64,000 nucleotides of DNA from Nostoc sp. CENA543. GTDB taxonomy: Bacteria; Cyanobacteriota; Cyanobacteriia; Cyanobacteriales; Nostocaceae. The stretch lies in NCBI RefSeq assembly GCF_002896875.1, contig NZ_CP023278.1, forward strand, positions 4,782,501-4,846,500, written 5' to 3'. The position numbers and the translations under genes are program-made. The notes under the pieces were generated by a model. The model ran no database searches, was not told where the DNA came from, and saw only the letters and a list, made by a program, of their open reading frames with translations. This document shows, piece by piece, positions 1 to 64,000 of the stretch. Positions within the stretch are counted from its first letter, which is position 1. Each line of letters begins with the position of its first letter.

Positions 1-632
1 TTGCCAAATACAAACCCAGATATCTAGTTGTAGCCGTAGATCCTAGTAACTACGGCGCAAGATACACTACAGATGTCAATGGCGTACCAGTCAACAATCA
101 ACCGATCATCGTCATTCATGAAACGAGTAATAGTGCATCGAGTGCGGTGAATTTCTTCCAAACACCCCATGAAGATGAAAATGTGCAAGCAAGTTATCAT
201 GCGATCGTCGCCTTAGATGGGACTGTGATTTATCTTGTACCGCCTGAATATCGCGCTTTTGGTGCAGGTAACTCGGTGTTTGTGGGTGCAGATGGGGAAG
301 AGACTGTGCAAACTAACGCCAATTTACCCCCCTCCGTCAATAATTTTGCTTATCATGTTTCTTTAGAAACACCCCCAGACGGACGTGGAAATAATTTTTT
401 AACTGCTCACAGTGGTTACACAGATGCCCAATATCATGCTTTAGCGTGGTTAATAGCTCAAAGTCAAGTTCCAGGCGATCGCATTACCACCCACAAAGGC
501 GTAGACCGTTCAGGACAACGAGTTGACCCCTTAAGCTTTGACTTTGATAAGTTTATGACTTTACTAGATACCTATCGTCAAGTCAGTCCAGTTTATCGGA
601 CAACGAATCAAACTAGTGATAACCCTACGTAA
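1..632 (+). CDS. N-acetylmuramoyl-L-alanine amidase (amidase_2 family), 3' part
   Basis: The 5' end lies outside the window. The frame is open from base 3, so the gene is longer than the first in-frame ATG/GTG suggests. The visible ~209 residues read as an amidase_2/PGRP-like zinc hydrolase, which cleaves the amide bond between MurNAc and the stem peptide. Visible support: a first zinc-ligand region (IVIHETSNSA), a central YHAIVALDGTVIYLVP stretch typical of the fold, and a C-terminal second ligand region (THKGVDRSGQRVDP) in which the final ligand would be Asp, as in AmpD/AmiD rather than the Cys of T7 lysozyme. Only a 1-nt gap separates its stop from the convergent Uma2 stop. Signal peptide and N-terminal domains cannot be assessed. 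Confidence 0.8.
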   Translation, partial: AKYKPRYLVVAVDPSNYGARYTTDVNGVPVNNQPIIVIHETSNSASSAVNFFQTPHEDENVQASYHAIVALDGTVIYLVPPEYRAFGAGNSVFVGADGEETVQTNANLPPSVNNFAYHVSLETPPDGRGNNFLTAHSGYTDAQYHALAWLIAQSQVPGDRITTHKGVDRSGQRVDPLSFDFDKFMTLLDTYRQVSPVYRTTNQTSDNPT

Positions 633-633
633 T

Positions 634-1383
634 TTACTCTTGTTCTATTTCCGATGCCAATAAGCCTGTCAACTTAACTACCTGTTCTAGCGTCATTCCC
701 GTTTCTAGTAAGTTACGTGCAGTTTGTCGTAACTGTGATTGAGCATTGTCTGCGCGTTGACGTTCTTTTTCTTCAGGGGTTGGCAGTAACTCTCCTTGCA
801 AATTTGCCCAACGCAACCAAGTTGCATCAATTCCTTTGTAATTTCCCTGCCAAAATTGTAATCCTAACTGTAAAGATTGACTCACTAACTGATTTTGATT
901 ATTTTTGACAATGGGTAGGTACACACCTTTTTGTAAGGAAAACCCCGCTAAATCATCAGCATTAAACGGGTCATACCAGAAATATTCCAATACACGCATT
1001 TGATTTTGATAAATCAGCATTTTCTCATTTTTATCTGTTGAGGCTGTGCTTGCTGACAGTAACTCAATCACTACATCCGGTGCTTTCCCTTCTTCCCAAA
1101 CTACCCAACTGCGTCGTTCTCCCTTGGGGACTCCCAACGCAATAAAAAAATCTGGCCCTTTAAAATCTTTGTTGCGTACCTGTGCCAGACTGTAATAAAC
1201 AAACATATTACCGCCGACAAACCCATCTTCCCGTTGTTCTAACCAAGGAATTAAAGCATCAATTAACAAGTCCATTTGGGCTTTGTGGCGCGCACTTTCC
1301 ATTGGTACACCATCATCATAGGGTAATTCTAGTTGAGTGGGTGGGAGTTGAATATCTGGTGCAGCTAGGGTAGTTTCTGACAT
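634..1383 (-). CDS. Uma2 family (DUF820) putative endonuclease
   Basis: The 249-aa protein has the Uma2/DUF820 restriction-endonuclease-like fold that is highly multiplied in cyanobacteria; the cellular role is unknown. Visible features: FFIALGVPKGERRSWVVWEE followed by PDVVIELLSAST (the PD...E core), then YQNQMRVLEYFWYDP, and a GLQFWQGNYKGIDATWLRW segment before the tail. The C-terminus is a charged tail (EKERQRADNAQSQLRQ) ending in a short helical repeat common in this family. Two more family members lie in this window (near 40.2-41.1 and 44.0-44.6 kb). Family assignment is firm; nuclease activity is inference. Confidence 0.85.
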   Translation of the reverse strand: MSETTLAAPDIQLPPTQLELPYDDGVPMESARHKAQMDLLIDALIPWLEQREDGFVGGNMFVYYSLAQVRNKDFKGPDFFIALGVPKGERRSWVVWEEGKAPDVVIELLSASTASTDKNEKMLIYQNQMRVLEYFWYDPFNADDLAGFSLQKGVYLPIVKNNQNQLVSQSLQLGLQFWQGNYKGIDATWLRWANLQGELLPTPEEKERQRADNAQSQLRQTARNLLETGMTLEQVVKLTGLLASEIEQE

Positions 1384-1465
1384 AGCTTTTCACCTAATAA
1401 AGTGCTGAAGTGCGATCGCGGTTATTTATATGTTAATTAAAAGGCAAATAGGTAAAAAGAAAAGA

Positions 1466-1500
1466 GTTTTTACCTTTTACCTTTTACCTTTTGCTTTTTG
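1466..1500. repeat. Heptamer tandem repeat (TTTTACC type)
   Basis: Three tandem TTTTACC units followed by degenerate copies sit just downstream of the ribBA stop (minus strand). The opposing AAAGG-rich stretch at 1440-1460 could pair with them. This is the short tandem repeat type scattered through Nostocales genomes. Confidence 0.7.
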
Positions 1501-1501
1501 A

Positions 1502-3157
1502 TTACCCACCGACTGTCTTAGTAAAACTATATATTTTCTGTGTTTCCAAGCGATCGCCCACCGTAGATGGTAACTCCCCATCTGGTATTGCTTGTCTATC
1601 TAGCTGGATTTGCAAGTTAGTGAGAGGATCACTACCAGCAGAAATCAAAAATTCTAGTTTTTGAATATAAGGTATGGCGGCTAAGTTGTCCAAAATTTGC
1701 AAAATGGCTTGTAGATAGGGATGACCAGCTTGTTGATACCAGTCGTTAGTGGCGACTGTTGGTTGGTCAAAACCCAAATGTACTGTTAATGATGGTTCAT
1801 CGAATAATGCGATCGCTAAGGGACGGGCTTCTTCCTGCAACAATAAGTCATAGCTTCTGACTAAATGCCGTAATTTCTCTAGGCGTTCGTAGCGTTTTGT
1901 GACTAATTGCGGGTCATCTTGCCAGTGAATTGCTACTGTCACCAAATAGGTCTGTAGCAGCATATGACCAAGTTTTTTCGCTTTAGTCGCCAAGTAATAA
2001 GAATTGTAGTCGTTACTTTCAATTAACAATGGCACGCGATCTACAACTTCCAAGCCATAACCTTTCACCCCAGCAATTTTACGGGGATTATTGGTAATCA
2101 GGCGAATTTTTTTCACACCCAAATCCATCAGCATTTGCGCCCCCATTCCATAGTCACGCAAATCGGCGGGGAATCCTAAACGCTCATTTGCTTCTACGGT
2201 ATCCAGTCCCATATCTTGTAAGGAGTAGGCTTTGAGCTTGTTAATCAAGCCAATTCCGCGTCCTTCTTGACGCAGGTAAACCACCACACCTTGACCTGCT
2301 TTTTCAATCATGTTCAAAGCGGCTTGTAACTGCATCCGACAATCACACCGCAAAGAACCCAACGCGTCACCTGTGAGACATTCAGAGTGCATTCGCACCA
2401 TTACAGGCTCATCTTGAAAGTTAGCGGGATCGCCTTTGACAATGGCAACGTGTTCTGTGTTATCCAAAGTGTGGCGATAGGCGTAAATGTCAAACTGACC
2501 AAATTGACTAGGTAGGCGAGTTACCACTTCGCGGTATACCAAGCGATCGTGTTTGAGGCGATAACTAATTAAATCGGCAATGCTAATAATTTTCAGGTTA
2601 TGGTGTTGGGCGTATTCGATCAACTGCTGTAACCTAGCCATTGAACCATCGGGGTTTTGAATCTCGCAAATTACCCCTGCTGGATATAATCCGGCTAATC
2701 GTGCCAAATCTACAGCCGCCTCCGTATGTCCGGCACGCTTGAGAACACCGCCAGCCCTCGCCCTTAAGGGGAAAATATGCCCAGGACGACGTAAATCTGA
2801 AGGTTTGGTGGCTGGGTTCAGAGTCACCTGGATGGTACGGGCGCGGTCGTCGGCAGAGATACCAGTAGATACACCTAAATGGGGACTGGCATCAATACTG
2901 ACGGTAAAAGCCGTTTGGTTAGGGTCTGTGATGTTTGTCACCATTAATGGTAAATCCAGTTCATCCAGGCGATCGCCTGTCATTGCCAAACAGATTAACC
3001 CTCTGGCTTCCACCGCCATAAAATTAATCATGTCAGGGGTGGCAAATTGCGCTGCACAAATTAAATCGCCTTCATTTTCTCGATTTTCATCATCTACCAC
3101 GACAATGGCGCGGCCAGCCTTGAGGTCTGTCAAGGCAGCATCAATAGAATCAAACAT
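1502..3157 (-). CDS. ribBA: Bifunctional 3,4-dihydroxy-2-butanone-4-phosphate synthase / GTP cyclohydrolase II
   Basis: Catalyses the two entry reactions of riboflavin synthesis: ribulose-5-P to dihydroxybutanone phosphate, and GTP to the pyrimidine precursor. The DHBP synthase half (about residues 1-200) shows [15 protein letters not shown] and the GHIFPLRAR...[14 protein letters not shown] signature. The GTP cyclohydrolase II half (about 205-400) shows the zinc motif in [17 protein letters not shown] and [10 protein letters not shown]. Beyond residue ~400 there is an extra ~150-residue domain not found in the usual ~400-aa RibBA of other bacteria; it looks like the extension seen in cyanobacterial homologues (from memory) and its role is unknown. 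No FMN riboswitch is evident upstream. The gene is divergent from the argC-like gene across a ~500-bp spacer. Confidence 0.96.
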
Positions 3158-3658
3158 AAAAAAGAGTAGGAACTAGGATGAGGGAGTTAGTCTAGATGTG
3201 TCACATTTGGCTGGAAATAGCCATGTTTTTAAGGTGTAGAGAGAGATACTAATTTGTAGATATTTAGGTCTTCTGCCTGCTTCTCTTTGCTTGAGGTGGA
3301 GAATAAATCAGGAGTGAGATTCGAGCTTAAGTGGTACACAGTGTTAACTTGTAATAGTAAATTTTTTTTAATAATTTCTTATTGTAGATTGTAGCTCCTT
3401 TATGCAACAGAGATATAAACTAGCAATGTTTCGTTGACATAGGGAAAATTGTTGCCTTGGGTAAAAGTGTAGAAGCTGACGACGTATTACTACGGTTTAG
3501 TCTGTTAATTGGGAATTTTCTAGGTTCACCTTCCCGGAGGGGATTTTAAATTGCTTATGTACTTGCGTTATGTAGTGTTTTGTCAGGTTCGCCTCTGGTA
3601 GCTAGTAGTTCATCGATAACGACAGATTAACCAAAAGCGAATTAAGGATTTGAGAATC
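3158..3658. other. Divergent intergenic region ribBA / argC-like
   Basis: About 500 bp carrying the promoters of both genes; no confident gene. An AAGGA ribosome-binding site at 3644-3648 favours the ATG at 3659 for the argC-like gene over the upstream in-frame TTG at 3650. A G-rich purine stretch near 3534-3541 precedes a 14-codon ORF that I do not consider a convincing leader peptide. Confidence 0.6.
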
Positions 3659-4717
3659 ATGGGTAATTTCAGACGCGTACCCGTTGGCATTGTTGGCGCG
3701 TCAGGCTATGGCGGAGTACAACTAGTACGGTTACTAATGGAGCATCCAGAGGTAGAACTAGTTTATTTAGGTGAAGAAAATAGTACAGGTAAGGCTTTTA
3801 CGTCTGTTTACCCCCATCTAACTAATATGGTGAAATTGCCCCTAGAGGCAATAGATCCAGAAGTCATTGCCCGACGTTGTGAGGTAATATTTCTTGCACT
3901 ACCAAATGGTTTAGCTTGCCAGTTGACACCAGCATTAATAGAGAAAGGGTGTAAAGTTCTGGATTTGAGTGCAGATTATCGATTCAAGAATTTGGCAACC
4001 TATACCAATTGGTATGGTAACGATCGCAGCGACCATCATACAGCAAGTAATGCCGTGTATGGCTTACCAGAACTTTATCGCGATCGCATTGCCGATGCCC
4101 AGCTTGTTGGTTGTCCTGGTGCTTACCCCACAGCTAGTCTTTTAGCACTTCTGCCCCTCTTTAAACAAGGCTTAATTGTTCCTGAAACTGCCATTATTGA
4201 CGCTAAGTCCGGCGCATCAAGTGCAGGTCGGGAAGCCAAAACACACCTATTGTTAGCAGAAGCCGATAATTCTCTAGCTGCCTATAGTGTTGCTCGTCAC
4301 CGCCATACTCCAGAAATTGAGCAAATTTGTAGCGAACTAGCAGGACATGAAGTGACAGTACAGTTTACCCCCCACCTTGTACCGATGGTGCGGGGAATGT
4401 TAGCAACAGTATACGCCACACTCCGCGATCCTGGTCTAGTAGGAGACGATTTAGCAACTATTTATACTGCGTTTTACCGTAATTCACCTTGGGTAAAAAT
4501 TTGTGAAACCGGAGTATACCCGCAAACCAAGTGGGCAAGCGGTAGCAACGTTTGTTATATAGGTATAGAAGTTGACCCGCGTACTGGACGAGTGATTGTC
4601 ATGTCAGTCATCGACAACTTAATCAAAGGCCAGGCGGGTCAAGCAATTCAGTGTCTCAACATCATGATGGGTTGGGATGAGACATTGGGTTTACCCAAAT
4701 TGGGGTTTTATCCGTGA
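3659..4717 (+). CDS. N-acetyl-gamma-glutamyl-phosphate reductase-like protein, catalytic Cys replaced by Ala
   Basis: The 352-aa protein is full length for ArgC, which reduces N-acetylglutamyl-5-phosphate with NADPH in arginine synthesis. Visible: the N-terminal nucleotide-binding motif [11 protein letters not shown], the middle DLSADYRF, the catalytic-base region [11 protein letters not shown] and the C-terminal [13 protein letters not shown]. The family nucleophile sits in PGCYPTA. Here codons 150-157 read VGCPGAYPT-like, with GCT (Ala155) at the Cys position (4121-4123) and a Cys three residues earlier (152). The next loop reads [11 protein letters not shown] instead of the usual SGVSGAGR. 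Full length with good conservation argues for a retained protein, but canonical activity is doubtful. From memory, Nostocales carry two argC-like genes, one of them called argL and tied to cyanophycin and heterocyst function; this may be that paralogue. ATG 3659 is chosen because of AAGGA ten bases upstream. Confidence 0.9.
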
Positions 4718-4836
4718 AAGGGGCATTGGGCATTGGGCATCGGGCATTGGGTATTGGGCATTGAGCATTGTATTTTTCTCCCCCTGCTCCCCCTGCTCCT
4801 CATCTCCCTTGTCTCCCAGTCCCCAGTCCCCAGTCC
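4718..4836. repeat. Heptamer tandem repeats between argC-like gene and eno
   Basis: Tandem GGGCATT/GGGTATT units (about 4721-4768) are followed by C-rich CCCCTGCT and CCCAGTC repeats (about 4780-4836). The two halves are of roughly opposite base composition and could fold back, filling the space between two convergent genes. Confidence 0.75.
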
Positions 4837-6443
<1,607 letters not shown>

Positions 6444-7286
6444 ATGAAATTTAGATTGAAAGCGATCGCCTGTTTGGGTTTATTGACGATACTAGGAGGA
6501 ACTGCTCAAGCTGTCCAATTACCCAGAACTAGTCAATCTGCCACGCCTACAACCAATATTAGCCAAGCTACAGAACCATTAGATTTAAATTTGTTGGCGA
6601 AAACCATGTCAGCTTTTTGGCAAAGCGATCGCTTTCAAACTAATTCTCAAACCAAATTTACAGTCGGTAGCCAAGGCGGCGAGGCGACAATTTACCTCCA
6701 AAGTAAAATCATCAGCCAATCATGGCGCAAGTTCCGCGCAGAAATCGCCTACACAACACCAGGAAAACCACCCAGAACCGGAAATTTAATAGTTTCTGAT
6801 GGTAAACAAGTTTGCATTTACCGTGCTGATTTGCAGCAATACGCCGTCATCTCCTATCCAGACTTTAAAGATTCTGGCGATTGGGTCTTAATCGGGATTT
6901 CTTCCTTCGCTTCCCTAGAATTTCCAGAGTCAGATAGAAAAACTGTAGTAGCTGCTGGGCATTTATCCCAGAAAAACGTCTTGACATATCTAAACGCGGA
7001 TGGCAGAAACCTTACAGGTAGTAGACGCGTAGTTGATGGTAAGGAATTTTACGTATATGACTACAAACAACCAGGCGAAGGATTTGTTTTGAGTGCCTTT
7101 GTTAATCCCCAGACCGCTACCATCAACCAAATCCAACTCGTAGGTCAATCAAAAGATTTAGATATTAAACTTACAGAAAACATCCTGACCAGAACACCAA
7201 ATCCCATCATTAACCGCAATACCTTTCGATTTATCCCGCCAAAAGGTGCAAAAAGAGTCAAATCGCTTTCCATTAACCCATTTTGA
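6444..7286 (+). CDS. Secreted LolA-like / DUF2092-type protein
   Basis: A 280-aa exported protein. The N-terminus has a Sec signal (basic start, hydrophobic core AIACLGLLTILGG, AQA cleavage site near residue 23). The mature part, with alternating strands such as FRAEIAYTTPGKPPRTGNLI, VSDGKQVCIYRADLQQYAVI and EFYVYDYKQPGEGFVLSAFV, resembles the half-barrel of outer-membrane lipoprotein carriers (LolA) and the related DUF2092 family. There is no lipobox, so it is expected to be free in the periplasm. Function is inferred only at fold level; a lipoprotein or lipid-binding role is possible. It has a separate promoter from eno and is followed by tandem repeats and the glyoxalase gene. Confidence 0.7.
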   Translation: MKFRLKAIACLGLLTILGGTAQAVQLPRTSQSATPTTNISQATEPLDLNLLAKTMSAFWQSDRFQTNSQTKFTVGSQGGEATIYLQSKIISQSWRKFRAEIAYTTPGKPPRTGNLIVSDGKQVCIYRADLQQYAVISYPDFKDSGDWVLIGISSFASLEFPESDRKTVVAAGHLSQKNVLTYLNADGRNLTGSRRVVDGKEFYVYDYKQPGEGFVLSAFVNPQTATINQIQLVGQSKDLDIKLTENILTRTPNPIINRNTFRFIPPKGAKRVKSLSINPF

Positions 7287-7287
7287 A

Positions 7288-7400
7288 GAGGCAGGGGGGA
7301 ATTGGGCAGGGGGCAGGGGGAAAAGGTAGAAAAGGTAAATTTTATTCTTATGCCCAATCCCCAATGCCCAATGCCCCATACCCAATCCCCAATCAATCTG
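7288..7400. repeat. G-rich and C-rich short tandem repeats
   Basis: GGGCAGG units just after the upstream stop, then GCCCAAT/CCCCAAT units (about 7350-7395). The two halves are complementary in composition. ORFs running through here are by-products of the repeats. Confidence 0.65.
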
Positions 7401-7451
7401 TACAATGTTGGCAGAAATCAATATTTTACAGAACCAACACCAAAGGTAATT

Positions 7452-7886
7452 ATGCGTTTACTTCATACAATGTTGCGGGTGGGCAACCTGGAAGAATCTT
7501 TAAAATTTTACTGTGATGTTCTGGGAATGAAGTTATTGCGGCAAAAAGATTATCCCAGTGGGGAATTTACCCTAGCATTTATTGGTTACGGCGACGAAAG
7601 CGATAATACAGTGATAGAACTCACCTATAACTGGGGCGTAGACAAATACGAACTAGGCAATGCTTACGGACATATCGCCATTGGTGTCGATGATATTTAC
7701 GCTACCTGCGAAGAAATTAGAAATCGTGGGGGTAAAGTAGTTAGAGAACCAGGGCCAATGAAGCATGGTTCTACTGTGATTGCCTTTGTAGAAGACCCCA
7801 ACGGATACAAAATCGAGCTAATTCAAGTCAAAACTCAAAATACAGCACAAACACAAGAATCGTCAGAACAACTGGTAACTCAGTAA
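7452..7886 (+). CDS. gloA: Lactoylglutathione lyase (glyoxalase I)
   Basis: The 144-aa metal-dependent enzyme isomerises the methylglyoxal-glutathione hemithioacetal to S-lactoylglutathione. The four metal ligands expected from E. coli GloA are visible: His5 (MRLLHTM), Glu in [10 protein letters not shown], His in YGHIAIGV, and Glu in GYKIELIQ. The [13 protein letters not shown] and [20 protein letters not shown] segments are typical. The ATG at 7452 matches the family N-terminus and has AAAGG a few bases upstream; the open frame extends further 5' only through repeat DNA. The last ~15 residues are a Gln/Thr-rich tail. Confidence 0.95.
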
Positions 7887-8510
7887 TTTGGGCATTGGGC
7901 ATTGGGCATAAGGCAAGCAGGAAGTGTGGGAGGTGTGGGAGGTGTGGGAAGAAATCTTTCCCCCCTCTCTCCCCACACTCCCCACACTTCCCCATCTTCC
8001 CAGTCCCCAATCCCCAATCCCCCAAACTGAATATTTTCTCAAATACCATCAGGCAAAGTCACCCCATGATGGTGTTTTCGTTTTAAATTAGGGATATAGG
8101 TAGTGGGTCAACCAATTTTGGATTTTAGATTTGCGATTTTGGATTGACCCCGACACAAGGATGCGGGGCTTGAGGATTTTAGATTGACGTTAGCGTAGCG
8201 AACGCAGCGCAGCGAGTATTTTAGATTTTTCCACCTACCAGGGTGGGGTTTGTAACCCCAAAAAATCCAAAATCCAAAATCCAAAATCTAAAATTCGGAG
8301 GGTCAAACTATAATTTAGTTGCTACATCCCTGGCTGCCACAAACTAAAATACGCGGATAAACACTGAAAATATAGGAATTACTGATTGGGGAGTAGAAAT
8401 TGGCAAAAATGCTGCTTAAAAATCCTAACTTATAAACTCTTATTTCCTAATCACGCAATTTTTCACCTTAAAACTCCGAAATCTTAAAGTTACACCTCAA
8501 AATCGTAAAG
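7887..8510. repeat. Repeat-rich intergenic region upstream of clpB
   Basis: About 7890-8025 holds GGGCATT and GGTGTGGGA units followed by their C-rich counterparts (CCCCACACT, CCCCAAT). From 8115 to 8295 a fold-back unit has TTTTGGATT-type arms on the left and tandem AAAATCC units on the right. It encloses a GC-rich palindromic block (about 8186-8215, GCGTAGCG/CGCAGCG) and a TGGGGTT/AACCCCA hairpin (8244-8260). The last ~200 bp before clpB are repeat-free and hold its promoter. I saw no CIRCE heat-shock operator there. Confidence 0.7.
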
Positions 8511-11177
8511 ATGCAGCCTACAGATCCTAATAAATTTACTGATAAAGTCTGGGAAGCAATTGTTAAATCTCAGGATATAGTCCGTGCATATCAACAACAA
8601 CAACTAGATGTTGAACATTTAATTCTCGCACTCTTAGAAGATCCCACAAGTCTAGCAATGCGGATTTTGGCGCGTGCAGAAGTAGATCCTATCCGCCTAC
8701 AACAGCAATTAGAAGCTTTTACCCAGCGCCAACCGAAGGTAGGCAAAAGTGATCAGCTTTACCTCGGACGCGGTTTAGATACTCTGCTTGACCGCGCTGA
8801 GGAAATTAGGGTGAATATGAAGGATGGCTACATTTCTGTAGAACATATCCTGTTAGCCCTGGCTGATGATGAGCGTGTCGGTAGGCGCGTACTTAAAGGT
8901 TTTAACGTAGACAATATCAAAATTGAATCCAGTATTAAAGCAGTTCGCGGTAGTCAAAAAGTGACAGATCAAAATCCCGAATCCCGTTATGAAGCCCTGC
9001 AAAAATTCGGTCGGGATTTAACAGAACAGGCAAAATCTGGAAGATTAGACCCAGTAATTGGGCGGGATGATGAGATTCGCCGGGTGATTCAGGTGTTGTC
9101 TCGCCGCAGTAAAAATAACCCAGTGTTAATTGGTGAACCTGGGGTGGGTAAGACAGCGATCGCAGAAGCTTTGGCACAGCGCATAATTAATGGTGATGTC
9201 CCAGAATCTCTGAAAAATCGTCAACTCATCTCCCTAGATATCGGTAGTTTAATTGCAGGGGCAAAATATCGGGGTGAATTTGAGGATAGATTAAAGGCCG
9301 TTCTCAGGGAAGTAACAGAATCTAACGGTCAAATTGTTCTCTTTATCGATGAACTACATACCGTCGTCGGTACAGGCTCAAATCAACAAGGGGCGATGGA
9401 TGCGGGGAACTTGCTGAAACCCATGTTGGCGCGGGGCGAATTGCGCTGTATTGGGGCGACTACCCTGGATGAATACCGCAAATTTATTGAGAAAGATGCA
9501 GCCCTAGAACGCCGCTTTCAACAGGTGTTCGTAGACCAGCCCAGTGTAGAAAATACCATATCGATTCTGCGGGGTCTGAAAGAACGCTACGAAGTCCACC
9601 ACAACGTGAAAATCTCTGACTCCGCTTTAGTAGCGGCGGCGACTTTATCAGCACGTTACATTGCTGACCGCTTTTTACCAGATAAAGCCATTGACTTAGT
9701 AGATGAAGCCGCAGCTCAATTAAAAATGGAGATTACCTCCAAACCCTCCGATTTGGAAACCATTGACCGCCGCCTGATGCAGCTAGAGATGGAAAAACTC
9801 TCTCTAGCTGGGGAAGAAAAAGTCCCCGCCCAAACTAGGGAGCGTTTAGAGCGAATTGAATCAGAAATTGCCAATTTAACCTCAAAACAACAAGATTTAA
9901 ATAATCAATGGCAAGGTGAAAAGCAGCTACTAGAAGCTATCAGTGCTTTAAAGAAAGAAGAAGAAGCCCTACGCGTACAGATTGATCAAGCAGAACGTGC
10001 CTATGATTTAAATAAAGCGGCTCAATTAAAGTACGGCAAATTAGAAGGAGTACAGCGCGATCGCGAAGCCAAAGAAGCAAAGCTGTTAGAATTACAAAGC
10101 CAAGGTTCTACCCTGTTGCGCGAACAAGTCACCGAAGCTGATATCGCCGAAATCGTCGCCAAGTGGACAGGTATCCCCGTAAACCGCCTATTGGAATCAG
10201 AAAGGCAAAAATTACTGCAACTAGAAAGCCACTTACATCAACGCGTCATCGGTCAACAGGAAGCCGTAGAAGCAGTTTCCGCCGCCATTCGTCGCGCCCG
10301 TGCGGGAATGAAAGAACCCAACCGCCCCATTGGTTCATTTTTATTCATGGGGCCGACTGGGGTAGGTAAAACTGAACTCGCCCGCGCCTTAGCTCAGTTT
10401 CTCTTCGATTCTGATGATGCTTTAGTGCGTCTAGATATGTCTGAGTACATGGAAAAACATTCAGTTTCTCGGTTAGTTGGCGCGCCTCCAGGTTACGTAG
10501 GCTACGAAGAGGGGGGACAACTATCAGAAGCCATTCGCCGTCATCCCTACTCAGTCATACTTTTGGATGAAGTCGAGAAAGCACATCCCGATGTATTCAA
10601 TATTTTATTACAGGTGTTAGATGATGGGAGAATTACTGATTCTCAAGGCAGAACAGTAGATTTCCGTAACACTGTGATTGTCATGACTAGTAACATTGGT
10701 AGCGAATATATATTAGATGTGTCTGGTGATGATTCCCAGTATGAGATAATGCGAGAAAGAGTCATGGATGCTCTGCGATCGCACTTCCGCCCTGAATTTC
10801 TCAACCGCGTTGATGAAAAAATTCTCTTCCACACCCTCAGCCGTCAAGAGATGCAGCACATCATCCGCATTCAACTTAAACGTGTGGAAAACCTGCTGCG
10901 AGAGCAAAAAATTTCCTTTGATATCTCTTCAGCAGCTTGTGAATTCTTAGTCGAACGCGGTTATGATCCCATCTATGGTGCGCGTCCCCTAAAACGATCC
11001 ATTCAGCGAGAAATCGAAAACCCCATTGCCACTAAGTTATTAGAAAATACCTTTATTGCTGGTGACACCATTTACATTGATAAAGGTGAAAATGGATTAA
11101 CTTTTAGCAACAAACCACCTGTAAAAGTAATACCTGCACAGGCTATTAAAGTCTTTGATTCATCCTCTGATTCTTAA
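8511..11177 (+). CDS. clpB: ATP-dependent disaggregase ClpB (Hsp100)
   Basis: The 888-aa hexameric chaperone threads aggregated proteins through its pore with DnaK help. Domains in order: Clp N-domain (about 1-150); first AAA+ module with Walker A GEPGVGKT (~207) and Walker B LFIDELH; coiled-coil middle domain (about 400-545, rich in Glu/Lys/Gln), which marks ClpB rather than ClpC or ClpA; second AAA+ module with Walker A GPTGVGKT (~614), Walker [16 protein letters not shown], and a C-terminal sensor GARPLKR. Length is normal for the full form. The gene is monocistronic and is followed by a 13-bp inverted repeat that separates it from a convergent gene. Confidence 0.97.
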
Positions 11178-11539
11178 CACCAAAAGTGCGTGTTAGCCTA
11201 ATCCAATTAAATAGTAAACAAGAGTGCTGAACAGCGAATTGACCCAAAACTCAGCACTCAAACTCACACTTTCTGAAAAATACCTACCCAGCCATCTTTT
11301 TTACCTAACAAGCCAAAAGACAGACGATATAGCAACACACAAAATAAATTCTCCTATTTGATAAAATTTCGTCGTCCAATCTCTGATGTATTGCCCTCTA
11401 AAGAAAGTAAATCTATAGCAACTGACATATTTTCTATGTAGGGTGTGTGACGCTGCGAAATTATTGGAAGATAGTTATTAGACTTATAGCGTCACACACC
11501 AAGGATCAATTTTGATACTTGCGTAAGTCAATATATGGT
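11178..11539. other. Convergent spacer with 13-bp inverted repeat
   Basis: Between the clpB stop and the convergent glycosyltransferase stop. A perfect inverted repeat (arms GGTGTGTGACGCT at 11443-11455 and its complement at 11489-11501) could terminate transcription from both sides. Its AGGGTGTGT end resembles the element at 16490-16640. No gene. Confidence 0.65.
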
Positions 11540-12712
11540 TTAGAGAATTTCTAAAAGTAACTGTTTAGCTGTCATACCAGCAACTTCCCAATTAAGACGA
11601 GTTAAATATTCATTAAAAGATGATATAGCTAATTCTTCATATTTGTGATACTGATTCCAATACTGAATTACATAATTACAATAATCTTCTACTTTGGCAT
11701 CGACTGAAAAAGTTTTGCCATTAATATCATCTTTAATCACAGTTGGGATACCTGCTATTTTGGTTGTTAAACAAGGAACACCAAAAGCATTGGCTTCTGC
11801 CAAAACATGAGGATTAGTATCGGCTAAGGTAGGTAAAATTAAAAAATGAGAATCACCAATTAACTTACACATTTTAGATAAACCATCAGGTTGATTTTTG
11901 TTGATATACCCCAATGGTTTGACAAAGCTTGGCAATGGTTCTTCAGAGATAGGCTGACATCCTATAATCGTTAACTCTGTATGCAAACCTATTTCATTTA
12001 ATTTTTTAGCTACTCCTAGAGCAATATCCCCACCTTTACGTTTCCAATCAACCCCAGAGTAAATTAACTTACATATTTTATCTCCCCTTGATTTAACTAG
12101 TTCTGTAATCTCTACTAAACTTCTTCCTGGCTTAATTTCTATATTTGCGCCTCTGGGAATAATCCGAATTTTAGACTTGTCTATTCCATAGGTTTTAACA
12201 ACAGTCTCCCTTGCCCATTCGGAGGTAACTATAAGTAGCTTGCATTTATCCAATGCAGCCTTTTCCATTTGATAAATATTATTTTTAGTTTCTTGACAAA
12301 GATTACTCAAATGAGGAAAAAAATTGATTAATTCAGTTAAAGTAGTATCTATCCACAGCACTATCGGCTGTTGACACTCTAAATAAGCAGTAGGAATTGC
12401 GCCTTCAGGAGAAATAACAATATCACTACTTGTATCACGTAATTTTTTAGCTACTTGATTACCATAACTTCGACAAACTATTGGTTCGCTCCAACTGTAA
12501 TAATCTTTTTTAAATAAGTGATGATAATATAGCCATTTACTTCTAGTCAACCAAGATTGTGTTTTTTGTAGAGGGCCTAAATAATCAAGAAAAATATTTT
12601 GATTGGTTAATGTCTTAGCAATGAAATTACTAGCTCCATAGTTTCCACCATGATATTTTGTCCAACTATCAGGATTTTTAACATCATAAGTAGTCACATA
12701 AGCAATTTGCAT
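11540..12712 (-). CDS. Glycosyltransferase, GT4-type (GT-B fold)
   Basis: A ~390-aa GT-B glycosyltransferase, probably building a cell-surface glycan. The N-terminal acceptor domain begins MQIAYVTTYDV. The C-terminal GT4 donor domain shows KIRIIPRGANIE, KICKLIYSGVDWKRKGGD, then DSHFLILPTLADTNPHVLAEANAFGVPCL with the conserved Glu that contacts the nucleotide sugar. The ATG at 12712 is chosen: AGAGGA lies 4 bases upstream and it matches the usual GT4 N-terminus; an earlier ATG at 12754 would overlap the preceding gene. It follows the other glycosyltransferase by 16 bp, so the two form an operon. Donor and acceptor cannot be predicted. Confidence 0.85.
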   Translation of the reverse strand: MQIAYVTTYDVKNPDSWTKYHGGNYGASNFIAKTLTNQNIFLDYLGPLQKTQSWLTRSKWLYYHHLFKKDYYSWSEPIVCRSYGNQVAKKLRDTSSDIVISPEGAIPTAYLECQQPIVLWIDTTLTELINFFPHLSNLCQETKNNIYQMEKAALDKCKLLIVTSEWARETVVKTYGIDKSKIRIIPRGANIEIKPGRSLVEITELVKSRGDKICKLIYSGVDWKRKGGDIALGVAKKLNEIGLHTELTIIGCQPISEEPLPSFVKPLGYINKNQPDGLSKMCKLIGDSHFLILPTLADTNPHVLAEANAFGVPCLTTKIAGIPTVIKDDINGKTFSVDAKVEDYCNYVIQYWNQYHKYEELAISSFNEYLTRLNWEVAGMTAKQLLLEIL

Positions 12713-12728
12713 AAATTCCTCTGAGGTA

Positions 12729-13775
12729 TTATTTTTGATTACAAACTTGCTCAAAATATTTGAGAGTTTTTTGAGCCAAATCTGACCATTCTAATTCTTT
12801 TAAATTAGCCGAGGGCGATCGCTTTTCTTGAATAGCCCAATTTAGTCCTGTTGCTAAAGCTTCTGTCGTTAAATCTCCAGAGTACAAATTCACCCACTCC
12901 AACCCAACTTGCATCTGTAATTCTTTCATCGATCCCTTATCAGGTACTAATATAGGAGAATCAAAAGATAAAGCTAGGATGGCACTACCTGAGTTTAAAA
13001 TTTCTTGAAAAGGTAAAGCTACTAAATTAGCAGCTTGAAAGTAGATTTGTAACTTGTCATCAGGCACAAACGAGAAATTTAATTTAATTCTGAAATCGTT
13101 AGCAGCTAAAGTTGATATCTCATCACCTAATTCTGGTGATTCGACTTTACCTGCTATCAGCAATATCCAATTGTTAGGAGCTAAATCCAGAAATACCCGC
13201 ACTAAATGAGGAATGTTTTTGTAGTAGTCAATATATCCCAAAAATAAAAGTAAATTACAACCATCTGGTATATTTAAAGTCGATCGAGCAGCATCCTGAC
13301 TAATTTGGTTAGGATAAATCTGTCTATAATGACCATGATTAATAACGGCATGGGGTATTGTTCGGGAATATAAAAATTGTTTATCTGCCAATTCTTTAGC
13401 AGTTTCACTATGACTAATACATCCATCTACCAGCTTAATAAAATTATTCTGGAACCAATTTGCTAATCGAGGATGTAATAGAGAGTGGGGATAACTATCA
13501 TGAATAGTCCAAATAATTTTTGTACCTTTAACCTTAGCCCACTTGATGGCTAACAGCATTGTAAATGCACGAAAAAGAGCTACAATTAAGTTAGGATGAC
13601 GCGATATAGTTTCTGTCGGCCAATGTAGATGGAAAATATCATATTTCTGGACTAATAACTTTCCCAGCGTAAATTCCTCAACTGTTGCGCCCTGTTCACA
13701 AATATGTGAATACAATAGCCAGTTGTAAGGATTTTTATACTTGGTTTTAAATGCCGGCCAGGCAATAATTTTCAT
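12729..13775 (-). CDS. Glycosyltransferase family protein (GT-B)
   Basis: The 348-aa first gene of a two-gene glycosyltransferase operon. Visible: MKIIAWPAFKTKYKNPYNW at the start, YDIFHLHWPTE, the TIHDSYPHS region typical of GT4-like acceptor domains, CNLLLFLGYIDYYKNIPHLV at the start of the donor domain, and a degenerate end, LQIYFQAANLVALPFQEILN. It belongs with the beta-mannosyl/glucuronosyl-type enzymes that add sugars to lipid-linked oligosaccharides, but substrate is not predictable. Low GC and AT-rich codons are similar to its partner. Confidence 0.8.
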   Translation of the reverse strand: MKIIAWPAFKTKYKNPYNWLLYSHICEQGATVEEFTLGKLLVQKYDIFHLHWPTETISRHPNLIVALFRAFTMLLAIKWAKVKGTKIIWTIHDSYPHSLLHPRLANWFQNNFIKLVDGCISHSETAKELADKQFLYSRTIPHAVINHGHYRQIYPNQISQDAARSTLNIPDGCNLLLFLGYIDYYKNIPHLVRVFLDLAPNNWILLIAGKVESPELGDEISTLAANDFRIKLNFSFVPDDKLQIYFQAANLVALPFQEILNSGSAILALSFDSPILVPDKGSMKELQMQVGLEWVNLYSGDLTTEALATGLNWAIQEKRSPSANLKELEWSDLAQKTLKYFEQVCNQK

Positions 13776-13994
13776 TAAAAATGACCTAAATTAAGCAATA
13801 AATATTAGTGTTGCTTTCCTGAATATCAGAAATGCAGAGTAACAGTCGGCTTTGGGCTAAATATTTTTTAGCTAATATAAGCGGGTAGGGAAATCCGACC
13901 AGTAATATAGTGTAAACAAACCTTGATAGGGCAAGCGATCGCCACTATTATGCCCTTAAAATTCACAGTAGGCAAATTTTATAAAACGAAGATG

Positions 13995-15962
13995 ATGCTA
14001 GAACAAGGAACTATCAGTATTCATACTGAAAATATTTTCCCGATCATTAAGAAGTCTCTTTATTCAGATCATCAAATTTTCCTGCGAGAACTGGTATCTA
14101 ACGCCGTAGACGCAATTCAAAAGCTCAAAATGGTCTCCCGTGCTGGTGAATATGCGGGAGTTGTGGACGAGCCGGAAATTCAAATCGCTATCGATAAAGA
14201 CAAAAAAACCGTCTCCATTAGCGATAATGGCATTGGGATGACCGCCGAGGAAGTGAAGAAATACATTAACCAGGTGGCGTTTTCCAGTGCGGAAGAATTT
14301 ATTCACAAATACGAAGGGAAAGCAGACCAACCAATTATCGGTCACTTCGGTTTGGGTTTCTACTCCTCCTTTATGGTGGCGCAGAAAGTAGAAATTGATA
14401 CCCTCTCTTACAAAGAAGGCGCGCAAGCAGTCCACTGGAGTTGTGATGGTTCACCGGAATTTACCCTAGATGAATCTTCCCGCACAACTATTGGGACTAC
14501 AATAACTCTGACTCTGTTACCAGATGAAGAAGAATATTTAGAATCTGCACGCATTAAAAACCTGGTTAAGACTTACTGCGACTTTATGCCAGTTCCCATC
14601 AAACTCGATGGAGAAGTCTTAAACAAACAAAAAGCACCTTGGCGGGAGTCTCCCAATAACCTGACCAAAGAAGATTATTTAGAATTTTACCGTTATTTGT
14701 ATCCTTTCCAGGAAGAACCCTTACTTTGGGTGCATTTAAATACAGACTATCCCTTCATCATCAATGGGATTTTGTATTTCCCCAAAATGCGTCCTGATGT
14801 CGATGTCACCAAAGGTCAAATCAAATTATTCTGTAACCAAGTCTTTGTTAGCGATAACTGTGACGAAATTATTCCCCAGTTTCTCATGCCCATGCGGGGT
14901 GTAATTGATAGCACAGATATTCCCCTCAACGTATCCCGCAGTGCCTTACAAGGCGATCGCACCGTCCGCAAAATCGGCGATTATATAGCTAAGAAAGTCG
15001 GTGATAGACTCAAAGAACTTTACCGCGAAGACCGAGAACAATACATCAGCGCGTGGAAAGACCTTGGTACTTTCGTCAAATTCGGCGTTCTCAACGACGA
15101 GAAATTTAAAAAACAAGTCGAAGACATTATCATTTTCCGTAGCACTGCCAAATTTGAGCAATCAACAGCCTCAGCACCAGTCGTAGAAGTCCAGACAGAA
15201 GAAGGCGACGTTTGGCAAGATGTCAAACCCGCGACCTCTGGTAGTCCCTACACCACCCTCAAAGAATACCTAGAACGCAACAAAGAACGCCACGAAAACC
15301 GCGTCTTCTACAGCACCGATGAAGCTACCCAAGCCACTTACATAGAACTCCACAAAAACCAAGGTTTGGAAGTTCTGTTTATGGACTCCTTCATCGACAC
15401 CCACTTTATTAATTTCCTAGAACGGGAATACAACGATGTCAAATTCACACGGGTAGACTCAGATTTAGACGATACCCTCCTAGCTAAAGACAAAGCTGGC
15501 GAAATCGTTGACCCCACCACCAATAAAACCAAGAGTGAAGTTATCAAAGAGTTATTTGAAAAATCACTCAACAAACCCAAAGTCAACATTCGTACTGAAG
15601 CCTTAAAATCTGATGACCCCCAAGGAACACCACCAGCGATGGTACTGTTACCTGAAATTCTGCGTCGTTTGCGGGAAATGAACGCCATGATGCAACAACA
15701 AAATGCAGAATTTCCCGAAGATCACGTCTTATTGGTAAATACTGCCCATCCCCTCATCCAAAACTTAGCTAACCTCAATCAAGGTAGTATCATTCAAGAT
15801 GATGGACAATCAACAACCAACCCCTTAGTAAACCTCATCTGTCAACACGTTTATGATTTAGCACTGATGTCTCAAAAAGGATTTGACGCTGAAGGAATGA
15901 AATCCTTTGTCGAGCGTTCCAATGAAGTGCTAACTAAACTGACAGAACAAGCCAGCAAATAA
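13995..15962 (+). CDS. htpG: Molecular chaperone HtpG (Hsp90)
   Basis: The ~655-aa ATP-dependent chaperone. The N-terminal GHKL ATPase domain shows FLRELVSNAVDAI, ISDNGIGMTAEEV, the lid loop ending GHFGLGFYSSFMVA and TIGTTITL. The middle domain has the catalytic Arg region NVSRSALQGDRTVRKI. The C-terminal dimerisation domain ends near MSQKGFDAEGMKSFVERS. Length fits bacterial HtpG. Start choice: family members begin at MLEQGTISIH (ATG 13995, preceded directly by another ATG at 13992); the frame is open further upstream to 13923, which I regard as untranslated. Cyanobacterial htpG is heat-induced, but I see no operator. Confidence 0.95.
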   Translation: MLEQGTISIHTENIFPIIKKSLYSDHQIFLRELVSNAVDAIQKLKMVSRAGEYAGVVDEPEIQIAIDKDKKTVSISDNGIGMTAEEVKKYINQVAFSSAEEFIHKYEGKADQPIIGHFGLGFYSSFMVAQKVEIDTLSYKEGAQAVHWSCDGSPEFTLDESSRTTIGTTITLTLLPDEEEYLESARIKNLVKTYCDFMPVPIKLDGEVLNKQKAPWRESPNNLTKEDYLEFYRYLYPFQEEPLLWVHLNTDYPFIINGILYFPKMRPDVDVTKGQIKLFCNQVFVSDNCDEIIPQFLMPMRGVIDSTDIPLNVSRSALQGDRTVRKIGDYIAKKVGDRLKELYREDREQYISAWKDLGTFVKFGVLNDEKFKKQVEDIIIFRSTAKFEQSTASAPVVEVQTEEGDVWQDVKPATSGSPYTTLKEYLERNKERHENRVFYSTDEATQATYIELHKNQGLEVLFMDSFIDTHFINFLEREYNDVKFTRVDSDLDDTLLAKDKAGEIVDPTTNKTKSEVIKELFEKSLNKPKVNIRTEALKSDDPQGTPPAMVLLPEILRRLREMNAMMQQQNAEFPEDHVLLVNTAHPLIQNLANLNQGSIIQDDGQSTTNPLVNLICQHVYDLALMSQKGFDAEGMKSFVERSNEVLTKLTEQASK

Positions 15963-15965
15963 ACC

Positions 15966-16022
15966 GTTTGTAGTAAGGACTTTAGTCCTCCTCATGTTCA
16001 GGAATAAAGTCCTTACACAAAC
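15966..16022. repeat. Inverted-repeat element, GTTTGTAGTAAGGAC family (copy 1)
   Basis: Arms GTAAGGACTTTA (15973-15984) and TAAAGTCCTTAC (16005-16016) are perfectly complementary and extend outward as GTTTGT/ACAAAC. It lies just after htpG and could act as its terminator. A relative sits at 22478-22541 after hpsB. Confidence 0.75.
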
Positions 16023-16143
16023 ATACCAGCCTACTTTTTTGAAAAAATACTCAACATTCTGGCAACTCTCACCCCAATATTCACCCTAGAGCTTCTAAAA
16101 TAGAAAGGTTGTACTCAAATCTCAATCTGGAGATACATTAACT

Positions 16144-16380
16144 ATGTCTCGTCGTTGCGAACTGACTGGCAAAAAGGCAAACAACGCCTTTGCAGTTTCT
16201 CACTCCCACCGCCGCACCAAACGCCTTCAGCAAGCTAATCTACAAACTAAACGTGTTTGGTGGCCTGGTGGAAACCGTTGGGTAAAACTCAAATTATCTA
16301 CCAAAGCTATTAAAACCCTAGAGAAAAGGGGAATTGAAGCAATGGCAAAAGAAGCTGGTCTGAACTTAAATCATTACTAA
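16144..16380 (+). CDS. rpmB: 50S ribosomal protein L28
   Basis: The 78-aa basic ribosomal protein. [20 protein letters not shown] and [20 protein letters not shown] are the typical L28 N-terminal pattern, and length is normal. GGAG lies about ten bases before the ATG. Monocistronic. A hairpin (16397-16421) follows the stop. Confidence 0.97.
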
Positions 16381-16396
16381 TACCAGCTTGCCAAAA

Positions 16397-16435
16397 TTGT
16401 GAGGGATATTTAACCTCACAAACCCTTATTTTATT
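16397..16435 (+). terminator. Probable rpmB terminator
   Basis: Stem TTGTGAGG/CCTCACAA (16397-16404 and 16414-16421) with a 9-base loop, followed by a T-rich tract. Confidence 0.6.
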
Positions 16436-16489
16436 AATAAATTACGCCTGATGTGAATTAGGAAAACCTTCTAGTAGGTTTAGAGTCTA

Positions 16490-16640
16490 TTTATGAAGTA
16501 AATCTTAAGTAGGGTGTGTTACGGCTGTGTCAGGATTTTGACGCGTGAGAAAATGATATGTAGTCGTAACGCACCATACGATGGTAGTGCGTTGCGAGTT
16601 GCTTTAACACACCCTACGAATTTAAGGTTTACTTTATAAA
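16490..16640. repeat. 151-bp inverted-repeat element (TAGGGTGTGTTA ends)
   Basis: A perfect 12-bp pair TAGGGTGTGTTA (16510-16521) / TAACACACCCTA (16605-16616), with the complementarity continuing outward through AAGTAAA..CTTAA on both sides. The inside is GC-richer than the surroundings. A MITE-like nonautonomous element; a shorter relative is at 11440-11501. Confidence 0.7.
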
Positions 16641-17155
16641 TCATCTCTTATGGATTGTTAAATAAAAGTATTAACTACCCAAACGAATACTGTTCATTTA
16701 TCTCGCAAAAAGAAATCATCACGATACAGCCTCTCCATCACGGGGAGGTTTTCAATTTTAAAGGTACTTTATATCAGTTGATCTTGACATGATATGTTTT
16801 CCCGCGTAGATGGGTAATATAAGTTTAATCTATTCACAATATCTTTACACACTCGTCATTCCATGAAATAAACTTCTGCTAATTTAACGTAAATTTACGA
16901 TGTGTATTACTGAAATTGTTACCCATAAAACAAATTCAGTAAAATCAGTATTTTCCGAATAAAATAGACGACTTATCCAGTGATATAAATTGAACACATC
17001 GTCAAATTTTGTGTTGCTACTGAGTTTAGTGTTGCTAACACAGGGTGATTTTTGCAGAATTCTTCATTTACATTATGTCTAAAACAACGGGCATGATCAG
17101 TCAATAGCAAAAGCATTTGTCAATTATTTGTCAAACACTTCACAGGAAAGTAGCT
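16641..17155 (+). promoter_or_regulatory. Long leader/promoter region of hpsA
   Basis: About 515 bp between the repeat element and hpsA without a gene. It is AT-rich. Together with the element it makes a 775-bp gap, long enough for a developmental promoter and a long 5' UTR. An AGGA at 17144-17147 is the ribosome-binding site for the ATG at 17156. I cannot name a sigma-factor motif with confidence. Confidence 0.45.
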
Positions 17156-20100
17156 ATGTCGCCAAAACGCCAGCTCTTCAAAACTAAAAAACGCTTTTTA
17201 AAAAAACTGAAGCTGATTAGTAAGCAGTGCTTGTCTGCAATTAATAGGCCAATTGTTTGGCTATTACGCAAGTTATTTGTCACGAAGAAACAAAGAACTT
17301 CTGCGAATGCTGGTTTTGTTTTGCCGACAGTAGCCATGATCGCAATAGTAGTTGTTCTATTGACAACTGTGATTATGCTGCGGTCATTTGAACGTGCGAA
17401 AAATGCTAGTAATGTCCGTGTCAATGAAGCTGTAATCAGTGCCGCTACTCCAGCCATTGATAGAGGTAGGGCTAAATTAAATAAACTATTTCAAGATAAA
17501 AGATTACCACGCGCTACACCAACGGATCAGGCATTGTACACCGTTTTGATCGACAAATTGACTGAGTATACCTTTGGTGATGAAACAGCATTGAAACTTT
17601 CATATACATATAAGGATAAAGATAATAAAGACGTTACAGACACCTTAGAGACAGCCTGGCGATATCCCGTTGATACCGACAACAATGGCAAATTTGATAG
17701 CTACACTCTCTACGGAGTTTACTTTAAAACTCCCCCTGTAGGTGCTGATAATAAATATAGCCGTGCCAGAAATCCTCTAGAAGCCAGAACTCCACCAATG
17801 GTAGAGGGTACTGTGGATGCCACCTGTGGTGCTAATACTAGTGCGGTTTTAGTAGGTAATACTGGTTGGATTAAACAAAATAATGAGTTAAAGAAATCCT
17901 TCTTTGTTTATACAGCTACAGTACCAATTACATCTGCACCGAGTGATGCTACTAACTATGAAAGGTATCAAGGTAACAAAGGGTTTGCTTCTGTAGAATA
18001 TCAGCAAGACAGAGTACAAATTCCACCCAATAACTACGCTGTTGTTTACGAAGATGATATCTCACTCACTCCTGGTTCAGCATTTAATCTCAATGGCTCA
18101 ATTTTTACTAATAGCAACTTCTTAACCCGTCCAGGGACTACTATCAGGTTATATCAAGTTAGTGCTAGAGCTTCTTGTTTCTACGAAGCTAAAAATGCCA
18201 AAATCATCATTGGTGGTAATTCAGCTGTAAATGGATTTACTTCTACTGCAACCGATAATACTTCCAACACTAGCGTTGATTTATTCAATGGAAAATCGAC
18301 TAATCCATCCTCAACATCATGGGTAAGATCAGTTAGTGACACCCCCAGAAACACAGCCTATAATAATCAAGCTTATGTAAGTCGCATCAATAGATTGGTG
18401 GCTGCTCAATTAGCTAACAATGCCAACACTGATCCTTCAGAAGTTCAAGACGGTATTGAAAAGAAAAAGAAAAGTCTGGGTTTATCAAGTTTCACAACCG
18501 CAGAACTCGATAGAATTCGCCGTCAACAACTAGAACTTTATTTTAGAAAGCGTACTCGTCGCGTTCCTTTTGGAGAAGTTGCATTTAACGGTACAGATAC
18601 ATCTCCTACCCCACTGCTCCAAGGTAGCGGTGATACACTCCGTGCTAATGATAGATGGATTTATCCTACAGACCCAACAGATGGAAAAACAGTTGGTACT
18701 AACTACACTAGGTTAGAGTTAAATATCACTAATACATCCCTAGCACCCAAGGCTACAGAACTAAAAGAACTGAAAAAACAAGGTGGAAAAGAGCCAGAAT
18801 TAGGTGATAGAGTTCTAGTTGGCAACAATTTACCTGAACTTTGGTGGGATAAGACTAAAGCAAAATTTGTCAGTACAGGTGTTGAGGATACGCAACAAAT
18901 CAGTGGCGTTATCTGGGATCGGCCAACTGATACAACAGTAGTTCGTACCCGACGTTCTTTAGTCCAAACATTGGCTGATGTAGGATCTACGGATAGAGAT
19001 TCAGATTGGGAACTAGATGCAGCTAGAATACCAAACGACCCCACAGACCCCGTAGGTGGTTTGCGCGTGGTGACTGGTGCAGGTATATATTTAAACCAAG
19101 GTGGCACTCCTAGTAGTTTTGCTAACACTGTCACAACAGTCTGGCCAGATACAATGCCAGTGCCGCAAGCCGGACTACCAGTACGGGAAAACGCAGATGG
19201 TACACCACAACGAGATGCCAGCAATAATCCAGTAACATTTAAAACCGTTCAGCCATATTGGATGTATTCTTACATGGGAGACTCTTCTATAGCGTCTCTC
19301 ACATATACATGGCCTGAGATAACTGTCGCTAATACCCCATATCTGCAAATGCGAGCAACGGCAGTTTATCATTACAAGTCTAATAACTATAATGCACAAA
19401 ATCCCAAACCTATAGCTTGTGTCAGCAGTTTTTATGTCCCGACTAATCAGTATAGGGCTAGAAATAGGTCAGGACTGCCTTGGAATGCTGCCACCAATGA
19501 CACAAGTCGCCCCCAACGAAATGCCTTATCCAATAACGGTATAGCTTATCCCGCCCCTACTAAGTCCATTACCGATTATCAGACGGTACTTACATATCAA
19601 TCTCAACTCACCTATCCCAACGGACGTTCAATAGATGATGGGCTATTGGCCAGAGCATTGGCTAAAACCGCAGCGAATCGGACTTTATCAGAGCAATCTG
19701 CCATTGATGCTCAAATTTGCGCCCTGCAAATTTTAGATGGTAGTCTCAGCCCCTCAAATACTGTGATTGATCACGGTGCGATTAGAGAAACAACCCTCCT
19801 AGATCCAAGGGAGGTCAAGAGCAATAGTGTTTCACAAAATGATAACTACAATCTTCCTGTCAGAGATAGACAACCCATAGAAATTCGTGCCACTGTCTTA
19901 GACCTTGATCTTCTCCGCAAAAAGACTATTGGTACTGCTACTCCCTCCCAAGAATATTTGCTACCAAATAGCGGTCTTATCTATGCTACCCGTGATGATG
20001 CTCTACCAGATATCAGTGCAGGTACTACAGAAGCTGCGAAATTAGTCAGTCCTGTAGACTTTATACTTGACCCTACCCGTCGTCCTAACGCCATTATGCT

Positions 20101-21709
20101 GATTAATGGGGACAGGCTTGGACGCACAGACACTTACCGAGATGTAGAAAAAGGATTGATTTTAGCTACCAATTTACCTGTGTATGTTAAAGGTAACTTT
20201 AATCGTCATCAAGACACTACAGGTAGTGAACAGCAAGAGTTTACCGAAAAATTAGACGGGAATTGGACTACTGCTAAATTCTATAGCGATCGCAAAACGC
20301 TTAATGAAAATTTTGCTTGTCGTAAGAGTGACCCCAGATTACCCAAATGTACCACCGGCGATCAATGGCGACCTGCGACAGTATTAGCAGATGCCGTCAC
20401 CTTACTGTCTGATGCCTTTAGAGAGGGATTCCGTGATGAGGGTGATTATGACTGGAGTCAAAATACCCTTCCCTCAGCACCAACTGGCTTCTCAAGATTT
20501 AACAACTACGTCACCGTCAATAACTGGCCTAATCAAATCCAGACACAGGGTAGTTCCTATCTCAACAACTTTGTGACACCCATTCTGTTGAGGACTATAC
20601 CAGGAGCATATTTGACAGAAGTTTGTCCTGTCAAAAATGGCAAAGGAACTGTAGAAACAACGGATGCTACGGGAAAGAAAGTAACAACAGAAGTAGATGC
20701 AGCCACATTCTGTAGCGATCCTAAAAACTGGACTATTCAAACATCCTGTAGTGATAACGGTGGAGGTAATACCTATCTTAATGGCAACATCATAGGCAAA
20801 AACGGTGATCCCGGTAATGGTAGGATTAAAACCGGATATGTCTTTGAAGATCCAGATGGCTTTGGTAAGCAAAATGGTGCTGAATGTTTTGATAATAATG
20901 CACCCCGAAGAATAGCCTTCCTCAGAGACACTACAGGAAACATAATCTCACCACTTCAAGTTTTAGGTGTTAATAAAAGTGGAAAAGTCGCAGCATTCAA
21001 CTTTGGCAATCCTGGTTCTGATCTGCTGACTCCACCTAACGGTGCAACTATGCCCTGGTTAAGGGCAACTGTCAGTGCTGGCGGTAGCATCACAGCACTT
21101 ACCCCAGTCTTGCAAATTGAGCAACCTTTTGCCACACCAAATGACCCAAATAATGCTGACAGGATTGGTGGTGCAAGCACTACTAGACAAGATACAAACA
21201 GATGGCTACAACGAGCAGGTGCTGACACTACTTTTAACTTAATTGTGGCCGCAGGGGATAGCCCAGCCCGTCCTACAGAAGATAATGGCGGTCTGCACAA
21301 CTTCGTCCGCTTCATGGAAAACTGGCAACCACCTACTAGCATTACCCGACAAGCGATAATTAGCGGTTCTTTCATGCAAGTTAAAAAGAGTGCCTACGCC
21401 ACAGGCCCATATAACGGAGCATTAACAGCCTCTGGTACTACCTACGGTATTGATATTGACAGTGGTAGAGGTACTGGCTTCCTTCCCCCCGGAAGACAGT
21501 GGGGTTATGATGTCGCACTGCTGTCTCAAGCACCCGACTTATTCGCCCAAAAACTGGTATTAACACCACCTGATTTACCAGATGAATACTTCCGCGAAGT
21601 AAGTCGAGATGACAAATGGGTACAAACACTGTTATGTGCTAAAGATGCTTCTGACAGTACGAAATTTGCCATCGACCAAGATCAACGTCCCAATAGCTGC
21701 AAATCCTAA
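17156..21709 (+). CDS. hpsA: Hormogonium polysaccharide biosynthesis protein HpsA
   Basis: A ~1517-aa protein. A basic N-terminal stretch of ~40 residues precedes one hydrophobic segment (AGFVLPTVAMIAIVVVLLT, about residues 47-65), then SFERAKNASNVRVNEA and a large Thr/Asp/Asn-rich extracytoplasmic part. This resembles a pilin-like/PilX-type anchor with a long passenger. Together with the following three pseudopilin genes and glycosyltransferase it matches the hpsABCDE order of Nostoc punctiforme, needed for the polysaccharide that supports hormogonium gliding (known from that species; applied here by synteny). Biochemical function is unknown. ATG 17156 is preferred over 17117 because of the well-placed AGGA and the missing site upstream. 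Confidence 0.85.
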   Translation: MSPKRQLFKTKKRFLKKLKLISKQCLSAINRPIVWLLRKLFVTKKQRTSANAGFVLPTVAMIAIVVVLLTTVIMLRSFERAKNASNVRVNEAVISAATPAIDRGRAKLNKLFQDKRLPRATPTDQALYTVLIDKLTEYTFGDETALKLSYTYKDKDNKDVTDTLETAWRYPVDTDNNGKFDSYTLYGVYFKTPPVGADNKYSRARNPLEARTPPMVEGTVDATCGANTSAVLVGNTGWIKQNNELKKSFFVYTATVPITSAPSDATNYERYQGNKGFASVEYQQDRVQIPPNNYAVVYEDDISLTPGSAFNLNGSIFTNSNFLTRPGTTIRLYQVSARASCFYEAKNAKIIIGGNSAVNGFTSTATDNTSNTSVDLFNGKSTNPSSTSWVRSVSDTPRNTAYNNQAYVSRINRLVAAQLANNANTDPSEVQDGIEKKKKSLGLSSFTTAELDRIRRQQLELYFRKRTRRVPFGEVAFNGTDTSPTPLLQGSGDTLRANDRWIYPTDPTDGKTVGTNYTRLELNITNTSLAPKATELKELKKQGGKEPELGDRVLVGNNLPELWWDKTKAKFVSTGVEDTQQISGVIWDRPTDTTVVRTRRSLVQTLADVGSTDRDSDWELDAARIPNDPTDPVGGLRVVTGAGIYLNQGGTPSSFANTVTTVWPDTMPVPQAGLPVRENADGTPQRDASNNPVTFKTVQPYWMYSYMGDSSIASLTYTWPEITVANTPYLQMRATAVYHYKSNNYNAQNPKPIACVSSFYVPTNQYRARNRSGLPWNAATNDTSRPQRNALSNNGIAYPAPTKSITDYQTVLTYQSQLTYPNGRSIDDGLLARALAKTAANRTLSEQSAIDAQICALQILDGSLSPSNTVIDHGAIRETTLLDPREVKSNSVSQNDNYNLPVRDRQPIEIRATVLDLDLLRKKTIGTATPSQEYLLPNSGLIYATRDDALPDISAGTTEAAKLVSPVDFILDPTRRPNAIMLINGDRLGRTDTYRDVEKGLILATNLPVYVKGNFNRHQDTTGSEQQEFTEKLDGNWTTAKFYSDRKTLNENFACRKSDPRLPKCTTGDQWRPATVLADAVTLLSDAFREGFRDEGDYDWSQNTLPSAPTGFSRFNNYVTVNNWPNQIQTQGSSYLNNFVTPILLRTIPGAYLTEVCPVKNGKGTVETTDATGKKVTTEVDAATFCSDPKNWTIQTSCSDNGGGNTYLNGNIIGKNGDPGNGRIKTGYVFEDPDGFGKQNGAECFDNNAPRRIAFLRDTTGNIISPLQVLGVNKSGKVAAFNFGNPGSDLLTPPNGATMPWLRATVSAGGSITALTPVLQIEQPFATPNDPNNADRIGGASTTRQDTNRWLQRAGADTTFNLIVAAGDSPARPTEDNGGLHNFVRFMENWQPPTSITRQAIISGSFMQVKKSAYATGPYNGALTASGTTYGIDIDSGRGTGFLPPGRQWGYDVALLSQAPDLFAQKLVLTPPDLPDEYFREVSRDDKWVQTLLCAKDASDSTKFAIDQDQRPNSCKS

Positions 21710-21732
21710 AACTGAGAAGCTGGTGAGTAGTC

Positions 21733-22461
21733 ATGATTAAACACAACTCAAAACAAACACCTTCATCTAACAGTGATTCTGGTTTTACGATTATTGAATC
21801 AATTTTAGGTCTGCTAGTAGCTGCCATTCTATTGGCGGCTATATCTCCCATCCTTGTCATCTCAACATCTGTCCGTGTCCAATCTCGCCGCATAGAAAAA
21901 GCAACTCAAGTTGCCAACACATTCATTGATGGTGTGAGAACTGGTTCAATTAAAGCCCCCAGTGAATACAGTAGTGACAACAAAATTGAGTTAGACGCAG
22001 CGACAAAAGACGCGCCCAGAACATTATCACAGAGTCTCATTACCCTCACGACCATGCCAGTTCCGACCAACAGCACAAAGACAAATTTATATCTTTTCAG
22101 AAAAGATGGCAGTATTTGTCATGTGAGTGAAACAGGTTGTACAACAGACTCCAACAACACTTTTGAAGAATATTACATTCAAGCACGTCAAATTATCGTC
22201 AAAAGTAGTGGCTCTAGTGATGGTTATCGTCTAGCAATGCGGGTTTATCGTACAGATGTTGATTTTGCTAAACCACTCCTCGCTAGTGAAAGTCCTAATA
22301 AAAGAAGTGTATCGCCTGTAACTGGAGGTTTAGGTAACAAGCAAGCACCGTTAGTAGAAAGAACGGCAGATGTTGGCAATATTAGCACTTCATTTCAGGC
22401 TTTATGCCAACGTCTTGGTATAGCACCTGACAAAGATGGAAAGGCTCAAAACTGTCAATAA
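21733..22461 (+). CDS. hpsB: Type IV pilin-like protein HpsB
   Basis: A 242-aa class III signal protein. A short leader ends in SDSG, then FTIIESILGLLVAAILL with Glu at +5, the standard prepilin-peptidase site (cut between Gly17 and Phe18). Beyond the ~25-residue helix is a Ser/Thr-rich periplasmic domain. It starts 23 bp after hpsA and is probably cotranscribed. Known role of the homologue: minor pseudopilin of the hormogonium polysaccharide/pilus machinery. A repeat element follows it, so hpsC may be less tightly coupled. Confidence 0.85.
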   Translation: MIKHNSKQTPSSNSDSGFTIIESILGLLVAAILLAAISPILVISTSVRVQSRRIEKATQVANTFIDGVRTGSIKAPSEYSSDNKIELDAATKDAPRTLSQSLITLTTMPVPTNSTKTNLYLFRKDGSICHVSETGCTTDSNNTFEEYYIQARQIIVKSSGSSDGYRLAMRVYRTDVDFAKPLLASESPNKRSVSPVTGGLGNKQAPLVERTADVGNISTSFQALCQRLGIAPDKDGKAQNCQ

Positions 22462-22477
22462 TTAGCTGAGGCATTTT

Positions 22478-22541
22478 GTTTGTAGTGAGGAATTTATCCC
22501 TTATAAAAATTATTTTGACGACTACAGTCCTTACTACAAAC
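22478..22541. repeat. Inverted-repeat element, GTTTGTAGTAAGGAC family (copy 2)
   Basis: Arms GTTTGTAGTGAGGA (22478-22491) and TCCTTACTACAAAC (22528-22541) differ from perfect complementarity at one G:T position. It sits between hpsB and hpsC. Related to 15966-16022. Confidence 0.75.
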
Positions 22542-22616
22542 TTTTTCTATTGAATGATGTTGAGAAGAAAAAAAATTGACATACGGTGCATACATGAGTA
22601 ATAGGAGAACTCCATA

Positions 22617-23600
22617 ATGATTAAGACATTGCACTTTATCCTCAAGAGCCACTTCAAAAAATCTAAGGACATTCAGCAAACTGGCGGTTTTACTCTGATT
22701 GAATTGTTAGTAGCTTTGTTAATTTCATTTTTAATCATTACACCATTACTAGGGTTCATGATTAGTGTCATGAATACAGACCGACAGGAACAAGCTAAAA
22801 CCAATTCTGAAGAAGAACTCCAAACTGCACTCAATTACATTTCTCGTGATTTACAACAAGCAGTATATATATATGATGCTGCGGGTGTTAGTGCAATCAG
22901 CTCCCAATTACGCTACCCAAATGATGCAACGAAAGTGCCTCTACTAGTTTTTTGGAAACGAGAATTAGTTAGTGAGGTCATAGCAGCAGCTGATAACTCA
23001 AAAGATGATACTTTTGTTTATTCATTAGTTGTTTATTATCTAATTACAGATACTACTAATACGACTTGGTCAAAAGCTGCTCGCATTGCTAGATGGCAAA
23101 TTCAAGATGGTGTACAAGCTATAAGTGGTGGTGAAGAATGTACAGGATATACAGCCAAGTATGTCAAAATTGACGGCAAGACGCAATGTCCCAGTCCAGG
23201 TTTTGCTCCTTTTCAAGCCCAATTTGATGAGGCTGATAGTTTAGAGCAAGGAATGAACAAATGGCAAAAATCATCTAGCTCTTATACTGCTGATGCTACG
23301 GTGTTGATTGACTATATTGATCAAAGCACTGCATCACCCCGACCAAATGCAACTTGTCCTCCTGACTCCACTTCACCTGCAATTACATGGTCAAGAATAG
23401 CAGATACAAGAACAAATAGTATGACTGGGTTTTATGTATGTGTAGATAAAACCAATACAACAGCACAAGTATTTATTCGCGGAAATGCCGTAGCTCGCAT
23501 TGAAAATAACAAAGATAAAATCAACTATATTGACAGTCGAAAAACTTATTTCCCTACACTATCTGTTAGGGTTCAAGGACGGGGATACTTGTTTAGGTAA
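22617..23600 (+). CDS. hpsC: Type IV pilin-like protein HpsC (PilW/GspJ-type)
   Basis: The 327-aa protein has the prepilin motif GGFTLIELLVALLISFLI (Gly-1, Phe+1, Glu+5), followed by the ...NSEEELQTALNYISRDLQQA pattern found in PilW/GspJ minor pilins. The rest is a globular periplasmic domain with a few Cys (GEECTGY, GKTQCPSPG, NATCPP, FYVCVDK) that could form disulfides. It is third in the hps order. The leader before the cleavage site is long (~23 residues). Confidence 0.85.
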   Translation: MIKTLHFILKSHFKKSKDIQQTGGFTLIELLVALLISFLIITPLLGFMISVMNTDRQEQAKTNSEEELQTALNYISRDLQQAVYIYDAAGVSAISSQLRYPNDATKVPLLVFWKRELVSEVIAAADNSKDDTFVYSLVVYYLITDTTNTTWSKAARIARWQIQDGVQAISGGEECTGYTAKYVKIDGKTQCPSPGFAPFQAQFDEADSLEQGMNKWQKSSSSYTADATVLIDYIDQSTASPRPNATCPPDSTSPAITWSRIADTRTNSMTGFYVCVDKTNTTAQVFIRGNAVARIENNKDKINYIDSRKTYFPTLSVRVQGRGYLFR

Positions 23601-23625
23601 TTACCGTAAATTGGAGAAATAAGCA

Positions 23626-24339
23626 ATGTCTAATAATTACATAATAAAAAAACTAAATATCAGCTTATTACCGCTTCATACCATCAATAAAAAGAGCAAA
23701 TTAGATGGTTTGGTATCTAGCTACAAGCAACAGGATGCTGGATTTAGTTTGATAGAAGTAGTTGCAGTAGTGCTAATGATAGGGATATTAGCTGCTATAG
23801 TAGGTCCTAGCTGGTTGGTGTTTGTAAACCGTCAGCAATTAAATAAAGCTAATGATGCCGTTTTAGTAGCTCTACAGCAAGCAAATCGAGAAGCGAAAAG
23901 AACAAAAACTAGCTACAGTTTCACTTTTAAGGTAGAAAATAAAATCGCCAAGATAGCTGTTCATCCATCTGACTCTATCCCGGCTAATAATAGTCCTTTA
24001 TGGCAAACATTAGGCAGTGATGCAGGGATTACTTCAGGACAAGTCACTCTCTTAACAAATTTGACTGGGACAAATAAAACCGATGACAATGGAAAATTGA
24101 ATAAACTGTACAACTATTTAGCAACACAACAAAGTATTAAATTTGATTACTTGGGGAGTTTGCCAGATGCTTATTTTGGGAAAGAAGATACTACAACTAA
24201 GGATACCCCAGGTCTAAAAATTGCTGTGGTTAGACAAAATGCAGGTACTTCTGCATCAGATGCAGATATGAAGCGATGTGTGATTATCAAAACTCTTTTG
24301 AGTGGAATCGTGGTAGAAAAAGATAGTAAATGTAACTAA
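23626..24339 (+). CDS. hpsD: Type IV pilin-like protein HpsD (GspH-type)
   Basis: The 237-aa protein has a long leader (~38 residues), then AGFSLIEVVAVVLMIGILA with Glu at +5, then LNKANDAVLVALQQANREA, the GspH/FimT-type continuation. The C-terminus holds two Cys (MKRCVII...DSKCN) flanking the last strand, as in the paralogue at 25684-26250. It starts 25 bp after hpsC. Role by homology: minor pseudopilin of the polysaccharide/pilus system. Confidence 0.85.
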   Translation: MSNNYIIKKLNISLLPLHTINKKSKLDGLVSSYKQQDAGFSLIEVVAVVLMIGILAAIVGPSWLVFVNRQQLNKANDAVLVALQQANREAKRTKTSYSFTFKVENKIAKIAVHPSDSIPANNSPLWQTLGSDAGITSGQVTLLTNLTGTNKTDDNGKLNKLYNYLATQQSIKFDYLGSLPDAYFGKEDTTTKDTPGLKIAVVRQNAGTSASDADMKRCVIIKTLLSGIVVEKDSKCN

Positions 24340-24380
24340 TTTAAAATCTCACTAATTTTTGAAAAAAGCAACTTAAAGTT

Positions 24381-25346
24381 ATGAAAGATTTTTTAGATTT
24401 TACAGTAGCAATCCCTACTTATAATGGTGAAAATCGTTTGCCTGAACTACTAGAAAAACTACGAAATCAAATTAACACTGAAAATTTATCCTGGGAAATC
24501 ATTGTTGTAGATAATAACAGTACCGATAATACATCTAAAGTTGTTCAAGCTTATCAGGAGAACTGGCACTGTTCTTATCCCTTGAAGTATGTCTTTGAAG
24601 ATAAACAGGGAGCAGCATATGCACGCAAACGTGCAGTTATAGAAGCTAGAGGTCAATTAATAGGTTTTCTGGATGATGATAATTACCCGACACCTACTTG
24701 GGTATCAGCTGCTTATGCTTTTGCTCAACAACATCCTCAAGCGGGTGCTTATGGCAGTCAAATTCATCCTGACTGGGAGGTTGAACCACCAGAAAATTTT
24801 GATAGAATAGCTCCATTTTTAGCAATTACAGAACGAGGAAATTTACCTCTAAGATACGCAGCTGAGAAGAAGTTGTTACCGCCTTCTGCTGGACTGGTTG
24901 TGCGTCGTCAAGCTTGGTTAGACAGTGTGCCTGAACAACCTATATTAACAGGTAGAGTTGTGGGTAATATGCTCACCGGTGAAGACCTAGAGATGTTGTG
25001 TTATATCCAAAAATCTGGTTGGGAAATATGGTATAACCCAGCAATGGAAATTTATCATAAAATTCCTAGTTTTCGGTTGACAGCAGAATATTTAATCCCA
25101 TTTTTTCGTGGTGTTGGACTAAGCCGTCATGTAACTCGGATGCTGAATGTAAACTCTACAAGTAAGCCAATTATGTTTTTAGCTTATATGCTCAATGACT
25201 GCCGAAAAATAATTTTTCATTTGATTAAATATGGTTATAATTTGTCAAAAAATTTAGTAATTAGTTGTGAACGACAACTAATATTAAGTAGTATGGCAAG
25301 TCCTTTTTATCTATGGAAAAATGGTTATTTTAAACGCAATCATTAA
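24381..25346 (+). CDS. hpsE: Glycosyltransferase family 2, HpsE-like
   Basis: A 321-aa GT-A glycosyltransferase. The N-terminus FTVAIPTYNGENRLPELL and IIVVDNNSTDNT bind the nucleotide sugar. FLDDDNYP carries the metal-binding DXD. TGEDLEMLCYIQ carries the ED catalytic-base motif. A C-terminal region of ~70 residues is hydrophobic and basic and may associate with the membrane. It starts 41 bp after hpsD, so it probably belongs to the same transcription unit, and sits in the position of hpsE in N. punctiforme. Sugar unknown. Confidence 0.82.
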   Translation: MKDFLDFTVAIPTYNGENRLPELLEKLRNQINTENLSWEIIVVDNNSTDNTSKVVQAYQENWHCSYPLKYVFEDKQGAAYARKRAVIEARGQLIGFLDDDNYPTPTWVSAAYAFAQQHPQAGAYGSQIHPDWEVEPPENFDRIAPFLAITERGNLPLRYAAEKKLLPPSAGLVVRRQAWLDSVPEQPILTGRVVGNMLTGEDLEMLCYIQKSGWEIWYNPAMEIYHKIPSFRLTAEYLIPFFRGVGLSRHVTRMLNVNSTSKPIMFLAYMLNDCRKIIFHLIKYGYNLSKNLVISCERQLILSSMASPFYLWKNGYFKRNH

Positions 25347-25683
25347 TTGAATTAATAAATATATTTAGGACTGAATGCAATGGTAACGCAAAACAGTCCT
25401 TGTTTTAAATTTAATGATTTTTTGCTGAAGTCTATTTATTCATTTATGCCAGGAGAACACCGAAACAATTATTTAATAAATAGAGTATTGTGAAAGTTCA
25501 GTAATTTCTCATATAGCAGTCCTATCTGATTTGTGAGAATTCGAGGTGTTCAGATACCCGTATTCTTGGAGAAGCCGGGTATCTTGTGTCTCATGAATGA
25601 TTTAGGATTGCTATATAAAAGTTTAAGTCGTTCAAAAATTTTTACCACATAAAATAACAAATATATAAAATTCAAAATTCGTG
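25347..25683. other. Gap after hpsE carrying a structured repeat
   Basis: The 337-bp gap separates the hpsA-E block from a further pilin-like gene. It holds the 106-bp element at 25511-25616 and otherwise AT-rich sequence. No gene. Confidence 0.6.
25511..25616. repeat. 106-bp structured interspersed repeat, copy 1
   Basis: The ends ATATAGCAGTCCTA and TAGGATTGCTATAT form an outer stem with one G:T pair. The centre holds an inner stem GATACCCG/CGGGTATC, followed by the conserved stretch TTGTGTCTCATGAATGATTTA. The second copy, also 106 bp, is at 43214-43319; bases differ between copies in both arms in a compensating way. Confidence 0.85.
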
Positions 25684-26250
25684 ATGAAATACTTATTTAA
25701 CTTATATATTTATTGCCAGATAATAAAGTCTCATCATAAATCCATTGGTGGGTTTACTTTAGTAGAGACAATAACTATTTTTTTGATGATCGGGATACTC
25801 TCTGCAATAGCAATACCCAGTTGGCTTTCTTTCGTCAGAATTCGCTATTTGAATACGGCTCAAAATGATATTTATCAAGCAATGCGCCAAGCTCAAAGCC
25901 AAGCAAAAAAGGAAAAATTAACTTGGCAGGCTAGTTTTCGAGAACAAAGTGGTAGAGTCGAATGGGCTGTTCATCCTGCTACAGTTAGCCCAGCAAATGC
26001 TGTCTGGAATAGCTTAGAGCCTGATGTGCGTTTAGATGAAGAAACAACTTTGCAAATTGTCAGTGGTGTGAGGCAAATTCAATTTGATTATTTAGGAAGT
26101 GTGAGAAAACCACCTTTAGGGAAGATAGCTTTATCTAGTAGACACGGCGGTAAAGCCAAGCGTTGTGTCATTGTCTCGACTATTTTAGGTGCAATCCGAA
26201 AAGAAAAAGAAAAAAGCACAACTAACAGTAGTGGTCACTACTGCTATTAA
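25684..26250 (+). CDS. Type IV pilin-like protein (GspH/FimT type), extra to hpsBCD
   Basis: The ~188-aa protein has the prepilin motif IGGFTLVETITIFLMIGIL (Glu+5) after a ~23-residue leader. It continues like HpsD (YLNTAQNDIYQAMRQAQSQA, EWAVHPATVSPANAVW, IQFDYLGSVRKPPLGK, AKRCVIVSTILGAIRKE) and ends with a Cys (HYCY). It is clearly an HpsD paralogue with a shorter globular domain. Probably it packs with the other minor pilins in the same machine. ATG 25684 is used; a GTG precedes it directly. No good ribosome-binding site is visible. Confidence 0.8.
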   Translation: MKYLFNLYIYCQIIKSHHKSIGGFTLVETITIFLMIGILSAIAIPSWLSFVRIRYLNTAQNDIYQAMRQAQSQAKKEKLTWQASFREQSGRVEWAVHPATVSPANAVWNSLEPDVRLDEETTLQIVSGVRQIQFDYLGSVRKPPLGKIALSSRHGGKAKRCVIVSTILGAIRKEKEKSTTNSSGHYCY

Positions 26251-26279
26251 AATAGCTTTTGTCATGACTTAGGTGTTAT

Positions 26280-26912
26280 GTGCCGACCCTACTACAACAA
26301 ATCTCCCCACAGCACTTAATTATTTTTACCCGCTATCCAGAAGCAGGAAAAACGAAAACTCGATTGATACCTGTTTTGGGTAGTGTTGGTGCTGCTGACT
26401 TGCAACGGCAAATGACTGAATACACGATATCTCAGGCAAGAAACTTACAAAACGACATATCTATAGAAGTGCGCTTTGTGGGTGGTAACTTGCAACTGAT
26501 GCAAGATTGGTTAGGGTCTGACTTATTATACCAAGCTCAAGGGGAAGGAGATTTGGGAATTAGGATGGCGCGATCGCTATCTGATGCCTTTGAGAATTAC
26601 GCCACACAAGTAGTGATAATTGGCACTGACTGCCCAGAAGCTAAGACTCATATTCTCGCTCAAGCTTCTGCACATCTAGAAACTTTTGATTTAGTGTTAG
26701 GGCCAGCCACTGACGGCGGCTATTATTTAATTGGCTTACGTCGGTTCATCCCAGAATTATTCATCAACATTAATTGGGGAACTGACCAAGTTTTACAACA
26801 AACCATAGATATTGCTAAAAAACTTAACGTCTCGTATATTTACTTACCCACCTTATCTGATATTGACCGTCCAGAAGATTTACGGATATGGGAAAGATGT
26901 TCTCAAAAATAG
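26280..26912 (+). CDS. TIGR04282-family glycosyltransferase (DUF2064)
   Basis: The 210-aa protein has the nucleotidyl/glycosyltransferase-like fold of DUF2064. Visible: LIIFTRYPEAGKTKTRLIP at the N-terminus, QGEGDLGIRMARSLSDAF, VIIGTDCPEA, and LVLGPATDGGYYLIGLRRF, all diagnostic for TIGR04282. The family is named after a gene of arsenosugar synthesis, but no arsenic gene is nearby. Here it sits among polysaccharide genes, so a sugar-transfer role fits better. Start is GTG 26280, with AGG six bases upstream; it lies 29 bp after the pilin-like gene. Confidence 0.82.
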   Translation: MPTLLQQISPQHLIIFTRYPEAGKTKTRLIPVLGSVGAADLQRQMTEYTISQARNLQNDISIEVRFVGGNLQLMQDWLGSDLLYQAQGEGDLGIRMARSLSDAFENYATQVVIIGTDCPEAKTHILAQASAHLETFDLVLGPATDGGYYLIGLRRFIPELFININWGTDQVLQQTIDIAKKLNVSYIYLPTLSDIDRPEDLRIWERCSQK

Positions 26913-27198
26913 CAGCCAAAGCCTTTTAAAAAAAACAGAGGTCAATAACAGACAAGGCGGCATCTGACTAAATTAGTCTACTTAATAAAATGTATTTTTT
27001 TATACTTTTGTTGCAGGAGAATTTGATAGCGACACCCTAGATAACAAGTGTTAGTGTAGTGTAGTTTGAAACAAAATCACGTATATATTCTTCTTTATGT
27101 GTGCGACCAATTCACATGACTAACAGCATTATGGGAACAATACTCAAGTAACTTTAAATAGGATTATCATTTTGACTTGAACAAAAATTTGCAAAACT

Positions 27199-28038
27199 AT
27201 GGTTAATCGTTTTACTTCTGCGAATGCTGCCCTCACCTTAAAAGTGGTGGGGATAATTTTAATTGTGTCCTTTTTGCTGGACTTTTTGGTACTGTTGTTT
27301 CCTTTCCAGCCTACGGATCGGATATGGCAAATTAATATCGCAACAGCACTAGTTGATCGGGGTATTGTCCCCTTAGTCGGTGTGGGTGCTTTGTTTACTG
27401 GTCAATGGATGCAAGAAGCTAGTGATAGCCCCCAAGGTTTTGACTTGAGATTTCCGGTTTTAGTGCTGTGTAGCATCTTAGGCTTGATGTTTTTACTGAT
27501 TTTTCCGTTACACCTGAATAATGTGCGTCAAGCCAGCACACAAACGGTAAGTCAAATTAATCAAGATGCAGAACAAGCAGAAAACCAACTAAAAAATCAG
27601 TTATCCCAATTTCAAGCACAATTGAACAACGAGCAAGGTAAAGCTCAGTTAGAGCAATTACGCACTCAAGCTAAAGCTCAGTTTACGGAATTGTTGAACA
27701 ACGAGCAAAGATATCAAGAAGCACTCAAGAGTAACCAAGTCCCGGCCGCACAAAAAGAACTGCTCAAGAAGTTTAAAGCTAATCCCCAAGAACTGGATAA
27801 GTTTATCGCCCAGCAAACAGATCCTCAAGGATTGGCTAATCAAAGATTGACTCAAATTCGCCAACGTAGGGATGACGCGTCTAAACAAGCCAAAGACAAC
27901 GCTTGGAAATCAGGACTGCGGATTGGGATGAGCAGTTTACTTTTGGCGATTGGTTACATCATCATTGGTTGGACTGGTTTAAGAGGTATGGGTGCTTTGC
28001 AAGGTGGTAAACCTAAAGGTAAAGTTCCAGCACGTTAA
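27199..28038 (+). CDS. HpsJ-like membrane protein with periplasmic coiled coil
   Basis: A 279-aa protein with hydrophobic segments at about residues 12-34 (VVGIILIVSFLLDFLVLLF), 55-70 and 90-105. Then comes a ~130-residue Gln/Lys-rich coiled coil (AENQLKNQLSQFQAQLNNEQ...), and a last hydrophobic segment (MSSLLLAIGYIIIGWTGL). This layout resembles HpsJ-family proteins of the hormogonium polysaccharide system; I assign it by layout and context rather than by motif. It is separated from the preceding gene by ~290 bp with no gene. A hairpin follows (28054-28092). Confidence 0.6.
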   Translation: MVNRFTSANAALTLKVVGIILIVSFLLDFLVLLFPFQPTDRIWQINIATALVDRGIVPLVGVGALFTGQWMQEASDSPQGFDLRFPVLVLCSILGLMFLLIFPLHLNNVRQASTQTVSQINQDAEQAENQLKNQLSQFQAQLNNEQGKAQLEQLRTQAKAQFTELLNNEQRYQEALKSNQVPAAQKELLKKFKANPQELDKFIAQQTDPQGLANQRLTQIRQRRDDASKQAKDNAWKSGLRIGMSSLLLAIGYIIIGWTGLRGMGALQGGKPKGKVPAR

Positions 28039-28053
28039 CTTGTTATTTACTTG

Positions 28054-28098
28054 GGCAGTATAAGATATCGAACTTGTACAGTTTATACTGCCTTTCTT
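28054..28098 (+). terminator. Hairpin downstream of the HpsJ-like gene
   Basis: Arms GGCAGTATAA (28054-28063) and TTATACTGCC (28083-28092) are perfectly complementary and are followed by TTTCTTC. A plausible terminator. Confidence 0.55.
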
Positions 28099-28161
28099 CA
28101 CTATTCATCTGATAATCAAAATATACTTGAAATATTAGCAAAATTACTATAATTCTGAACA

Positions 28162-29052
28162 ATGTTTTCTATCTACATACTGACATATAACGAAGAATTA
28201 GATATTGCTGCTTGTATTGAGTCGGCAATGCTTTCAGATGATATTATTGTGGTCGATTCATGCAGTAGCGATCGCACCGTCGAAATTGCCAGTCGCTATC
28301 CTGTACGTGTCGTACAGCACGCCTTTGAGAGCCACGGCAGACAACGCACCTGGATGTTAGAATCTATACCACCTAAGCACGAGTGGGTGTACATTCTAGA
28401 AGCTGATGAACGAATGACACCCGAACTATTTGCTGAATGTGAACAAGCAAAAGAAAATCCAGATTATATAGGTTATTACGTTGCCGAACGGGTAATTTTC
28501 TTAAACCAATGGATTCGCCGCAGCACCCAGTATCCGCGCTATCAAATGCGTCTTTTCCGTCATGGGAAAGTTTGGTTTACAGACTATGGTCATACGGAAC
28601 GAGAAGTGTGTGAAGGCGCAACCAGTTTTTTAAAGGAAACCTATCCCCACTACACTTGTAGCAAAGGTTTGAGCCGTTGGATTGAAAAACACAACCGTTA
28701 TTCTACGGATGAAGCCAGGGAAACACTGTATCAATTAGAAAATGGAAAAGTAGATTGGCGAGATTTGTTTTTTGGCAAGTCTGAAGTAGAAAGACGACGA
28801 GCGTTAAAAGATTTATCTTTGCGCCTACCTGCTAGACCATTCCTACGCTTTTTGTATATGTACTTTCTGTTGGGTGGCTGCTTGGATGGACGGGCTGGGT
28901 TAGCTTGGTGTACCTTACAGGCTTTTTATGAATATCTCATTTTGCTGAAAGCTTGGGAGATGAAATATATCCCTACTCCCAGTCTCGAAGCACCATTACC
29001 TCAGCCTAGTCAACTAGAAGTGAGTTGTACAACTTCCGAAACTGCCAAATAG
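28162..29052 (+). CDS. Glycosyltransferase family 2 (WaaE/KdtX-like)
   Basis: The 296-aa protein begins FSIYILTYNEELDIAACIES. DDIIVVDSCSSDRTVEIA forms the nucleotide-binding part, and WVYILEADERMTPEL supplies the acidic metal-binding motif in place of DXD, as in the WaaE/KdtX subgroup. QMRLFRHGKVWFTDYGHTE follows. The C-terminal ~80 residues hold a hydrophobic pair (RPFLRFLYMYFLLGGCLDG...FYEYLILLKAW) likely touching the membrane. It ends the polysaccharide block; donor and acceptor unknown. Confidence 0.85.
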   Translation: MFSIYILTYNEELDIAACIESAMLSDDIIVVDSCSSDRTVEIASRYPVRVVQHAFESHGRQRTWMLESIPPKHEWVYILEADERMTPELFAECEQAKENPDYIGYYVAERVIFLNQWIRRSTQYPRYQMRLFRHGKVWFTDYGHTEREVCEGATSFLKETYPHYTCSKGLSRWIEKHNRYSTDEARETLYQLENGKVDWRDLFFGKSEVERRRALKDLSLRLPARPFLRFLYMYFLLGGCLDGRAGLAWCTLQAFYEYLILLKAWEMKYIPTPSLEAPLPQPSQLEVSCTTSETAK

Positions 29053-29600
29053 TTAAGAGATTGAAAATTTTAAATATTGAATGTGGGATTTGGGATTGAT
29101 ACCCAATTTAAAACTTAAATGCCAGTATCTACGTATTGAATTGCCCAATCACCAATGCCCTACGCTCAATGACCCTAATCTGTTAAAATTTTTAACATCA
29201 CATTCTCAGAAAAATTACCTCTACCTTGTTGCCAATGGCTAGGAAGAACTGCGTTAATTACTGTCAATCAATGATTTTTCTAGGTTAGCAGCTTTTAAAT
29301 AAGCGCGGTAGGATATTTAATATCTCCGATATTTGCAACAATCATTTACACCTAATACAAAGAAAAGTAACAACTTCCACAATCAATTAACTTTGATCTG
29401 AGTTGGAATTTGCCTGTATGTACCTTTAACTGGGAGATATTTTATTGCGAATTGCGAATTGCGAATTGCGAATTGGTTTTATTTCCCTGCTAGTCTTACA
29501 TACAGCCACAACTTCAACTTAACTGTTTGTCGTTATAGATATTAGCTTGCTGTCAAAAACACTACAAGTTAGTTCTTAATCACTAGACAAATCTTCTGGC
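29053..29600. other. 548-bp intergenic region with (ATTGCGA)n repeat
   Basis: A tandem heptamer ATTGCGA repeats four times at about 29444-29475. The rest is AT-rich, with remnants such as GCCCAATCACCAATGCCC near 29141. No gene or clear terminator seen; it should hold the promoter of the DUF502 gene. Confidence 0.6.
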
Positions 29601-30374
29601 ATGAATACGAATAAAGAAATTTCCACTATTCTAAATAAGGAGAATAGGGGCTTGGGAATTGATCGCTTAAAGCAGGACTTGAAGAATGACTTAATAGCTG
29701 GGTTGTTGGTGGTGATTCCGCTAGCGACAACTATTTGGCTGACAATTACTATTGCTAATTGGGTAATTGACTTTCTCACTCAAGTTCCGAAACAACTTAA
29801 TCCCTTTGATGGATTACACCCGATTTTAGTTAATGTCCTCAATTTAGCGGTGGGTCTAGCTGTACCCTTACTCAGTATCCTGCTGATTGGGTTGATGGCA
29901 CGTAATATTGCGGGACGCTGGTTATTAGATTTTGGGGAGCGATTATTACAGGCCATTCCTTTAGCTGGACAGGTATACAAAACCTTGAAACAGCTTTTGG
30001 AAACACTGATTAAAGATTCCAATAATAAGTTTCGACGGGTGATTTTAGTAGAATACCCCCGCAAAGGAATGTGGGCGATCGCATTTGTCACTGGCTTAAT
30101 TGGGAGCGAAATTCAAGCCCAGATGTCCCGCCCCATGTTGAGTATTTTTATTCCCACAACTCCCAACCCGACCACAGGATGGTACGCCGTAGTTCCAGAA
30201 GATGAAGTAATCAACCTTTCTATGTCGGTGGAAGACGCGTTTAAAATCATTGTCTCTGGTGGGATTGTTTCCCCTAATACATCCCTACCCCCTTTAGTCA
30301 TCACCAAAGAACATAAAGCAGAAAAGCCTAATAACGATATCCAAAGACCAATCATTCCCGTTGAAGAAAGCTAA
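29601..30374 (+). CDS. DUF502 family membrane protein
   Basis: The 257-aa protein has two membrane segments: AGLLVVIPLATTIWLTITIA (about residues 33-52) and AVGLAVPLLSILLIGLMA (about 82-99). The DUF502 pattern follows: LLQAIPLAGQVYKTLKQL, FRRVILVEYPRKGMWAIAFVT, FIPTTPNPTTGWYAVVPEDE, ISGGIVSP-like SGGIVSPN. The function of DUF502 is unknown. It precedes nusB by ~110 bp on the same strand, so the two may be cotranscribed. Confidence 0.85.
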   Translation: MNTNKEISTILNKENRGLGIDRLKQDLKNDLIAGLLVVIPLATTIWLTITIANWVIDFLTQVPKQLNPFDGLHPILVNVLNLAVGLAVPLLSILLIGLMARNIAGRWLLDFGERLLQAIPLAGQVYKTLKQLLETLIKDSNNKFRRVILVEYPRKGMWAIAFVTGLIGSEIQAQMSRPMLSIFIPTTPNPTTGWYAVVPEDEVINLSMSVEDAFKIIVSGGIVSPNTSLPPLVITKEHKAEKPNNDIQRPIIPVEES

Positions 30375-30487
30375 AAAAAATCCGGTAAATTTGTAGCCAA
30401 ACAGAATATTATGGTTGTCTGGCTCAATCAAATTTTGATAGATTTGTCACTCCCAAATTAAATTAGTACGGAAACACTGAAATTCTT

Positions 30488-31117
30488 ATGCAAGACCGTA
30501 AACCTCAACAAATAGCCCGTGAGCTGGCACTTTTAAGCTTGAGCCAGTTACCTGTCAATCCCAAAAAATTGACAGAAGAACACCTTCCTAAACTAGTGTT
30601 AGCAACAGTACGCACCTTAAGGGCAGAAGTACAAGACACTTTAGACAACGCATCTGGGGAATTACAACGTAGTCATGACCGCCTGTTAACCAGTGAAACT
30701 CGTGCCTCAGACCTGAATACTGCTAGAACCATGCTCAAAGAGGCAATAGAATATACCCAAACTGCTATTAATCAGTTAGGTGCAGCCCTAGAGTTTCCTG
30801 AATTGATTCAACTGGCTAATCAGGATCGGGAAGTCGGTAAATACGCCATCAAACTTGTCCAAACCGTTAGCGAGCATCGGACGGTAATTGATGAACAAAT
30901 TTCTCTAGCTTTGGTAGATTGGCAAGTGACCCGTTTAGCTCAAATTGATCGTGATATCCTACGGATTGCTGTAGCAGAAATGCGCTTCCTCAATCTTCCA
31001 GATCGAGTGGCTATTAACGAAGCGGTGGAATTAGCAAAACGATATAGCGGCGACGAAGGACACCGATTTATCAATGGTGTTCTGCGTCGAGTCACAGAGC
31101 AGAAACAAACAGCTTAG
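30488..31117 (+). CDS. nusB: Transcription antitermination protein NusB
   Basis: The 209-aa RNA-binding protein works with NusE/S10 at boxA in rRNA antitermination. It starts [20 protein letters not shown] and ends with the diagnostic [19 protein letters not shown] and [28 protein letters not shown]. It is longer than the ~140-aa E. coli protein because of an insertion between the first helices (about residues 20-110), which is usual in cyanobacteria. A repeat (AAAAGGC)n begins at its stop codon; ftsY follows. Confidence 0.95.
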
Positions 31118-31160
31118 AAAGGCAAAAGTAAAAAGGCAAAAGGCAAAAGGCAAAAGGTAA
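31118..31160. repeat. (AAAAGGC)n heptamer repeat after nusB
   Basis: Five to six tandem, slightly degenerate AAAAGGC units directly after the nusB stop codon. Confidence 0.75.
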
Positions 31161-31397
31161 AATCATCTCGTTTGGGATGACGGTTTGATTTATGCCTTGT
31201 TTGGTTAGAAGAAAAACCTAACCTAATCATCATGATGAGTGGTAAGTTGTGAGTTGGTATTGAGGAACAGCAACAGGTGCGGATAACCCGGAGGTTTTCA
31301 CACCAAACCTGAGTAAAAAGTTAAATTAAACTCATAGCTTATAACTCATAAACGGTATAGCTCATACCTCACAGAACAACTAACACCGCTAGCTGCA

Positions 31398-32963
31398 ATG
31401 GTTTTTAATTGGTTCAATCGTCAAGAAAAAGACTCACCATCTCCACAACCAGGAGAAACACCTCCAACCCCAGAACCCCAACCAGAGTCAGCCGCAACGT
31501 CATCAACAACAGCCGACGCTGCAACAGACTCAACGGCCGACTTGTTGGCGTTTGCTAAAGCCGCTTATAAAAATATTCAAGAAAAGCAAAATTCTCAAAC
31601 AGACTCAGCAGATGTTTCTACGGATGCTCCCCCATCTGAAACAGAAACCCCCACAGCTACAACCGAAGTTACAGAAAATCCCCCAGAAGCGGCAGTATCT
31701 ACTGAAGAGTCAGCAGAAATAAGTGATAATACACAAGGATTAGTAGAATCAGCTACAAGCAGCGAAAGTTCTCTTGAGTCGGAAATTGCTCAAGAAGAAA
31801 TACCCGCAGCTCCTTTATCTTTTTTAGAAAGAGCCGCAGCAGAAAGGGAAGCCAAGCAAGAAAGACTCATTGCCAATGCTATTGAAGTACCAGAACCGGA
31901 AGTAGTTCCGCCAGATGCAACTACATCTGAAAGCTTAGAAACAATTCCCGGACTAGATTTCGATGAAGGATTTGTTTGGTCAGCAGAAGTATTAGCCTCA
32001 CAGGGTAGACGAGCAGAAGATATATCGATTGAAGAAATTACTTGGCTCAAGAAGTTACGGGAAGGATTAGACAAAACCCGTCGCAATATCCTGAATCAAC
32101 TCAAGGCGATTGTGGGACAAGGGCCACTCAATCAGGCGGCGGTTGCAGAAATTGAGGCTTTATTGTTGCAAGCTGATGTAGGTGTAGAAGCGACTGACCA
32201 TATTATTAATGCACTCCAGAAGAAACTGCGAGAAGAAGTTACACCACCAGAAGCCGCGATCGCCTACTTAAAACAAATCCTGCGGGAGATGCTAGAAGCT
32301 CCCCTCCAAACTACCCATAAAGCCAGTTTTGCCCCCGAAAAAGATACCCTGAATATTTGGTTAATTACAGGGGTAAATGGTGCGGGTAAAACTACCACCA
32401 TTGGTAAACTCTCTCACCTGGCACAAAAATCTGGTTATCGCTGTTTGATTGGTGCAGCAGATACCTTCCGAGCAGCAGCAGTAGAACAGGTAAAAGTTTG
32501 GGGGCAAAGGAGTGGTGTGGAAGTCATCGCCAACCCTGGTAAAAATACAGACCCAGCAGCAGTGGTGTTTGATGCGATCGCCGCAGCCCAATCACGTAAC
32601 ACAGAATTACTCTTGGTTGATACCGCAGGCAGATTGCAAAATAAGAAAAATTTAATGGACGAACTCAGCAAAATTCGGCGGATTATCGACAAAAAAGCCC
32701 CTGATGCCAAAATTGAGTCTCTTTTAGTTTTAGATGCTACTCTTGGTCAAAATGGACTACGACAAGCGGAAGTTTTTTCCCAAGCAGCTCAACTCAGTGG
32801 CGTAGTTTTAACCAAACTTGATGGAACTGCTAAGGGCGGTGTAGCCCTAGCGGTAGTACAACAGCTAGGTCTACCCATCCGCTTTATTGGAGCAGGTGAA
32901 GGAATTGAGGACTTACGTCCTTTTTCTAGTTATGAATTTGTGGAAGCCTTATTAAGTGGCTAG
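31398..32963 (+). CDS. ftsY: Signal recognition particle receptor FtsY
   Basis: A 521-aa SRP-receptor GTPase that docks ribosome-nascent chain complexes at the membrane. The N-terminal ~190 residues form an acidic A domain rich in Glu, Thr, Ser and Pro, starting MVFNWFNRQEKDS. The NG domain follows: ITGVNGAGKTTTIGKL (G1, ~325), GAADTFRAAAVEQ, LVDTAGRLQNKKNLMDEL, and VVLTKLDGTAKGGVAL near the C-terminus. Length is normal for a long A-domain form. It follows nusB by 280 bp. Confidence 0.97.
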   Translation: MVFNWFNRQEKDSPSPQPGETPPTPEPQPESAATSSTTADAATDSTADLLAFAKAAYKNIQEKQNSQTDSADVSTDAPPSETETPTATTEVTENPPEAAVSTEESAEISDNTQGLVESATSSESSLESEIAQEEIPAAPLSFLERAAAEREAKQERLIANAIEVPEPEVVPPDATTSESLETIPGLDFDEGFVWSAEVLASQGRRAEDISIEEITWLKKLREGLDKTRRNILNQLKAIVGQGPLNQAAVAEIEALLLQADVGVEATDHIINALQKKLREEVTPPEAAIAYLKQILREMLEAPLQTTHKASFAPEKDTLNIWLITGVNGAGKTTTIGKLSHLAQKSGYRCLIGAADTFRAAAVEQVKVWGQRSGVEVIANPGKNTDPAAVVFDAIAAAQSRNTELLLVDTAGRLQNKKNLMDELSKIRRIIDKKAPDAKIESLLVLDATLGQNGLRQAEVFSQAAQLSGVVLTKLDGTAKGGVALAVVQQLGLPIRFIGAGEGIEDLRPFSSYEFVEALLSG

Positions 32964-33865
32964 TGGGAGAAAATAGTTTCAATCAAGCAAATTTTCCTAC
33001 TTCCTAGCCCTTACCCTGCTTGCTACCCATTCATAAACAGGAAAAATTCTTGTACCCAGACCCTAATTAGGATTTACTGGGAACCTGATACACATAGGTA
33101 GAGGAATAGGATTTCATGGGTGTAGGTATTATTCCAGTGATGAGTGATGAATGTAAAAGCAACGAAATCATCATAGCTTCATCAAAACCTACACCATCAA
33201 CCCGCTTTTTTATGGACAGAATGAAAAAAACAAAAGTAACAATTACTACAAAATCGCTGAAATTATTGTCTTGTGATGATGCCTGGTTTTCAGTATTCAA
33301 AACATAGAAATTAGTATTAGCCATGTGAACCCACAACAGCCTTATGACTAGTGAACTTTACACCCAATATTCTTCCTGGAAAAATTAGTGATTGCCAAAA
33401 TTATGTTGACACAAAACAATTTTGTCCTAATCATCTATTATGTTTGTGGCTAATTTGCCAACTTGCGGGTACAATCCTCTAAAAATACGCTTTTTGCAAT
33501 TTATGTGTTATCAAAATGTATAGTTTTTGTTGCGGCAGATCAAAACCCAACAGCATAAGTTCAGAATAACGGTTTCTGAAGATGTATGATTTGCTAATTA
33601 AGATATAAAAAATCAACTTTTGCCTTACCAGTAAAAATCCTGGTTGGCCTTTATGTAACAATCTTCGCAGAAACATACATTTATTCACATTCCGACTTGA
33701 GATATAAATTTTATAACTTAATGTAATACTTGTATGGAGTTATGTCTTACGTCTTTCTACTCTTGCTAAAGGACAAATCTTGACCCAATATGGTTTAGCA
33801 ATGTCAACGCCAAATTTTAAAAGTCAACTCCAGTCTGTTTTTCCAGTGCAATATTAACTGTAACT
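32964..33865. other. 902-bp gap with no confident gene
   Basis: Both strands carry short open frames near 33067-33336. The minus one would encode ~85 residues starting MANTNFYVLNTENQ with one hydrophobic stretch (FVVIVTFVFFIL), but it lacks a ribosome-binding site and overlaps a plus-strand frame of similar length, so I do not call it. Just before the phosphatase gene, about 33744-33857, one frame reads protein-like (TLAKGQILTQYGLAMSTP) but lacks a credible start; it may be a remnant. The rest is AT-rich. Confidence 0.5.
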
Positions 33866-35257
33866 GTGTCTCAACTGCCGTCTCAACCTACTGAAAGTAA
33901 TAATAGTGCTACAACAAGTGAGGTCACGCCAGTAGTAGCACTCAAAGAACTCGTGGCCAGGTTGCACCGGGAACAAAATAAAATTCAAGATTTGCTGAGT
34001 TCCTTGGGTTTTGCCCTGAGAAGTTTCAATAACTTGAATCAGTTTTTAGAGCTGATTCCATTAATGGCAACACGAGTCACAGATGCTGATGGAAGTGCAT
34101 TATTTCTTTACAAACCCAATGGGCAAATTAGGCTAGAGCAGCTGCATTGGCAAGATAGTCGCCAGCGTAAGAATATTCGCAAGGCTTTAGAAACAGCTAG
34201 TAGTCAAGTTACACTTGCAGCCAATAGCGCACCTTTAGCTACTGCTACAGGTATATTAGACGCGCAAATGCACCATCACTTGGGGCCAGGTGTACAAATT
34301 TTTGGTACAGCGATTTTAGTCAAGCACACAGAAAGGGGATGGCTATATGTACTCAGTCGTGATCCTGAGTATAGCTGGACAGAAACTAGACAAAAACTAG
34401 TGCGTCTAGTGGCAGATCAAACAGCCGTAGCCATTGAAAACGACGAATTAGCAGTAGAGCTGAGAAAGAAAGAACGTTTAGACCAAGAATTAGAAATTGG
34501 TGCGGAGATTCAAAGGCGACTGTTACCGCGTCAATGTCCTGCTATTCCTGGTGCAATTTTAGCCGCACGCTGTAGACCGGCTAATCGTGTCGGTGGAGAT
34601 TATTACGATTTTATTCCTACCAGTCAGAGTCAGATTTATCCCCATATCACTAACGGTAGTCAAAATAATGGTCGTTGGGGTTTAGTGATTGGGGATGTTA
34701 TGGGTAAGGGTGTCCCTGCGGGTTTAATTATGACGATGATGCGGGGAATGTTACGGGGAGAAGTTTTGCATGGTAATTCCCCTGGGAGCATTCTGCAAAA
34801 TTTAAACCGTGTCATGTATGCGGATTTGGAAAATTCTCACCGTTTTGTGACGCTGTTTTACTCAGAATATAATCCCCAAAATCGGGTTTTATCTTACAGT
34901 AATGCTGCACATAATCCGCCTTTGTGGTGGCATGCAGCTACGAAAACTATTACAAGGCTAGATACCTTGGGAATGTTAATTGGCTTGGATGCCCATAGTC
35001 AGTATGAAGATGCCCATGCACAATTAGAACCAGGGGATACAGTTGTTTATTATACAGATGGTTTAACCGATGCGGCGGCGGCGAGTGGCGATCGCTTCGA
35101 TGAAGAAAATTTTGTAACTGCCTTTCAAGTAGCTTGTCGATACTGTAACAGTCCCCAGGAAATTGTTGATTACTTATTCGATCAGGTACAGCAATTTATC
35201 GGCCCTGATCGACAAAACAATGATGATATGACGCTAGTTGTTTTGCAGATTCAGTAG
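33866..35257 (+). CDS. GAF domain PP2C-type serine phosphatase (RsbU/SpoIIE-like)
   Basis: A 463-aa soluble regulator. A GAF domain (about 50-200) starts after a short coiled coil (KELVARLHREQNKIQDLL). A linker (NDELAVELRKKERLDQELE) leads to the SpoIIE-type phosphatase domain: AEIQRRLLPRQCP, NRVGGDYYDFIP with the metal-binding Asp pair, VIGDVMGKGVPAGLIMTMMR, SNAAHNPPLWWH, VVYYTDGLTDAAAASGDRF and a final RQNNDDMTLVVLQIQ. Such proteins dephosphorylate anti-sigma-factor antagonists in partner-switching pathways. No partner STAS or kinase gene is adjacent, so its target is unknown. The start is GTG 33866, an inference from the frame. Confidence 0.9.
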   Translation: MSQLPSQPTESNNSATTSEVTPVVALKELVARLHREQNKIQDLLSSLGFALRSFNNLNQFLELIPLMATRVTDADGSALFLYKPNGQIRLEQLHWQDSRQRKNIRKALETASSQVTLAANSAPLATATGILDAQMHHHLGPGVQIFGTAILVKHTERGWLYVLSRDPEYSWTETRQKLVRLVADQTAVAIENDELAVELRKKERLDQELEIGAEIQRRLLPRQCPAIPGAILAARCRPANRVGGDYYDFIPTSQSQIYPHITNGSQNNGRWGLVIGDVMGKGVPAGLIMTMMRGMLRGEVLHGNSPGSILQNLNRVMYADLENSHRFVTLFYSEYNPQNRVLSYSNAAHNPPLWWHAATKTITRLDTLGMLIGLDAHSQYEDAHAQLEPGDTVVYYTDGLTDAAAASGDRFDEENFVTAFQVACRYCNSPQEIVDYLFDQVQQFIGPDRQNNDDMTLVVLQIQ

Positions 35258-35510
35258 TCAATAGTTATTAGTCATTAGTCATTAGTCATTAGTCATTAGT
35301 CATTAGTCAAGAGTGAATAAGGAATAGGGAATAGGGAATAGGGAATAGGGAATAGGGAATAGGGAATAGGGAATAGGGAATAGGGAATAGATGAATGTTG
35401 ATGCCCAATGCCCCATTCCCAATGCCCAATGCCCCATATCCTATTGCCAATGCCCTATTGCCAATGCCCATATCGACACACTTGATGGGACAATAATAAT
35501 GAGAAATTAT
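35258..35510. repeat. Cluster of heptamer tandem repeats
   Basis: Three arrays in a row: CATTAGT units (about 35268-35310), at least nine GGGAATA units (about 35321-35392), and C-rich CCCAATG/CCCTATTG units (about 35401-35470). The only ORF here is made of repeat. Confidence 0.85.
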
Positions 35511-35550
35511 GCCTGTTTATGTTGCTTCCAGCCGAAAGGAAACTGTAAAA

Positions 35551-36096
35551 ATGTGGAAAAGACTTGTATTTATTTTGCTATTGGTGTTAAGTTTCAGTCT
35601 AAGTAATCCTGATGTAGCCTCTGCTGCGGGATTCAAAAGCTTTGTCGATACAACCGATGGCTATGAGTTTTCATACCCCAATGGCTGGTTGCAGGTAAAA
35701 GTTGCGAATGGCCCTGATGTTGTATTTCACGATTTAATTGAGGTATCAGAAAATGTCTCTGTGGTGATTAGTCCTGTCCCAGAGAACAAAACTTTACAAC
35801 AATTAGGAACACCTACAGAAGTAGGTTATAAGCTAGGTAAAGCCGCTTTAGCTCCTGCTGATTCTGGTAGAACAGCAGAGTTAGTCAATGCTTTAGAAAA
35901 AGAAAGTGATGGTAAAGAATACTACATCCTGGAGTATTTAGTAACGCTGCCCAGTAAACAAAAACGTCATAATATCGCCAGTGTAGCAGTGAGCCGAGGT
36001 AAACTTTTTACCTTTAATGCTTCTATTCCTGAAAAGCGGTGGCAAAAAGTTAAACAGTCTATGGAAGAGGTTGTAAATTCTTTTTCAGTGTACTAG
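35551..36096 (+). CDS. PsbP-domain protein (CyanoP-like)
   Basis: The 181-aa thylakoid-lumen protein is related to plant PsbP; cyanobacterial CyanoP helps photosystem II assembly. MWKRLVFILLLVLSFSL is a signal peptide ending VASAAG, and the mature part has the family pattern FVDTTDGYEFSYPNGWLQVK, GPDVVFHDLIEVSENVSVVI, and FTFNASIPEKRWQK near the end. A Cys-containing lipobox, as known for Synechocystis CyanoP, is absent, so this one looks like a free lumenal protein. ATG 35551 is chosen because AAGGA lies ten bases upstream and the signal peptide begins there; an earlier in-frame ATG at 35509 would add a hydrophilic tail. Confidence 0.88.
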   Translation: MWKRLVFILLLVLSFSLSNPDVASAAGFKSFVDTTDGYEFSYPNGWLQVKVANGPDVVFHDLIEVSENVSVVISPVPENKTLQQLGTPTEVGYKLGKAALAPADSGRTAELVNALEKESDGKEYYILEYLVTLPSKQKRHNIASVAVSRGKLFTFNASIPEKRWQKVKQSMEEVVNSFSVY

Positions 36097-36229
36097 ATAG
36101 GGATTGGATATGGGGCATGGGGCATGGGGCATTGAGTATCAACATTCATCTATGTCCCTATTCCCAATTCCCCATTCCCTGTTCCCTGTTCCCTAATGAC
36201 TATTGACTATTGACTATTGACTAATGACT
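36097..36229. repeat. Tandem repeats running into the maf start codon
   Basis: GGGCATG units, then CCCATTCCCTGTTCCC and TGACTAT units; the last unit (TAATGACT) touches the ATG of maf at 36230. Confidence 0.75.
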
Positions 36230-36832
36230 ATGATTACACTTCCCCAATTTGTGCTAGCTTCGGCTTCTCCGGCGAGACGGCGTTTGCTACAGAGTGTTGG
36301 TATTGAACCTATAGTTAGTCCTAGTGATTTTGATGAGTCACAAGTTCAACTGAGTGAGCCTGCTCAATTAGTACAGATTTTGGCTCAAAGCAAGGCGGAA
36401 ACTGTAGCACCACAGTTTACATCAGCTTTAATTATGGGTTGTGATTCCGTCTTAGCGATAGATGGTAAGATTCACGGTAAGCCAGAAAATGCAGAGGAAG
36501 CGATCGCACGCTGGCAATTAATGCGGGGTAGCTTTGGTGATTTGTACACAGGTCACGTTCTAATTGACCAGCAGCAGCAGCGTACTGTAGTAAAATGTCA
36601 AGTCACAAGGGTTTATTTTGCCCAAATTAGCGATCGCGCTATTCAAGCTTATGTCGCTACAGGTGAACCACTCAAATGTGCTGGTGCATTCGCCTTAGAA
36701 GGTTTTGGTAGTCTATTCGTAGAAAAAATTACGGGTTGTCACAGCAATGTTATAGGACTGAGTTTACCTCTATTGCGACAAATGTTAGAGGAACTTGGCT
36801 ATGAAGTCACTGATTATTGGTCAGAGAAATAG
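36230..36832 (+). CDS. maf: Maf-family nucleoside triphosphate pyrophosphatase
   Basis: A 200-aa house-cleaning enzyme that hydrolyses non-canonical or dTTP/UTP-type NTPs. Visible: [18 protein letters not shown] at the N-terminus, the DFDES motif, [67 protein letters not shown] and SNVIGLSL. The residues typical of Maf (not HAM1) are all present. ATG 36230 is used rather than 36224 because the latter is part of the tandem repeat; no Shine-Dalgarno sequence is visible for either. Confidence 0.93.
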
Positions 36833-36910
36833 GGATTGGGGATTAGGTGCTGGGGATTGGGGCAGAAGTATTAAAAAATTACCCTATTCCCCATTCCCTA
36901 TGCCCTAATC
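36833..36910. repeat. Short GGGATTGGGG-type repeat between convergent genes
   Basis: Purine-rich GGGATTGGGGATTAGG followed by CCCATTCCCTATGCCC, able to fold back; it lies between the maf stop and the sugar-transferase stop. Confidence 0.5.
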
Positions 36911-37669
36911 TCAGTATGCTCCGTTATTTTTGGGCATAATGACTACATCAATGGTTTTGAGGATAATCCATAAATCCAGCCACAAGGTTCTAGCTTTGAC
37001 ATAATGCAGGTCTATTTGTACTCTGCGGGGGTAGGGAATGTCATTGCGCCCAGAAACTTGCCATAATCCGGTAATTCCTGGTCTGATAGTTAAAACCTGA
37101 TCAATGTGAATTCCGTATTTCGGCAGTTCTTCTGCAACTAGAGGACGCGGGCCGACGACACTCATATCCCCTTTTAAAACGTTCCAGAACTGAGGAAATT
37201 CATCCAGGCTAGTAATTCGTAAAAAACGACCTATTCTAGTAATTCTAGGGTCTTTTTTCAGCTTAAAACTGCTTTCAAATTCTTGCCGCAACTGGGGTGA
37301 TGTTTCCATCATTTGGACGAGAACTTCGTCTGCATTCCGAACCATTGTACGGAACTTAATACAATTGAATGGCTGGTAATTTTTTCCGATTCTTTCCTGG
37401 ACATAAAAAATCGGGCCTTCCGAACTCAAAGCAATCAGCAAGGCCAAAATTAAGTAGACAGGAGAAAACAGAATCAAAACCAACAAAGAAAACACAATGT
37501 CGAACAGTCTTTTGAAAAACTCTCCGTTTAAACTGAGAAAAGACAAACCTTGAGGTTTTCGTCTAGGTGTCTTTGTTTTTTGACCTCGCTTGATTACAGA
37601 ACGCGTAGACGAGCTAGCATCTGTCTTTAAGCGTCGCTTACCGGAGAGGAGTGAGCTCTGGGCAGTCAT
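36911..37669 (-). CDS. Undecaprenyl-phosphate sugar phosphotransferase (bacterial sugar transferase)
   Basis: A ~252-aa membrane enzyme that starts a polysaccharide repeat unit by moving a sugar-1-phosphate to undecaprenyl phosphate. A basic N-terminal tail is followed by FKRLFDIVFSLLVLILFSPV (membrane anchor), EGPIFYVQERIGKNYQPF, FRTMVRNAD, DPRITRIGRFLRITSLDEFP, NVLKGDMSVVGPRPL, and RPGITGLWQVSGR. It is the short WecP/PglC-like form without the N-terminal multi-span domain. The second of two ATGs (37669) has AAGGAG at proper spacing. It lies 94 bp after the GT4 gene, probably in one operon. Confidence 0.93.
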   Translation of the reverse strand: MTAQSSLLSGKRRLKTDASSSTRSVIKRGQKTKTPRRKPQGLSFLSLNGEFFKRLFDIVFSLLVLILFSPVYLILALLIALSSEGPIFYVQERIGKNYQPFNCIKFRTMVRNADEVLVQMMETSPQLRQEFESSFKLKKDPRITRIGRFLRITSLDEFPQFWNVLKGDMSVVGPRPLVAEELPKYGIHIDQVLTIRPGITGLWQVSGRNDIPYPRRVQIDLHYVKARTLWLDLWIILKTIDVVIMPKNNGAY

Positions 37670-37763
37670 CATACTCCTTAATAATCCACACCACACATAG
37701 TCCCAATCTTAAAGCTAAAAGGAGGTGCTTCTGGGGTAAAATCGCCAAAAGCACAAAAAACAA

Positions 37764-38924
37764 TTACAAAAAATTCTGGCTGTCACGTTCCAGAATGCCT
37801 TTTTTATGATGCTGATTTAAAAAATCTAGGTAACGTTGAGTAAAAACTTGGGGTGAAAACTGAGCAGCGTGCGATCGCATATACTCAGGACTAAGAGCAT
37901 CTTGATAAATTTCAAATTTCTCTACTGTCTCCACTAATGCCTCTACTGTTTGGCGCGGAAATAATATCCCCGTACCATTATCTTTAAAGGATCGCACATC
38001 TTTAACTGTTTCTAAAGCACCTCCTGCACCATAGGCAATCACGGGAGTACCACAAGCCTGCGCCTCTACTAAAGCAATACCAAAATCTTCACAAGCAGCA
38101 TACACAAATGCCTTAGCCCTAGCCATATATTTTTTTACCACTTCATCAGGTTGCCACCCCAGGATTTTGATATTAGAGTTTGCTAGCTTGTGAATTTGTT
38201 TCATTTCTGAACCTGTACCAATGATTACCAATGGACGCTGCAATTGATTGAACGCTTGAACAATTAGAGATACTTGCTTATAGCTCACTAACCGGGAAAC
38301 AGTGAGATAAAAATCCTCTTTTTGAGGTAAAAAAGGAAATTGATCTACATTGACTGGGGGATAGATGACTGTAGCTTCTCGTCGATAGCAACGCCAAATC
38401 CTCCGAGCTGTATGGTGAGAGTTAGCAATAAAATAGTCAACTCGGTTTGCACTTAGGACATCCCATTGACGTAGTTGATGAAGCAAGTAGCGAGTCACCC
38501 ACCCAGCTACACCACGCCCCAACTTACTGTGGTGTAGATAATCAAAAGTTAAGTCCCAAGCATAGCGCATAGGGCTGTGGCAATAGCAAATATGCACCTG
38601 GTCGCCAGTGGTGATCACGCCTTTGGCTACAGCGTGAGATGAAGACAAAATAACATCATACTGGCGTAAATCCAGTTGTTCAATTGCCAATGGTAAAAAG
38701 GGCAGGTATTTTTGAATCCCATTTTTGGCAAAGGGAAAATGCTGGAGAAATGTACTACCAATCTGACGTTGATATAGATAACTGTCAGGATTGGTGGATT
38801 CAAAGTCAATGAGGGCATACAAATCTGCCTCAACGTGGTTCAAAATTTCTCTTACGACTAATTCTGAACCACCGGTGGCTTTTGGTGTGAGCCACTCATG
38901 AACAAGAGCATATTTCAAGGGCAC
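37764..38924 (-). CDS. Glycosyltransferase family 4
   Basis: The 386-aa GT-B enzyme opens with YALVHEWLTPKATGGSELVV, typical of GT4 enzymes of exopolysaccharide synthesis. Then come YCHSPMRYAWDLTFDYLHHS, the donor half DYFIANSHHTARRIWRCYRR, VIYPPVNVDQF, LTVSRLVSYKQVSLIVQAF, and the C-terminal AKAFVYAACEDFGIALVEAQ with the EX7E motif. It precedes the sugar transferase on the same strand, so a function in lengthening the same polysaccharide is likely. The sugar is not predictable. Confidence 0.9.
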   Translation of the reverse strand: MPLKYALVHEWLTPKATGGSELVVREILNHVEADLYALIDFESTNPDSYLYQRQIGSTFLQHFPFAKNGIQKYLPFLPLAIEQLDLRQYDVILSSSHAVAKGVITTGDQVHICYCHSPMRYAWDLTFDYLHHSKLGRGVAGWVTRYLLHQLRQWDVLSANRVDYFIANSHHTARRIWRCYRREATVIYPPVNVDQFPFLPQKEDFYLTVSRLVSYKQVSLIVQAFNQLQRPLVIIGTGSEMKQIHKLANSNIKILGWQPDEVVKKYMARAKAFVYAACEDFGIALVEAQACGTPVIAYGAGGALETVKDVRSFKDNGTGILFPRQTVEALVETVEKFEIYQDALSPEYMRSHAAQFSPQVFTQRYLDFLNQHHKKGILERDSQNFL

Positions 38925-39181
38925 AGCTAACTTTAAAATGTAAAAAATATATCAAGCAGAGTGTGAGGTTAACTGCAAGGTTTCCCTTTGCGATTGAGGA
39001 ATAGGAAGCGCCCCAGATTAAAAATCCAGACGTATTTCTTCTAGTGGATGTTCCAGAGGGATAGGCAACCTGATAACCTCAAGAAGATTGGGTAAGAGAA
39101 AGGCAAAAGTCAAAAGAAAATAAATCTTTGTACTTTTTACTCCCCTCTAGTTCCTAAAAAATACGTAGGAGTCGGTGATTT

Positions 39182-40117
39182 ATGCGAATTTTGATCATGG
39201 GTGGTACCAGGTTTATCGGTGTTTATCTAACTCAGATACTTGTGGAACAAGGACATGAGGTAGTGCTGTTTAATCGTGGTAATCGTCCCCTGCCAAGTTT
39301 ACAGGGAGTAGGACAAATTATAGGCGATCGCACTGATCCTACACAGCTCAAGGAAAAATTATCACCAGAAAATTTTGATGTCATTTTTGACAATAATGGT
39401 CGGGAATTGACTGATACTCAACCACTAGCGGAAATTTTTGCCGGACGGGTGCAACATTTTGTCTATATGAGTTCTGCGGGGGTATATCTTAAATCTGACC
39501 AATTACCCCACGTTGAGGGTGACAAGGTAGACCCAAAAAGCCGCCATCGGGGGAAACACGAAACTGAAGCGTATTTACAGCAGCAGGGATTACCTTTTAC
39601 TTCCATTCGCCCTACCTATATTTACGGGCCGTTAAATTATAACGATTTAGAAAGTTGGTTCTTTGATCGGATTGTACGCGATCGCCCAATTCCTATTCCT
39701 GGTAACGGCTTACATATTACTCAGCTAGGCCATGTCAAAGATTTGGCTGTGGCCATGTCCCAGGTGATTGGCAATCAGCAGGCGATTGGACAAGTGTATA
39801 ACATTTCAGGCGATCGCTTTGTTACCTTTGATGGTTTAGCCCGTGCTTGCGCCCAAGCTGCCGGTAAATCACCAGATGACATCAAAATTGTGCATTACGA
39901 CCCGAAAAAATTTGATTTCGGTAAACGCAAAGCTTTTCCGATGCGCGTACAGCATTTCTTTGCTTCTGTACACAAAGCGCAAACAGAATTAAATTGGCAG
40001 CCCCAATACGATTTAATCTCCGGGCTAACTGACTCTTTTGAAAATGATTATTTAGCCACCAGAAGAGATCAAGCAGAAATCGACTTCTCTGTTGATGAAG
40101 AAATTTTACAAGCTTAG
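39182..40117 (+). CDS. CSP41-like atypical SDR / NAD-dependent epimerase-type protein
   Basis: A 311-aa extended short-chain dehydrogenase fold. N-terminal MRILIMGGTRFIGVYLT is the nucleotide-binding Gly motif, and VYMSSAGVYLKSDQLPH marks the active-site strand. The usual catalytic YxxxK is replaced: the equivalent region reads SRHRGKHETEAYL, keeping Lys but not Tyr. RPTYIYGPLNYNDLE, SGDRFVTFDGLARACAQAAG and FFASVHKAQTELNWQPQYDL resemble plastid CSP41b (RNA-binding, stem-loop cleaving) and its cyanobacterial relatives. Annotation as an epimerase would therefore be doubtful. It is transcribed alone. Confidence 0.85.
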   Translation: MRILIMGGTRFIGVYLTQILVEQGHEVVLFNRGNRPLPSLQGVGQIIGDRTDPTQLKEKLSPENFDVIFDNNGRELTDTQPLAEIFAGRVQHFVYMSSAGVYLKSDQLPHVEGDKVDPKSRHRGKHETEAYLQQQGLPFTSIRPTYIYGPLNYNDLESWFFDRIVRDRPIPIPGNGLHITQLGHVKDLAVAMSQVIGNQQAIGQVYNISGDRFVTFDGLARACAQAAGKSPDDIKIVHYDPKKFDFGKRKAFPMRVQHFFASVHKAQTELNWQPQYDLISGLTDSFENDYLATRRDQAEIDFSVDEEILQA

Positions 40118-40214
40118 TCATTAGCTATGGGGCATAGGGCATAGGGCATGGGGCATAGAATTTTTCTCTTTTTACCCCTCACTTTCCCAGTCCCCAGTCC
40201 CCATTCCCCAGTCC
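40118..40214. repeat. Heptamer repeat between convergent genes
   Basis: GGGCATA/GGGGCAT units, then C-rich CCCCAGTC units. Same family as the other arrays. Confidence 0.6.
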
Positions 40215-41053
40215 CTATAACTGATTCGGGTCAATGCCTAATTCTTTTAACTTAGCAGCTAATTTTTCTGCGCGTTGATTTTCTTGTGCTAGTAGTTCTA
40301 CTGCTGTGGGAATCCAATTCCCTGCTGTATCGTACCAGCGTAACCACAGGCGTTCAATTCCTTGGTAATACCAATTCGCGAAAATATTGATACAGACGGA
40401 AACCATGAAAGCTTTGCTGCATCTAAGTTTTTTAATTGCGAATTGCGACTTGCGAATTGTGAATTGGTATAAGTACCTTGCCAGAGTCCTAACCCTACTT
40501 GCAGACTCGGCATCCAAATTTGTGGTGTACTTAAGTCAATGGGGTGATAACTGTCTGCGACTAGTTGGAAGGCTTGGAGTTTATCTGTGTAGCGGTCAAA
40601 TACGATGTAGTAAGGAATTCGCAAAATTCGTTCATATACCTCCCATTTAGTCGGAGGTTGACTAACTTCTCGTAAAGTTTGACCTAAATCTTCCTTCTCC
40701 GTCCCAGGAGATAATAATTCTACCACCACAAAAGGAGCGACACTTTCTTGCCAGATGACATAACTTAAACGTAAATCTCTTTGTTCATATAAACGAGAAA
40801 CCCCAACTACTGCAAACCAGTCAGGACGTTTGTACCATAGGGGATTGTGAGTGTCGTAATACAAGTTTAAATCAGTAGCAACTAATACTTGATCTGCTGG
40901 GTAATTAGGAGTAGAGAAAGTTTCTCTTAAAAGCTGTGATTGCAAAATGTGAAATTCATCAGGCAAGCCAGAATCCTCCAGGTATTCGCTAGGAAGATCA
41001 TACATAGTAGGTAGGGCTACTTTGGCAGGCTGGGGAGGGTCTGTTTGATACAT
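40215..41053 (-). pseudogene. Uma2 family (DUF820) gene interrupted by a MITE-like insertion
   Basis: Minus strand from ATG 41053. The first ~190 residues read as a normal Uma2 protein: WFAVVGVSRLYEQRDLRLSY, VIWQESVAPFVVVELLSPGT, RILRIPYYIVFDRYTDKLQA and QVGLGLWQGTY. The expected continuation (YQGIERLWLRWYDTAGNW...) is found ~104 bp later in another frame, ending at 40215. The segment between (about 40368-40471) is an inserted repeat. Translation passing through the insertion ends at 40298 with a novel ~55-residue tail. The PD...E nuclease core lies before the break, so the altered protein may still fold; I call it disrupted, not necessarily dead. Confidence 0.8.
40368..40469. mobile_element. 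~102-bp MITE-like element inserted in a Uma2 gene
   Basis: The ends ATACCAATTC (40368-40377) and GAATTGGTAT (40461-40470) form a perfect inverted repeat. The flanks suggest duplication of TA (or ATA) on insertion. On the minus strand the inner sequence, from TTAAAAAACTTAGATGCAGC through GTCTGTATCAA to GCGAATTGGTAT, aligns with the element at 61743-61875. One end contains TTGCGAA heptamers. Confidence 0.8.
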
Positions 41054-41146
41054 AAGTCAAGTCCTAACCGACTAATTTTAAGTTAGCAAAGAAAGGCATA
41101 ACTTTGGTATAAACAAAAATATATTCAACCAACTTTTTTAAACCAT

Positions 41147-42211
41147 ATGTCAACAATATTAGTTACAGGAGGAGCAGGATTTATTGGTGCTAATTTTATT
41201 CTTTTAGCGAGAAAACTAAATTGGGCAAATGTCATTAATTTGGATAAGCTAACTTATGCTAGTAATTTAGATAATTTAGCAGCATTACAAACAGACAATA
41301 ACTATCATTTTATTCAAGGAAATATTAATAATTTTGAGTTGGTTAGTTATATTCTAGAGCAATATCAACCTGATGCTGTCATTAATTTTGCGGCAGAAAG
41401 TCATGTTGATCGCTCAATTTTTAGCCCCCAGGATTTTATTGATACTAACGTAATCGGAACTTTTCAGCTATTAGAAGCAAGTAAATTTTATTGGCAAAAA
41501 TTATCAAAACAACAACAAAAAGAATTCCGATTTTTGCATATATCTACAGATGAGGTGTACGGCTCACTCACTCCCACAGCACCAGCATTTAAAGAGGATA
41601 CACCTTATTCGCCTAATAGTCCTTATGCTGCATCGAAAGCATCATCTGATCACTTTGTACGCGCTTATTATCATACCTATGGGTTGCCGACTTTAACCAT
41701 TAATTGCTCGAATAATTACGGGCCAATGCAATTTCCAGAAAAGCTGATACCTTTAATAATTCTCAATGCTATTGCTAGAAAAACATTACCCATTTACGGA
41801 GACGGGCAAAATATCCGTGATTGGCTTTATGTAATTGATCATTGCCAAGCTATATATCTAGTGTTAAAACAGGGAAAAATTGGCGATACTTATAATATTG
41901 GTGGGTTAAATGAACAAACTAATCTGACTGTAGTTGAAAAAATTTGTGCTATTCTTGATGAACTAATTCCTATAGCTAATTTTTCTTATTCATCGTTAAT
42001 TAATTTTGTCAAAGACCGTCCCGGACATGACCGACGATATGCAATAGATTGTCAAAAAATTAGTCATGAATTAGGCTGGTATCCTCAAGAAGACTTTGAT
42101 AGCGGACTGCTAAAAACTGTGCAGTGGTATTTAAATAATCCATCTTGGTTAGAGCAAGTTCGTTCTAGAAATTATCAAGCATGGTTACAGCAAAACTACG
42201 AAAATAGATAA
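41147..42211 (+). CDS. rfbB: dTDP-glucose 4,6-dehydratase
   Basis: A 354-aa extended SDR, the second enzyme of dTDP-rhamnose/deoxysugar synthesis. MSTILVTGGAGFIGANFI (Rossmann motif), FAAESHVDRSIFSPQDFIDT, LHISTDEVYGSL, the catalytic YAASKASSDHFVRAYYHTYG with YxxxK, NYGPMQFPEKLIPLII, and the C-terminal DRPGHDRRYAIDCQKISHEL are all diagnostic. Length normal. It lies 42 bp upstream of rfbA, and both have AT-rich codon use. The remaining enzymes (rfbC, rfbD) are not in the window. Confidence 0.95.
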   Translation: MSTILVTGGAGFIGANFILLARKLNWANVINLDKLTYASNLDNLAALQTDNNYHFIQGNINNFELVSYILEQYQPDAVINFAAESHVDRSIFSPQDFIDTNVIGTFQLLEASKFYWQKLSKQQQKEFRFLHISTDEVYGSLTPTAPAFKEDTPYSPNSPYAASKASSDHFVRAYYHTYGLPTLTINCSNNYGPMQFPEKLIPLIILNAIARKTLPIYGDGQNIRDWLYVIDHCQAIYLVLKQGKIGDTYNIGGLNEQTNLTVVEKICAILDELIPIANFSYSSLINFVKDRPGHDRRYAIDCQKISHELGWYPQEDFDSGLLKTVQWYLNNPSWLEQVRSRNYQAWLQQNYENR

Positions 42212-42253
42212 TGAATTGAGTGAATAATATTTGATGCTAATAATAAATTAAAT

Positions 42254-43156
42254 ATGAAAGGTATTATCCTCGCTGGAGGTTCAGCGACACGTCTTTATCC
42301 TATAACTCAAGTTATCAGTAAGCAGCTTTTACCTGTTTACGACAAACCGATGATTTACTATCCGTTATCTGTGTTAATGCTTGCAGGTATTCGGGATATT
42401 TTAATTATTTCTACTCCGACTGATTTACCTTTATTTCAAAGACTATTACAAGATGGTTCTCAGTGGGGTTTAAAGTTTAGTTATATTGCTCAACCAGAAC
42501 CGGAAGGGCCTGCACAAGCTTTTATTTTAGGAGAAAATTTCATAGGTGATGATTCAGTCTGCCTAATTTTAGGTGACAATATTTTTTACGGACACGGTTT
42601 GACAGAAGTTTTAGTTAAGTCAGCAACTCTGAAAACAGGTGGATTGATTTTTGGCTATCAAGTAAAAAATCCCCAAATCTATGGAGTCATTGAATTTGAT
42701 GCTGATGGTAAAGCGATAAATATTGAGGAAAAACCATTATTTCCCCAATCAAATTATGCTGTCCCTGGAATATATTTTTATGATTCACAAGTAGTAGAAA
42801 TTGCTACTAATTTAAAACCTTCTATTCGCAATGAGTTAGAAATTACTGATGTCAATTTGATTTACCTAAAACGCAATCAGCTACAAGTCGAGTTACTTGG
42901 TAGGGGGTATGCTTGGTTAGATACAGGTACTCACGAATCTTTACATCAAGCCACTAATTTTATTCAAACTCTTGAGGAAAGACAGGGTTTAAAAATTGCT
43001 TGTATCGAAGAAATCGCTTATTTGAAAGGATACATTGATTTATCTCAGGCGCGTAAATTGGCTGAGTCAATGGCGAAAAGTAGTTACGGTGAGTATCTGA
43101 TGAGAATTTTTGAACATGAGAAAAAATATGTTTTCAATAAAGTTGTCAATAGATAA
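42254..43156 (+). CDS. rfbA: Glucose-1-phosphate thymidylyltransferase
   Basis: The 300-aa nucleotidyltransferase makes dTDP-glucose, the substrate of the upstream Rfb[19 protein letters not shown] is the pyrophosphorylase signature; [73 protein letters not shown] and [15 protein letters not shown] complete it. Length is normal for the RmlA short form. It is cotranscribed with rfbB and is followed by a 106-bp structured repeat. Confidence 0.96.
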
Positions 43157-43213
43157 TTCTCGTTAGTCCAGAATCTCAAATAGAGATGATATTTATCACG
43201 TTTGCAAACAATA

Positions 43214-43319
43214 ATATAGCAGTTCTATCTGATTTGTGAGAACTCGCGGTGTCAAGATCCCCGACTTCTTTAAGAAGTCGGGGATCTTGTGTCTCATGAA
43301 TGATTTAGAACTGCTATAT
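43214..43319. repeat. 106-bp structured interspersed repeat, copy 2
   Basis: The ends ATATAGCAGTTCTA and TAGAACTGCTATAT are perfectly complementary. The centre forms a long inner stem GATCCCCGACTTCTT/AAGAAGTCGGGGATC, followed by the same TTGTGTCTCATGAATGATTTA stretch as copy 1 (25511-25616). It sits between rfbA and pgsA, which converge, so it may also terminate transcription. Confidence 0.85.
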
Positions 43320-43349
43320 CAGTCTTATAAATAATTCCGTTAGATAGTG

Positions 43350-43883
43350 TTAGTTAGTTTCTGGAGATTGCTTGCTGGGAGAATTTTGAGGCCATAGATA
43401 AATTACCCCAGACACTAAAGTCAAAATTACAGAAATCCAAAAGGCGATGAGAGAAGGAGTTTCCCAGTTTGATGGTAAGGGTGCGATGAGCAAAGCGATC
43501 GCAATAATCTGACTCACCGTTTTGAGTTTACCCCAGATATTCGCCCCGCTAATCGTCGTTTGGTTAACTCGCCACCCCGCGATCGCTAATTCTCGCGCTA
43601 AAATCAAAAACACTCCCCAAGCTGGGATTTTTCCCAACTCCACTAACACTAGTAATGGTGCTAATACCAAAAACTTGTCTACTAAAGGATCAAGAAACTT
43701 ACCTAAATCACTAATTTGATTCAGTTTTCTAGCTAAATAACCATCTAACCAATCTGTCAACGCTGCTACTAAAAAAATTGCTAAACATATCCATCTAGAT
43801 TGTTCTGTAGGGTTGTACAGTCCATAAAGTAGAAATGGTACACCCAGTAGCCGAGAAAAAGTAATCCAATTGGGTAAAGTCAC
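43350..43883 (-). CDS. pgsA: CDP-diacylglycerol-glycerol-3-phosphate 3-phosphatidyltransferase
   Basis: The 177-aa integral membrane enzyme catalyses the committed step to phosphatidylglycerol, the lipid required by photosystems. The CDP-alcohol phosphotransferase motif is complete: DWLDGYLARKLNQISDLG, then KFLDPLVDK (DGx2ARx8Gx3Dx3D). Four to five hydrophobic segments are visible, ending LIAFWISVILTLVSGVIYLW. It starts MTLPNWITFSRLLGVP, as usual. Length normal. Confidence 0.94.
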   Translation of the reverse strand: MTLPNWITFSRLLGVPFLLYGLYNPTEQSRWICLAIFLVAALTDWLDGYLARKLNQISDLGKFLDPLVDKFLVLAPLLVLVELGKIPAWGVFLILARELAIAGWRVNQTTISGANIWGKLKTVSQIIAIALLIAPLPSNWETPSLIAFWISVILTLVSGVIYLWPQNSPSKQSPETN

Positions 43884-43994
43884 GCTGCTTCAATCCGAAT
43901 GCAAAATTTAAAATTAATAAACCTATCAATAAATCTCCTAATGCCACTTTTTGGAGTGTAGCAATTGCAAAGTTTATATCATTATTAAAATTTT

Positions 43995-44558
43995 TTATAG
44001 TTTCAACCAGCCAAATAATTCTCCTAAAGTCAAATGCAAATCACTAACTAAATTGGGAACTGGTAAAACATCTTCTTCGTTTTCTAAAAATATTGGTTGT
44101 TGCTGTGGTGGATACACTATAACACTAGGTTCTTCTGGGTCGATTAACCAACCTAATTTAGTACCATAATTTAAGCAGTGTAGAATATTTCTAATAACTT
44201 TTACCCCATTTTGTTCGGGAGAGAGGATTTCAATTGTCCAATCTGGATATGTGTTAAACACATTAGCAACATTGCCTTTTTCATCAACAGGAATTCTCTC
44301 CCAAGCAAATACTGCAACATCAGGAACAGTGGAACGTCCGCCAAATGTACAACGTAATTCTGGGAAAGCCAGAGCAGTTTTATTTGCTTTGACTACACCA
44401 TTAATGGTAGTGACTAATTCGCCTTGAAGTCTACTGTGTTTACCTTGAGGCATAGGTTTTTGAATGATTTCACCATCGATATATTCGCTGGCTGGTTCAG
44501 TTTCTGGTAGTTGCAAGAATTCTTCTAAAGATATCTTGCGCGTTGGTGTTTTAATCAT
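43995..44558 (-). CDS. Uma2 family (DUF820) putative endonuclease
   Basis: A 187-aa short Uma2 protein. Typical start KISLEEFLQLPETEPASEYI and DGEIIQKPMPQGKHSRLQGE; then VPDVAVFAWERIP and PDWTIEILSPEQN (PD...E), GTKLGWLIDPEEPSVIVYPP, and an LTLGELFGWL end. It belongs to the branch with an N-terminal LEEFL...PASEYIDG motif, unlike the other two family members of the window. Transcribed alone. Function unknown. Confidence 0.88.
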   Translation of the reverse strand: MIKTPTRKISLEEFLQLPETEPASEYIDGEIIQKPMPQGKHSRLQGELVTTINGVVKANKTALAFPELRCTFGGRSTVPDVAVFAWERIPVDEKGNVANVFNTYPDWTIEILSPEQNGVKVIRNILHCLNYGTKLGWLIDPEEPSVIVYPPQQQPIFLENEEDVLPVPNLVSDLHLTLGELFGWLKL

Positions 44559-44724
44559 AATATTTTCTGGTTCAGTTATTAATTACTAGTAGTCATCATT
44601 CTTATTTTAGTGTGCCATGTTGTCTGAGTTATTCTCTTCAAGAAACATAATATCTTGAGAATAATCAAGTTTTTTGTGTATTTGCATGGCATGATCTGTA
44701 TTTTGAGATCATCTAAACAATAAT

Positions 44725-46137
44725 ATGAGCGACAATACAGATTTTCGCATCGAGCGCGATTCAATGGGCGATCGCCAAATCCAGAGTAATGTTTATTACG
44801 GTATTCAAACTCTACGAGCTATCGAAAACTTCCCGATTAGCGGACTTAAACCATTACCTACTTACGTAGATGCTTGTCTATTAATTAAAAAAGCTACAGC
44901 AATTGTCAACGGTGAACTTGGTTGTATTCCCCAAGATATTAGTCAAGCAATTGTACAAGCCACCGATGAAATTCTAGCGGGTAAATTTCGTGATCAATTT
45001 GTGGTAGATGTTTATCAAGCCGGTGCTGGAACTTCTCACCACATGAATGTTAATGAAGTCTTATCTAACCGGGCTTTAGAAATTCTCGGTGATGAAAAGG
45101 GAAATTACAAACGGGTGAGTCCGAACGATCATGTCAACTATGGACAGTCTACCAACGATGTGATTCCGACAGCGATTCGCATTGGCGGCTTGTTAGCACT
45201 GCAAAGGACATTGCACCCAGCTTTAGAAACAGCGATCGCTACCTTAGAAACCAAAGCTGTAGAATTTCAAGATATCGTTAAATCCGGCAGAACCCACCTC
45301 CAAGATGCTGTACCTGTCCGTTTAGGCGAAAACTTCCGGGCTTGGGCGCAAATCCTTTCCGAACATCAAAACCGCCTCTACGCCGCCTCTGGGGACTTAA
45401 TGGTGCTAGGTTTAGGCGGAAGTGCAGCAGGAACGGGACTAAATACCCACCCCCAATATCGTTTCCGCGTCGTAGAAGTCCTCTCAGAATTACTCAATCT
45501 TCCTTTGCAACCTGCACCCCATCTCATGGCTGCTATGCAGAGTATGGGCGCGTTTGTGAATGTTTCCGGCGCATTAAGAAATTTAGCCCAAGATTTAGCT
45601 AAAATATCCCATGATTTGCGCCTGATGGATTCAGGGCCAAAAACCGGTTTTAAAGAAATTCAACTACCCCCAGTACAACCAGGTTCATCGATTATGCCAG
45701 GGAAATATAACCCCGTCATGGCAGAGATGACATCAATGGTATGTTTTCAAGTCATGGGTTACGACAATGCGATCGCTCTTGCAGCCCAAGCCGGACAATT
45801 AGAATTAAACGTGATGATGCCGTTAATTGCCTATAACCTGATTCACAGTACAGAAATTCTCGGTAATACTATCGCCGCCCTCACAGAACGCTGCATCCAG
45901 GGAATTACCGCTAACAAAGAACGTTGTTTAGCCTACGCCGAAGGCAGTTTAGCCTTAGTTACCGCCCTCAACACCCATATCGGTTACTTAAACGCCGCCG
46001 CCGTCGCCAAAGAATCCCTAGAAACAGGTAAATCTTTAAGACAGATAGTCTTAGAAAAAGGGCTGATGAGTGAAGCAGACTTAGCTACTGTGTTAAATCT
46101 AGAACAGATGAGCATGATTGTAGGGAATGGGGAATAG
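44725..46137 (+). CDS. aspA: Aspartate ammonia-lyase (fumarase/aspartase superfamily)
   Basis: The 470-aa enzyme is a class II fumarase/aspartase fold. Start: FRIERDSMGDRQIQSNVYYG. Substrate loop VDVYQAGAGTSHHMNVNEV (aspartases have QAGAGTS, fumarases have QTGSGTQ), NDHVNYGQSTNDVIPTAIR, SGRTHLQDAVPVRLG, and the catalytic-Ser loop PGSSIMPGKYNPVMAEM. That last motif differs from the usual MPGKVNPV by Val to Tyr. The HHMN instead of TNMN is also unusual. Aspartase (aspartate to fumarate plus ammonia) is most likely; a related lyase cannot be excluded. Confidence 0.87.
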   Translation: MSDNTDFRIERDSMGDRQIQSNVYYGIQTLRAIENFPISGLKPLPTYVDACLLIKKATAIVNGELGCIPQDISQAIVQATDEILAGKFRDQFVVDVYQAGAGTSHHMNVNEVLSNRALEILGDEKGNYKRVSPNDHVNYGQSTNDVIPTAIRIGGLLALQRTLHPALETAIATLETKAVEFQDIVKSGRTHLQDAVPVRLGENFRAWAQILSEHQNRLYAASGDLMVLGLGGSAAGTGLNTHPQYRFRVVEVLSELLNLPLQPAPHLMAAMQSMGAFVNVSGALRNLAQDLAKISHDLRLMDSGPKTGFKEIQLPPVQPGSSIMPGKYNPVMAEMTSMVCFQVMGYDNAIALAAQAGQLELNVMMPLIAYNLIHSTEILGNTIAALTERCIQGITANKERCLAYAEGSLALVTALNTHIGYLNAAAVAKESLETGKSLRQIVLEKGLMSEADLATVLNLEQMSMIVGNGE

Positions 46138-46270
46138 GGAATGGGGACTGGGGACTGGGAAAACAGGGGAAGAAAAACTTCACTCATTACTCATTACTTA
46201 TTACTTATTACTCATTACTCACCACGGGCTAAACGCCCCGCTTCCGCTAACAGCACTCATCACTCATTAC
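46130..46270. repeat. Repeats after aspA (GGGAATG, CATTACT) with GGGCTAAACGCCC hairpin
   Basis: GGGAATGGGGACTGGGGAC (46130-46160) is followed by ACTCATT/ACTTATT heptamers (about 46185-46220) and a GC-rich bit with GGGC-TAAAC-GCCC and GCTAACAGCACT (46226-46256). The latter is shared with the inverted repeat at 49176-49222. Confidence 0.65.
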
Positions 46271-46289
46271 TTATTCGCACTTATTTACC

Positions 46290-47261
46290 ATGCAACATTT
46301 AAAACCATCTGTCAGCCTTATCCGGGCTAATTCCTACGCCAAGGATTCTTTAAAAGAATATTTAACCACCTTATTAGAACCTTTAGGCGGAATGGCGGCT
46401 TTTGTCAAACCAGGACAACGCGTTTTACTCAAACCTAATTTACTCACCGGCTCACGTCCTCAAAAAGAGTGTACCACTCGCGCTGAATTGGTTTATGCGG
46501 TTGCCCAAATGGTCATCGCCGCAGGTGGAAAACCATTTTTAGGCGATAGTCCTGCTTTTGGTAGTGCTAAAGGTGTAGCCATAGCCAATGGTTATCAGCC
46601 CATCATTCAAGAATTAAATCTGCCTATCGTAGAGTTTCACGGACAGCGTTATCAAACCGTGAGTGAAAACTTTAATCATCTCCTACTCAGCAAGGAAGCC
46701 ATAGAAGCAGATGTTGTGATTAACTTACCCAAAGTTAAATCCCATAGTCAATTAACCTTAACTTTAGGCGTTAAAAACCTCTTTGGTTGCGTTCCAGGCA
46801 AAATGAAAGCTTGGTGGCACATGGAAGCGGGTAAAGATGCTAACCGCTTTGGGGAAATGTTAGTGGAAACCGCCAAAGCCATTAATCCCGATTTAACCAT
46901 CTTAGATGGGATCATTGGTCATGAAGGTAATGGCCCTAGTGGTGGCGAACCTCGGAACTTAGGTATATTAGCCGCAGCTACCAATGTTTTTGCCCTAGAT
47001 AGGGCGATGGTGGAAATTCTCAATGTTCCACCCCATCAAGTCCCTACGGTTGCTGCTTCTCAACGCTTAGGAGTTTGTCCAGAACTGGCGGAGATTGATT
47101 TTCCCAATTTGCATCCTGATTTACTCCAAATCAAAGATTGGCGATTGCCAGATGAGTTAATGCCCATTGATTTTGCCATGCCGAGAGTAATTAAGTCTAC
47201 TTTTAAACATTTATATATTCGGTTTATCAAAGAACCAATGAGTGCCTACGGTAGACAGTAG
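46290..47261 (+). CDS. DUF362 domain protein
   Basis: The 323-aa protein of the DUF362 family has sequence VKPGQRVLLKPNLLTGSRPQ, VAQMVIAAGGKPFLGDSPAF, VVINLPKVKSHSQLTLTLG, VKNLFGCVPGKMK and LTILDGIIGHEGNGPSGGEP, all typical. It lacks the C-terminal 4Fe-4S ferredoxin domain often fused to this family. Function is unknown. It starts at ATG 46290 without a clear ribosome-binding site, and is followed by hairpins at 47315-47386. Confidence 0.85.
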   Translation: MQHLKPSVSLIRANSYAKDSLKEYLTTLLEPLGGMAAFVKPGQRVLLKPNLLTGSRPQKECTTRAELVYAVAQMVIAAGGKPFLGDSPAFGSAKGVAIANGYQPIIQELNLPIVEFHGQRYQTVSENFNHLLLSKEAIEADVVINLPKVKSHSQLTLTLGVKNLFGCVPGKMKAWWHMEAGKDANRFGEMLVETAKAINPDLTILDGIIGHEGNGPSGGEPRNLGILAAATNVFALDRAMVEILNVPPHQVPTVAASQRLGVCPELAEIDFPNLHPDLLQIKDWRLPDELMPIDFAMPRVIKSTFKHLYIRFIKEPMSAYGRQ

Positions 47262-47314
47262 TTTATCGTGAGCATTTCTGCAAAAGCGAGTGCAAAACCT
47301 GCTACAACAATCTC

Positions 47315-47386
47315 GCAATCAGGAGGTTAGTCTATAGATTACCCTCCGATTGCTTAACTAGACCGCCCTTTAGTGGCGGTTTTTTC
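47315..47386 (+). terminator. Two-hairpin terminator (or 3'-end sRNA) after the DUF362 gene
   Basis: First stem: GCAATC-A-GGAGG (47315-47326) with CCTCC-GATTGC (47343-47353), 11 bp with one bulged A and a 16-base loop. Second stem: ACCGCC (47362-47367) with GGCGGT (47375-47380), followed by TTTTTT. The second is a textbook factor-independent terminator; the first is stronger than termination needs. Confidence 0.8.
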
Positions 47387-48075
47387 CAATTAGTCATTAG
47401 TCAATTGGTCAATAGTCATTAGTCAATAGTCATTAGTCAAGATTTACATACTTATATATCAGTTGACTAAATTTAAAGTAAGATTACTGAAATTTATTAA
47501 TTGAGAAGATAGATATCATTTTTCGTGTGATTACTGAATGAACAATGGCAAAAATCAGTAATTTATATGTATTTCTGCGGTAGGATTTTTCAGGAATAGA
47601 AATCTGCTAACCTGTTTCTTATACTAGTATGAGAAACTGCGTCTTTATATGTTCTGATGAATCAAAAACGATATTAATTTCAGCATAATTTCGGTTAATA
47701 CCCCAGTGTAAATAACCAACGAAATCGATAAAAATAGCTTAGACAAAGCTTTTGGAAATGATAAAATAATTTTTAATAAACAAAATTCAGGTAAAAAATT
47801 CATTGGTTGCAAGAGTCATATCTCCGCCCATTGAATGATTTTGTTAACCTAAATTTAACCTAATATGACATATCATGTACTCAATCAAGTGGAAAACATT
47901 GGTTTGCCATCATGTATAAAGCGCACCCATGATGAAATACTCAATTATGACACTTGCCTAACTGGTTGACGTTTTTCACGGCTACACATTTGACAATAGA
48001 AAGTAGCTAAAATAGGATCGAGACTCTCGACTAGAGAGCAAAACCATCATTAATTGCGAGTAACTCCAATTCTGT
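47387..48075. other. Intergenic stretch upstream of the 61-aa membrane protein gene
   Basis: TCATTAG/TCAATAG heptamers at about 47390-47440, then ~550 bp of AT-rich sequence without an open frame I trust. Confidence 0.55.
47990..48018 (+). promoter_or_regulatory. Candidate promoter of the 61-aa protein gene
   Basis: TTGACA (47990-47995), 17-base spacer, TAGGAT (48013-48018): a good sigma-70-type match ~57 bp before the ATG at 48076. Confidence 0.6.
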
Positions 48076-48261
48076 ATGAATTCAGATAGTCAGTCTGCCA
48101 AACCTCCCGACACGTATTCCCATCGCTTGGCAGATTTCGTGGGAACATTAATAGCTGTAGTCACCCTAACACTACCTGTGTTTGTCATTGCCTACTATTC
48201 CACCAATGTTCCAGCAAGTCAACAACCCATAACTTATGAACTACCAGCAGGTGAACAATAA
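48076..48261 (+). CDS. Small single-span membrane protein, 61 aa
   Basis: Hydrophilic start with Ser/Gln/Pro/Asp (MNSDSQSAKPPDTYSHRLAD), one hydrophobic span (FVGTLIAVVTLTLPVFVIAYY, about residues 21-41), then a polar tail of ~20 residues ending PAGEQ. No family name comes to mind. A clean promoter upstream and a strong hairpin downstream make it a transcription unit of its own. Its positive-inside balance suggests N-in, C-out. A photosynthetic-membrane small subunit is possible but unsupported. Confidence 0.7.
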   Translation: MNSDSQSAKPPDTYSHRLADFVGTLIAVVTLTLPVFVIAYYSTNVPASQQPITYELPAGEQ

Positions 48262-48596
48262 GCAAAATCAGCAATTATGAAATTTCACCAGCCAGCAGTT
48301 CCAAGCATATGGAGAAGAATTTTGATTTAGCAGCACTCCTAAATATATGACTTTGAGCTAAATCTGCGTTATTAGCTCCAATCTTTAGAATTTGACATTA
48401 CGAATGGGGAAATCCCTGATTAGGGGAAAAAGTTAGTAAAAAGCGTCGCCATATCTTGATGGCGACGCTTTTTACTAACAAAAACTAATGTGGTTCAAAA
48501 TAATACTTGGGAAGAATGTCCATCTTGGCCATAAAATTTTACACGGGGAGTATGTCCCCAATAAATTTTGAGTGAAATACAAAAGAGGAATTTCTT
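48262..48596. other. Intergenic region before ppa
   Basis: 335 bp: 3' region of the small membrane protein gene, the hairpin at 48433-48478, and the ppa promoter. No gene. Confidence 0.6.
48433..48478. terminator. Perfect 20-bp hairpin
   Basis: The arms 48433-48452 (TTAGTAAAAAGCGTCGCCAT) and 48459-48478 are fully complementary with a 6-base loop; the 3' arm contains TTTTT. It works equally on either strand in principle; position fits termination of the small membrane protein gene. Confidence 0.8.
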
Positions 48597-49109
48597 GTGG
48601 ACTTATCCCGTATTCCAGCCCAGCCAAAACCCGGTGTCATCAATGTTTTAATTGAGATTGCTGGCGGTAGTAAAAACAAATACGAGTTTGACAAAGACCT
48701 GCAAGCCTTTGCTCTAGACCGGGTACTATATTCTTCAGTCAAGTATCCTTATGACTATGGCTTTATCCCTAACACACTAGCGGAAGATGGCGATCCTCTA
48801 GATGGTATGGTGATTATGGATGAACCCACCTTTCCTGGTTGTATCATTCCTGCTAGACCAATTGGTTTTTTAGAAATGGTGGATGGTGGCGATCGCGATG
48901 AGAAAATTTTGTGTGTACCAGACAAAGATCCACGTTACAGCCACGTCAAATCCTTAAGAGATGTAGCACCACACCGCTTGGATGAAATTGCTGAATTCTT
49001 CCGCAGTTACAAAAATTTAGAAAAGAAAGTCACTGAAATTCTCGGTTGGCAAGATGTGGACAAGGTTGCAGCTCTAGTAGACAAATCTATCAGAGCTTAT
49101 AGGGGATAG
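48597..49109 (+). CDS. ppa: Inorganic pyrophosphatase (family I)
   Basis: The 170-aa cytoplasmic enzyme hydrolyses pyrophosphate released by biosynthesis. [60 protein letters not shown] with the metal-binding Asp cluster, and [19 protein letters not shown] are all standard. Start is GTG 48597 with AGAGGA seven bases upstream. Length normal. Transcribed alone. Confidence 0.97.
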
Positions 49110-49175
49110 TGGGCAATCGTTATTGGGTCAGACTAAAGTAAAAAGTAGAGAGTCTCCAGAACTGATTGCTTGATG

Positions 49176-49222
49176 AGTGCTTTTAGCATCACAGGTTTAC
49201 GCCCCGTGATGCTAACAGCACT
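49176..49222. repeat. Inverted repeat upstream of panD (GCTAACAGCACT family)
   Basis: Arms AGTGCTTTTAGCATCAC (49176-49192) and GTGATGCTAACAGCACT (49206-49222) pair at nearly every base. It lies between ppa and panD, 55 bp before the panD ATG. The right arm matches part of 46226-46256. Confidence 0.7.
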
Positions 49223-49276
49223 AATGAATTTGTGTTTGTTGCCAAGTATACCAATTGCCACATAACTGGAAAAGAA

Positions 49277-49660
49277 ATGCTGCGTAACTTTCTCTTAGCA
49301 AAAATTCACAATTGCACCCTCACAGGCGCGAACATTAATTATGTGGGTAGTATCAGCGTCGATAAAATTTTATTAGAAAAGGCGGGGATTTTACCCTACG
49401 AGCAAGTGCAAGTAGTGAATAGTGCTAATGGCGAGCGTTTCATTACTTATGCTATACCAGCTCCAGCCTATTCAGGAATTATTGAACTAAATGGGGCTGC
49501 CGCCCGTCTAGGCATGATCGGCGATCGCGTGATTATAATGACATACGGGCAGTTTACGCCAGAGGAGATCAAAAGTTACACTCCTACTGTAGTCCTTGTG
49601 GATGAACACAACCAAATTTTGGAAGTACGCCACTACGACGACCTGCTCAATAAGGTCTAA
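49277..49660 (+). CDS. panD: Aspartate 1-decarboxylase (pyruvoyl enzyme)
   Basis: The 127-aa enzyme makes beta-alanine for pantothenate. It is made as a proenzyme that self-cleaves before a serine to form the pyruvoyl cofactor: [18 protein letters not shown] holds the Gly-Ser site at about residues 24-25. [30 protein letters not shown] and the acidic C-terminal region are typical. The ATG at 49277 gives the standard start [17 protein letters not shown]; the frame is open upstream to 49232, but that part does not match the family. It is followed 10 bp later by the MBL-fold gene, likely one operon. Confidence 0.95.
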
Positions 49661-49670
49661 AAACAAAAAA

Positions 49671-50570
49671 ATGTCAAATCTTGAGCTGTCAAGTTCCCAG
49701 GTCTACCTAACTGAAAAATCAGCCAACTCGCCAACTAGCCTTATGGGTGATTTTGTCCTAAAATTTTGGGGTGTCAGGGGTTTAATTCCTACCCCAGACG
49801 GTAACACGACTCGCTACGGTGGTAACACAGCTTGTGTGGAAATACACGTAGCTGGTAAAAATTTAATTTTTGACGGTGGTACAGGTTTACGCATACTGGG
49901 TAAAACTTGGCAGCATTTGCAAGAACCACTAGAAGCCCATTTATTTTTTACTAATTCTCAATCTAATCGCATTCAGGGATTTCCTTTTTTTGCACCTGCA
50001 TTTATTCCCAAAAATTGCTTTTATATTTACGGTGCAGCCGCCTCTAATGGTGCTTCTATCAAACAATGTCTGTGTGACCAAATGCTGCAACCCCACTTTC
50101 CCTATCCCCTACAGGTCATGCAGTCGGAATTACAGTTCCAAAACATCACTCCTAACAGTGAAGTCAAACTTGACGATGTTACCGTTAAAACAGCAATCAT
50201 TAATCAAACTCAACGTTCCATAGGCTATCGGGTCAACTGGCAAAATTACAGTGTTGCATATATTACAGATTTAAGTAACCGCGCAGATCAAATAGAACGC
50301 GATGACATCCTGCAATTTGTTCAGGGTGTAGATTTATTAGTGGCTAATGCTACTTATACTCCTCCCACATCTCATGATCATGAATGCGCTGATTCTCTGT
50401 GGCAAGTAGCTGTGGAAATAGCTCACAAGGCAGATGTCAAACAGTTAGTAATTTCCCATCATCATCCAGATGATCATGATGATTTTCTAGATATGGTGCA
50501 AACAGAGGTGAAATCTGCTTTTCCCCAAGCCTCACTAGCTGCTGAAGGTTTGGTATTATCTATCGTGTGA
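49671..50570 (+). CDS. Metallo-beta-lactamase-fold protein with lost metal-binding motif
   Basis: The 299-aa protein belongs to the MBL/RNase Z-like hydrolase group. VLKFWGVRGLIPTPDGNTTR, YGGNTACVEI, LIFDGGTGLRILGK and FFTNSQSNRIQGFPFFAPAF match the group except that the metal motif THTHWDHIQGFPFF is here TNSQSNRIQGFPFF: residues 95-100 read NSQSNR, so all four HxHxDH ligands are gone (49953-49970). The later bridging-Asp region reads VDLLVANATY, also without the usual His-Asp. A His-rich piece, VISHHHPDDHDDF, remains near the C-terminus. A non-catalytic or altered role is therefore likely. ATG 49671 lies 10 bp after panD. Confidence 0.85.
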   Translation: MSNLELSSSQVYLTEKSANSPTSLMGDFVLKFWGVRGLIPTPDGNTTRYGGNTACVEIHVAGKNLIFDGGTGLRILGKTWQHLQEPLEAHLFFTNSQSNRIQGFPFFAPAFIPKNCFYIYGAAASNGASIKQCLCDQMLQPHFPYPLQVMQSELQFQNITPNSEVKLDDVTVKTAIINQTQRSIGYRVNWQNYSVAYITDLSNRADQIERDDILQFVQGVDLLVANATYTPPTSHDHECADSLWQVAVEIAHKADVKQLVISHHHPDDHDDFLDMVQTEVKSAFPQASLAAEGLVLSIV

Positions 50571-50689
50571 TGTTTTTCTCTCTCTCCAGAGTTTTTTGAA
50601 ATATTCTCAAAGATAGAGGTGAATTTTAGTAGTCATATCTTTTTTTGGTAAATTTTTCTAAAAAAACTGTGTTGGCTGTTACAATATTG

Positions 50690-50804
50690 TTAAGAAAAGT
50701 TGCTCGTTGCGCTTTGGGAACGCGCAATAGGGCTTTCACTCTATTGAGAAGACAACGCGAATGAATATTTTTAGACCAGCTGTGGGAGGCTGGTCTTTTT
50801 TTTT
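50690..50804 (+). ncRNA. Candidate structured small RNA with strong terminator
   Basis: Consecutive stems: TTGCGC/GCGCAA (50707-50712, 50722-50727), CAATAG/CTATTG (50725-50730, 50741-50746, which overlaps the first by three bases so the two may alternate), outer CGTTG/CAACG (about 50705 and 50754), and the terminator AGACCAGC/GCTGGTCT (50773-50780, 50789-50796) followed by a run of T. A TACAAT -10-like box lies at 50680-50685 but with a poor -35. No family recognised. The alternative is a long 3' UTR of the panD-MBL operon. Confidence 0.45.
50773..50804 (+). terminator. Factor-independent terminator
   Basis: 8-bp perfect stem AGACCAGC/GCTGGTCT, 8-base loop, then nine T. Confidence 0.85.
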
Positions 50805-51080
50805 GAATATTGTTTACTTTTAGGTAAAAAGTATTGCCGATATGAACAGCGATCGCAATCCCAGCACTCTACCTGAAGGCTAATCAGTACCACACCAGCA
50901 ACCCAAACTATAACGAATGGGCATTTCTACGCCATGAAAGCTTGTACCTATTCAGAAAATTCATAGCCGATAATCCATTCAAGATTCACTGTGAGATAGG
51001 AGGGATAGTGTTAGGGGAAATCGGTCTGTTTTTAACAAGTAAAGCCAAAGACTGTCTCAGTGACATTTCAGCCTACTACC

Positions 51081-51164
51081 TTGCTACTAGTTCGCCACAT
51101 AAATTGTGACGGGTTATAGATCCTCAACTTTTAAAAAAAGTCGGGGATCTATAATCCACAAGCT
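51081..51164. repeat. ~85-bp interspersed repeat, copy A
   Basis: It shares TCGCCACATAAATTGTGAC, GGTTATAGATCC and an AAGTCGGGGATC hairpin arm with copy B at 54024-54107. In copy A the left arm of the hairpin has decayed (CCTCAACTT against CCCCGACTT). Confidence 0.75.
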
Positions 51165-51474
51165 GTCAAAATCAATCGGATGGAATACTATCACATGGCA
51201 CACATGGAACTGTAACCGAGCCAGCACAGCAGCCAGTTATTACACTTAACAGCAACACTGCATGAGTGCAAATAATTAGGGATTTATATCTAGGTTAATA
51301 GTCATTAATATAATGATATTTAAAGTTTTTTAGTTGATTTTATTATATTCAAATTTCAAAGAGTAATATCTGCCAAATTGCTAAATCAATGATTAAAAAA
51401 TGCCAGTTTAGTTTTAGTGATGATTTGGGAACACTAAAGTTAAATCATCCAGGACAATTTCATCAATCTCTAGC

Positions 51475-53949
51475 ATGACGTTGGCATTTGTTAACTCTTC
51501 CTTGAATTTAAACACTTTTATTTCTCACGGGCATTGTTATCCTTGGACAACCGGACTAGTTTGGCTGCACATTATTCCTGATGCTACTATTGCTCTGGCG
51601 TATTATTCTATTCTGCTATTATTCATTTATTTTATTGCCAAACGTAAAGATATTCCTTTCAACAGAGTTGTTCTCTTATTTGGTGCTTTTATCTTTGCCT
51701 GCGGTACTGGACATTTGATGGATATTTGGATGCTTTGGCATCCTGATTACTGGATTGCAGGTATTTTAAAAGCTTTTACGGCAATTATTTCCATATATAC
51801 TATATTTACGTTAATTTATCTAACACCTCAAATGCTGACGCTATCTAACCCAGCCGAGTTAGAAGTTATCCATAAAGCACTTAATAATGAAATTACCGAG
51901 CATAACAAAGCAGAAGAAGCTCTATTAGGCATTAGCAAGGCTATGGAAAGTGTTAGTGATGCTATTGCGATAGTTGATATTACGGGTCAGCTAATTTATC
52001 ATAATCCTGCCTTTATCAATTTGTTCGGTTACACTGTTGAACAACTCAATGCCGTTGGTGGCCCAGTCGCAGTTTACAAAAATCCTCAAATAGCACACAA
52101 TATCTTCGCTACTATCAAGCAGGGTCAATCATGGCGTGGTCAACTCACCATGCAAAACTCTACAAATCAGACAATACGAGTTGAGTTAAGGGCAGATGCA
52201 ATCAAAGATCCGACTGGTAATATTATCGGTTTAGTGGGTATCTATACAGATATTAATGCTTGTCAACAAGCAGAAATCGCTCTGCAAAAATCGCTCAAAG
52301 AATTAGCAGACATAAAATTTGCTTTAGACCAGTCATCCATTGTTGCAGTAACTAACAATTTAGGAATTATTGAGTATGTTAATGATAAGTTCTGTCAAAT
52401 TTCTCAATATCAATCAGAAGAATTAATTGGTAAAACTCATAAAATTGTTAATTCTAATTATCACTCTACTCCCTTCTTCAAACAGATGTGGTCAACTATT
52501 AGCCAAGGCAAAGTTTGGAAAGGAGAAGTTCAAAATAGAGCAAAAGATGGTACATATTATTGGGTAGATACAACTATTGTTCCCTTACTAGATGCTCAAG
52601 GTCAACCTCAACAATATGTAGCTATTCGTAACGATATTACCGAACGCAAACAAGCAGAAATCGCTCTGCAAAAATCTCTTAAAGAAGTGGCAGATATTAA
52701 ATTTGCTTTAGATCAGTCATCTATTGTTGCTGTAACTAATAATTTAGGAATTATTGAGTATGTTAATGATAAATTCTGCCAAATCTCACAATACCAGGCA
52801 GAGGAGTTAATTGGAAAAACTCACAAAATTGTTAATTCTAATTATCACTCTAAAGCCTTCTTCAAACAGATGTGGTCAACTATTAGTCAAGGAAAAGTTT
52901 GGAATGGAGAAGTTCAAAATAGAGCAAAAGATGGTACATATTATTGGGTAGATACAACTATTGTTCCCTTACTAGATGCTCAAGGTCAACCTCAACAATA
53001 TGTAGCTATTCGTAACGATATTACTGCTCGCAAAAAAGCCGAAGCTCAACTTCAACAGCAAGCAATAGAACTAGCACAAACTCTCAAAGAACTGCAAACT
53101 GCCCAATCCCAACTCATCCAGAGCGAAAAAATGTCTTCCTTGGGTCAACTAGTTGCTGGAGTTGCCCACGAAATCAATAATCCAGTTAATTTTATCTACG
53201 GTAATCTAACTTACGCCAAAAGTTATACCCACGAAATACTAAATTTACTTCACCTTTATCGCAGAAATTACCCAAATTTCCTAGTTGAAATTCAAGAAGA
53301 AATTCAAGAAGAAATTGAAGCCATTGACCTGGATTTTTTAACCGAGGACTTGCCCAAACTGCTTGATTCTATGAAAGTCGGTGCAGAACGAATTCGTCAA
53401 ATTGTGACTTCTCTGCGTACTTTCTCACGTCTAGATGAAGCTGAGTTGAAATCAGCAGATATCCATCAAGGTATTGATAGCACTTTGATGATTTTAGAAC
53501 ATCGTTTCAACGCCAGAGCTAATCATCCGCAGATTCAGCTCATCAAAGACTATGGTAATTTACCTTTAGTGGAGTGCTATGCCGGACAGTTAAATCAAGT
53601 ATTTATAAATATTTTGACGAATGCACTCGATGCTTTAGAAGACTCATTAATTCAAGGAAAACTTACACATAACCAACCACAAATCCGCATTTGTACTCAA
53701 CAACTAAATGCTCAACAAATAGTTATTCGGATATTTAATAATGGCCCTGCTATTCCTGAACAAGTAAGACAAAAGTTATTTGATCCTTTTTTTACTACCA
53801 AAGATGTGGGTAAAGGTACTGGTTTAGGTTTGTCAATCAGCTATCAAATTATTACTGAACAACACAGGGGTTCGTTACAGTGTGTTTCATCTCCTCAAGG
53901 GGGAGCAGAATTTATCATTACAATTCCAGTTGAACAGCCTCATAATTAA
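51475..53949 (+). CDS. Ethylene-receptor-like membrane sensor histidine kinase with duplicated PAS domains
   Basis: An 824-aa sensor. The N-terminal ~110 residues form three membrane segments of ETR1 type: GLVWLHIIPDATIALAYYSI (Asp36) and LLFGAFIFACGTGHLMDIW, with Cys76 and His80 in the C-x3-H spacing that holds Cu(I) for ethylene binding in plant receptors and Synechocystis SynEtr1. Then follows a short coiled coil, a first PAS (about 150-265), two nearly identical PAS/PAC units of 128 residues (266-393 and 394-521), a coiled coil, and the kinase: HisKA with VAGVAHEINNPVNF (His ~565) and HATPase with ILTNALDALE, FNNGPAIPEQ, KDVGKGTGLGLSISY and GGAEFIITIP. There is no receiver domain; its response regulator is not adjacent. 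Confidence 0.9.
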   Translation: MTLAFVNSSLNLNTFISHGHCYPWTTGLVWLHIIPDATIALAYYSILLLFIYFIAKRKDIPFNRVVLLFGAFIFACGTGHLMDIWMLWHPDYWIAGILKAFTAIISIYTIFTLIYLTPQMLTLSNPAELEVIHKALNNEITEHNKAEEALLGISKAMESVSDAIAIVDITGQLIYHNPAFINLFGYTVEQLNAVGGPVAVYKNPQIAHNIFATIKQGQSWRGQLTMQNSTNQTIRVELRADAIKDPTGNIIGLVGIYTDINACQQAEIALQKSLKELADIKFALDQSSIVAVTNNLGIIEYVNDKFCQISQYQSEELIGKTHKIVNSNYHSTPFFKQMWSTISQGKVWKGEVQNRAKDGTYYWVDTTIVPLLDAQGQPQQYVAIRNDITERKQAEIALQKSLKEVADIKFALDQSSIVAVTNNLGIIEYVNDKFCQISQYQAEELIGKTHKIVNSNYHSKAFFKQMWSTISQGKVWNGEVQNRAKDGTYYWVDTTIVPLLDAQGQPQQYVAIRNDITARKKAEAQLQQQAIELAQTLKELQTAQSQLIQSEKMSSLGQLVAGVAHEINNPVNFIYGNLTYAKSYTHEILNLLHLYRRNYPNFLVEIQEEIQEEIEAIDLDFLTEDLPKLLDSMKVGAERIRQIVTSLRTFSRLDEAELKSADIHQGIDSTLMILEHRFNARANHPQIQLIKDYGNLPLVECYAGQLNQVFINILTNALDALEDSLIQGKLTHNQPQIRICTQQLNAQQIVIRIFNNGPAIPEQVRQKLFDPFFTTKDVGKGTGLGLSISYQIITEQHRGSLQCVSSPQGGAEFIITIPVEQPHN

Positions 53950-54023
53950 TAAGCTGTTAAGCATATAATAAAGCACATTGTGGCCGCAGAGGAGCAAGGG
54001 TCAAGGGAGAGGGTTTACAGCTT

Positions 54024-54107
54024 TTGCTAGTAGTCCGCCACACAAATTGTGACAGGTTATAGATCCCCGACTTTTTAAAAAAGTCGGGGATCTGAACACC
54101 CGCAAGC
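54024..54107. repeat. ~85-bp interspersed repeat, copy B
   Basis: Same family as 51081-51164, here with a perfect hairpin GATCCCCGACTT/AAGTCGGGGATC (about 54062-54092). The same core hairpin occurs inside the 106-bp element at 43214-43319. Confidence 0.75.
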
Positions 54108-54109
54108 AA

Positions 54110-54142
54110 AAAAAGACGCAAAGTTTTTGGTTGCGTCTTTTT
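54110..54142 (-). terminator. Terminator of the porin gene
   Basis: Perfect 12-bp stem AAAAAGACGCAA (54110-54121) / TTGCGTCTTTTT (54131-54142) just beyond the porin stop on the minus strand; minus-strand transcripts end in a T run. Confidence 0.8.
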
Positions 54143-54159
54143 GGATGAAATTAAGAAAT

Positions 54160-55755
54160 TTAGAAACTAAATGTGGTTCTCAATGCACCAATCACTACGG
54201 AATCATTGTTATCTTGGTGATCTGGTGCAGTTAGCCAGATCACTCCAGGTGTGATGGTGATGTTATCGCTAACTTTGTATTGGTAGAATGCCTCAACGTG
54301 GAAAGATGTATCATCATTTTCATCAATCCCAGTGACATTGGAACTGGTCACTTTAGGTTCCATACCGACGATAATACCGCCTAAATTACCTTTTTTACCA
54401 AGGTCGGGGAAGCCTAGAGTGACTGCATAGTTCCAAATGTCAACATCTCCACGATCAGTCCCTGTTAAAATGCGGCTATTTGTATAACCAGCCCAGCCAC
54501 CTAAGACGATTTTATCAGTGATACCGATGGATGCTTGCAGTCCATAAGAATTGCTGGAAAATGCTTCATTAAAATTCTGGAAGGTTGCAGCGTTGCTACC
54601 TGTGAGTAGTGGCTGTTTGTAGGAATTGATATATGTTAATCCTACAGTAATGCGATCGCTTGGTTTGACGGTGAGCTGTGCTAATGCACCATAAGCACCA
54701 TCGAATAAACCAGATCCCTGTACTGGACTATTCGCGGTAGGAGCTAAATAACCTAAACTTAGTGCTAACCTATCACTAAAGTTGTGGGTAATCCCTATAC
54801 CTGCACCACCCACTTGACCATAAATGGGGTTGCGTGTACCGAAGGTAGATAAAGCACCAAAGTTACCATCACCATCAAACAAGTTGACGGTGCTAGTCAG
54901 GTCATCTGCTGCACCACCTGTCCCAATGGCGATTACTTGTGTCTTTTCACCTAGCGGGAATTTATACCAAACGGTGTCGATGACAGCATCATTGCTTGGT
55001 TCGGCATTGGCAAAAAATAGTCTGCCTTCTGTGGTGTTAATGTTGGGACTAGCGATATTGTTAGCTTGGATTCTGGTAAACAAGGTATCTTTACCAGTGA
55101 AGCTAGTTACCAACTCTAGACGCGCTCTGTATCCTAGAGTGGTATTACTATCTGTGATATCTGCACCATTGACGCGATCGCCAGATAATACATCACTAAT
55201 TACAGTGACAACTTGTCCTTGTAATTTGGTTGTGGTGGAAAATTGATTAGCTTCTAACTCGGCTGTACGTGCTTCTAATGCGTCTACTCTACCTCTGAGT
55301 GTCGCTAATTCTGCGGAAAACTCTTCTTGGAGTTTTTGCAGTGTCGCCAAATCTTCTTTTGTGACTAAATCACCTGTGGCGGTGGCAATTAATTCATTAA
55401 CTCTATCCAAACAAGCATTTAAACCGGCGGCGAATTCATACCGTGTCATGGCGCGATTACCGCGATATGTGCCGTTAGGATAACCTGCAATACACCCGTA
55501 ACGTTCTACCAATGATTGTAATGCTTGGAATGCCCAGTCTGTTGGCTGTACGTCTGATAATTGTGATACGGAGGTAACTTGTGACATTACCTGATTTTGA
55601 GAAGACGAATCAGCTTTGACGATGGGGGCTACATTTGCTGGCTCACTCATTTCTGATGTTACAGGTGTTTCACCTGCGAAAGCAGCAGTACCAAAAAATA
55701 GGACTGTGCCACAAAATACTGGGCTAGCTAGTAGATACTTCCACATTTTTGACAT
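54160..55755 (-). CDS. Outer membrane porin with SLH domain (OprB family)
   Basis: A 531-aa cyanobacterial porin. A signal peptide (LLASPVFCGTVLFFGTAAFA) is followed by an SLH domain (about 60-125: VQPTDWAFQALQSLVERYGC, YPNGTYRGNRAMTRYEFAAG) that binds peptidoglycan-linked polymer, a coiled coil (KLQEEFSAELATLRGRVDAL, EARTAELEANQF), and a ~350-residue beta barrel ending in Phe (ALRTTFSF), the outer-membrane insertion signal. The family (OprB/SomA-like) passes small solutes and ions. It diverges from znuA across a spacer with a Zur-like box, so zinc-responsive expression is possible. GAGGA precedes the first ATG. Confidence 0.93.
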   Translation of the reverse strand: MSKMWKYLLASPVFCGTVLFFGTAAFAGETPVTSEMSEPANVAPIVKADSSSQNQVMSQVTSVSQLSDVQPTDWAFQALQSLVERYGCIAGYPNGTYRGNRAMTRYEFAAGLNACLDRVNELIATATGDLVTKEDLATLQKLQEEFSAELATLRGRVDALEARTAELEANQFSTTTKLQGQVVTVISDVLSGDRVNGADITDSNTTLGYRARLELVTSFTGKDTLFTRIQANNIASPNINTTEGRLFFANAEPSNDAVIDTVWYKFPLGEKTQVIAIGTGGAADDLTSTVNLFDGDGNFGALSTFGTRNPIYGQVGGAGIGITHNFSDRLALSLGYLAPTANSPVQGSGLFDGAYGALAQLTVKPSDRITVGLTYINSYKQPLLTGSNAATFQNFNEAFSSNSYGLQASIGITDKIVLGGWAGYTNSRILTGTDRGDVDIWNYAVTLGFPDLGKKGNLGGIIVGMEPKVTSSNVTGIDENDDTSFHVEAFYQYKVSDNITITPGVIWLTAPDHQDNNDSVVIGALRTTFSF

Positions 55756-56091
55756 TTCTTCCTCACACTTAATTAGGCTTGTATTCTCTTGGCCACACCA
55801 AATACCAAGCTTTTGTAAGCCTGTTGTCTCTGAAAAACGATTCTCAAAATATTACCAGTATGCAGCAAATTTTGTAACAGTAGAAGTCAAGAATTTATAA
55901 ATTTTTGATTATGTCAAGGTTAAGTAGTCATGCTGTCACAATATTTTTTCTTTGCCTTTGCAGAGTCATGTTATCCTAAAAATGAGAATGAGAATTATTA
56001 TTATAGATAAAATTAACTAATTCTCATCATCCAAACTTATATATAAACTGAAACAACATCGGCATCAGCATTGTTGCGGGGAGAAAATCAG
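55756..56091. other. Divergent control region porin / znuA
   Basis: 336 bp without a gene. It carries the Zur-like box at 55989-56003 and a wider 9-bp inverted repeat (ATGAGAATT 55988-55996, AATTCTCAT 56019-56027). Confidence 0.65.
55989..56003. promoter_or_regulatory. Zur/Fur-type operator candidate
   Basis: TGAGAAT-T-ATTATTA fits the 7-1-7 palindrome known for Zur (TGATAAT-N-ATTATCA) with two changes. It is ~90 bp before the znuA ATG. An overlapping TGAGAATGAGAAT and the distal AATTCTCAT suggest more than one dimer site. Sequence match and context only. Confidence 0.6.
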
Positions 56092-57099
56092 ATGGGGAAA
56101 GCAAGCATTACAAAAAACAGCATTTTATCCTTAGTAGCTTTGCTGATGTTGTCATTGACAGTAGGTTGCAACCAGTCGAGTAGTACAGAAAACACATCAG
56201 CATCATCTTCACCATCAGCAAAGGAGGTTGTAGCTACACCCGTAGCACAGCCAAAAAAAATCAAAGTTGTCACAACATTTTTACCTGTTTACCTATTTAC
56301 TAAGGCAGTGGCTGGGGATGCAGCAGATGTCAATATTCTGGTGTCTCCAGGGACAGAAGTACATGATTATCAAGCCACACCAGATAATGTAAAAGCGATC
56401 GCTACAGCAGATGTGTTAGTCAAAAATGGTTTAGGAATCGAGGAATTTTTAACAGACACTATCAAAAATGCCCAAAATGCTAAGTTAAAGCAAATAGATG
56501 CTAGTGCAGGAATCAAGCCATTAAATGAAATTTCCCCTGTGGAGAAAGCCACAAAAGGTGAAACAGACCACGACCATGATCACGACCATGCAGAAGGTAA
56601 TCCTCATGTGTGGTTAGATCCTATACTAGTCAAGCAACAAATCACCAATATTCGGGATGGCTTAATCGCAGCTGACCCAGCGAACAAAGATAAATATGAG
56701 ACTAATGCTAGTGCTTACATTCAAGAATTAGATAAATTAAATAGTGACTTTCAACAAACACTACAGAAAACGCCTAACTGCACCTTTATCACCTTTCATG
56801 ATGCTTATCCATATTTAGCGCAGCGTTATAACCTTAAACAAGTAGCCGTAGTACAGATTCCTGAAGATCAACTTTCTCCTGTGGATGTGCAGAATACTGT
56901 CAAAACAGTCAAAAAATATAATGTTAAAGCTTTATTTAGTGAATCTGGAGTAGATAATAAATTGCTCACCAGTCTAGCTCAAGACTTAAAATTAAGCGTG
57001 CGAACATTAGATTCTCTAGAAACTGGAGAACAAGATCCACAGTATTACTTTAAAGCCATGAGGACTAACTTACAAACCCTAGAGACAGCTTGTAAATAG
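56092..57099 (+). CDS. znuA: Zinc ABC transporter substrate-binding lipoprotein
   Basis: The 335-aa cluster A-I metal-binding protein delivers Zn to the ZnuBC permease. The lipoprotein signal ends LSLTVGC (lipobox). Metal ligands are expected in PGTEVHDYQATP, GNPHVWLDP and FITFHDAYPYLA, with an acidic C-lobe residue in SESGVDNK. A flexible His-rich loop (DHDHDHDHAEG) before the second ligand argues for zinc over manganese. ATG 56092 has GGGGAG upstream; the frame is open 7 codons earlier. znuC follows after 110 bp of tandem repeat. Confidence 0.93.
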   Translation: MGKASITKNSILSLVALLMLSLTVGCNQSSSTENTSASSSPSAKEVVATPVAQPKKIKVVTTFLPVYLFTKAVAGDAADVNILVSPGTEVHDYQATPDNVKAIATADVLVKNGLGIEEFLTDTIKNAQNAKLKQIDASAGIKPLNEISPVEKATKGETDHDHDHDHAEGNPHVWLDPILVKQQITNIRDGLIAADPANKDKYETNASAYIQELDKLNSDFQQTLQKTPNCTFITFHDAYPYLAQRYNLKQVAVVQIPEDQLSPVDVQNTVKTVKKYNVKALFSESGVDNKLLTSLAQDLKLSVRTLDSLETGEQDPQYYFKAMRTNLQTLETACK

Positions 57100-57209
57100 G
57101 GTAGAGGACAGGGTGCAGGGGGAACAAGGAAGAAAAGGTAGGAGATGAGAAAAACTGTTCCCTGTTCCCTGTTCTCTAATGACTAATGACTAATGACTAA
57201 TGACTAACT
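57100..57209. repeat. Tandem repeats between znuA and znuC
   Basis: CTGTTCC units (about 57150-57170) and four TAATGAC units (about 57177-57207) run up to the znuC start codon. Confidence 0.75.
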
Positions 57210-57980
57210 ATGACATCGCCTATTTTAAAAATTGAGGGACTAACTGTATATCAGGGGAATTATTTAGCTGTGAGGGATGTTTCCTTTGAGTTAATTGCAG
57301 GAACTAATACGGCTATAGTCGGCCCTAACGGAGCTGGTAAAAGTACATTAGTCAAAGCTGTGCTAGATTTGATTCCTCATAGAACGGGAAGTATTGAAAT
57401 ATTCGGTTTTCCGATAAATAAGTTGGGAAGTTTACGCCATCTTATAGGCTATATGCCGCAAAATTTCATCTTTGATCGCAGTTTTCCGATTTCCGTTAAG
57501 GAGTTGGTGGGTTTAGGATGGGTAGCCAAAGTGCAGAATCGATATTCATTGTTTTCTAGATTAAAGATGCAAAGCCAGGAAAAATCCTTAGCTGTGGCTG
57601 AAGCTTTAAGAAGAACAGATGTTTATCAACTGCGAAATCAAGCTATTGGGACGCTGAGTGGTGGTCAACTCAAACGTGTATTACTGGCTTATTGTTTAGT
57701 GATTCCTCGGAAATTGTTGATTTTAGATGAAGCCTTTGCTGGTGTAGATATGCAAGGTGCGGCGGATTTCTATGCTTTGCTACATGAATTAAAACAAGAA
57801 GAAGGTTGGACGGTTTTGCAGGTTTCCCATGATATTGATATGGTCAGTCGTCAGTGCGATCGCGTCCTTTGTCTTAACCAAACCGTAGTTTGTACCGGAC
57901 AACCAGAAATTGCTCTCTCACCCCAAAATCTGTTAGCTACTTACGGGCCAGGATTTAGCCGCTATCAACACCATCATTAA
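57210..57980 (+). CDS. znuC: Zinc ABC transporter ATP-binding protein
   Basis: The 256-aa ATPase has Walker [12 protein letters not shown]-loop [10 protein letters not shown], signature LSGGQLKR, Walker [14 protein letters not shown] and the switch His in [13 protein letters not shown]. It energises import through ZnuB. Its TAA (57978-57980) overlaps the stop codon of the convergent regulator. The C-terminus ends in His residues (YQHHH). The gene starts directly after TAATGAC repeats with no Shine-Dalgarno sequence. Confidence 0.93.
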
Positions 57981-58336
57981 TCGTCTTTTTCATCTAAATG
58001 TTCAGCTACGGCCTGATAAAGATGAAAAATATGGTTATCGTGCAGGCGATAAAATACATTACGTCCTTGTTTGCGATAACTTACTAAACGCATGGCTCTT
58101 AAATTACGTAACTGATGAGAAACCGCCGATTCACTCATGTCTAATAATGCTGCCAAATCGCTGACACAAAGCTCTTTTGTTGCCAAAAAGGAGAGAATTC
58201 TAAGTCGGTTAGCATCTCCTAAAAAGCTGAAAAAATCAGCCATGCGTTGAGATTTTTCTATTGTCAAAATCTCACTAGTTATGGATTTGTCAATTTGGGT
58301 TTCAATTAGAGATAAATTAGCATTTGATGGGAGCAT
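57977..58336 (-). CDS. ArsR/SmtB-family metal-sensing repressor
   Basis: A 119-aa winged-helix repressor close to cyanobacterial SmtB/Zia[41 protein letters not shown] (recognition helix), and [14 protein letters not shown] are visible. The alpha-5 zinc site (Asp-x-His ... His-x-x-Glu) is present in [18 protein letters not shown]. The alpha-3 Cys (ELCVSD) is also there. Such proteins leave DNA when Zn binds. It lies opposite to and between znuC and znuB, so it may control znuB, itself, or a distant target. No clear 12-2-12 operator was found by eye. Confidence 0.9.
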
Positions 58337-58470
58337 TGTAGGTGATTGTTGTGGTTTTTTATTGGAGATGTTATTGAAGTTTAAATAATACGAACTTTGA
58401 CAATTAATTCTGTAAACAATAACAATTATATACTTTATTTATAGGTTTAAAAATCGTAAAAACTAATATT

Positions 58471-59334
58471 ATGACTCTCATATATGATGGCAATCACAAC
58501 TGGTTATTGTTAGCCACGGGTGGAGATTTAATCAACTTGTTGCAATTCCCATTTATGCAGCGTGCGATCGCTGGTGCTATTCTCATGGGGATAATGGGAG
58601 GTTTGCTAGGTAGTTTTGTTATTTTGCGTCAGTTATCATTTTTCAGCCATGCGGTTGGTCATGCTGCATTGGTAGGTATAGTCTTGGGGGTACTGCTACA
58701 GATCAATCCTACTTGGACATTGTTACCTTTTACCTTAGTCTTTGGAGTTATTGTCCTTTATCTGATTGATCAGACCGATTTAGCTAGTGATAGCGTCCTC
58801 AGTATAGTGCTTTCTGGAGCATTGGCGATCGGTGTCATGCTGACAAGCTTCATTAAAGGTTATCGAGGTAACTTAATGAACGTCTTATTCGGCGATATTT
58901 TAGCTATTGATACTACTGACTTGATACTAACAATCATCATACTCATAGCTAGCGGCATTTTTTTATTATCCACCTTGCGACAACAAATCTTGCTAACGCT
59001 GAACTCAGATGTAGCGAAAGTGCAAGGTATTGCTGTTTCATTTTACCGTTATGGATTTGTGGTGCTTTTAGCACTAGCTGTAGCTGTGGCTATTAAAGCT
59101 GTTGGTATTTTACTGGTCAACGCTTTTTTAGTCATTCCGGCTTCTACAGCTAAACTAGTGAGTCACCACTTTAGTAGTTTTTTAATTTTATCCACAATCA
59201 TTGGCGCAACTAGCAGCCTGGCTGGAATTCTGGTGTCTGGAGCTTTTAACCTTGGTTCTGGCCCTAGTGTTGTGCTGGTTCAGTTTATCTCTTTCATGGC
59301 TGTGTTCATCTTGATAAAGCTACGCCATAAATAA
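58471..59334 (+). CDS. znuB: Zinc ABC transporter permease
   Basis: A 287-aa ABC-3 family permease with about eight membrane segments. FMQRAIAGAILMGIMGGLLG, SFVILRQLSFFSHAVGHAAL (family motif), SDSVLSIVLSGALAIGVML, and IKAVGILLVNAFLVIPASTA are typical. It is separated from znuC by the oppositely oriented regulator, so it needs its own promoter in the 58337-58470 spacer, shared with the regulator. Confidence 0.92.
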   Translation: MTLIYDGNHNWLLLATGGDLINLLQFPFMQRAIAGAILMGIMGGLLGSFVILRQLSFFSHAVGHAALVGIVLGVLLQINPTWTLLPFTLVFGVIVLYLIDQTDLASDSVLSIVLSGALAIGVMLTSFIKGYRGNLMNVLFGDILAIDTTDLILTIIILIASGIFLLSTLRQQILLTLNSDVAKVQGIAVSFYRYGFVVLLALAVAVAIKAVGILLVNAFLVIPASTAKLVSHHFSSFLILSTIIGATSSLAGILVSGAFNLGSGPSVVLVQFISFMAVFILIKLRHK

Positions 59335-59415
59335 ATATGATTTTTTTTCCTTAACCCCTTGCCAAATCATTTTTTGTTTGCTACATTTATTAATCGTGGC
59401 TAAGAAAAACGCCAA

Positions 59416-59488
<73 letters not shown>

Positions 59489-59497
59489 TGTACAAAG

Positions 59498-59532
59498 AAC
59501 ACTTGAAACCATCGAGCTTCAAGTGTTTTTTG
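59498..59532 (+). terminator. tRNA-Phe terminator
   Basis: 10-bp perfect stem AACACTTGAA (59498-59507) / TTCAAGTGTT (59518-59527) followed by TTTTG. Confidence 0.8.
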
Positions 59533-60100
59533 TTTCTAAACACTGATTAAAATAGAACTAATGTTCTATTGAGAAGATAGATACTTGACATTTTTAGACA
59601 CCCTTAGACCAAAAAGTGGTGTAAAAATGGTGTAAGAGCAGAGGACAATTACACCATTCATAACATATGTTCTGAAAAGATTCTAAGGACTGGGGATACA
59701 TTTCAGTAAAGAAGAAAGATATTTGATTATTCGTACTTTTGCGAGAAATCGCCACTACTGCCAATTGATAAAGCTAGGTAGGATGTATTAGCTGTAATGC
59801 TGTCCCGGTTGATGCTGAAAGAGTCAATACGACCATCTGTAGTGGTGATTGTACCGGGAAATATGATTTTTTGGAGAACGTCTACAATGTTGCCTGAAAT
59901 GCTCAAGGGTGATATTGTCTATCTTTACAAATTGCTGCGATCGCAAAACCTCTTTTGAAGAGAATCGCTCCCTTCAATCTCATCTTATGTTGTTCTTGTA
60001 TAAAATTTCCATTCTTCATTTTTGTTACTAAAATTAAAAACTCCTCTCAGGATAGAGGGGAGTTTTGTAAACCTTTATTGCTAAATTTTTATTTGTTTTT
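59533..60100. other. Gap after tRNA-Phe with a 12-bp echo of the tRNA
   Basis: AGAGCAGAGGAC from the tRNA (59436-59447) recurs at 59635-59646, next to a duplicated TGGTGTAA (59617-59634). This could mark an old integration site; no integrase is present. The rest has no gene. The bulged stem ACTCCTCT/AGAGGGGAGT (60040-60062) is the terminator for the minus-strand gene at 60101. Confidence 0.5.
60036..60067 (-). terminator. Terminator of the 35-aa peptide gene
   Basis: On the minus strand: AAAACTCCCCTCT, 6-base loop, AGAGGAGTTTTT with one bulged base, ending in T. It lies ~35 bp beyond the stop codon at 60101. Confidence 0.65.
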
Positions 60101-60208
60101 TTAGAAAACACTCATGATTGTGATGATGCTGACACTAGTCAACATAATTAAAACACCCATAACCATTGATTCTCCCAAGGAATTAGGACGTTTTGAATTA
60201 TTCATCAT
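60101..60208 (-). CDS. Short hydrophobic membrane peptide, 35 aa
   Basis: Reads MMNNSKRPNSLGESMVMG then VLIMLTSVSIITIMSVF, i.e. a polar basic start followed by one membrane span that ends at the C-terminus. AGGA lies eight bases before the first ATG (minus strand), and a terminator follows. It has no recognised relative (not PsbX, PsbM, Ycf12 or PetN as far as I can tell). Size fits the single-span subunits of photosynthetic or respiratory complexes. Of two adjacent ATGs (60208, 60205) either may start. Confidence 0.55.
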   Translation of the reverse strand: MMNNSKRPNSLGESMVMGVLIMLTSVSIITIMSVF

Positions 60209-60516
60209 AGTAGAATCCTGCAATTTTTAGTTATCTCCTAAATATAACAGTCTCAGTATAAATATCTATGGAAGCCATGCAAAACTTAAAATAGCTTTAC
60301 TATTCTTAGTTAAAACTGTAGTGTTTACTTAAAAATCAGATTAATCTCTTTAGATAAACATAATTTTTGATTCCGTACAATAACTTAAGTCAGCGTTGTT
60401 GATGAAAAAACAGGTTGTAGTCAGGACTGAAGTTTTTACCACAAGATGGAATTATCTACGCGGTTCTATTGATTCGGTTAAGTAAAAATACTATCATTTG
60501 GCATTAAGTCATCATT
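60209..60516. other. Divergent spacer between the peptide gene and sbcD
   Basis: 308 bp, AT-rich, promoter space for both. No repeat or gene noticed. Confidence 0.5.
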
Positions 60517-61743
60517 ATGATTAAAATTCTTCATCTCTCCGACATCCATATGGGAAGCGGTTTTTCCCACGGTAGGATTAATCCAGTAACGGGCTTAAAT
60601 ACTCGACTGGAGGATTTTGTTAAGACCTTATCTTTGTGTATTGATCGGGCATTAACTGATGCCGTAGATTTAGTTTTATTTGGTGGTGATGCTTTTCCCG
60701 ACGCAACACCACCGCCATATGTGCAGGAAGCTTTTGCAGCACAATTTCGGCGGTTAGTTGATGCTCAAATTCCAACAGTGTTGTTGGTGGGAAATCATGA
60801 TCAACATTCCCAAGGTTTGGGAGGCGCGAGTTTAAATATCTACCGCACTTTAGGCGTACCAGGTTTTGTGGTGGGAGATAAGTTAACAACACATCACATC
60901 TCCACACCCAACGGCAAAGTACAGGTAATTACTTTACCTTGGCTAACCCGTTCCACTTTGATGACTCGTCAAGAAACAGAGGGTTTATCACTAGGGGAAG
61001 TCAATCAATTATTAACAGAACGTTTGCAAGTGGTGATTGAAGGGGAAATTCGCCGACTTGATCCTGATGTCCCGACTGTACTGTTAGCTCATTTAATGGC
61101 GGATAATGCAACTTTAGGGGCGGAACGTTTTTTAGCTGTGGGTAAAGGTTTTACTCTACCTTTATCTTTATTGACGCGTCCCTGTTTTGATTATGTGGCT
61201 TTAGGACACGTCCACCGTCATCAAAATTTAAATAAATCTAATAACCCGCCGGTGATTTATCCAGGGAGTATTGAAAGGGTAGATTTTAGTGAAGAGAAAG
61301 AAGATAAAGGTTATGTGATGGTGGAATTACAACGGGGGAGTGCGAAATGGGAATTTTGTCCTTTACCTGTTCGGACTTTTCGCACCTTAGAAATAGATGT
61401 GTCAAAAGCAGAAGATCCTCAAGCTGCTTTAATCAAAGCAATTACTAAACATGATTTGCAAGACGCAGTAGTCCGGTTAATTTACAAAATCCGTTCTGAA
61501 CAAATTGATTTAATTGATAATACTGCTTTACATTCTGCCTTGAGTGCTGCTCATTGTTACACAATTCAAGCAGAATTAGTGAGTCAATTAGCTCGTCCCC
61601 GCATTCCTGAATTGAGTGCTAGCAGTAGTATTGACCCTATGGAAGCATTGAAAACTTACTTACTCAATCGTGAAGACCTCAAAGATATATCAGGATTAAT
61701 GTTAGAAGCCGCAGAAAATTTACTAGGGAGTTCTAGAGAGTGA
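60517..61743 (+). CDS. sbcD: DNA repair exonuclease SbcD-like (Mre11-type)
   Basis: A 408-aa calcineurin-like phosphoesterase. The five metal motifs are visible: LHLSDIHMGSG, VLFGGDAFPDATPP, LLVGNHDQHSQG, VLLAHLMAD and ALGHVHRHQNL, followed by the IYPGSIERVDFSE loop of the SbcD/Mre11 group. The C-terminal capping domain (about 280-390) is present. The partner ATPase SbcC is not adjacent. Transcribed alone and convergent with the large coiled-coil gene. It starts at ATG 60517. Confidence 0.93.
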   Translation: MIKILHLSDIHMGSGFSHGRINPVTGLNTRLEDFVKTLSLCIDRALTDAVDLVLFGGDAFPDATPPPYVQEAFAAQFRRLVDAQIPTVLLVGNHDQHSQGLGGASLNIYRTLGVPGFVVGDKLTTHHISTPNGKVQVITLPWLTRSTLMTRQETEGLSLGEVNQLLTERLQVVIEGEIRRLDPDVPTVLLAHLMADNATLGAERFLAVGKGFTLPLSLLTRPCFDYVALGHVHRHQNLNKSNNPPVIYPGSIERVDFSEEKEDKGYVMVELQRGSAKWEFCPLPVRTFRTLEIDVSKAEDPQAALIKAITKHDLQDAVVRLIYKIRSEQIDLIDNTALHSALSAAHCYTIQAELVSQLARPRIPELSASSSIDPMEALKTYLLNREDLKDISGLMLEAAENLLGSSRE

Positions 61744-61875
61744 TACCAATTCAAAATTCAAAATGACGCTCGCGGACTCGCTAACGCTGCGCTAACAAAA
61801 TTCAAAATTAAGAAAGTGAGACTCAGCATAGCTTTTAGCGTTTGCATCTGTATCAAATTTTTTGTGAATTGGTAT
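61743..61875. mobile_element. 133-bp MITE-like element, relative of the Uma2 insertion
   Basis: Ends ATACCAATTC (61743-61752) and GAATTGGTAT (61866-61875). The right half (GACTCAGCATAGCTTTTAGC, GCATCTGTATCAAATTTTTT) aligns with the element at 40368-40469 read on the minus strand. The left half holds a GC-rich palindromic block (CGCGGACTCGCTAACGCTGC) common in these genomes and absent from the other copy. Confidence 0.8.
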
Positions 61876-61994
61876 GAAATAAGCTTTTTAACTCCTAATA
61901 GCGATTTCTATTTAAGTCGTTTTTTAACGCAGAGGGGCGCAGAGTCAATCGCAAAGTTACGCAGAGGTTTGACTATTTTTATTAGCGTTGATGA

Positions 61995-64000
61995 CTAATT
62001 CAAAGGACTATACTTTGAAAGTAGTTGTGTTAAACGCTTACGTTCGTAAGGTGTGAAATCTTTTGCAGATTTTTCCAGTTTCTCTAATTGCTGGTAAATT
62101 AAATCATGTTCAAAAGATTCTATACGTTCTGTAATTTCTCCGTAGAGTTCTTGGTGGGTAAACTCAGTTGCTAAAGCCTGAACTATTTTTTCTCGTTCTT
62201 TCCCTAGTAATTGATTCTTAAAATGATAATTATTTTGAGCATTTAGCGATATAAATTCAAGCGCGATCGCTAGCAGTAAGGTATCATAAGCCAAGGTTAA
62301 TTCTCTGCTGGAACTAATTTCGTCGGGAATTAAATCGGGAATCTGATTATCTTGTGCTGATGCTTCTTTTTGAGTACGTTCATAGCAGTCTCGATAAAAC
62401 TCAATTTGACTGAGAAAGTAAGCTGGGAAGCCTAAAGAACGTACCAAAACACACAAATTTCGTTCGTCTTCTGCAACAAAGGGAGTTACAGCACGGTTAA
62501 AGCGACTGTAAAGCCGGAGTATTTCTTCTTTATCTTTTGCTCCTACCCAAAGTGTAATTTCTGGTTGCGAAGTTGGGTTTAAGTGAGCATCAGTATCTTG
62601 AAGACGCAACAGGAGTTTTGCACTGTTATAAAGTTGATTTAATCTCACACTAGCTGTATTCTCTGTGATTAAATCTGACTTTAAAACGTCTCCAATGGAT
62701 AACTTACTTAAATGTTCAAACTGCTGTTTGGCAAATAAAACCAGTTTGTTCTGAAATTCTGTAGCGGGAATTTGCCATGCTTGAGAGCGACTAACTTCTT
62801 CTTGGGTAAATTTATTAATTGGTAGAGTTTTGAGAATATTTTGATGGTAATAAATATCAATATCTGAATTTGTCAATACGGCTAATCTAGTTTCTGAATA
62901 ATTTGTTGAGGCTTTGTCATGTTGAGTAGTTAAAATATCATATAACTGAGAAAAACTAGATAAAGCTTGACGTAAAATCTCAGTTTTCTGTTTAGATATT
63001 TTAATTAAATAGTTGACTACTTCAACACGGATATTTTGAGCATAGATGTCATATTCTAACTTTAATCGCTCATTATAGTTGCGGCGTAGTTCCACACCAG
63101 CAGCTTTTAAGCTACTTTCTAGGCGTTTGATTTGTTTTTGAGCTTTTTGAATGCGATCGCGGATGGTTGTACTATACTTGAGCCAAACAATACCCAAGTA
63201 ACCAATTATACTAATTAATCCCCAAAGTAGGTAATTAAATAAGTTGACCCCTATCTGTTGTAATAATACCCACAGGGTTGATTGACTAAAAAGCCCAGTG
63301 ATCAGCAAAATCCCAATGACAGCAATAGCAACGACAGCCGGAAAAACTACGAGATATAAAGAACGAAAACGGTTTTCTTCTGCTATCAATTCATTTAATT
63401 GGTCTGTAGCTATTTCGTATTGATTTTCTAAATAATGTAATTGTTTTTGCGTTTGACTAATTTCTGTTAAGGCTTTGGCACGGGCATCTTCAATTGCCAA
63501 TGAGCGAGTTTGTCTAATTTGCTCAATTTCTGTATTTATAGCTTGGTGATAATCAGTCACTAATAATCTTAATTGTTCTTGAATTTTTTGTAAATCTTGA
63601 TTGAGTAATTCTGAATTATTGGCAGATACAGTATCTTGTAATTGTTGTCTTTGGGATTTGAGAGTGAAAAATTGATTGAGTAGCTTTTGGCTATTTTCTT
63701 GATTAATTTTTATTTGTAATCGAGCATCTAAAAATGCTTCGGCAGCACGTAATTCTGTAATTAAATTTTCTGGGCGATCGCTAATCGACTCTGTTTGCAA
63801 TTCCAAATAAGGGTTATTCAAAACATTGGATAATCTCACAGCTTCATGTAAGCCGCTAGTTGTAGCATCCACGTATTGATTAATCTTTTGGTCTAAGAGT
63901 TTATTCAGGGCGACTTGTGCCTGTTTGCCGCAACTTTCTAATGTACGCTTATATGAAATTAGTTCTTTATTTTCAAATTGCTGATAAGCGCGTTGCAATT
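61995..64000 (-). CDS. Large coiled-coil membrane protein, 5' end beyond window
   Basis: At least 667 residues in an open frame running to the window edge; the real start is probably outside. Order: a Gln/Glu/Leu-rich coiled coil (about first 210 residues, e.g. QDLQKIQEQLRLLVTDYHQA), two membrane segments (LVVFPAVVAIAVIGILLITG and LWGLISIIGYLGIVWL), a second coiled coil (IQKAQKQIKRLESSLKAAGV), and a ~300-residue C-terminal helical region without motifs I know. It resembles in outline a mechanosensor or scaffold but no family is recognised. Codon use is AT-rich, like its neighbours. It is convergent with sbcD. Confidence 0.8.
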   Translation of the reverse strand, partial: LQRAYQQFENKELISYKRTLESCGKQAQVALNKLLDQKINQYVDATTSGLHEAVRLSNVLNNPYLELQTESISDRPENLITELRAAEAFLDARLQIKINQENSQKLLNQFFTLKSQRQQLQDTVSANNSELLNQDLQKIQEQLRLLVTDYHQAINTEIEQIRQTRSLAIEDARAKALTEISQTQKQLHYLENQYEIATDQLNELIAEENRFRSLYLVVFPAVVAIAVIGILLITGLFSQSTLWVLLQQIGVNLFNYLLWGLISIIGYLGIVWLKYSTTIRDRIQKAQKQIKRLESSLKAAGVELRRNYNERLKLEYDIYAQNIRVEVVNYLIKISKQKTEILRQALSSFSQLYDILTTQHDKASTNYSETRLAVLTNSDIDIYYHQNILKTLPINKFTQEEVSRSQAWQIPATEFQNKLVLFAKQQFEHLSKLSIGDVLKSDLITENTASVRLNQLYNSAKLLLRLQDTDAHLNPTSQPEITLWVGAKDKEEILRLYSRFNRAVTPFVAEDERNLCVLVRSLGFPAYFLSQIEFYRDCYERTQKEASAQDNQIPDLIPDEISSSRELTLAYDTLLLAIALEFISLNAQNNYHFKNQLLGKEREKIVQALATEFTHQELYGEITERIESFEHDLIYQQLEKLEKSAKDFTPYERKRLTQLLSKYSPLN

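Follow-up and report, generated by a model that had tools for sequence, protein, structure and literature searches.

Recurrent loss of the catalytic cysteine from a well-preserved ArgC suggests a non-enzymatic job for this protein in many heterocyst-forming cyanobacteria that carry a second ArgC

The window analysed in the current work, a stretch of 64,000 nucleotides of Nostoc sp. CENA543 (G000:C1:4782501-4846500), contains at positions 3659 to 4717 (+ strand) a gene, here named argC1, whose 352-residue product is identified by translation and profile searches as an ArgC orthologue without the catalytic cysteine. Among the genomes read, this cysteine was lost only where a second ArgC, named ArgC2, is present, and the recurrence of the loss together with the good preservation of the protein in many ArgC2-bearing heterocyst-forming cyanobacteria suggests that ArgC1 has a different, non-enzymatic job. 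It is probable that catalysis has passed to ArgC2 and that ArgC1 is a putative pseudoenzyme kept for a non-catalytic role. The more specific proposal, that ArgC shed its chemistry some six times where ArgC2 was present and now serves heterocyst-forming cyanobacteria as a putative regulator or scaffold dedicated to arginine and cyanophycin synthesis, is advanced tentatively, as a possible though rather doubtful extension.

In the ArgC family, the cysteine of a PGCYPT motif forms a thioester and a histidine of an HRH motif acts as base. Translation of 3659-4717 revealed a single stop codon, the terminal one, and confirmed the central claim of the first-pass annotation, including its coordinates and numbering: residues 152 to 157 read C-P-G-A-Y-P, PGAYPT replacing PGCYPT, and by family alignment the catalytic position is occupied by alanine (codon 155, GCT, 4121-4123, + strand). 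The protein had further been described as a full-length ArgC retaining HRH and free of stops or frameshifts, which agrees with a score of 444.2 bits against the NCBIfam model TIGR01850 (cut-off 233.6, residues 8 to 352 matched) and with the presence of H214-R215-H216 (4298-4306, + strand). Two other features have departed from the ordinary state. The loop formed by residues 184 to 191 (4208-4231, + strand) reads SGASSAGR, in place of the SG(T/A)SGGGR that is found in 38 of 40 ArgC1 proteins read from ArgC2-free genomes outside the family of the window (SGTSGGGR in all 111 ArgC2-free relatives within it), and residue 39 (3773-3775, + strand), located just past the second strand of the predicted model (residues 32 to 37), is glutamate, being glycine in those same 111 relatives.

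Pfam searches with the ArgC1 sequence returned the semialdehyde dehydrogenase domains PF01118, PF22698 and PF02774, and the closest solved structure by sequence was that of Thermotoga ArgC (1vkn, E 5.8e-101). An AlphaFold model predicted from 24 aligned rows reached moderate confidence, with a mean pLDDT of 67.9 and values below 50 for residues 183 to 216, and was therefore read for the family fold and not for pocket geometry; its best Foldseek match was again 1vkn (E 1.7e-34), and ArgC1 as modelled has the semialdehyde dehydrogenase fold of its family. Window ArgC1 thus has in common with the long ArgC type of TIGR01850 its full length, its score of 444 bits, its top solved match and the gene neighbourhood of Cys-bearing cyanobacterial loci, but differs from it by the missing catalytic cysteine and by the altered active-site loop and position 39.

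The genes flanking argC1, a ribBA-like gene upstream (1502-3157) and an enolase-like gene downstream (4837-6126), both on the - strand and thus opposite to argC1, form a conserved neighbourhood and were used as orthology markers. A sample of 87 argC1 loci with flanks, 24 of them Cys-less and 63 Cys-bearing, was inspected, and both neighbours were present in the arrangement of the window at 23 of the 24 Cys-less loci, the remaining one having no room for the downstream neighbour, and at 54 of the 63 Cys-bearing loci, the other nine lacking one neighbour within the examined flank or the room for it. Because the ribBA-argC-eno arrangement is common to Cys-less and Cys-bearing relatives, the possibility of a recent duplicate was rejected; judged by gene order, the Cys-less gene and the ordinary cyanobacterial ArgC are orthologues, the former having lost the cysteine. 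The initial suggestion of a non-catalytic paralogue is supported in its first half, non-catalytic being the best reading, and fails in its second. At residue 155, the best 80 relatives on named contigs carried alanine (2), serine (16) or cysteine (62).

A search of the genome with the ArgC1 protein, of the kind proposed in the first-pass annotation for a second argC encoding PGCYPT, retrieved ArgC1 itself and one further ArgC of 322 residues, ArgC2, located approximately 103 kb away (G000:C1:4889557-4890525; L002:1252-2220). ArgC2 possesses an intact motif (SNPGCYPTG) and, since it scores 544.7 bits against TIGR01851 (argC_other, cut-off 229.85), it belongs to a different subfamily, the short ArgC type, which has its annotated reaction and superfamily in common with ArgC1 but, unlike the latter, keeps PGCYPT, the two proteins being 35% identical over residues 125 to 346. 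The cysteine of ArgC2 was retained in all 85 tblastn matches read, some of which represent duplicate loci. Among plasmid records outside the cyanobacteria, 44 contained a relative of ArgC2, in every case less than 60% identical (best 51%) and, by genus names, mostly from Proteobacteria.

In order to relate the state of ArgC1 to ArgC2, 217 genomes of the family of the window were searched with both proteins, ArgC2 being scored as present at E <1e-100. ArgC2 was present in 104 genomes and absent from 113. All but one genome of each group contained ArgC1: 103 of the former, where G189 (72% complete) is without it, and 112 of the latter, where G258 lacks both proteins. Residues of ArgC1 were read in 214 genomes, with G109, G189 and G258 excluded. 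All 111 ArgC2-free genomes carried both Cys155 and HRH, whereas the 103 ArgC2-bearing ones displayed serine (50), cysteine (44), alanine (6) or glycine (3) at residue 155, corresponding to replacement of the cysteine in 59, and an altered HRH in 23 (HRD in 10, HHH in 9, HRQ in 3, HRS in 1); Cys155 and HRH were both kept in 25. The complete canonical set of Cys155, HRH, SGTSGGGR and G39 was present in 111/111 ArgC2-free as against 9/103 ArgC2-bearing genomes, and as these nine keep the full set, ArgC2 alone does not force the loss. All 13 genomes of the genus of the window bear ArgC2, and residue 155 is alanine in six of them (that of the window included, as determined by the alignment of orthologues that had been suggested as a check), glycine in three, serine in two and cysteine in two. 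G103 and G167, which belong to otherwise ArgC2-bearing genera, are without ArgC2 and have kept cysteine and HRH.

Two side observations concern individual loci. The sole ArgC1 of the ArgC2-free genome G109 (L310, G109:C137:3500-6500) changes frame around residues 269 to 272 and is thereby split in two; as its Cys155 and HRH are intact, the split may reflect either an error in the assembly or a genuine break. In G232 and G208 (L190 and L197), ArgC1 has Cys155 together with HRD and a changed loop (SGIFDCGQ and SGTYGCGQ, respectively), the active site thus departing by another route.

A gene tree of the family was built without codons 155 and 214-216, on which parsimony placed six losses of the cysteine, four to serine (43, 4, 2 and 1 genomes), one to glycine (3 genomes) and one to alanine (6 genomes), as well as eight changes at HRH. 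All 14 events fall on ArgC2-bearing branches, which make up 40.6% of the tree length. If events were distributed evenly by branch length, the chance of this outcome would be 0.0044 for the six losses and 3e-6 for all fourteen events, and if distributed by the share of amino-acid changes (47.8%), 0.012 and 3e-5, respectively; these figures are rough, as the branch labels were themselves assigned by parsimony on this tree. In the window's genus, a 27-row tree rejected the grouping of all 11 Cys-less genes in a single clade (AU p 9e-5), so that at least two losses occurred within this genus alone. An independent-pairs test, with only 6 supported pairs, was not significant (median p 1), lineages beside gains or losses of ArgC2 mostly keeping the cysteine.

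The drift that accompanies ArgC2 is concentrated in the active site. Positions constant on ArgC2-free branches had changed on ArgC2-bearing ones at 10 of 12 active-site residues as compared to 54 of 157 others (Fisher p 0.0012), the active-site set (residues 155, 184-191 and 214-216) having been picked from motif knowledge after the alignment was viewed. The top single sites among 247 tested, uncorrected, were 188, 39 and 189; drift at position 39 hints at relaxed cofactor handling, though the glycine motif stays. Conversely, of the 210 positions that are nearly invariant in ArgC2-free proteins, 168 show the same near-invariance across the 59 Cys-less proteins; these include the Rossmann glycines, C152, H214 and the C-terminal GFYP.

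This retained framework, with its Rossmann glycines, C152 and H214, is what could be expected if ArgC1 were still an enzyme in which Cys152, Ser155 (in the serine lineages) or another group serves the same or a new reaction, an explanation that we regard as improbable. The first-pass annotation had proposed that Cys152, three residues upstream, took over. Codon 152 (TGT, 4112-4114, + strand) encodes a cysteine in 214/214 ArgC1 proteins of the family and 40/40 read outside it, with or without Cys155, and because it is equally invariant in Cys155-bearing relatives it does not represent a compensatory gain; it was rejected as a substitute nucleophile of that kind, even if chemistry alone still allows it. 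The alanine, glycine and glutamate found at residue 155 offer neither thiol nor hydroxyl, the glycine lineage has in addition lost the last histidine of HRH (HRQ), and the branches with ArgC2 show drift at position 39 and in the 184-191 loop. Furthermore, the title of PDB entry 5ein records a solved mutant structure, the C148A variant of LysY of Thermus thermophilus (an ArgC homologue) in complex with NADP+ and a ligand, so that a Cys-less member can, as far as this title tells, fold and bind; that cysteine-to-alanine change is engineered where the one in ArgC1 is natural, and residue 148 may correspond to residue 155.

In the family of the window, Cys-less ArgC1 is retained and its protein sequence is subject to strong purifying selection, in line with the earlier remark that selection seemed to preserve the protein. 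Codon models gave omega values of 0.090 for the alanine clade (6 sequences), 0.102 for the glycine clade (3) and 0.104 for the serine clade of genus g38 (43), and fixing omega at 1 lowered the log-likelihood by 287, 89 and 707 units, respectively (compared with kappa fixed at 2.5). The HRD clade (9 sequences) gave 0.110, and Cys-keeping genera with ArgC2 gave 0.113 and 0.128, the latter value being that of g8, which has one ArgC2-free member. ArgC1 of seven ArgC2-free genera yielded 0.046, 0.048, 0.049, 0.052, 0.065, 0.067 and 0.132; as the Cys-less values are about twice those of six of these seven, the constraint is somewhat relaxed. Amino-acid changes per unit branch length amounted to 122 on ArgC2-free, 157 on ArgC2-bearing Cys and 175 on Cys-less branches, a modest acceleration for the protein as a whole. 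For ArgC2 itself, omega was 0.075 in the genus of the window and 0.122 in g38.

Outside the family, a class sample of 388 genomes drawn evenly was searched for ArgC2 (E <=1e-60) and ArgC1 (E <=1e-40), which were detected in 29 and 363 genomes, respectively. Twenty of the 29 ArgC2-bearing genomes lie outside the family of the window, and in 14 of these (13 of f29 and one of f20) the search for ArgC1 gave no match besides ArgC2 itself; G447 (5 contigs) and G604 (20 contigs), for example, have a stated completeness of 100%. Of all results in the present analysis, this one speaks most strongly for ArgC2 being sufficient, and evidently ArgC2 can replace ArgC1, as far as gene content tells. The other six have ArgC1, and three of them show Ser155 or Glu155: three genomes of f32 display serine in two cases and cysteine in the third, the f43 genome G353 has Glu155 and HCQ in a protein 43-45% identical, and two genomes of f27 contain one partial and one frame-split ArgC1, both with cysteine. 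The ArgC1 of G353, a one-contig genome with ArgC2, is strongly diverged (L316, G353:C1:1678743-1679780; aligned over residues 6 to 347). The control set consisted of 40 ArgC1 genes from ArgC2-free genomes outside the family, hand-picked for spread over families from among the matches listed; all 40 keep Cys155, HRH and G39.

ArgC1 was missing from 25 of the 388 genomes. Twenty of these are listed by name, nine being ArgC2-bearing and eleven ArgC2-free (G258, G335, G366, G423, G472, G483, G485, G495, G498, G503 and G555), and the five unlisted ones fit the remaining five ArgC2-bearing genomes outside the family. Approximately 11 of the 359 ArgC2-free class genomes are therefore also without ArgC1, some of these absences being probably due to incompleteness. 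G258, a single contig of 3.8 Mb given as 99% complete and devoid of both proteins, may, by its gene content, be an arginine auxotroph.

That 14 of the 20 ArgC2-bearing genomes from other families gave no match to ArgC1 is also what redundancy alone predicts, and together with the mildly raised omega and the partial or frame-split genes of the two f27 genomes it would fit an ArgC1 that is merely redundant and slowly decaying, its retention reflecting a time lag. We consider such decay unlikely, given that ArgC1 was kept in 103 of 104 ArgC2-bearing genomes of the window's family, that omega within Cys-less clades is about 0.09-0.10, and that the alanine clade reaches a pairwise dS of up to 1.13 (with dN 0.082) with zero stops. 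A sequencing or assembly error at codon 155 is practically impossible and was rejected, since the change from cysteine to alanine takes two base changes and the same GCT occurs in five further genomes of the genus.

The reading in which catalysis has passed to ArgC2 can be set out as follows. The gene of the window is the original cyanobacterial argC; ArgC2 would carry the N-acetylglutamyl-phosphate reductase step; ArgC1, having lost the capacity for thioester formation, would be a pseudoenzyme, kept, as we propose, for a binding or scaffolding role of its fold. If ArgC2 took over the catalytic task and ArgC1 then lost its chemistry, this would account for the association and its direction, and also for the genomes elsewhere that have no ArgC1. 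It leaves the retention of ArgC1 in the window's family unexplained; here, the strong constraint on the protein sequence away from the active site suggests that the fold itself has a role. The most plausible setting would be arginine metabolism, where ArgC1 might contact N-acetylglutamate kinase or hold the labile acyl phosphate, and this second role may already have existed in the active ancestor.

The argL gene of Nostoc ellipsosporum was reportedly termed an arginine biosynthesis gene by Leganes and colleagues in 1998. Its mutation results in akinetes without cyanophycin, according to a later paper that mentions the result (PMC4586427). The argL gene may correspond to either ArgC1 or ArgC2. 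A role of ArgC1 in the control of arginine or cyanophycin is possible, as a guess from the ancestry of the protein and the argL report. No title describing a Cys-less cyanobacterial ArgC was present among the matches listed in the literature search.

If the proposed reading is correct, many nitrogen-fixing cyanobacteria possess a textbook enzyme of amino-acid synthesis in non-catalytic form only, and the naming model TIGR01850 still scores this protein far above its cut-off as a reductase. The case would represent a recurrent conversion of enzyme to pseudoenzyme by displacement, exposing a hidden second role of ArgC, and it would bear on the old argL result concerning cyanophycin, heterocysts and akinetes. 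The repeated, lineage-separate losses constitute a natural experiment, in which the constraints that catalysis places on a single fold are told apart from the non-catalytic ones, and they indicate a second ArgC function that is testable in tractable Nostoc and Anabaena strains.

Relatives matching members of the window's genus are Trichormus sp. M33_DOE_039, Anabaena sp. 4-3 and Anabaena subtropica, and for this reason its GTDB name is probably Trichormus. We take Anabaena PCC 7120 to be close to this genus. The locus tag alr1080, considered as argC of PCC 7120, was rejected, as it is listed as an ornithine transaminase (PMC4234267), and a literature search for another tag, alr3537, gave no paper. 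No NtcA-type site (GTA-N8-TAC) was present within 300 bases upstream of argC1, either in the window or in any of ten relatives from its genus. Downstream of argC, the regions between genes contain arrays of 7-base tandem repeats at 4721-4770, 4815-4837, 6301-6350 and 7353-7394, with repeat units GGGCATT, CCCAGTC, AATGGGG and CCCAATC.
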